In this document: positions 1-21,089 of the stretch, piece after piece
Position numbering within the stretch: the first letter of the stretch is position 1
How the letters are laid out: each line of letters opens with the position of its first letter
Virus record (IMG/VR): IMGVR_UViG_3300046004_001894
Location: 1-21,089 of that record
From: a virus
Direction: 5' to 3' (one strand)
Length of the DNA stretch: 21,089 nt
Translations under genes and position numbers: made by a program
Notes under the pieces: generated by a model
Database searches by the model: none
Seen by the model: only the letters and a program-made list of their open reading frames with translations
Told to the model about the DNA's origin: nothing

Positions 1-665
1 GACGAAACGGGCTTACCAAGCTGCAAAGCATACGCCGAGCTAGCTTCACCGAGACGTGTCATTAGACCAAGTTCGTCCAGAAGTTCAGGTTCAAGCTTGA
101 TGATACCACGAGTCAGACGGTCCATAGAATCAGTCATGTCTCGGCCTAGAGCCAGAGACACATCAGATGCTAGCTTACCAATTCTCAGTACGGCATCGCT
201 TTTGAATCCGGCAGAAGTAATTTGCGCTGTAGAGCGTAATGCTTGTTCTGTGCTAATAGCTCCGGCGGTGATGTCTCTTAGTTGTGTGGCGACAATACCT
301 AGCGTTTGACCACTACGGTTACCTAGAACCTCAAGACCGCGCGTGATTTGTTCAACCTGCGCAGCACCCTTGAGTGCGTTAAATGCCGCGGTGACGGCGA
401 ATACGTTAGCGGCTAGGGTGGCGTAAGCACCTACGATGCCGCCACCCTCACCCATAGTACGAGCCATTTTAGAGAAACTTTTTGTTGAGTTGGCAGTACC
501 GATTACACCCTTCGCTTGAACAGCATAATGTGCTTCAGCTGCATCGCGTGCAGTGTGGTGCGCTTTCCCAACGTTCTGAGCGCTTTTACCCATAGCATCA
601 AGATCGCCCTTGGCCTTTCCAGCGCCAACTGCTTTAACTGCTACTTCAATAAGGCCCTTTAACAT
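1..665 (-). CDS. Tape measure protein, N-terminal part (runs off the window)
   Basis: The reading frame is open from the ATG at 665 to the left edge of the window, so about 221 residues of the N-terminus are present and the C-terminus is missing. The protein begins MLKGLIEVAVKAVGAGKAKG, continues with an alanine-rich helical stretch and then a Gly/Ala hydrophobic segment (GGGIVGAYATLAANVFAV), followed by helices such as TRGLEVLGNRSG and RGIIKLEPELLDELGL. This pattern is typical of phage tape measure proteins, which fill the tail tube, set tail length and pass into the host envelope. Its place directly after the two tail-assembly chaperone ORFs is the canonical order in long-tailed phages. A GAGAAG Shine-Dalgarno lies about 5 nt before the ATG. 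The family is inferred from composition and gene order, not from a catalytic motif. Confidence 0.85.
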   Translation of the reverse strand, partial: MLKGLIEVAVKAVGAGKAKGDLDAMGKSAQNVGKAHHTARDAAEAHYAVQAKGVIGTANSTKSFSKMARTMGEGGGIVGAYATLAANVFAVTAAFNALKGAAQVEQITRGLEVLGNRSGQTLGIVATQLRDITAGAISTEQALRSTAQITSAGFKSDAVLRIGKLASDVSLALGRDMTDSMDRLTRGIIKLEPELLDELGLMTRLGEASSAYALQLGKPVS

Positions 666-700
666 ATTCTTCTCTACCAGAGCACGCCCTGCCTTGCGTA

Positions 701-1018
701 TTACTTACGCTTTAATTTATCCCTTTCTCTTTTCATACTCTCGGCCGACTTAGTTATTAGTCGCTCATCGAGTCTGAGTATTGTTTCAACAAATATACTG
801 CGGTTATCTAAATTTAATAAGTCCATATGAAGCGGAAGAGACGTATAGTCCTTCCCTAAATATCCGATATCGGCAACGATCCTATCACCAAGCTTTCCGA
901 AAGTAATTATAGCCTGTTGAACTTCTTCTGGGAAGTCTTCTAGATCAGGCGGTATTTCATCTGGGTCAGGCTCTTTTTCAAGCTGCTCACACATGGTGAA
1001 ATACGCCTCTCTAGTCAT
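701..1018 (-). CDS. Tail assembly chaperone, downstream ORF (lambda T-like position)
   Basis: This short acidic and helical protein contains IPPDLEDFPEEVQQAI followed by GDRIVADIGYLGKDYTSL. I recognise the pattern from second chaperone ORFs of siphophages, whose products help the tape measure and tail tube assemble and are absent from the virion. Started from the ATG at 1018 (GAAGG upstream) it has 105 residues. The same frame stays open further upstream to about position 1114, and that extra part reads as a helix (QLEELWTRLERWQ), overlapping the end of the preceding chaperone ORF by 71 to 83 nt. This fits expression as a frameshift extension of the upstream ORF, giving a fusion of about 259 residues. 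The frame relation is +1 (equivalent to -2), not the more common -1. Both modes of expression may occur. Confidence 0.78.
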   Translation of the reverse strand: MTREAYFTMCEQLEKEPDPDEIPPDLEDFPEEVQQAIITFGKLGDRIVADIGYLGKDYTSLPLHMDLLNLDNRSIFVETILRLDERLITKSAESMKRERDKLKRK

Positions 1019-1031
1019 CTTGCCTTCGCTG

Positions 1032-1481
1032 TTAGCTTGCCACCTTTCCAGCCTTGTCCACAGCTCCTCCAGTTGGCTCTGTACGAAAGTTCTCCAGGTC
1101 AAACACTGCGTCTGTTAGCCAGCTATCGAAGTCGCCAGAGTTAGCTACCAGCAATTCAGCGTCTTCCATTGTGAATGGAACATCTGTATCTGGCGACTTG
1201 TTTCCAATGTCGATAAGAACTAGTTGTTCTAGCTTGCCTAGTGTTAGTCCTTTCCATCCCTTGATTGCAGCTTTAGTGAACTCGCTGACGTATTTTTCTT
1301 CGTCTAAGCTCTCTACTGGCTGCTTCGTCTTACGGTCGAACTTGCTAATCGTGCAAGCTTTGCGCAGCTTAATTAGTTGTGCACGTGGGATGTTTGCAAT
1401 CTCGATTTCGAAACCGCGTAGACCTGGATATTCTACCCAAGCTGATTTTGTGTCGACCATAAGGCCTTTTAGTAAACTCAT
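1032..1481 (-). CDS. Tail assembly chaperone, upstream ORF (lambda G-like position)
   Basis: This protein of 149 residues is soluble and mixed alpha/beta, with no membrane segment or catalytic motif. It has a compact N-terminal domain (residues about 10-55, including WVEYPGLRGFEIEIANI) and a helical C-terminal part ending in FTMEDAELLVANSGDFDSWL. Its place between the tail tube/lectin genes and the tape measure, and its overlap with a second ORF in another frame, mark it as the first tail-assembly chaperone. These proteins bind the tape measure during tail assembly. The start at 1481 has a good AAGGAG 6 nt upstream. If the +1 shift at about 1085 occurs, residues 1-132 are shared with the longer fusion and the last 17 residues are replaced. 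Confidence 0.82.
   Translation of the reverse strand: MSLLKGLMVDTKSAWVEYPGLRGFEIEIANIPRAQLIKLRKACTISKFDRKTKQPVESLDEEKYVSEFTKAAIKGWKGLTLGKLEQLVLIDIGNKSPDTDVPFTMEDAELLVANSGDFDSWLTDAVFDLENFRTEPTGGAVDKAGKVAS
1084..1095 (-). promoter_or_regulatory. Candidate programmed +1 frameshift site (GGAG-AAC-TTT-C)
   Basis: In the overlap of the two chaperone ORFs the upstream frame reads CTG GAG AAC TTT CGT. A GGAG element, able to pair with 16S rRNA, lies exactly 3 nt before TTT. A tRNA-Phe on TTT can slip one base forward to TTC, which pairs better with its GAA anticodon, and this enters the downstream frame (GTA CAG AGC). The spacing matches the internal Shine-Dalgarno and CUU of the bacterial prfB +1 site, although here the next codon is CGT and not a stop. 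The frame shift, motif and spacing are seen in the sequence. Use of the site is inferred. Confidence 0.5.
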
Positions 1482-1539
1482 TGTAACTCCTTAAAGTATT
1501 GTTAAAGCTTCAGATTATAAATCTTAAAGCGGCTGTATT

Positions 1540-1555
1540 CTGCAGTATACTGCAG
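1540..1555. promoter_or_regulatory. 16-bp perfect palindrome in the gap before the chaperone genes
   Basis: CTGCAGTATACTGCAG is a perfect 16-bp palindrome lying a few bases after the stop codon of the 1266-aa gene and about 60 nt before the chaperone start. In RNA it could fold only a short tight hairpin and no U-tract follows, so it is not a clear terminator. A TATAAT also occurs on the minus strand about 30 nt before the chaperone start, but no convincing -35 box accompanies it. It could be a protein-binding site, an mRNA end or a chance palindrome. Confidence 0.3.
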
Positions 1556-1559
1556 TAGT

Positions 1560-4500
1560 TTAGGTTGTCATTGCGATGCACTGAGCATCAGACGGTGCAG
1601 TCTGGAATAGTACTAACTTTTGGAACCTTCCATTAAGAAATTCTGACCCGCCTGTTCGACGGCCACCAATTACTCCGGACGTAACCGCTGGAGTTCCGAT
1701 AGCTGCGGATTCCGCTCCAATCGCCACCCCATTTAGGAACATGCGGTAAGTTCCAGAAGCACTACGACGCAGAATTCCTTTGAACACGGTTCCTGTAAGT
1801 ACAGACCCCGTGCCAGAGTTCGGTAGTGTTGGTGTAACCCCTCCAACTGTAACAGATGGATACACTTGTCCAGTTGCAATTGTTTGAACAAACATCCTTT
1901 CATTGTCTGAACCATTATGCAGCTCAAATAGACGATTAGTGCCAATTACAGCATCTCTACTACATTGGAAGAACACTGCTGCAGGAGAGAAAGGTATAGG
2001 AAGGCTAGTAACGCCTGCCTCTCGTGTAACGGCAGCCGAGGTAGTTGGGATATATGAAGTTGGGTAATCTCCAACCTCTAATTGACCGCCCCATAAGTAT
2101 AAGCCACTAGTACCATCACCAGAGTAGGAATAGGAGGTACCACTTACTAAGTAAACAGACCCTACTCCGCCAGTTGTTACAATCCCAGTAAAAGTAATAC
2201 TGCAACGATACCAACCATTAGCAAACTGTTGGATGCTATATCTTGCTGGTGCAGGCTCTCCTGAAATAGAGAAGGTTGATCCTGCACCAGTTAGATCAAA
2301 ACCATAGCCCTTACCATCAGCATATGACGAATAAAGCATTAGCTTTGAGCGCTCACCCGCCTTTGCAAAAACGGATAGAGTATAGGTTTGCACAGAGGTT
2401 GTAGTTGGGGGGCAAGCTATATAGTGCCCAGAGCCACCAGCACTTTCAACTAGCTTATCAGCTGTTGTGGTTCCATCTGGTGCCGCGACAGCATTTGCTG
2501 TAATCGTAGAGCCGGCTTTAACCCATCCAGCATCCGCCATTTCTTCCGATCGTACTAGTAGATTGGTGCTGCCTTGCTCTATTAAGACCCCATTGTCAGT
2601 ACGACGTAAAGTATCTGCGGCAAAGGCCGAAACAACACCCGCCACACTAGATGCAGTACCTACTCCAGCGCGAACGTGGGATAGAGATACAGCATTAGGA
2701 GAGGTTCCGGATAGTAAACCTTTTCGATAGTAAGGTGTTTGAAATAGTATTTCAACACCAGTATCTCTGAATCCGGTATCGCCAGGAATACCATATAGGG
2801 CACCACGATCAAGAGCGGTGACCAGTTCTGCTGGACGTAAAGCTTCCGATAAAGTAGGAGGACTAGGATAATTAGATCGTACTTGAAGTTGATTATTATT
2901 GCTAGTGCCTGACACCGCTACGATAGAACGTACAAAGCCGTTTAATTGATATAGGCCGGTAGGGTAGCAACCTATTCCAAGCGCGGTGCTTGTGGTAATG
3001 GTTGCACTAACATCTGCAACACCGAGTATGCCATTTTTAGCGAAACGAATATCGTTTGTACCCACATTTAGGGCTGCTTTAAATGGTGTATTAACTGAAA
3101 CAGTTCCAGCGACTTCTGGAGCGCCTTGCGCAGCAAGAGCAGTCTCAACATACGCCCCAATACCACCAGATCTATTACTGATAACTATCATGTCATCGCC
3201 GCCACGTAGACCTGCGAGAACTCGATTACCTGAGTTGATGGCGCTGCTTGCTTCAGTGAATTCAGCCTCTACAAAGACAGAGCGTGCTCCAGAGAATGTA
3301 GCAGATAGTAGAGCAATATCAGCAGCTCGTGTAACGGATGCTGTAGTAGTTGGTATGTATGAAGTAAGGAAATCTCCAGTCTCTATTTGAGCACCCCAAA
3401 TAATGGCCGAGCCCGTAGATGTTACGCTGTCACTTCCTAAACCATAAGGTGCAGGAGCAGGATAGACGCTGAAGTTAAAAGAAGTATTTCCGGTATTATT
3501 ATTAGCCAGGCTAACTGACAGACGCCAGTAGCCGCCCTCGCTAGTTACTTTAGTATTAGCTACAGAAGTGATCGCTCCCGTATCCGTATTTAGTCTTGGG
3601 CTTACAGATACTGGAGTACCTCCAGTGTATCCGATGTTAATACCAAAAGTAGGCGCCGTGCCCCCAGTGGTTTTCTTTACATAAATAGATGCCGTACGCA
3701 TTAAACTATCGTTGGGCACAGTAACAGTCTGAGCCGCACCTTGATAAGTGCCAGCAGAGTTATCCGTTAACGTATCCGCAGTATGGGTACCATCCGGAGC
3801 TACTGCGGAGTTCGCGGTAACATTCTTTGTGGTTATCGCGGTCCAAGACGCGTTGTCGAATTCTTGCGATCGCAATAATAGGTTTGTACGAGCTTCCTCA
3901 ATCAGGATGCCTCTGTCAGTAATTCTGGGTACGTTAGCAGCAAAGGTGAGTAAAGACCCATTTGCCATAGGTGCTGTGGCAGTGCCTGCTCTAGTGTAAG
4001 TAAAGCCGGATAAAGATAAAGGTGCCGAAGCGACGTTAATACCTTTACGATAGTAGTTAGATGTAAATTCTAACTCAACTCCAGAATTCATGAATGCTAA
4101 AGCATTAGTAGGGTCTACTATATCTACTAGATTTGGACGCACTAAAGCCTCGTAACCTGGTACAGTGGTGTTTGTTACTGCGCCAGCAGGCTGAGTTAGT
4201 GCAATAGCTTGTGTAGGGGTCACTCCATACGTACTAAAGTTGTAGGATTTTATATACCCATTTAACAGGTCTGAATCTACAAAATTGCGTCCGAAGGCAG
4301 TAGTAGTGAATTTCGTTAGCTGTGTAGTTGAGATTGACTCAATTGCGGCACCATCAACATAGAATGCGAACACTCCGGCAATTCTTGTTATAGCCCACTT
4401 TACACTCACAGCCCCTGGCTTGCTTACTCCCATGAAAGCAGCTACTAAGCTACCATCCTTATAAATTAGCGGGTACACAACCCCATTAGAGTTTCTAGTT

Positions 4501-5360
4501 AAGCAAACCCCGTTATTGGCAGTACCATCGTGTTCGTGAAATACAGTGTAATTTCCCGCGGCAGCGGGAAAAGTAACTTCTCCATTAACCGTAAAGTCCA
4601 CAGAATTTTGCAGTGCCTTAACAAAGGTTAAACTGTCCATAGAACGAGTTACGGCAACAGTGGTAGTTGGAATATAAGAACTCGCTAGAGTCCCGGTCTC
4701 GATTTGGGCTCCCCAGATAGTTGTAGACCCTGTGGCTGTTACAGTATCGTTGTCTCCTCCACCATATGCGGAAATCGCAGCATATAGGTCAACTTTTAGG
4801 GATACGTTACCAGTACTGTTGTTGGCAAGACTTAGTTTTAGTCTCCAGTAGTTCCCTACACTTACTACGCTTACAGTACCCAAGGAGGTAAAGGAGCCAG
4901 TGTCAGTATTAAGTCTAGCGTAGCCTGTGACAGTAGTACTCCCATCTAAATAGAATAGGTTGACTCCAAATGTTGGTGCAGTACCACCAGTTGTCTTTTT
5001 CACGTAGATAGAAAAAGTACGTGTTAAACTATCATTAGGCACAGTAACGGTCTGTGATACGCCATGAAAAGCCGCTGCCGAGTTATCAGTTATAATATCT
5101 GCTGTAGTCGTACCATCTGGAGCTACTGCAGCGTTTGCAGATACGTTCTTAACATTAAGAGCGACCCAAGAAGCATTATCAAACTCTTGCGAGCGCAGTA
5201 GTAGGTTCGTACGAGCTTCTTCTACAAGAAGGCCTTGGGTATTACGTCTAGGAACGTTAGCTGCGAAGGTTTCTATTAGTCCATCTGCTGTTGTGGCAGT
5301 ACCTGCCGCAGTACGAGCATAAGTCATACCAGGAGCACTTAACAAATTATCGTAAATCAT
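1560..5360 (-). CDS. Large tail-associated protein with three tandem lectin-like repeats
   Basis: This protein of 1266 residues is built of three tandem units of about 400-440 residues (roughly 1-400, 405-840, 845-1266). Each unit has the order: GTAT with FAANVPR and GiLIEEARTNLLLRSQEF; a first beta-sandwich ending in GAQIETG, SYIPTTT and VTR; then a second LamG-like beta-sandwich. Similar arrays occur in phage tail fibres and tail-tube decorations that bind carbohydrate, so host-surface binding is the likely role. Units 1 and 2 are close in sequence while unit 3 is diverged (GGQLEVGDYPTSYIPTT). The linker with YYRKG precedes units 2 and 3 but is missing before unit 1. The start overlaps the upstream tail-tube-like gene by 14 nt. 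Lying inside the tail tube to chaperone interval, it could coat the tube rather than form the tip. No signal peptide or membrane segment is visible. Confidence 0.7.
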   Translation of the reverse strand: MIYDNLLSAPGMTYARTAAGTATTADGLIETFAANVPRRNTQGLLVEEARTNLLLRSQEFDNASWVALNVKNVSANAAVAPDGTTTADIITDNSAAAFHGVSQTVTVPNDSLTRTFSIYVKKTTGGTAPTFGVNLFYLDGSTTVTGYARLNTDTGSFTSLGTVSVVSVGNYWRLKLSLANNSTGNVSLKVDLYAAISAYGGGDNDTVTATGSTTIWGAQIETGTLASSYIPTTTVAVTRSMDSLTFVKALQNSVDFTVNGEVTFPAAAGNYTVFHEHDGTANNGVCLTRNSNGVVYPLIYKDGSLVAAFMGVSKPGAVSVKWAITRIAGVFAFYVDGAAIESISTTQLTKFTTTAFGRNFVDSDLLNGYIKSYNFSTYGVTPTQAIALTQPAGAVTNTTVPGYEALVRPNLVDIVDPTNALAFMNSGVELEFTSNYYRKGINVASAPLSLSGFTYTRAGTATAPMANGSLLTFAANVPRITDRGILIEEARTNLLLRSQEFDNASWTAITTKNVTANSAVAPDGTHTADTLTDNSAGTYQGAAQTVTVPNDSLMRTASIYVKKTTGGTAPTFGINIGYTGGTPVSVSPRLNTDTGAITSVANTKVTSEGGYWRLSVSLANNNTGNTSFNFSVYPAPAPYGLGSDSVTSTGSAIIWGAQIETGDFLTSYIPTTTASVTRAADIALLSATFSGARSVFVEAEFTEASSAINSGNRVLAGLRGGDDMIVISNRSGGIGAYVETALAAQGAPEVAGTVSVNTPFKAALNVGTNDIRFAKNGILGVADVSATITTSTALGIGCYPTGLYQLNGFVRSIVAVSGTSNNNQLQVRSNYPSPPTLSEALRPAELVTALDRGALYGIPGDTGFRDTGVEILFQTPYYRKGLLSGTSPNAVSLSHVRAGVGTASSVAGVVSAFAADTLRRTDNGVLIEQGSTNLLVRSEEMADAGWVKAGSTITANAVAAPDGTTTADKLVESAGGSGHYIACPPTTTSVQTYTLSVFAKAGERSKLMLYSSYADGKGYGFDLTGAGSTFSISGEPAPARYSIQQFANGWYRCSITFTGIVTTGGVGSVYLVSGTSYSYSGDGTSGLYLWGGQLEVGDYPTSYIPTTSAAVTREAGVTSLPIPFSPAAVFFQCSRDAVIGTNRLFELHNGSDNERMFVQTIATGQVYPSVTVGGVTPTLPNSGTGSVLTGTVFKGILRRSASGTYRMFLNGVAIGAESAAIGTPAVTSGVIGGRRTGGSEFLNGRFQKLVLFQTAPSDAQCIAMTT

Positions 5361-6333
5361 ACTGATTTCCTGTAAAGTCTAGGGCTACGTTAACCCCTGG
5401 GTTAGAGAATAGGAACACATTGCCAACATCTTGTGTTATTGTTGTAATAGCATAACTATCCAATACAAAGTCGAAACTAATAAGAGTGGCGGAGGTTTGT
5501 GGTACGAAGAAGAACATAGAGTTCATATTCAACCTAAAGGTGATACTTTGAGTGAACACGTCTCCAACGGCAGTATTTACTGTACTGACTATCGAAGGTA
5601 AGTTTATTCCGAAGTAATCGCCTAATACTATTAATAGGGAGCTGTTAGTGCTCCAACCATCACTGCTAGATGCCGCGGTTAGATTCTGTTGAATTGTGCC
5701 GTATACACTACGTCCAGAAACGACAAAGTCTTCAGGATATTGCATATCTGAAGCGTTGGTAACATATAAAGATTTATGTATTGTGTCGTATTCTACCCAA
5801 GTTATCTCATTCACAAAGTCTACCGATAGTGCGGTGAGACGTTCTAAAGTGCTCCCCCCAAGAACTACTCGAAGGCTGTGTGTTATAGCTGTATCGTTAA
5901 CTGGAACGAATGAAGTAGCACTTGGAACCGCGCTTACTTCAGATAGTTTAGTTCCTGTACCACTTAAAGAAACTGTCGGAAGAAACGTAAACTGAAAAGT
6001 TCCGCGCTCGATTACCGCGCCAGCAATCTTAAATACTTTTAGGCCTGTATCTATGTAAATGTCGTATTGCTGGACTAAAGTCATCCAAGAGCAAATTACT
6101 CTAAAGTCCTGTGCTCGTCCTAACATTACGGTGAAGTCGAAGTTGGCAGGGTTTGCCTTATTAATTACTGCGCCTTCAAACATAGCATAATCTTCGTGAA
6201 GATTCTTTGTTTTAACGGGGCGCTCTTCATATGTTTGAGAAAAATTGAGATTAGGATATACAGGCAGCTCGTACTTTGCGGTACCCTGCACTATATAAAC
6301 TTTACAATTCTTTCTTAAATTATAGGTTGTCAT
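5347..6333 (-). CDS. Second tail-tube-like protein (minor tail tube or tail adaptor)
   Basis: This 328-residue protein is beta-rich and starts NLRKNCKVYIVQGTAKYELPV, which aligns by eye with the first 30 residues of the major tail tube protein encoded next to it (DTRVFMVQGANVWEIPVL, then a Phe-Ser/Ala-Gln motif). Overall length and the repeated beta pattern also match, so the two look like diverged paralogues. Long-tailed phages can carry a second tube protein that caps the tube, forms the distal ring or supports decorations. The lectin-repeat gene downstream overlaps its end, which suggests a functional pair. It has its own promoter and a leader hairpin at 6345-6415. GGAG precedes the ATG. 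The tail-tube fold is inferred. Confidence 0.6.
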   Translation of the reverse strand: MTTYNLRKNCKVYIVQGTAKYELPVYPNLNFSQTYEERPVKTKNLHEDYAMFEGAVINKANPANFDFTVMLGRAQDFRVICSWMTLVQQYDIYIDTGLKVFKIAGAVIERGTFQFTFLPTVSLSGTGTKLSEVSAVPSATSFVPVNDTAITHSLRVVLGGSTLERLTALSVDFVNEITWVEYDTIHKSLYVTNASDMQYPEDFVVSGRSVYGTIQQNLTAASSSDGWSTNSSLLIVLGDYFGINLPSIVSTVNTAVGDVFTQSITFRLNMNSMFFFVPQTSATLISFDFVLDSYAITTITQDVGNVFLFSNPGVNVALDFTGNQYDLR

Positions 6334-6344
6334 AGGGCTCCATT

Positions 6345-6373
6345 AAAAAAGGGGAGGTCAAATTGACCTCCCC
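6345..6373 (-). terminator. Strong intrinsic terminator or attenuator hairpin
   Basis: On the minus strand a 10-bp perfect stem (GGGGAGGTCA with TGACCTCCCC, 3-nt loop) is followed directly by six T, a textbook rho-independent terminator. It lies after the major tail tube gene and would end that transcript. It also lies only about 7 nt downstream of the predicted start point of the promoter at 6387-6415, so transcripts from that promoter must cross it to reach the second tail-tube gene. Confidence 0.85.
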
Positions 6374-6386
6374 AATTCTTAGTTAT

Positions 6387-6415
6387 ATTATACGGGGTGT
6401 CACATTAAAAGTCAA
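6387..6415 (-). promoter_or_regulatory. Sigma70-type promoter before the second tail-tube gene
   Basis: On the minus strand TTGACT and a perfect TATAAT are separated by exactly 17 bp. Predicted initiation is near 6380, about 47 nt before the ATG of the second tail-tube-like gene. The promoter lies between the stop codon of the major tail tube gene and the terminator hairpin, so the order is promoter, hairpin with T-run, gene. Confidence 0.75.
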
Positions 6416-6424
6416 GGACTAAAT

Positions 6425-7579
6425 TTACGCTACCCCAATATAACGGATTAGATCGATTTCGTCTGTTGTGCCCATATCCGAAGGTAGCGCATTGAAGTCA
6501 ACACTTAGAGAAATAACATCACCGGCATCAGTTGATGGAACAGTAATGTGTGCTCTTGGGATGCTAACGGATACACCTGGTGCACGAGCTACGTCAGCTG
6601 TACCAGAAGCACCACCGATGTAGAAAGTTAGATCAAAGTAGTTTCTGATCTCCGTAATATCCTCAGATAGATCTTCCCACAGCTCGGAACTACCTAGGGC
6701 TGTCGAATCAAGGTAGCAAGTAAAGTTACCGCTGACTGTGCGCGTACCAGTAATGTGACCTAGTGGGATATTTACCTTGCCAATTAGTTCTGGAGTTAGG
6801 TAAGTAAGGTTATTACTAATGGTAATCGAACCACCTGTTAGAGTAATTCCGTAAGTCTTAAGTGTTGCACCAGCAGCATCCTTTCTGATAAGAGTTGCTT
6901 GAGTTAGACGGTTACGAATGAAGTTGTTTGTTTGGTCAATACCTGTACGAATTGCGGATGCAACCGAGAAGGATGGACCATACTCGCGAAGACGAGCACC
7001 GTTACCTGACCAGCCAAGTGTAGCAATACCGTCAATGTCGAAGTTAAGCGAAACTTCGTTGATCGAAGCATCGTATACGCGGAACATCTTAACACCGTAT
7101 GCAGTTCCGGCCGTAGAGCCGGTACCTGTGTTGAACGCAGTAGCTGTTGGTGTACCACCAGCAACAAACACAAGGTCAAACTTACCTAGTTCTGTTTTGT
7201 TCGATTGCGTAAATACAATATCCTGAGAAGTTGTAGATACTGGGTTAACGGTAGTAGCAAGCCAGACGCCTGCTGCATATGCATTATTGGCAACGAAGTT
7301 TGCCCACAGTGGTTCTTCAACCGAGCGATGCAGGGTCGAGGCAATTGTTGGGCGAATGTATGTGTCAAAACTCCAGTCTGCTGGAGCCTGAGAGTCGGTG
7401 AACATTGTACGCCCACGTCGACTTGTTCCGGCGGCGTCGCTCATTTCGTTTAGAGCAACTTCGGAAGTGTTAGCGTTCTGCGCAAAGCTGAAGCCGTTTA
7501 GTACAGGAATTTCCCATACGTTAGCCCCTTGCACCATAAATACTCTGGTATCTCTGCCGAAGTAAATGTTATTAGCCAT
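6425..7579 (-). CDS. Major tail tube protein
   Basis: This protein of 384 residues is beta-rich, with few Cys or Lys and many Thr, Ser and Gly, as expected of the hexamer-forming tube of long non-contractile tails. The N-terminus (NIYFGRDTRVFMVQGANVWEIP) and the C-terminal ISLSVDFNALPSDMG segment fit tail tube proteins, and the neighbours are a tail terminator on one side and chaperone/tape measure genes on the other. At 384 residues it is longer than the simplest tube proteins, so an added Ig-like domain is possible (the region around GKVNIPLGHITGTRTVSGNF resembles a beta-sandwich). AGGAG lies 10 nt before the ATG. The gene ends just before a strong terminator. Confidence 0.75.
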   Translation of the reverse strand: MANNIYFGRDTRVFMVQGANVWEIPVLNGFSFAQNANTSEVALNEMSDAAGTSRRGRTMFTDSQAPADWSFDTYIRPTIASTLHRSVEEPLWANFVANNAYAAGVWLATTVNPVSTTSQDIVFTQSNKTELGKFDLVFVAGGTPTATAFNTGTGSTAGTAYGVKMFRVYDASINEVSLNFDIDGIATLGWSGNGARLREYGPSFSVASAIRTGIDQTNNFIRNRLTQATLIRKDAAGATLKTYGITLTGGSITISNNLTYLTPELIGKVNIPLGHITGTRTVSGNFTCYLDSTALGSSELWEDLSEDITEIRNYFDLTFYIGGASGTADVARAPGVSVSIPRAHITVPSTDAGDVISLSVDFNALPSDMGTTDEIDLIRYIGVA

Positions 7580-7603
7580 TCTTAAATATCTCCTACTATC
7601 TTG

Positions 7604-7641
7604 AAAAGCACCTTAGAATGAACGTTTGTTCGTACTAGGTG
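7604..7641 (-). terminator. Weak hairpin between tail terminator and tail tube genes
   Basis: CTAGGTG and CACCTTAG can pair with one bulge, and an inner GAAC/GTTC pair fits inside. On the minus strand a short CTTTT follows. The U-tract is poor, so this is a partial terminator at best and may instead separate or stabilise messages. Confidence 0.3.
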
Positions 7642-7645
7642 GTTT

Positions 7646-8092
7646 TTAATAGCGCACTTGGAGTAGAATCTCTCCTACACCTAAGGGGCTAAGAACCCCT
7701 TCATCTGTATCTATACTATTTATAAGTATATCTCGGGTAGTTTGGGCACCTAAATGATCTTGATAAGCCAGCCTGCCGTTTTCTTCAATAACAAACTCAA
7801 TATCATTTAGGAGCTTTTCTAATTCTGTGACTGTGTCTTCCGCCTTTACGTAGAGTCTGATTGTCACAGATAAAAATCTATTTTGTACGCCTCCTGGAAG
7901 GTATTCACGTTGTTCATTTCCTGCAGAAATATGTACTGCAGGGAATTCGTTCACTTCATCCCAAAATAAAAGACGTGGGTGTACGTTATTGCCAAGATTA
8001 GTTCTGTAAGACCCAGTTCCATTAATTAGCTTTAGCTTTGCTACGAGAGCATCTACAATTAAACCTCTTCGGCTTGAATAAGGTTGTGTCAT
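7646..8092 (-). CDS. Tail terminator protein (gpU-like)
   Basis: This 148-residue protein starts RRGLIVDALVAKLKLINGTG, has a central beta-rich part (FPAVHISAGNEQ, FLSVTIRLYVKAED) and ends SPLGVGEILLQVRY. That pattern and the location between the gp10-like neck gene and the tail tube gene fit tail terminators, which cap the finished tube and join it to the head connector. The length is in the normal range for this group. Its ATG overlaps the stop of the upstream gene by 4 nt (ATGA), indicating translational coupling. The assignment rests on gene order and overall pattern. Confidence 0.7.
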   Translation of the reverse strand: MTQPYSSRRGLIVDALVAKLKLINGTGSYRTNLGNNVHPRLLFWDEVNEFPAVHISAGNEQREYLPGGVQNRFLSVTIRLYVKAEDTVTELEKLLNDIEFVIEENGRLAYQDHLGAQTTRDILINSIDTDEGVLSPLGVGEILLQVRY

Positions 8093-9555
8093 CGTACTCT
8101 CCCTGTACTAAATCTAGTACGCATTATTCCAGCCGCAGCTTGTCTGATCGAAAGGTCAATAAGGCTGCGCGGGTCTCTAGCTCCTTGGTTTTCAAACACC
8201 GCGTATGGGTCTGTTTGATAAGTGAAGCCGATGTTCATGCCGTCGCCACTAATCGATAACACCTCTACGCTTTCTGCAAATCTGCCGGTACGGTTACGTA
8301 GTCGCCCCTCTTGTCCCATGTTCTGTTTAACCAGCTCTGGGAGCTTTTGGTTAAGCATTGGAATAAGGTTTTGCATATTAATTGCGGAAGGAGCAGCTTG
8401 TTTTGGTAGATTCATTGGTCCAAGCTGTAAAACTCCGGAAGTAGGAGCTTTAGGCGCTGGTCTCTTAGGAACCTTACTTACTACTGTACTTGAGGCCGGG
8501 GTTCTGTTAACGGCTATGGTAGTTTTTTGCCCGGAAGCTTTAAGTGCGGAATTAATTAAAAGTTTAATAGAGGCTTCTGCTACAGAGTCAGAGCCCTTTT
8601 GCATGCCCATGTCTTCTTTAGTTAGCTTCTTTAGCGTCTCTTCTAATGCCTTTTTAAACGACTCAACGTTTGCAGCTTCATAGTCAGAGTCCGTTAAGTT
8701 AGTTGCTTCAGCTTCGAAAGTTGTTTTAACAATTTTAACTAAAAACTCTTTTCGTACAGAAGTTCCCCCATATTGAGAGAACTTAGACGAAATAGAAGTT
8801 CTTAGAGTGTCTGCCGCAACTTTGCTAACAGAGTCCATATTATTAGCTAAAGCGTTAACCGCATTAAGCTGCTTTGCTACCCTGAAGTCCGATACAGCCG
8901 TGATGTGGCCTAGTTGAAGGAACCTTTCTTGCGTATTTTTTAACTCATCCCCTGACAAGAATTTAGATAATAATGTATTCTTAATCTTTAGCTTGGCTGG
9001 TGCAAGTATTGTGGCTTTAATAGTATCGAAAACATCAGCATTATTAGCGCCAACAAAAGTAGCTAATATAGTACTATCTATAACTCTATATCTTACACTA
9101 ACGTTACGCGTTAATTTTCTATAAGGCGATCGTTTACCCGGTATTCGTTTAGCATCCTTGAGCGTCTTAATTATACTATCAAAAATATCATCTACCATTT
9201 TTACAATGGCTAAGCCTTCGGCATCCGAAATAACCTGTGTACCATTATCTAAGGTTCTGTTATTTCCTACAATGCCTCTAAGCGCTTGTTGCGCTTGGAT
9301 ACGGCTGTTACCGGTTTTAATACCTGAAGCCCTTTTCAAAGGCTGACCCAGAAACCCTGATTTGTTGTCAGTTTTCTCAGCTTTAGCTGCTCTAACATCC
9401 ATCAGCTGTAATCTTATTTCATAAATAAGGGACTGTTTTGAAATAGATAGAACGTGTCTATGCTTATCTTTTACCTTTCTAAGAGCTTCTGTAGTGGTCT
9501 TTAGAAAGTCTTTCTGTATACCTTCAATTAATTTCTTAAGGTCACCCTGCGCCAT
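8089..9555 (-). CDS. Neck/head-tail joining protein with gp10-like C-terminus
   Basis: The last ~100 residues (RTGRFAESVEVL, then YQTDPYAVFENQGARDPR and a terminal helix) match the pattern of HK97 gp10-like neck proteins, which are usually only 100-150 residues. Here they are joined to a long Lys- and Ala-rich helical N-terminal region of about 390 residues of unknown role, with a Pro/Ala linker (KVPKRPAPKAP) between. I chose the ATG at 9555 (MAQGDLKKL, 488 residues) because it leaves a 14-nt overlap with the previous gene. An earlier start at 9618 would overlap by 77 nt. The large extension is odd for the family and could be an extra neck or internal protein fused to gp10. Confidence 0.6.
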   Translation of the reverse strand: MAQGDLKKLIEGIQKDFLKTTTEALRKVKDKHRHVLSISKQSLIYEIRLQLMDVRAAKAEKTDNKSGFLGQPLKRASGIKTGNSRIQAQQALRGIVGNNRTLDNGTQVISDAEGLAIVKMVDDIFDSIIKTLKDAKRIPGKRSPYRKLTRNVSVRYRVIDSTILATFVGANNADVFDTIKATILAPAKLKIKNTLLSKFLSGDELKNTQERFLQLGHITAVSDFRVAKQLNAVNALANNMDSVSKVAADTLRTSISSKFSQYGGTSVRKEFLVKIVKTTFEAEATNLTDSDYEAANVESFKKALEETLKKLTKEDMGMQKGSDSVAEASIKLLINSALKASGQKTTIAVNRTPASSTVVSKVPKRPAPKAPTSGVLQLGPMNLPKQAAPSAINMQNLIPMLNQKLPELVKQNMGQEGRLRNRTGRFAESVEVLSISGDGMNIGFTYQTDPYAVFENQGARDPRSLIDLSIRQAAAGIMRTRFSTGRVR

Positions 9556-10123
9556 AAAGGTCCAAAATGCGTTGTATGTGTGGTGGGAACTTGGTAGAAG
9601 AGCTGTAGATTGGTTCATTCCGCATTGATGCGCCCATCATAGTGCGAGACTCTTTCCACTCTTCCTTTAAATAATATGTAACAATATCAACTGTGACCTG
9701 CTTCAGTTCGGCTGGAACGGAAACTGGTGCGCTACCGACGGAATAAATAACTGTTACTGCTGCTCGACCTTGTGGCCAATTAATTCCATCAATTCTAGAG
9801 ATACTACCATAAGCTAAATTCACCGCGTATTGTGTTGAGGCACTAACGGGGAAGAATACGGTACTATCATTTTCTTCAGGATCGATAGCTGTGACGCTAG
9901 TAACCGAGTTGATCGGAAAATTATCTAGAAAGATAGTATCCGAATCATAGTCTACATCTAGTACTTCGGTAACTGTAGTTGCCGCAGCATAGAAGTTCTT
10001 TTCAACAATTTTTGTTACGATTGCACTACAAGTAGTAATTAGACCTTCAATGATTGCATCTTGGTCTGTCTTTACAATCCCCTTTGCGGCTTTGTACTCA
10101 GCCAAAGTAATTAAATTTGTCAT
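9542..10123 (-). CDS. Head-tail connector (gp6-like adaptor)
   Basis: This 193-residue protein has an N-terminal helical part (LITLAEYKAAKGI, DAIIEGLITTCSAIVTKIVEKNF), a central beta region and a C-terminal helical part ending with KFPPHIQRILDLYGAG. This is the arrangement of gp6-like connector proteins, which form a ring below the portal. It directly follows the capsid gene, as in HK97-type modules. A terminator-like hairpin separates it from the capsid gene, and GGGG about 8 nt before the ATG is the only Shine-Dalgarno candidate. Confidence 0.75.
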   Translation of the reverse strand: MTNLITLAEYKAAKGIVKTDQDAIIEGLITTCSAIVTKIVEKNFYAAATTVTEVLDVDYDSDTIFLDNFPINSVTSVTAIDPEENDSTVFFPVSASTQYAVNLAYGSISRIDGINWPQGRAAVTVIYSVGSAPVSVPAELKQVTVDIVTYYLKEEWKESRTMMGASMRNEPIYSSSTKFPPHIQRILDLYGAG

Positions 10124-10141
10124 GAGTATACCCCAAAAGTA

Positions 10142-10165
10142 GGGAGAGGTCTTGCGACCCCTCCC
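10142..10165. terminator. Hairpin terminator after the capsid gene
   Basis: GGGAGAGGTC and GACCCCTCCC form a 10-bp stem with one mismatch on the plus strand that becomes a G-U pair in minus-strand RNA. The minus-strand loop is GCAA, a stable tetraloop. On the minus strand only TACTTTT follows, so termination is probably partial, allowing high capsid mRNA with some read-through into the connector genes. On the plus strand a better GATTTTTATT follows. Confidence 0.6.
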
Positions 10166-10174
10166 CGATTTTTA

Positions 10175-12175
10175 TTAAGAAGCTGCGTAACGTAGGCCTG
10201 TAACAGCTGGTGCGTTAACGATAAGCTCGTTGAAGCCCAGACGTTGGCTCGAAAGCAGAAGACGACGTTGGTCAGAAACTTCGTAGTCGCTTTCAACTGT
10301 CATTCCACGTAGACGTGGAACGATGAAGTTACGACGGTTAACAGCAAGAGCGTGGAACTTAGATGCAGCTGGTGCGGCAAATTCGTCACTCATGACAACC
10401 TTCGAACCGTAGACCATACCGATTTCACCGGTAAGCTTTGTAGCCATGTTGCCAACTAGGTCGGCGTCCTGGAACTCAGCGTCTTCGATTAGCTCGTAGT
10501 AGCCCTTCTGGCTTACGATGTAGACAACATCACGAGGATTAATGCCGTACTTGCCCATCAGCTTACGAAGGCTGAATAGTGCCGATGCTGTAAGAGCAGT
10601 CGAAACACCAGCAGCTGTAGCCATACGGCTGTTTGTGCGAGCTAGAGCGATAAGACCGTCACGTGCGCCAGAAGTATAGTTACCGTCAGCGTCGTTACCA
10701 GCTAGTAGAAGGTTATCAACACCACGTGCGTGTGCACGTACCATGCTTTCGCGAATCAGAGGGAGGATAGGAATAATCGCATCTTCTTCTGTTTCGTTAC
10801 CTAGGTACGAACGCGCAATCATCTTGATTGTGGTTAGGTTGATTTCCGTCATTGGGATACCACCCCAAGGAGTGCCGTAAGCAGCGCCACGAACGTCCAT
10901 GTTACCGTTTGGCGAGGTACCCGAAGCTGTTTGGGCCGAAGTAATTTCAGCGTAACCAGCATCGGGCATGACTGGAATTGTCATGTTTGCGGCATTCATT
11001 GTAATTTCACGGAACAGAGGAGCAATAACCAGCTCGTTCTGAATATCACGTTCAATTGTAGACGATGCTTCAGTTTCGAATAGTGCACTTGGTACAACTA
11101 CTGTTGAGTGAGCATTGACCTTTTCCATAAGGTCCTTACCGTAGTTTGTATCGCCGTAACCCTTACGAGCGATCTTACTCATAATTAGTGCGTCAGCGAT
11201 TTCTTCCTTGTAGTTCTTTTTCCAGTCGTCGTTGCTTGTGCCACGGTCATTGAATGCACGCTTGCTGTTACGCTCTGCAGCGAATTCAGCAGACTTTTCT
11301 TCAAAAGTAGTCTTGAACTCAGCAATAGTCTTTGCCCAGTTCTCGTTATTTTCAGCTAGCTTCTTTTCGAAGCCTTCACGCACAGCATCTGTTGCCGACT
11401 TTACAATCGCAGCAGAGCGCTCTTCGTCAGCTTTCTTAGCAGCAACTTCAGCAGCCGCTTTTTCTTCAGCAGCTACACGAGCCTTTTCAGCTGCGTCAAA
11501 CATTTTCTTAGCGGCAGCTTCTGCCAGCTTTTCTAGATCGGGTTCCATATTAATTTTTCTCTCTAAGGCGCTATTAAGGCCTGCTTCGTCAATTACTGGG
11601 TCAGAGACAATAATTTCATCGTCAGCAACTTGACTATTTGTGGACTCAATTTTTAACTCTTTCGCTAAAAACTCTTTGAAATCCTTTGGGTTATTAAATG
11701 ACTTAGCGAGAGAAAAACATGCGTCTTGATTGCATGGAATCGTCACAACTGAAGTCTCTAGTAGTTCGGCTGACTTAATAATGAAGCCATCGGTAGTTTG
11801 GTTGTAATCCGCGTCTTTTACAAGGAATCCAACTGAGAATGTACTTAAAATACCTTCTTTGATCAGATCGTATTGCTCTGCGCTTTTGCTAATTACAGCC
11901 TCAAGTAGGAGACCGTTTCCGTCTACTTGAAGCGACTTTGCACGACCAATTGGCTTATTGTAATCATGGTTAAAAAGAATAACTGGATTCTTCTTGAAAT
12001 TACGTAAACCTTCTTCTGTCCATGCAGTAGGTAGGATTACATCTCCTGCCCTGTCAACATCACTGGTACTCGCATACCCTTTGATGGTTAATTCATCATC
12101 AGCCTCTTCGACATTGATAATTTTGGAATCTAACCAGAATTTCTTCATCGCGGAGTCTTTTCCGAATTTCTTCAT
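10175..12175 (-). CDS. Fused prohead protease, scaffold and major capsid protein
   Basis: One 666-residue frame holds three parts. Residues about 10-160 are an HK97-type prohead protease (U35): GYASTSDVDRAGDVI, His70 in LFNHDYNKPIG, Ser114 in STFSVGF, and ELLETSVVTIPCN with the likely third catalytic acid at Glu140. Residues about 205-305 are an Ala/Glu/Lys-rich coiled-coil scaffold (delta domain). From about 340 onward is the HK97-fold capsid protein, including ITMNAANMTIPVMPD and a spine-helix-like segment. In most phages the protease and capsid are separate genes. Such fusions are known but less common, and self-cleavage would release mature capsid. AAGGAG precedes the ATG at 12175. An in-frame ATG at 11548 (residue 210), preceded by AGAGAG, could make a protease-free product. 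A 12-nt repeat, ATGAAGAAATTC, occurs twice within the first 13 codons. Confidence 0.9.
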   Translation of the reverse strand: MKKFGKDSAMKKFWLDSKIINVEEADDELTIKGYASTSDVDRAGDVILPTAWTEEGLRNFKKNPVILFNHDYNKPIGRAKSLQVDGNGLLLEAVISKSAEQYDLIKEGILSTFSVGFLVKDADYNQTTDGFIIKSAELLETSVVTIPCNQDACFSLAKSFNNPKDFKEFLAKELKIESTNSQVADDEIIVSDPVIDEAGLNSALERKINMEPDLEKLAEAAAKKMFDAAEKARVAAEEKAAAEVAAKKADEERSAAIVKSATDAVREGFEKKLAENNENWAKTIAEFKTTFEEKSAEFAAERNSKRAFNDRGTSNDDWKKNYKEEIADALIMSKIARKGYGDTNYGKDLMEKVNAHSTVVVPSALFETEASSTIERDIQNELVIAPLFREITMNAANMTIPVMPDAGYAEITSAQTASGTSPNGNMDVRGAAYGTPWGGIPMTEINLTTIKMIARSYLGNETEEDAIIPILPLIRESMVRAHARGVDNLLLAGNDADGNYTSGARDGLIALARTNSRMATAAGVSTALTASALFSLRKLMGKYGINPRDVVYIVSQKGYYELIEDAEFQDADLVGNMATKLTGEIGMVYGSKVVMSDEFAAPAASKFHALAVNRRNFIVPRLRGMTVESDYEVSDQRRLLLSSQRLGFNELIVNAPAVTGLRYAAS

Positions 12176-12178
12176 TCC

Positions 12179-12517
12179 TTACTCCTTAGCAGGCTTCACG
12201 TCACCTTTAGGCTTCGGAGTAGCCACGGGGGCCTTTTCTTCCTCAGTAGCTAAAGCTTTAGGAGCTTGCGCGGCGAAGGCTGCTGCTAGTACTTCGTCTA
12301 CATCTGTAGCTGGTACATAGTCTGCTGGCTTCTCATTTCTAGCGTTGTGTTTTCTCACTATATTCTCCATGCGATTCCAGCTTCCGAAGATTGATCGGAT
12401 TCTAGCGTATCGAATTGGCGTATCGGTTCTAAGGCGATACTCATGTGGCTTTAAAACTTGGCCTATCTCATTAAAATATACCACTAGTTTATCAATTGTG
12501 GCGGTTCTCTGTGTCAT
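12179..12517 (-). CDS. Hypothetical protein between portal and capsid genes
   Basis: I do not recognise this 112-residue protein. The first ~70 residues form a folded, basic helical part (IDKLVVYFNEIGQVLKPHEY, RYARIRSIFGSWNRMENIV). The rest is a low-complexity tail rich in Ala, Pro, Glu and Lys. The ATG overlaps the portal stop by 4 nt, and the stop lies 3 nt before the capsid-fusion start, so it is translated in a tight portal-X-capsid unit. A head assembly accessory role (portal or scaffold partner) is inferred only from this position. Confidence 0.7.
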   Translation of the reverse strand: MTQRTATIDKLVVYFNEIGQVLKPHEYRLRTDTPIRYARIRSIFGSWNRMENIVRKHNARNEKPADYVPATDVDEVLAAAFAAQAPKALATEEEKAPVATPKPKGDVKPAKE

Positions 12518-13722
12518 TGTTCTTCCTTTTTAGGAGGTCTTCCTCCCTGGCTCGGGTCTACAGCGCTACCAGCGATATTTGCTGGGATTCGTAGGTCGTC
12601 ATGGCCTGCTTTTACTGGGAGACCAAGCTTGTCTCTGGCTTCCGCCGCCGACATGACTCCCCCATTTACTAAAGTGGTATAATACGCAGCTTCGTCTGCA
12701 AGTTCCGGGCGAAGCGCGTGGATATATGTAATATCCTCGTAGACCTCAAATCCGAAAAATCTCTCAAAGGCAGATGTGATCTTTTCAATGATAGGAAGTA
12801 CGGTTTCTAGGTAATAAATTCTGTGATTAGGTTTGATATTTGCATTATTACCACTATCTAATAGAAGTGGTGGAATACCTAGCGCCTTTAGAACAGATTC
12901 TTCGTGGCTAGCGATAGATTCCTTGAACTCCAGCTCTCGGAAGTTTACCTCGCTAATCGCTTTAACATCTAGTCCGCCGTCAAGAATAACTGGACGGTGT
13001 CCACCACTAGTAGGGCGGTATTTGCTCTGCCACTCATTAAGCAGCTTGGCTTTGTGTCGGTCATTAAGCTTTTCTTCTGTTCGCAGAATAAGTCCGGGAG
13101 TGGCACCGTTTACAAAGAAATTATCCTGGAACTTTTTCATGTTCAGGATCGCGTTCATTGTTGATAGTGCGGGCTTCAACCGTGAGCTTCCGCGATAAAT
13201 TGTCTGGTAGTTGTTATCCTTAATGTGGATAATTTCTTCTGGTTTGAACTTCTCAGAGTTACCATCAAAGGTATAGTGGCTAACATATGTTAGCTTGTCC
13301 ATAACAACAGACATACGAGAGGCTGGCATATGATATAGATGCGCACCATCCCAGTAAATAAAGATATTTCCATCAATAACGAAGTCTAATAGGAGAGCAC
13401 GCTTAAACGAGTTAATATCTTGGAAGGGGTTAGGCTCTTTATTTAATAGTCTGTTTAGCTGAACCTTTCTAACACCTTTTGCAAAAGGTGTAATACCTGT
13501 AGGCTCATCTCCAACTACGTATCTGATCTGCGCCGCATCATCAACAATCATATTGACTGCGCGGCTTACAACCTCGATACGTTCGTAGCATTGCTGATAA
13601 GAAGTAACATTCTCCCTAGATGGGGCCTCGATAGGCTCACGCATATAGGGTTGAATTGGGTTAAGCTTTTCTTCAACAAGAATATCTTTAAGTCTATCTA
13701 GCGTTTTTGTGAGTACACTCAT
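12514..13722 (-). CDS. Portal protein (HK97 family)
   Basis: This 402-residue protein matches HK97-type portals: YQQCYERIEVVSRAVNMIVDDAAQI near the N-terminus, LLLDFVIDGNIFIYWDGAHLY with LYHMPASRM, EEIIHIKDNN, YRGSSRLKPALSTMNAI, and SHEESVLKALGIPPLLLDSG towards the wing/stem. Twelve copies form the ring through which DNA enters and leaves the head and on which terminase docks. Length is typical. Its ATG directly follows the TAA of the HNH gene, and the 3' end overlaps the next gene (ATGA). Confidence 0.9.
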   Translation of the reverse strand: MSVLTKTLDRLKDILVEEKLNPIQPYMREPIEAPSRENVTSYQQCYERIEVVSRAVNMIVDDAAQIRYVVGDEPTGITPFAKGVRKVQLNRLLNKEPNPFQDINSFKRALLLDFVIDGNIFIYWDGAHLYHMPASRMSVVMDKLTYVSHYTFDGNSEKFKPEEIIHIKDNNYQTIYRGSSRLKPALSTMNAILNMKKFQDNFFVNGATPGLILRTEEKLNDRHKAKLLNEWQSKYRPTSGGHRPVILDGGLDVKAISEVNFRELEFKESIASHEESVLKALGIPPLLLDSGNNANIKPNHRIYYLETVLPIIEKITSAFERFFGFEVYEDITYIHALRPELADEAAYYTTLVNGGVMSAAEARDKLGLPVKAGHDDLRIPANIAGSAVDPSQGGRPPKKEEQ

Positions 13723-14106
13723 TTATTTTCCTTTTGAAGCGTACTTCTCCTGCTGAATACCAACCCAGCGCTTTTGTTTCAATGCCGTAGCTAGTGCAGG
13801 ATCTTTTCCATACACGGAATGAAGTTTTGCGTGATGCGTCTTACAGAGCGTCGCAGCTTCATCGTATAGCTCGTTCATGTGTTCAGCTATAAACTGGTCC
13901 CGAACCTCAAGAAGTGCCTCCTCTGAGTCTAGATTCAACTTATTATCCTTAACCCATTTGTTAAACAAAGGAGTCAGGGAATAATAGTGGTGGAACTCTA
14001 GCTCTTCAGTGGTATTGCAAATCTCGCAGTTCGGACCTTTTTTATACCGCCCCTTGGCTTTATCCCGGATATATTTGATTTTATCCCTCTTAAAGCTCGT
14101 ATTCAT
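13723..14106 (-). CDS. HNH endonuclease (packaging-associated)
   Basis: This 127-residue protein shows a compact HNH nuclease: Cys27-x2-Cys30 (CEIC), a catalytic-region His pair at 39-40 (EFHH), then TLCKTHHAKLH with Cys88-x2-His91 as the second zinc half-site. A free-standing HNH gene between terminase and portal is common in HK97-like modules, where the nuclease works with terminase in DNA cleavage and packaging (as HK97 gp74). A homing nuclease is a less likely alternative, because no interrupted gene or intron is visible. The ATG lies 6 nt after a perfect -10 box, so the mRNA is predicted to be leaderless. No Shine-Dalgarno and no later in-frame ATG near the start offer another option. 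The first codons are ATG AAT ACG. Confidence 0.85.
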   Translation of the reverse strand: MNTSFKRDKIKYIRDKAKGRYKKGPNCEICNTTEELEFHHYYSLTPLFNKWVKDNKLNLDSEEALLEVRDQFIAEHMNELYDEAATLCKTHHAKLHSVYGKDPALATALKQKRWVGIQQEKYASKGK

Positions 14107-14112
14107 TTTTTG

Positions 14113-14141
14113 ATTATATCCTGTATGGGGGTAAATGTCAA
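14113..14141 (-). promoter_or_regulatory. Consensus sigma70 promoter driving HNH, portal and capsid genes
   Basis: TTGACA and TATAAT are both perfect and separated by 17 bp on the minus strand. The next bases are CAAAAA and then ATG, so the predicted +1 is the A of the HNH start codon. Confidence 0.88.
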
Positions 14142-14163
14142 GAACTATAATCGCGCGGTATGG

Positions 14164-14259
14164 TTACGCGCCTTCGTTCAGCTTTCTGGCTAAATAGCGC
14201 CGCAAATCGTACCACCATTTAAGCTTATTTCTATATGCCTGTCTGTTCGGCTTACCCAT
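14164..14259 (-). CDS. Small basic ORF after large terminase (31 aa)
   Basis: The ATG overlaps the large-terminase stop (TAATG), with AGGA close upstream. The product has 31 residues and is strongly basic and aromatic (NRQAYRNKLKWWYDLRRYLA), consistent with one amphipathic helix that could bind nucleic acid or a membrane surface. It fills the gap between the terminase gene and the HNH promoter. No family is recognised. The coupling and the composition argue that it is real, but the short length keeps confidence moderate. Confidence 0.5.
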   Translation of the reverse strand: MGKPNRQAYRNKLKWWYDLRRYLARKLNEGA

Positions 14260-15560
14260 TATCCTATTCCAATAGATACTACGTGACTATACAGCGCGTA
14301 TCTCAGTGCATCAGCCATGTGAGAGGCATCATCGTGTTTAGGCTTCTCTGTGATCAAGTTCGGATTTGGGTCCCACGCATAAGCGTCAAAGCATTTCAGT
14401 ACCTCAACGCAGTCTGGGCTAACATATAACCTGTCTCCCTCAACTAGAGATGCCACATAGCCAATACCATCCAGCTTGGATTTCTTAGCCTTCGAAGTGT
14501 TAATATCATAGTCATAAGCTAAGTCGGCCGCTGTCTGCGCCGCTGCAGCATCAATAAAGATGAAGTCTGGGTCCCACAGCATATTTACGTCGGTAATCGC
14601 AGCAGCATATTGTGACGTTGTACGCTTGTTTTCTTTATATTCGTCTAGAATGAAGAATAGCTCACGCTTAAAATCATACCCAACGATCACGTACGCGGTC
14701 GAATCTTTGTATCCCATATCCAGTCCAGCGATAATATCCATATCTTCGCGGTCTGGTATAGTCATCGTGCACTCAGAGTTACCAATGATATGCTTGTCTA
14801 GAAGGTTCCAAATCTGACCCTCATATGTGTTGAAGTCAGCTTCGTATTCTTGGGCAAACAGTGCTGGAGACATCGCCTTGCGAGCCTCTTCAATATCACT
14901 TTCGCTCATTCTAGGATTATCTTTATAAGTCGCTTTAATGGAGCACCACTCTGGGAAATCGGCCGAGAAGCCGCGCTCATAGTACTCAGCAAACCAGTTA
15001 GTCTTACCACGCGGTGTGGAGATGAAGATTGCTCGTGAACCTGGTTTATCTAGGGTTGGACGAAGTGCGCGCTCAAAGGCATCTTTGCCATCAACTAGCG
15101 CGGCCTCGTCGAAAATAATAAGATCGTACGAGCGCCCAACCGATGAGTCCACCTGATTGATTGAACCCATGCGAATCGTAGAACCATTTGATAGCTCGAT
15201 TACTTTGTCTTTCTTGTTGTCTACAACGACCTCTAGCCCATTCTTGCGAATGAGCTCGCGCTGCAAGTCCCAGGAAATCTGTGACAAAGAGTAGTTAGGC
15301 GACATAATCAGAACGTTAGAACCAGGTACTAAAGCAACTACCTGGCCAATAATATTCGAAATATATGTCTTTCCCACACGTCTGGATAACGCGGCGCACA
15401 CGAATCTATATCGGTTCACCGCGTTAACCAGCGCTATCTGTGGAGCAATTGGAACTACTCCAATTACTTCTAAGTATTTTGTGATCGGCAGACGCAGAAA
15501 AGCATTAGGTAGGCTCTCCTGAATTTGGTCGCTCGTTACGTTCGCTCGGCTGATTTGCAT
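14259..15560 (-). CDS. Terminase large subunit
   Basis: This is the packaging motor and headful or end-cutting nuclease, 433 residues. The ATPase domain has Walker A SRRVGKT (59-65), Walker B LIIFDE (147-152, Glu152 catalytic) and the coupling motif ISTPRG (180-185). The RNase H-like nuclease domain shows AGLDMGYKDSTA (Asp281), FIFIDAAA (Asp337) and HDDASHMADALRYAL with Asp410/411 and Asp417, giving the expected acidic cluster. Length is normal. The start overlaps the upstream membrane-protein gene by 56 nt and has only a weak Shine-Dalgarno, so translation probably depends on coupling. Confidence 0.95.
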   Translation of the reverse strand: MQISRANVTSDQIQESLPNAFLRLPITKYLEVIGVVPIAPQIALVNAVNRYRFVCAALSRRVGKTYISNIIGQVVALVPGSNVLIMSPNYSLSQISWDLQRELIRKNGLEVVVDNKKDKVIELSNGSTIRMGSINQVDSSVGRSYDLIIFDEAALVDGKDAFERALRPTLDKPGSRAIFISTPRGKTNWFAEYYERGFSADFPEWCSIKATYKDNPRMSESDIEEARKAMSPALFAQEYEADFNTYEGQIWNLLDKHIIGNSECTMTIPDREDMDIIAGLDMGYKDSTAYVIVGYDFKRELFFILDEYKENKRTTSQYAAAITDVNMLWDPDFIFIDAAAAQTAADLAYDYDINTSKAKKSKLDGIGYVASLVEGDRLYVSPDCVEVLKCFDAYAWDPNPNLITEKPKHDDASHMADALRYALYSHVVSIGIG

Positions 15561-15822
15561 TTTCGTCGAAGTCAGAAACAGATAACTCTGATCTTGAAAC
15601 CGATAGTCTCCTCTTTACTAGTAGGCCTAGTATGCCTGTGAAAATTATTGCTATATTGATTAACGCGCCAACAGCGATGTTAAACATATAAACTGCGTTG
15701 GCATCGCGTAAAAACCAAGTAATCAAGAAAACTAGTACGGTCATAAGCAGGCCGCCACCAATTACTGAACCTAGGGCAAAGTCTCGGCGGCGCTCGCTAC
15801 GCAGAGCTTCCCAGACTTGCAT
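15505..15822 (-). CDS. Two-helix membrane protein, holin candidate
   Basis: This 105-residue protein has a short basic N-terminus (RSERRRD), transmembrane segment 1 at about 16-38, segment 2 at about 45-69, then KRR and a polar, acidic C-terminal tail. By the positive-inside rule both ends are cytoplasmic, the topology of class II holins, which make the membrane lesion at lysis. No endolysin gene is in the window, so the holin call is an inference from size and topology. It could be another phage membrane protein. AAGGA precedes the ATG, which overlaps the previous stop (TAATG). The tail overlaps the large-terminase start. Confidence 0.6.
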   Translation of the reverse strand: MQVWEALRSERRRDFALGSVIGGGLLMTVLVFLITWFLRDANAVYMFNIAVGALINIAIIFTGILGLLVKRRLSVSRSELSVSDFDENANQPSERNERPNSGEPT

Positions 15823-15962
15823 TAGTCCTTACCGTCTGATACCTTACCTTGATATTCCTTACCGGCTGCTTTCGCGGCGGCAATTTGTGCAGCATTGATT
15901 TCGTCTGCGGTTAGAGGCACGGCTGGTGCCTCTACGAATTTAAAGGGTTTATTATCATCCAT
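15822..15962 (-). CDS. Small hypothetical protein between small terminase and holin candidate (46 aa)
   Basis: The reading frame MDDNKPFKFVEAPAVPL through EINAAQIAAAKAAGKEYQGK to a TAA encodes 46 residues. It starts 8 nt inside the end of the small terminase gene, with GGAG about 10 nt upstream, and ends in TAATG with the next start. The coupling on both sides and normal codon use argue for a real gene. The N-terminal half is extended and Pro-rich; the C-terminal half is an Ala-rich helix. Function is unknown. Confidence 0.7.
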   Translation of the reverse strand: MDDNKPFKFVEAPAVPLTADEINAAQIAAAKAAGKEYQGKVSDGKD

Positions 15963-16365
15963 TAATTAGTTTCTCCATGAGCTTGCCATAATTGCTGCCT
16001 TCATTAAAGTTTGCAACGTTGACGGTGGTGCTAGTATTAGTTGTAGCCTTAATTTCATCCATACGCATCTTGTGAGCTAGCGTAATCAGATCAATAATAT
16101 CCTTGCTAGTCCACATTTCTGAGTCTTCGGCTTCTTGGATTTTAAGGTCGATGATCTTGTCCAGTAGGGCACCAAGTTTATTGCGGTTGCGATAGCCCAT
16201 ATCAAGATAGACACTATCAAGATAGGTTTTAATCGTAGGCTCCTTTAGTGCGGTGACAACCGAACTTTCAGGAACTTGCAGGGCAAGGGCTGTTTCGGCA
16301 ATCGTGCCATACTGCAGCCACGCATTTGCAATATCGTAGCCTTCTGGGGAAATTCTTGTAAGCAT
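15955..16365 (-). CDS. Terminase small subunit
   Basis: From the ATG at 16365 the protein has 136 residues. Residues about 18-50 look like a helix-turn-helix (YGTIAETALALQVPESSVVTAL), as used by small terminases to recognise the packaging site. A central helical part (NKLGALLDKIIDLKIQEA) would form the oligomeric ring, and the C-terminal tail would contact the large subunit. It is the first gene of the virion operon, upstream of large terminase. I reject the longer frame that begins with a TTG at 16401, because that codon is the -35 box of the promoter. The ATG lies 7 nt after the -10 box, so a leaderless mRNA is predicted. It begins ATG CTT ACA. Confidence 0.78.
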   Translation of the reverse strand: MLTRISPEGYDIANAWLQYGTIAETALALQVPESSVVTALKEPTIKTYLDSVYLDMGYRNRNKLGALLDKIIDLKIQEAEDSEMWTSKDIIDLITLAHKMRMDEIKATTNTSTTVNVANFNEGSNYGKLMEKLING

Positions 16366-16372
16366 AACTCGA

Positions 16373-16401
16373 ATTATAGTCGGTTTGGGGCATCTTGTCA
16401 A
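16373..16401 (-). promoter_or_regulatory. Consensus promoter of the virion operon
   Basis: Perfect TTGACA and TATAAT separated by 17 bp on the minus strand. Predicted initiation falls at or next to the A of the small-terminase ATG (16365). It faces away from the plus-strand promoter at 16435-16463. Confidence 0.9.
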
Positions 16402-16434
16402 GGTCTAAATTTTCGTCGGTAGGAAGAAAAGTTC

Positions 16435-16463
16435 TTGACAATTGTGCCGGGGTTTGATATACT
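16435..16463 (+). promoter_or_regulatory. Near-consensus promoter starting the plus-strand gene block
   Basis: TTGACA (perfect) and TATACT separated by 17 bp on the plus strand. Predicted initiation is near 16470, inside the palindrome CCTAAGTTAGG. A second TTGACA (16463-16468) overlaps the end of this -10 box, but its own -10 would be weak. The -35 box is only 33 bp from that of the divergent virion promoter. Confidence 0.82.
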
Positions 16464-16605
16464 TGACACCTAAGTTAGGAATTTTAATAGAGTATACCGC
16501 GTGCGGTGGGGTGCAGGCGTTTGTGTCAAAATCCATGTCTCGAAACCCCCCTATGGGCAAGTCTTTTTACTGTCACAAAAGATTCACACACAAGCTCAAT
16601 CACGG
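16464..16605 (+). other. Regulatory or leader stretch without a convincing gene
   Basis: Between the two plus-strand promoters I see no ORF with a credible start. It holds an odd palindrome CCTAA-G-TTAGG at 16469-16479 over the predicted +1, and an inverted repeat ACCGC-GT-GCGGT at 16496-16507, both reasonable repressor-site candidates. The rest is G-rich, with a run of six C at 16546-16551. The region may be the switch controlling early against late transcription; this is an inference. Confidence 0.4.
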
Positions 16606-16614
16606 TGTTATAAT
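16606..16614 (+). promoter_or_regulatory. Extended -10 promoter of the 82-aa gene
   Basis: A perfect TATAAT is preceded by TG at the extended -10 position. No good -35 box is present, as is usual for extended -10 promoters. The predicted leader is about 20 nt and carries the AGAGAG ribosome-binding site. Confidence 0.6.
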
Positions 16615-16640
16615 AGGGGCATAAACAGAGAGAAAACATT

Positions 16641-16889
16641 ATGTGCTCGCTTCAATCCATGTTCATCGCTGCTTCCGTCGAAGGCTTCACCTTTGATGTT
16701 GATGACGGTGAATATATCGGCAAGAATCCGCGGGACGCCTTTCAGGCTGCTCGCCACGTTGAGGAGGTTGTCGTCACTTTGATTAAGGACGGCAAGATCG
16801 TTGATCGTGCCTTCATCCTCCCGTTTGAGGATGACTATATGGCAGATTGTTTCTGCGATGGTTTCTTCGACAAATGGAGCAGCAACTAA
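16641..16889 (+). CDS. Hypothetical protein (82 aa), first plus-strand gene
   Basis: No family is recognised. The protein has 82 residues and is acidic, with no membrane segment. It alternates predicted beta strands (FTFDVDDGEYIG, VVVTLIKDGKIVDRAFILPF) with a helix (PRDAFQAARHVEEVV), a compact small-domain pattern. AGAGAG lies 8 nt before the ATG. Codon use is more GC-rich than in the virion genes on the other strand. A 64-bp palindromic cassette begins 5 nt after the stop. A host-takeover role is plausible for the first gene behind the early promoters but is not shown by the sequence. Confidence 0.75.
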   Translation: MCSLQSMFIAASVEGFTFDVDDGEYIGKNPRDAFQAARHVEEVVVTLIKDGKIVDRAFILPFEDDYMADCFCDGFFDKWSSN

Positions 16890-16893
16890 CAGG

Positions 16894-16957
16894 TAAGCCC
16901 TTGAAATCGTTAGGTTTTTGGGGCCCCCGCAAATTTCCTAGCAATATCAGTGACTTA
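16894..16957 (+). repeat. 64-bp GGGGCCCC palindromic element, copy 1
   Basis: The left arm TAAGCCCTTGAAATCGTTAGG pairs with CCTAGCAATATCAGTGACTTA at 15 of 21 positions, with GGGGCCCCC near the centre. It lies directly after the stop codon of the 82-aa gene. No U-tract follows, so it is not a standard intrinsic terminator. Confidence 0.85.
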
Positions 16958-16976
16958 CACTGTAACATTATGTGAT

Positions 16977-17004
16977 TGGACAGCCCGACTAATTCTGATA
17001 TAAT
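16977..17004 (+). promoter_or_regulatory. One-way cassette promoter of the 68-aa gene
   Basis: TGGACA and a perfect TATAAT are separated by 16 bp, with an added TG extended -10. The upstream box TGTAACATTATGTGATTG is identical at the next cassette (17291-17308) and nearly so at 20617, suggesting a shared activator site or phage-specific promoter class. Confidence 0.78.
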
Positions 17005-17028
17005 AGTGGCAACAGAAGAGAGAAGATC

Positions 17029-17235
17029 ATGCCCTACGCCACTCACGCCGACGTTATCTCCGCCGCCCGCGCAGCCGCGCTGACGAAAGGTGTGACTGCC
17101 TCTGGCATGTATTCCACTGGTGGAGGTGAACAGGTCACGCAATACCACACCCCGTTTGGTTTGGTATCCATCCAGACCAATACGTGGGGTGAGGTTGAGG
17201 AATGCTCGATCTTGCGCTTTGAGGTAACCCCTTAA
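17029..17235 (+). CDS. Hypothetical protein (68 aa)
   Basis: No family is recognised. The protein has 68 residues: an Ala-rich N-terminal helix (ADVISAARAAALTKGVT) followed by a beta-rich part with Gly and Thr (GMYSTGGGEQVTQYHT, GLVSIQTNTWGEV). There is no membrane segment. AGAGAAG is placed 4 nt before the ATG and the leader is only about 18 nt. It is a single-gene unit with its own promoter, and its 3' end runs into the next palindromic element, whose left arm starts within the last codons. Confidence 0.75.
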   Translation: MPYATHADVISAARAAALTKGVTASGMYSTGGGEQVTQYHTPFGLVSIQTNTWGEVEECSILRFEVTP

Positions 17236-17288
17236 ATTATAACGCAAAAAGCGGGGGGCCCCAAAAGCTGAACAATATCAATGACTTA
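17225..17288 (+). repeat. 64-bp GGGGCCCC palindromic element, copy 2
   Basis: This copy starts with TAACCCCTTAAATTATAACG and ends AACAATATCAATGACTTA, with GGGGGGCCCC at 17253-17262. The left arm overlaps the last three codons and stop of the 68-aa gene, so the element has been placed tightly against, or into, the gene end. Confidence 0.8.
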
Positions 17289-17307
17289 CACTGTAACATT
17301 ATGTGAT

Positions 17308-17335
17308 TGGACATTCACATGGGTTCTGGTATTAT
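17308..17335 (+). promoter_or_regulatory. One-way cassette promoter of the five-gene micro-operon
   Basis: TGGACA and TATTAT separated by 16 bp, preceded by the same TGTAACATTATGTGATTG box as at the 68-aa gene. The ATG of the first gene is 6 nt after the -10 box, so the transcript is predicted to be leaderless. Confidence 0.75.
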
Positions 17336-17341
17336 ATAGGA

Positions 17342-17482
17342 ATGAAAACGCAGATGAGCCACCAAGAAGCCTACTACCGCCGCCACGGCTTTTACGACCA
17401 CATGGCTAAAGCCCCGACAGCGGAAGAAGCAATCCAACACGCACTCAACAGGATCAACAGCGCTTTCGGAAAGAAAAGCTAA
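17342..17482 (+). CDS. Hypothetical basic protein (46 aa), leaderless start
   Basis: The frame starts ATG AAA ACG CAG and encodes 46 residues: MKTQMSHQEAYYRRHGFYDH, then a helix (TAEEAIQHALNRINSAF) and a basic end (GKKS). It is rich in His, Arg and Tyr. The ATG is 6 nt after the -10 box and no Shine-Dalgarno fits between, so leaderless translation is predicted; a start at the ATG four codons later is possible. The stop overlaps the next start (TAATG). No family is recognised. Confidence 0.65.
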   Translation: MKTQMSHQEAYYRRHGFYDHMAKAPTAEEAIQHALNRINSAFGKKS

Positions 17483-17646
17483 TGGCTAATCCCGCATTCA
17501 TGGAAGGCATCCACGCCGCCAAAAAGGGTAAATCCATTAAGGATAACCCCTATCGCGATGGTTTCTGGTATGTTAAAGATGAAGTGAGCGCGAACCTCTG
17601 GGATCTTGGCTTTACTTTTCAAATGGAGAAACTCAGCAATGTTTGA
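17482..17646 (+). CDS. Small protein with possible RMF/CrpP-like signature (54 aa)
   Basis: The 54-residue product reads AFMEGIHAAKKGKSIKDNPY, then RDGFW and NLWDLGF. The spacing of Gly, Ala, Gly, Asn-Pro-Tyr and a later Trp followed by Gly resembles the small ribosome modulation factor/CrpP family, whose members bind ribosomes. This is a pattern match by eye only. The gene is coupled to its upstream neighbour by TAATG and overlaps the next gene by 8 nt. If correct, it would be a phage factor acting on host translation, in line with the leaderless genes nearby. Confidence 0.6.
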   Translation: MANPAFMEGIHAAKKGKSIKDNPYRDGFWYVKDEVSANLWDLGFTFQMEKLSNV

Positions 17647-17725
17647 GATCATTCACCTTGCTTTAGCCCAAGCCTATTATGTCGCTTTCCTGTGCCTCGA
17701 GCACGTGTATCTCTGGAATAGTTAA
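17639..17725 (+). CDS. Microprotein (28 aa), hydrophobic
   Basis: This ORF overlaps the previous gene by 8 nt and ends in TAATG with the next start. It encodes MFEIIHLALAQAYYVAFLCL and a short end with EHVYLWNS. The middle is hydrophobic enough for one membrane helix. No family is recognised. Confidence comes from the unbroken chain of overlapping starts and stops and not from conservation. Confidence 0.5.
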   Translation: MFEIIHLALAQAYYVAFLCLEHVYLWNS

Positions 17726-17787
17726 TGCGTATCCTAGCGGCAATCATCTTCGGCATCGCCTTCATCTTTATTCTAAGGAAAATGTAA
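17725..17787 (+). CDS. Microprotein (20 aa), single membrane helix
   Basis: The ORF encodes 20 residues, MRILAAIIFGIAFIFILRKM: Arg, a continuous hydrophobic helix, then Arg-Lys. It looks like a minimal one-pass membrane peptide. The start is TAATG-coupled and the stop is again TAATG. It is very short, so it could be a coupling peptide or a true membrane-acting peptide. Confidence 0.45.
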   Translation: MRILAAIIFGIAFIFILRKM

Positions 17788-17888
17788 TGGAAAAAGCTGC
17801 TATTATAGCTTTGTGGACGCTTATCGCCGTGTGGATTATTAGCTTCATTATGATGATCATTTCTTTTGTCTGGATGTTTATAGCTTGA
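17787..17888 (+). CDS. Microprotein (33 aa), single membrane helix
   Basis: The ORF encodes 33 residues, mainly one long hydrophobic segment (AIIALWTLIAVWIISFIMMI, then ISFVWMFIA) after MEKA. It would be a single-pass membrane peptide. A longer in-frame ORF beginning at 17679 would run across two other coupled genes and is rejected. It ends with GCT TGA, at which the CTTGACA found before several palindromic elements starts. Confidence 0.55.
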   Translation: MEKAAIIALWTLIAVWIISFIMMIISFVWMFIA

Positions 17889-17894
17889 CAAAGC

Positions 17895-17958
17895 TAAGCC
17901 CTTGAAATCGTTGGGTTTTTGGGGCCCCTCCAAAAAAGCCTTATATATCAAGGACTTA
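17895..17958 (+). repeat. 64-bp GGGGCCCC palindromic element, copy 3
   Basis: Left arm TAAGCCCTTGAAATCGTTGGG; right end TATATCAAGGACTTA; exact GGGGCCCC at 17921-17928. A small hairpin, TAGCTT-GACA-AAGCTA, lies just upstream over the stop codon of the 33-aa gene. Confidence 0.85.
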
Positions 17959-17982
17959 CACAGAGCCTCAAAATTCGCGCCG

Positions 17983-18011
17983 ATTTTACAGTATCAGGCG
18001 CAGCCTGTCAA
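17983..18011 (-). promoter_or_regulatory. Minus-strand cassette promoter (antisense direction)
   Basis: On the minus strand, perfect TTGACA and TAAAAT are separated by 17 bp. Initiation would be near 17976 and the RNA would run through palindromic element 3 and antisense to the microprotein operon. No minus-strand ORF follows. Confidence 0.7.
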
Positions 18012-18022
18012 TACCGTGCAAC

Positions 18023-18038
18023 ATTACAAATTTGTAAT
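18023..18038. promoter_or_regulatory. Shared operator palindrome, copy 1 (ATTACAAATTTGTAAT)
   Basis: A perfect 16-bp palindrome between the divergent cassette promoters. Its centre is about 53.5 bp upstream of the plus-strand start and about 54.5 bp upstream of the minus-strand start, a position typical of an activator or of a site controlling both directions. Confidence 0.75.
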
Positions 18039-18048
18039 GAAAAAGGCC

Positions 18049-18077
18049 TTGCAAAAGGCGTTGCGAAGGACTATATT
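18049..18077 (+). promoter_or_regulatory. Plus-strand cassette promoter of the four-gene micro-operon
   Basis: TTGCAA and TATATT separated by 17 bp. The ATG of the first gene is 6 nt after the -10 box. Confidence 0.72.
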
Positions 18078-18083
18078 CTAAGA

Positions 18084-18176
18084 ATGGAAACGCAAGAGAA
18101 AATCGTCCGCATCGGTAACGCCCTCTACGGGGAAGTTAACGGCATGATCGTCCGCTTTATCGGGATGGTCCTCTAA
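18084..18176 (+). CDS. Microprotein (30 aa), leaderless start
   Basis: The frame starts ATG GAA ACG CAA and encodes METQEKIVRIGNALYGEV, then NGMIVRFIGMVL, alternating strands that could form a small beta-hairpin pair. The ATG is at the predicted transcription start, so translation would be leaderless. A longer in-frame ORF from 17919 would include the promoter and the palindromes and is rejected. The stop overlaps the next start (TAATG). No family is recognised. Confidence 0.6.
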   Translation: METQEKIVRIGNALYGEVNGMIVRFIGMVL

Positions 18177-18319
18177 TGGTCTTCTATTATTTCAATAAGC
18201 ACGGTGCCAAGCGGTCCGCTGATTATTTCATGGGCATGATGCAAGATGCTATGCCCTCACATATCAACGTTGTTTACAGCGTTGCCACCGACGAAATCGT
18301 CTGGGAGCGTCGCGCATGA
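18176..18319 (+). CDS. Hypothetical protein (47 aa)
   Basis: The TAATG-coupled ORF encodes 47 residues: MVFYYFNKHGAKRSADYFMG, a Met-rich helix, and INVVYSVATDEIVWERRA. The pattern is beta strand, helix, beta hairpin, a plausible tiny fold. The stop overlaps the next start (ATGA). The function is unknown. Confidence 0.6.
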   Translation: MVFYYFNKHGAKRSADYFMGMMQDAMPSHINVVYSVATDEIVWERRA

Positions 18320-18405
18320 GAATCATTCGCGCAATCTTCAATCCGTCCAGCCTGATCGCTCTAGGCCTTCTGGCTTTCTCCCTTTATCTTCTGGTGAATT
18401 TCTAA
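18316..18405 (+). CDS. Microprotein (29 aa), single membrane helix
   Basis: The ORF encodes MRIIRAIFNPSSLIALGLLA and then FSLYLLVNF: a basic N-terminus and one hydrophobic helix to the end. Coupled by ATGA upstream and TAATG downstream. It would insert N-terminus inside. The first residues resemble those of the 20-aa peptide at 17725 (MRI and a short hydrophobic helix), hinting at related membrane peptides. Confidence 0.5.
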   Translation: MRIIRAIFNPSSLIALGLLAFSLYLLVNF

Positions 18406-18626
18406 TGCACGTCATGCCTTATCGCGTGGTTCCTGAGTTGAACCAATTCAACCTTATGGTGTTTCTCCTGAATTGGGGGCGCGGCTGCTTTGCAGGCGAA
18501 ACGTTAGGGGCGGCGTTTGCTTATGCATTTGAATATGAGGCGGACAACCACAACCGCTTCATTAATGAAACCGACGTTATCGTGACCCTGCGTCACATTG
18601 AAAATCTGATGAAGGAAATCACTTGA
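18405..18626 (+). CDS. Hypothetical protein (73 aa)
   Basis: The TAATG-coupled ORF encodes 73 residues starting MHVMPYRVVPELNQFNLMVF. It continues with a Gly-rich aromatic part (NWGRGCFAGETLGAAFAYAF), then an acidic helix and TDVIVTLRHIENLMKEIT. It is soluble or loosely membrane-associated. An ATG in the same frame at 18246 would overlap two upstream genes and is not preferred. It ends ACT TGA, forming the CTTGACA that precedes element 4. Confidence 0.65.
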   Translation: MHVMPYRVVPELNQFNLMVFLLNWGRGCFAGETLGAAFAYAFEYEADNHNRFINETDVIVTLRHIENLMKEIT

Positions 18627-18630
18627 CAGC

Positions 18631-18694
18631 TAAGCCCTTGAAATCGTTAGATTTTTGGGGCCCCCTGAAATTGTTGGGCAATTTCAGGCACTTA
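18631..18694 (+). repeat. 64-bp GGGGCCCC palindromic element, copy 4
   Basis: Left arm TAAGCCCTTGAAATCGTTAG; right end AATTTCAGGCACTTA; GGGGCCCCC at 18657-18665. Unlike the other copies, the right half contains its own perfect 10-bp hairpin (CCTGAAATTG, loop TTGGG, CAATTTCAGG, 18664-18688). Confidence 0.85.
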
Positions 18695-18696
18695 CA

Positions 18697-18719
18697 GACT
18701 TATCGAAAAACGATAAGTC
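18697..18719. other. Perfect 9-bp hairpin at the predicted 5' end of an antisense RNA
   Basis: GACTTATCG, loop AAAAA, CGATAAGTC. It occupies the first nucleotides of the transcript predicted from the minus-strand promoter at 18726-18754 and would cap its 5' end. Together with the hairpin inside element 4 it gives that RNA two strong stem-loops. Confidence 0.6.
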
Positions 18720-18725
18720 GCGCCG

Positions 18726-18754
18726 ATTTTAGCATGAAATCAGAAGCGTGTCAA
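18726..18754 (-). promoter_or_regulatory. Minus-strand cassette promoter (antisense direction)
   Basis: Perfect TTGACA and TAAAAT with a 17-bp spacer on the minus strand; initiation near 18719. Box sequences and spacing match the minus-strand promoter at 17983-18011, while the spacer sequence differs. Confidence 0.7.
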
Positions 18755-18765
18755 CCACGTGCAAC

Positions 18766-18781
18766 ATTACAAATTTGTAAT
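18766..18781. promoter_or_regulatory. Shared operator palindrome, copy 2 (ATTACAAATTTGTAAT)
   Basis: Identical to the copy at 18023-18038 and at the same distances: 10 bp from the plus-strand -35 box and the same offset from the minus-strand -35 box. It is perfectly palindromic. Confidence 0.75.
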
Positions 18782-18791
18782 GAAAAAGACC

Positions 18792-18820
18792 TTGCGTAAA
18801 GGCTAGAGAGGGCCTATATT
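18792..18820 (+). promoter_or_regulatory. Plus-strand cassette promoter of the 80-aa gene operon
   Basis: TTGCGT and TATATT separated by 17 bp; the ATG follows 6 nt after the -10 box. Confidence 0.7.
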
Positions 18821-18826
18821 TAACTT

Positions 18827-19069
18827 ATGAAAACGAACACAGACGACCTGATCGCCGCCTTCCTCGCCAAGGGCGGCAAAATCCAAACCGTCGCGCAGGG
18901 CGAAAGCCTCGGCCTGACGGACCGTCAATGGTACCGTAAGGGCACGGATGCCGGTCTGACTTCAACCGTTTCACGCGAGCAAGCGTCGGAACAACGTATG
19001 GAACAAGTGCGCGAGGCTGCCCACATGGGCGGTGTTGTCGCTGTCAATGAGGTGCTTGGCTATGACTAA
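18827..19069 (+). CDS. Hypothetical protein (80 aa), leaderless start
   Basis: The frame starts ATG AAA ACG AAC and encodes an 80-residue soluble protein: a helix (DDLIAAFLAKGGKIQTV), then SLGLTDRQWYRKG, then a polar helix (SREQASEQRMEQVREAA). The N-terminal IAAFLAKGGKI pattern recurs in small phage proteins of unknown role. The ATG is at the predicted transcription start, with no Shine-Dalgarno in the 6-nt gap. The end overlaps the next gene by 8 nt. It heads a four-gene operon. Confidence 0.72.
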   Translation: MKTNTDDLIAAFLAKGGKIQTVAQGESLGLTDRQWYRKGTDAGLTSTVSREQASEQRMEQVREAAHMGGVVAVNEVLGYD

Positions 19070-19211
19070 AATCATCGGGTTCATCGGGCTGGCGTTTACG
19101 CCGCTTATCGTGGTTGCCTCCTATCAGGCGGACTCATTCTGGATGTTTTGCATTGCCGCTTGGGTTGGGCTGGCAAGCGGCGTTCTGGCCTTCACTAAGG
19201 AAACGAAATGA
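19062..19211 (+). CDS. Small membrane protein (49 aa), two hydrophobic segments
   Basis: The ORF encodes 49 residues with two hydrophobic stretches (IIGFIGLAFTPLIVVASY and FWMFCIAAWVGLASGVLAF) and a basic end (TKETK). It is probably a two-pass inner-membrane protein. It overlaps the upstream gene by 8 nt and shares ATGA with the downstream gene. No family is recognised; a small membrane-active or superinfection-exclusion protein is conceivable. Confidence 0.62.
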   Translation: MTKIIGFIGLAFTPLIVVASYQADSFWMFCIAAWVGLASGVLAFTKETK

Positions 19212-19402
19212 GGGACGATAGCTGGCTAGCGATTGCGGCGAGACTCGTAATCGCTATTATCCTACTCATTCTTGCGACATTTCTGTCACAATGTAATAAC
19301 ACTAGCAAGCGTGACCGCTGCGAACAATCGGGCGGCCAATTCATTCAAAACGACTACGACTCGGCTTTGTCGAGTTGTGTCCTTCCTAGAAGGTGGAACT
19401 AA
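19208..19402 (+). CDS. Small membrane-anchored or exported protein (64 aa), Cys-rich
   Basis: The N-terminus is MRDDSWLAIAARL followed by a strongly hydrophobic segment (VIAIILLILATFLSQC). After it comes a polar domain with Cys residues (KRDRCEQSGG, SALSSCVLP). The hydrophobic segment may be a signal anchor. The LSQC sequence is lipobox-like, but Gln before Cys is unusual, so lipidation is uncertain. The outer Cys pair could form a disulfide in the periplasm. It is coupled by ATGA upstream and TAATG downstream. A role at the envelope is inferred from topology. Confidence 0.65.
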   Translation: MRDDSWLAIAARLVIAIILLILATFLSQCNNTSKRDRCEQSGGQFIQNDYDSALSSCVLPRRWN

Positions 19403-19701
19403 TGCCCTGCAGAACTGACTATTACGAAGACGACGCGGAAGACAAAACCATCTGTGAGCTGGAGGAGCTGCTTTGCAGTGCCTGTCGTAGCCTGACCCGT
19501 ATGGGCTACGATTTTGCAGAAAATCCGGCACTTGACGGATGGTGGCACGAGCACGTGCAACAAGATAACGAGCGTCGCCGTCGCGAAGCAATCGCGGAAA
19601 TGGAAGGTAAGGTTTTTGACAGCCTTATGGAGAAGAAGCCGTCAGAAATGACTGACGATGAAAAAGGATTTTTCTTTGCTTACGCACGGAAAAATGCTTG
19701 A
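19402..19701 (+). CDS. Hypothetical phage protein with MPCRTDY start (99 aa)
   Basis: This is an acidic, helical 99-residue protein. The N-terminus MPCRTDYYEDD resembles a recurring N-terminal motif (MPCR followed by D-Y) of many small phage proteins of unknown role. The middle is ELEELLCSACRSLTRMGYDF with Cys-x2-Cys, followed by LDGWWHEHVQQDNERRRREA and a charged end. I start at the ATG coupled to the previous stop (TAATG), not at an upstream GTG. The stop TGA lies in GCTTGACA at the start of the next cassette. Confidence 0.75.
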   Translation: MPCRTDYYEDDAEDKTICELEELLCSACRSLTRMGYDFAENPALDGWWHEHVQQDNERRRREAIAEMEGKVFDSLMEKKPSEMTDDEKGFFFAYARKNA

Positions 19702-19708
19702 CACCGGC

Positions 19709-19736
19709 CTGGGATTGGTGTAAAGGCCAATCCCAG
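19709..19736 (+). other. Stem-loop with TGTAAAGG loop, copy 1
   Basis: A perfect 10-bp stem (CTGGGATTGG, CCAATCCCAG) with the 8-nt loop TGTAAAGG, just after the stop codon. The same loop occurs on different stems at 20512-20537 and 20985-21010. An alternative pairing GGCCT with AGGCC (19706-19710, 19724-19728) would compete with it. Confidence 0.7.
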
Positions 19737-19737
19737 C

Positions 19738-19800
19738 TAACTCCTTGAATTATAACGCTTTTTTGGAGGGGCCCAAAAATCCAATGAAATCAATGACTTA
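19738..19800 (+). repeat. GGGGCCCC palindromic element, copy 5 (63 bp)
   Basis: Left arm TAACTCCTTGAATTATAACG; right end ATGAAATCAATGACTTA; centre GGGGCCC (one C fewer than in most copies). Confidence 0.82.
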
Positions 19801-19811
19801 GGCCCCCTGGC

Positions 19812-19840
19812 TCTTTAGCACAACGCCAAGGCTTTGTCAA
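19812..19840 (-). promoter_or_regulatory. Minus-strand cassette promoter (antisense direction)
   Basis: Perfect TTGACA with a weaker TAAAGA, 17-bp spacer, on the minus strand. The position relative to the operator palindrome is the same as in the two other divergent cassettes. Confidence 0.6.
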
Positions 19841-19851
19841 CCCAGCATAAC

Positions 19852-19867
19852 ATTACAAATTTGTAAC
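19852..19867. promoter_or_regulatory. Shared operator palindrome, copy 3
   Basis: ATTACAAATTTGTAAC keeps 14 bp of perfect palindrome. It directly abuts the plus-strand -35 box, so it is 10 bp (one helical turn) closer to the plus-strand start than in copies 1 and 2, while its distance to the minus-strand -35 box is unchanged. Confidence 0.7.
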
Positions 19868-19896
19868 TTTACAAAATCACCCCAAAAGCCTACATT
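19868..19896 (+). promoter_or_regulatory. Plus-strand cassette promoter of the 59-aa gene
   Basis: TTTACA and TACATT separated by 17 bp. Initiation near 19903 leaves a leader of about 22 nt with AAGGA before the ATG at 19926. The ATG immediately after the -10 box (19897) lies upstream of the start and cannot be used. Confidence 0.65.
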
Positions 19897-19925
19897 ATGA
19901 AGGTCAAGAACAAGGAACGACACAA

Positions 19926-20105
19926 ATGCCTAACGAAGCCCGCATCCCGATCTGGGAAGCCCACCTCGCCGCTGCGCTCGGCTATCTCGCCTGCGTTGAC
20001 ACTGACTATCCGGCGGCTGATCTCGCTCTGCGTGAGAAAATCCGCGCGGGCTGGGATGAAGAAGTCAAAATCGCTCGGGAATTTATCGAGTATCACTCGA
20101 AATAG
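19926..20105 (+). CDS. Hypothetical protein (59 aa)
   Basis: The protein has 59 residues and is helical and acidic: RIPIWEAHLAAALGYLACV, then YPAADLALREKIRAGW and EEVKIAREFIEYHSK. AAGGA is 9 nt before the ATG. Codon use (many codons ending in C) fits the neighbouring plus-strand genes, whereas the competing frame from 19897 reads as a low-quality basic sequence and is rejected. It is a single-gene unit with no recognised family. It could be a small helical bundle binding a host protein. Confidence 0.68.
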   Translation: MPNEARIPIWEAHLAAALGYLACVDTDYPAADLALREKIRAGWDEEVKIAREFIEYHSK

Positions 20106-20108
20106 GTG

Positions 20109-20137
20109 TTGACTTCCTAAGTCAAAAGAACTACATT
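20109..20137 (+). promoter_or_regulatory. Promoter of the 106-aa gene with palindrome over -35
   Basis: TTGACT and TACATT with a 17-bp spacer. The -35 box is part of a perfect inverted repeat TTGACTT-CCT-AAGTCAA (20109-20125), a likely operator for a repressor. No GGGGCCCC element precedes it. The leader begins near 20144 with a small hairpin (GGGCGG, CCGCCC, 20147-20163). Confidence 0.65.
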
Positions 20138-20182
20138 AGACAAATCGGGCGGATGGGCCGCCCACTCAAAAAGGAAAATACC

Positions 20183-20503
20183 ATGGCTAAGCAACCGACC
20201 TCCAAGTATACCGCCGCAATGGAACAAGCCATTCGCGACGAACCCGTCCTTAATCAGGCCGTGGCCAATCGCCTCGCGGGTGAATTCGGTCCGGCCTTCA
20301 CCGGCCGCATGGTGATCGCGAAGATCAACTCCATGAAGCTGCCGTATCAGAAGAAGGTCGCTGTTACGAAGACCGGCGAGCCGGTTGAGCGTAAAGAACT
20401 TCTGGTTGCGGAGATCGCCAAGTTTGTCGAGGGCAATCTCGACGGTCTGGATAAGGCCCCGAAGCCCGCGCTTCAGGCCATCCGGGACGCCTTCGCGGCC
20501 TAA
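20183..20503 (+). CDS. Conserved-type phage protein, possibly DNA-binding (106 aa)
   Basis: The protein has 106 residues. The region QAVANRLAGEFGPAFTGRMVIAKI looks like a helix-turn-helix, followed by KLPYQKKV, KTGEPVERKELLVAEIAKFV and LDGLDKAPKPALQAIRDAF. I recognise the overall order (a basic R-x-V-I-A-K helix, a Lys-rich segment, then L-x-G-L-x-K-A) from small phage proteins of unknown function, which supports a nucleic-acid-binding role without proving it. I use the ATG at 20183 with AAGGA upstream; an earlier in-frame ATG at 20153 lies in the leader hairpin. It is the best plus-strand candidate for the regulator acting on the repeated operators. Confidence 0.75.
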   Translation: MAKQPTSKYTAAMEQAIRDEPVLNQAVANRLAGEFGPAFTGRMVIAKINSMKLPYQKKVAVTKTGEPVERKELLVAEIAKFVEGNLDGLDKAPKPALQAIRDAFAA

Positions 20504-20511
20504 AAAGTGCT

Positions 20512-20537
20512 TGACTGTGGTGTAAAAGCCACAGTCA
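20512..20537 (+). other. Stem-loop with TGTAAAAG loop, copy 2
   Basis: A perfect 9-bp stem (TGACTGTGG, CCACAGTCA) with loop TGTAAAAG, just after the stop of the 106-aa gene. The stem sequence is unrelated to copies 1 and 3 except for the closing GG/CC. Confidence 0.7.
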
Positions 20538-20549
20538 CTCGCTCCGCCC

Positions 20550-20613
20550 TAAGTCCTTGATTTCATTGAGGATTTGGGGCCCCCCGAAATTTGCTAGCGA
20601 AATCAATGACTTA
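20550..20613 (+). repeat. 64-bp GGGGCCCC palindromic element, copy 6
   Basis: The most symmetric arms: TAAGTCCTTGATTTC on the left and GAAATCAATGACTTA on the right, differing by one base when reverse-complemented. GGGGCCCCCC at 20576-20585. Confidence 0.87.
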
Positions 20614-20632
20614 CGCTGTAACAATACGTGAT

Positions 20633-20660
20633 TAGACATAGCCAAGAAAACTGCTATTAT
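20633..20660 (+). promoter_or_regulatory. One-way cassette promoter of the 89-aa gene
   Basis: TAGACA and TATTAT separated by 16 bp, preceded by TGTAACAATACGTGATTA, a variant of the box upstream of the promoters at 16977 and 17308. The leader is about 33 nt with GGAGAG. Confidence 0.7.
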
Positions 20661-20699
20661 AAGCCATCACCGGGCAAGCAAGCCCATTGGAGAGACAAA

Positions 20700-20969
20700 A
20701 TGCGTGAACAACTCGGCGTTATCATTTCGGCCAAATACAACCTCATTAGCGATAGCGCGAATGACGGTGAAGGCCAGCAAGGCAATATCGTGGCCGATTT
20801 CGGCGTGAACAAGGTTCCGACGCTGGAAGAGGTCCAAGCCTCGCTGGACAACGCGATTAAGGTTTTCAACGACGCTCTGGGCGTTGACGATACACGCCTG
20901 ATCAACATGGGTGATTTCGGTTTCGCCGAACCGCGTTCGATGCAATGGCCTCCGGTAGCTAACGAATAA
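20700..20969 (+). CDS. Hypothetical protein (89 aa)
   Basis: The protein has 89 residues, acidic and soluble: a beta-rich start (REQLGVIISAKYNLIS), NIVADFGVNKVPTLEEV, a helix (QASLDNAIKVFNDAL) and a C-terminal part with DTRLINMGDFGFAEPRSM. GGAGAG lies 5 nt before the ATG. It is a single-gene unit between two cassettes. No family is recognised. Sequence quality and codon use support a real gene. Confidence 0.75.
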   Translation: MREQLGVIISAKYNLISDSANDGEGQQGNIVADFGVNKVPTLEEVQASLDNAIKVFNDALGVDDTRLINMGDFGFAEPRSMQWPPVANE

Positions 20970-20984
20970 GACTTGACAAAGGCT

Positions 20985-21010
20985 TGGGGCTGGTGTAAAG
21001 GCCAGCCCCA
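20985..21010 (+). other. Stem-loop with TGTAAAGG loop, copy 3
   Basis: A perfect 9-bp stem (TGGGGCTGG, CCAGCCCCA) with loop TGTAAAGG, preceded by CTTGACA as in the other copies. Confidence 0.7.
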
Positions 21011-21012
21011 CC

Positions 21013-21076
21013 TAACTCTTTGAAAACAAACGCTTTTTTGGAGGGGCCCCAAAAGCCCAACGATTTCAATGACTTA
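21013..21076 (+). repeat. 64-bp GGGGCCCC palindromic element, copy 7
   Basis: Left arm TAACTCTTTGAAAACAAACG; right end CCCAACGATTTCAATGACTTA; exact GGGGCCCC at 21043-21050. The right arm, reverse-complemented, nearly equals the left arm of copy 3, showing that the two halves come from one sequence. The bases that follow (GCAGGCCCTGGCT) resemble those after copy 5, so a divergent promoter pair probably lies just beyond the window. Confidence 0.83.
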
Positions 21077-21089
21077 GCAGGCCCTGGCT

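Follow-up and report, generated by a model that had tools for sequence, protein, structure and literature searches.

The attP region of phage lambda carries an IHF site of the form AAAAAA-GCATTGCT-TATCAA-TTTG-TTG, known as the H' site, and the repeated intergenic RIB/RIP elements (BIME-1) of enterobacteria, located at operon ends, bind IHF at one central site between REP units. The Correia/NEMIS elements of Neisseria are intergenic, MITE-like repeats of about 155 bp that contain one IHF site and promoters (PMC2229807). The 3' bent region of IS5 activates glpFK by means of an IHF site and A-tracts that lie upstream of the promoter and raise transcription, with helical phase being of importance (PMC2753651), and the PeSL cassettes of T4-type phages are described as a promoter combined with a terminator stem-loop (Arbiol 2010, Comeau 2014). 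The elements analyzed here resemble each of these systems in part. They have the A6-N8-TATCAA-N4-TTR layout of the lambda attP site, but they fuse two such sites head to head into a fixed 64-bp unit that is present in multiple copies and without an integrase. As with RIB/RIP, they are intergenic repeats at operon ends with (predicted) IHF sites, but these sites are two, terminal and inverted, a GC box lies between them, and no REP was identified. They share with Correia/NEMIS the combination of an intergenic repeat, an IHF site and promoters, although they are 64 bp long and have two predicted sites rather than one; IS5-glpFK provides a precedent for activation by IHF and A-tracts beside a promoter, although there a single IHF site lies inside an insertion sequence. 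The likeness to the T4-type cassettes claimed in the original prediction is sustained in two respects, since a promoter lies 19 nt from three of the elements and small-gene cassettes are shuffled, but it fails for the stem-loop terminator: both are repeated intergenic modules adjoining promoters and tied to small-gene shuffling, whereas what our elements conserve is a predicted double DNA-protein site, with the hairpin unsupported.

The window, that is, the whole 21,089-nucleotide stretch of DNA that was analyzed, covers part of the genome of a T5-like tailed phage. On its minus strand it carries terminase, portal, fused protease-capsid and tail genes, whose closest annotated relatives are found in T5-like Vibrio and enterobacterial phages, and from 16.5 kb to the end it carries small genes on the plus strand. 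Among these, a small early ORF (18827-19069, plus strand) matches the SutA RNA-polymerase-binding domain (PF20661) and may encode a phage RNAP modifier, and a conserved early protein of about 105 amino acids without a family match is encoded at 20153-20503, as well as at 1804-2124 and 4231-4554 of L109, and is duplicated in the relative G002.

The presence of seven elements of 63-64 bp between positions 16894 and 21076 was confirmed. W1 (16894-16957), W3 (17895-17958), W4 (18631-18694) and W6 (20550-20613) are oriented one way (plus), and W2 (17225-17288), W5 (19738-19800, 63 bp) and W7 (21013-21076) the opposite way (minus), W7 being essentially W3 inverted; in W1 the core lies left of centre. 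The GGGGCCC motif occurs 13 times in the window when both strands are counted (7 places), whereas 1.0 would be expected and none of 100 shuffles gave more than 5. When a profile built from the seven copies was searched, as had been proposed, 10 further full copies were recovered, 5 in G001 (a 22-kb contig whose terL is 96% identical to that of the window phage) and 5, plus a half-copy, in G002 (an 87-kb contig). Both contigs share synteny or homology with the window, all their copies sit in the equivalent 4-5 kb zone, and the other 83 kb of G002 gave no profile match above noise. Length and core are kept at syntenic places in the relatives, and the elements behave as the modular separators that had been proposed. 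The claim that they follow stop codons needs correction in that W2 overlaps the stop of its gene (ORF 17029-17235) and copies 5-7 lie 36-46 nt downstream of the stop codon. Strong short hairpins, e.g. CTGGGATTGG-TGTAAAGG-CCAATCCCAG, lie between the stop codon and W5, W6 and W7 (19709-19736, 20512-20537 and 20983-21010) and lack a plus-strand T-run. The elements start with TAAG, TAAC or TAAA and finish with CTTA, GTTA or CATA, and an integron attC identity, which calls for RYYYAAC ... GTTRRRY ends, was rejected; a tRNA identity was likewise discarded after a tRNA scan. Searches of Rfam and of a phage nucleotide database gave no match for the elements, and a literature search on the motif letters returned nothing relevant.

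The family sample comprised 17 elements and 34 arms (7 elements from the window and 5 each from G001 and G002), which are related copies within one family rather than independent samples; the three contigs are incomplete and together perhaps amount to less than a full genome. All 34 arms align without gaps and read, from the centre outwards, 4-6 A (or A/T), 8 variable nucleotides, WWTCAR, N4 and TTA. The published IHF consensus is WATCARNNNNTTR, with WWTCARSnnnTTA as the form found in vivo in E. coli (PMC8407004). The WATCARNNNNTTR core is perfect in 17 of the 34 arms and has one mismatch in 16 more, WWTCARN4TTA fits 32 of them, and both arms of W6 are perfect WATCARN4TTR. Moreover, 32/34 arms have A at -26 and -25, and the 8-nt spacer equals that of lambda H'. 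The right arm of W3, AAAAAA-GCCTTATA-TATCAA-GGAC-TTA, is close to H', and together with that of its G001 counterpart A4 it has 18-19 of 27 bases in common with it; the arms as a whole reach a mean of 13.6 and a best value of 19, as compared with a mean of 8.1 and a maximum of 15 for shuffled arms. The combination of an A-tract and an IHF core gave 28 matches in the element zone of the window, a count that allows a variable spacer and includes some sites repeatedly, and none elsewhere in the window, and G002 outside its zone remained at shuffle level (7 matches versus 5.7). Whichever bacterium is the host of this phage, its possession of IHF is assumed here; the phage contigs themselves encode no IHF/HU homologue.

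The elements also have a fixed geometry. Fifteen of the 17 are exactly 64 bp long, which is about two IHF footprints (30-35 bp each), and the A-tracts of the two inverted arms face the GGGGCCCC box, so that the WWTCAA-N4-TTA boxes form the element ends. The A and T tracts are about 11 GC-rich bases apart, approximately one helical turn. The description of the elements as palindromes is correct for the inverted arms but was overstated, because the 8-bp core is offset by exactly 2 bp from the midpoint, toward one arm or the other, in every 64-mer. Every element therefore has a polarity, and its direction is identical at the syntenic positions of G001. Exact two-gap patterns that include the GC box match only the lineage of the window phage or nothing, which indicates that GGGGCCCC is lineage-specific. 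The role of this box could lie in stiffening or phasing the junction, or in binding another factor.

Three of the elements are closely followed by plus-strand sigma-70-type promoters, each located 19 nt beyond the element: TGGACA-N16-TATAAT with a TG before the -10 box after W1 (16977-17004), TGGACA-N16-TATTAT after W2 (17308-17335) and TAGACA-N16-TATTAT after W6 (20633-20660). In contrast, the likely promoters of W3, W4 and W5 lie 66-97 nt downstream (TTGCAA/TATATT at 18049-18077, a weak TTGCGT/TATATT about 97 nt from W4, and TTTACA/TACATT at 19868-19896), behind the conserved palindrome ATTACAAATTTGTAAT or its start, which counts against a promoter-proximal reading; the downstream side of W7 is beyond the contig end. 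The ATTACAAATTTGTAAT copies (approximately 18020-18036, 18758-18774 and 19851-19866) are operator-like and directly precede the promoter-like hexamers, the promoters of W1, W2 and W6 bearing TGTAACAnTAnGTGATT instead. Strong leftward promoter-like pairs, TTGACA-N17-TAAAAT, are also present on the minus strand at 18011-17983 and 18754-18726, pointing back into W3 and W4.

The comparison of gene content with the relatives bore out the suggestion that the elements are recombination points for gene shuffling. The W1-W2 unit, which includes a 68-aa ORF (17029-17235, plus strand), is without a counterpart in G001 and G002, and in G001 its flanks are joined at one element (3600-3663) whose upstream side corresponds to that of W1 (96.8% over 219 bp) and whose downstream side corresponds to that of W2 (92.6% over 217 bp). 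The window phage and its closest relative differ in the presence of one element-promoter-gene cassette, and its two breakpoints both coincide with elements. The junction falls within a stretch common to W1 and W2 (the right arm and the -35 region of the promoter), which is where homologous recombination between copies would place it. The G001 element at the position of W4 differs in its right arm and in the neighbouring 47 bp. When the elements were compared with MITEs, inverted ends were seen, and a clean empty site was not found among the three contigs.

Head-to-head arm pairs were also searched beyond the family with a generic pattern limited to the arm ends on both sides of a gap of 26-40 bp. 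It retrieved 47 viral and 11 bacterial stretches, and such pairs occur in 46 other viral contigs and 11 bacterial contigs, whereas a scrambled palindromic control gave none in viral contigs. The outside pairs group into about 25 lineages besides that of the window, all lack GGGGCCCC, and none lies within an ORF longer than 100 aa; because the search fixed NGACTTA, the conservation of those letters beyond the family is partly by construction. When promoters were scored in a strict but simple way, a strong sigma-70 promoter lay within 25 nt of the pair in 7 of the 25 lineages, as compared with 0.6 expected, and the remaining 18 lacked one. The promoter starts 4-5 nt past the outer TTA in L136, L147, L150, L163 (twice) and L165, and 16-18 nt past it in L146, L169 and L176. 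One pair-bearing phage encodes a T4-like DNA polymerase, and a 305-kb jumbo phage (IMGVR_UViG_3300033498_000048; L155/L181-L196) contains about 37 head-to-head WATCAANNNNTTA pairs, as compared with 3 for the reversed control. In this jumbo phage the ends of the pairs are extended as CAAGTGCTAAC...GTTAGCACTTG, the pairs are often arranged in tandem about every 95 bp, and their lengths are 50-54 or 60-64, with none of 55-59. Pair lengths in general avoid 55-57 bp, although many of the contigs are near-duplicates, and this avoidance is suggestive of helical phasing. The pair of L139/L148 encloses a tRNA-3'-end-like core close to an integrase gene, which is a typical location for IHF sites. In several Marinomonas chromosomes (L125, L128-L130, L132, L133 and L135) a paired element lies beside a conserved phosphomannomutase-family gene, and in an Acidovorax plasmid (L116, 8533-8639 and 10001-10151) iteron-like repeats near par/rep genes each include an IHF-like arm, TAAGTCATTGATTTCATTGG. 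The pair was absent, bar one marginal match, from 79 terL-related T5-like loci (746 kb), and the generic pattern found nothing in phage T5, lambda or the Sphingobium phage Lacusarx, while phage C48C1 gave a single match at chance level; Lacusarx and the Klebsiella phage Soft have single arm-like sites.

Inverted arms placed after stop codons could also belong to an RNA-level element, such as a bidirectional terminator or an RNase-processing stem-loop at operon ends, and W4 and W6 indeed fold strongly (z below -4). Nevertheless, only 2-3 of the seven window copies fold well, W2, W5 and W7 being near background, and the arms pair no better within an element (17.5 pairs) than between elements (18.7 pairs; permutation p = 0.985 for an excess). 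A hairpin of 27 pairs shows 6 pairs with compensatory change as compared with 13.3 in shuffles, all 500 of which reach or exceed 6, and the flips in orientation are likewise at odds with such an element. No predicted terminator-like site overlaps any element, in agreement with the original prediction that these are not standard terminators (a GC stem followed by a T-run). The transcript-end and RNA-processing roles raised at the same time are consequently very improbable, and the conserved entity is predicted to be a DNA-protein site, an IHF consensus with its A-tract present twice in inverted orientation.

The gain and loss of a cassette at elements that occur in both orientations, together with the similar arms that flank the integrase core in L148, would suit site-specific recombination sites (att- or attC-like) in which GGGGCCCC is the palindromic crossover core. 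We consider this equally remote, since no tyrosine or serine recombinase or Y1 transposase was found in the three contigs (which may not be a full genome), the R''/R' boxes of attC are absent, and the exchange tracts reach into flanking sequence that is shared, as they would in ordinary homologous recombination. Somewhat less improbable, but still unlikely, is that the paired sites serve a different protein that prefers WWTCAANGACTTA, whether encoded by the phage or a further nucleoid protein of the host, and act as operator or insulator. IHF has no need of the G-A-C that the arms keep within N4 (24-31 of 34 arms per position), so that another protein of similar preference may bind. The extended motif also recurs in other phages, although this is partly forced by the search pattern. 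Against it, both an A-tract spaced as in H' and the WW-TCA-R...TTA core are hallmarks of IHF, the motif also occurs at an attP-like site, in plasmid iterons and at a transposon end, which are known IHF settings, and N4 is far more variable in the 305-kb phage, a more independent sample, though also recruited by pattern.

Taken together, these results suggest that the elements are probably promoter-proximal DNA-bending modules loaded by host IHF, which also supply the homology by which cassettes are shuffled. That IHF occupies and bends the elements, that it stimulates the promoters and that it does so early are inferred from the sequence. Host IHF, already present at infection, would load both arms soon after entry of the DNA, and its binding to both halves would introduce two sharp opposed bends and generate a compact fold. 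Lying after one small-gene unit and ahead of the next promoter, this fold would shape the DNA just upstream of early promoters, thereby aiding their use and insulating neighbouring units. Because many copies have long identical stretches in common, homologous recombination between them would add or remove element-promoter-gene cassettes.

More tentatively, at somewhat less than even confidence, the pairs may represent a widespread, previously undescribed phage regulatory module in which a pair of inverted IHF sites, whose distance is restricted by the helix to about 52-54 or 58-65 bp, would fold into a nucleoprotein knot with a double bend and so connect strong early promoters to the architecture of the host nucleoid. 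T5-like, T4-like and jumbo phages would all have come to possess such a module, which in the T5-like lineage of the window would have gained the polar GGGGCCCC box and become a cassette-shuffling joint. The case also cautions that an intergenic inverted repeat in a phage is not necessarily an RNA hairpin. If this proposal is true, lytic phages of several unrelated groups would use a host DNA-bending protein as a modular part of their promoters, with a signature that could be searched for in any phage genome; nucleoid proteins would be linked to early phage gene expression, and phages would have a concrete joint for the swapping of accessory genes.
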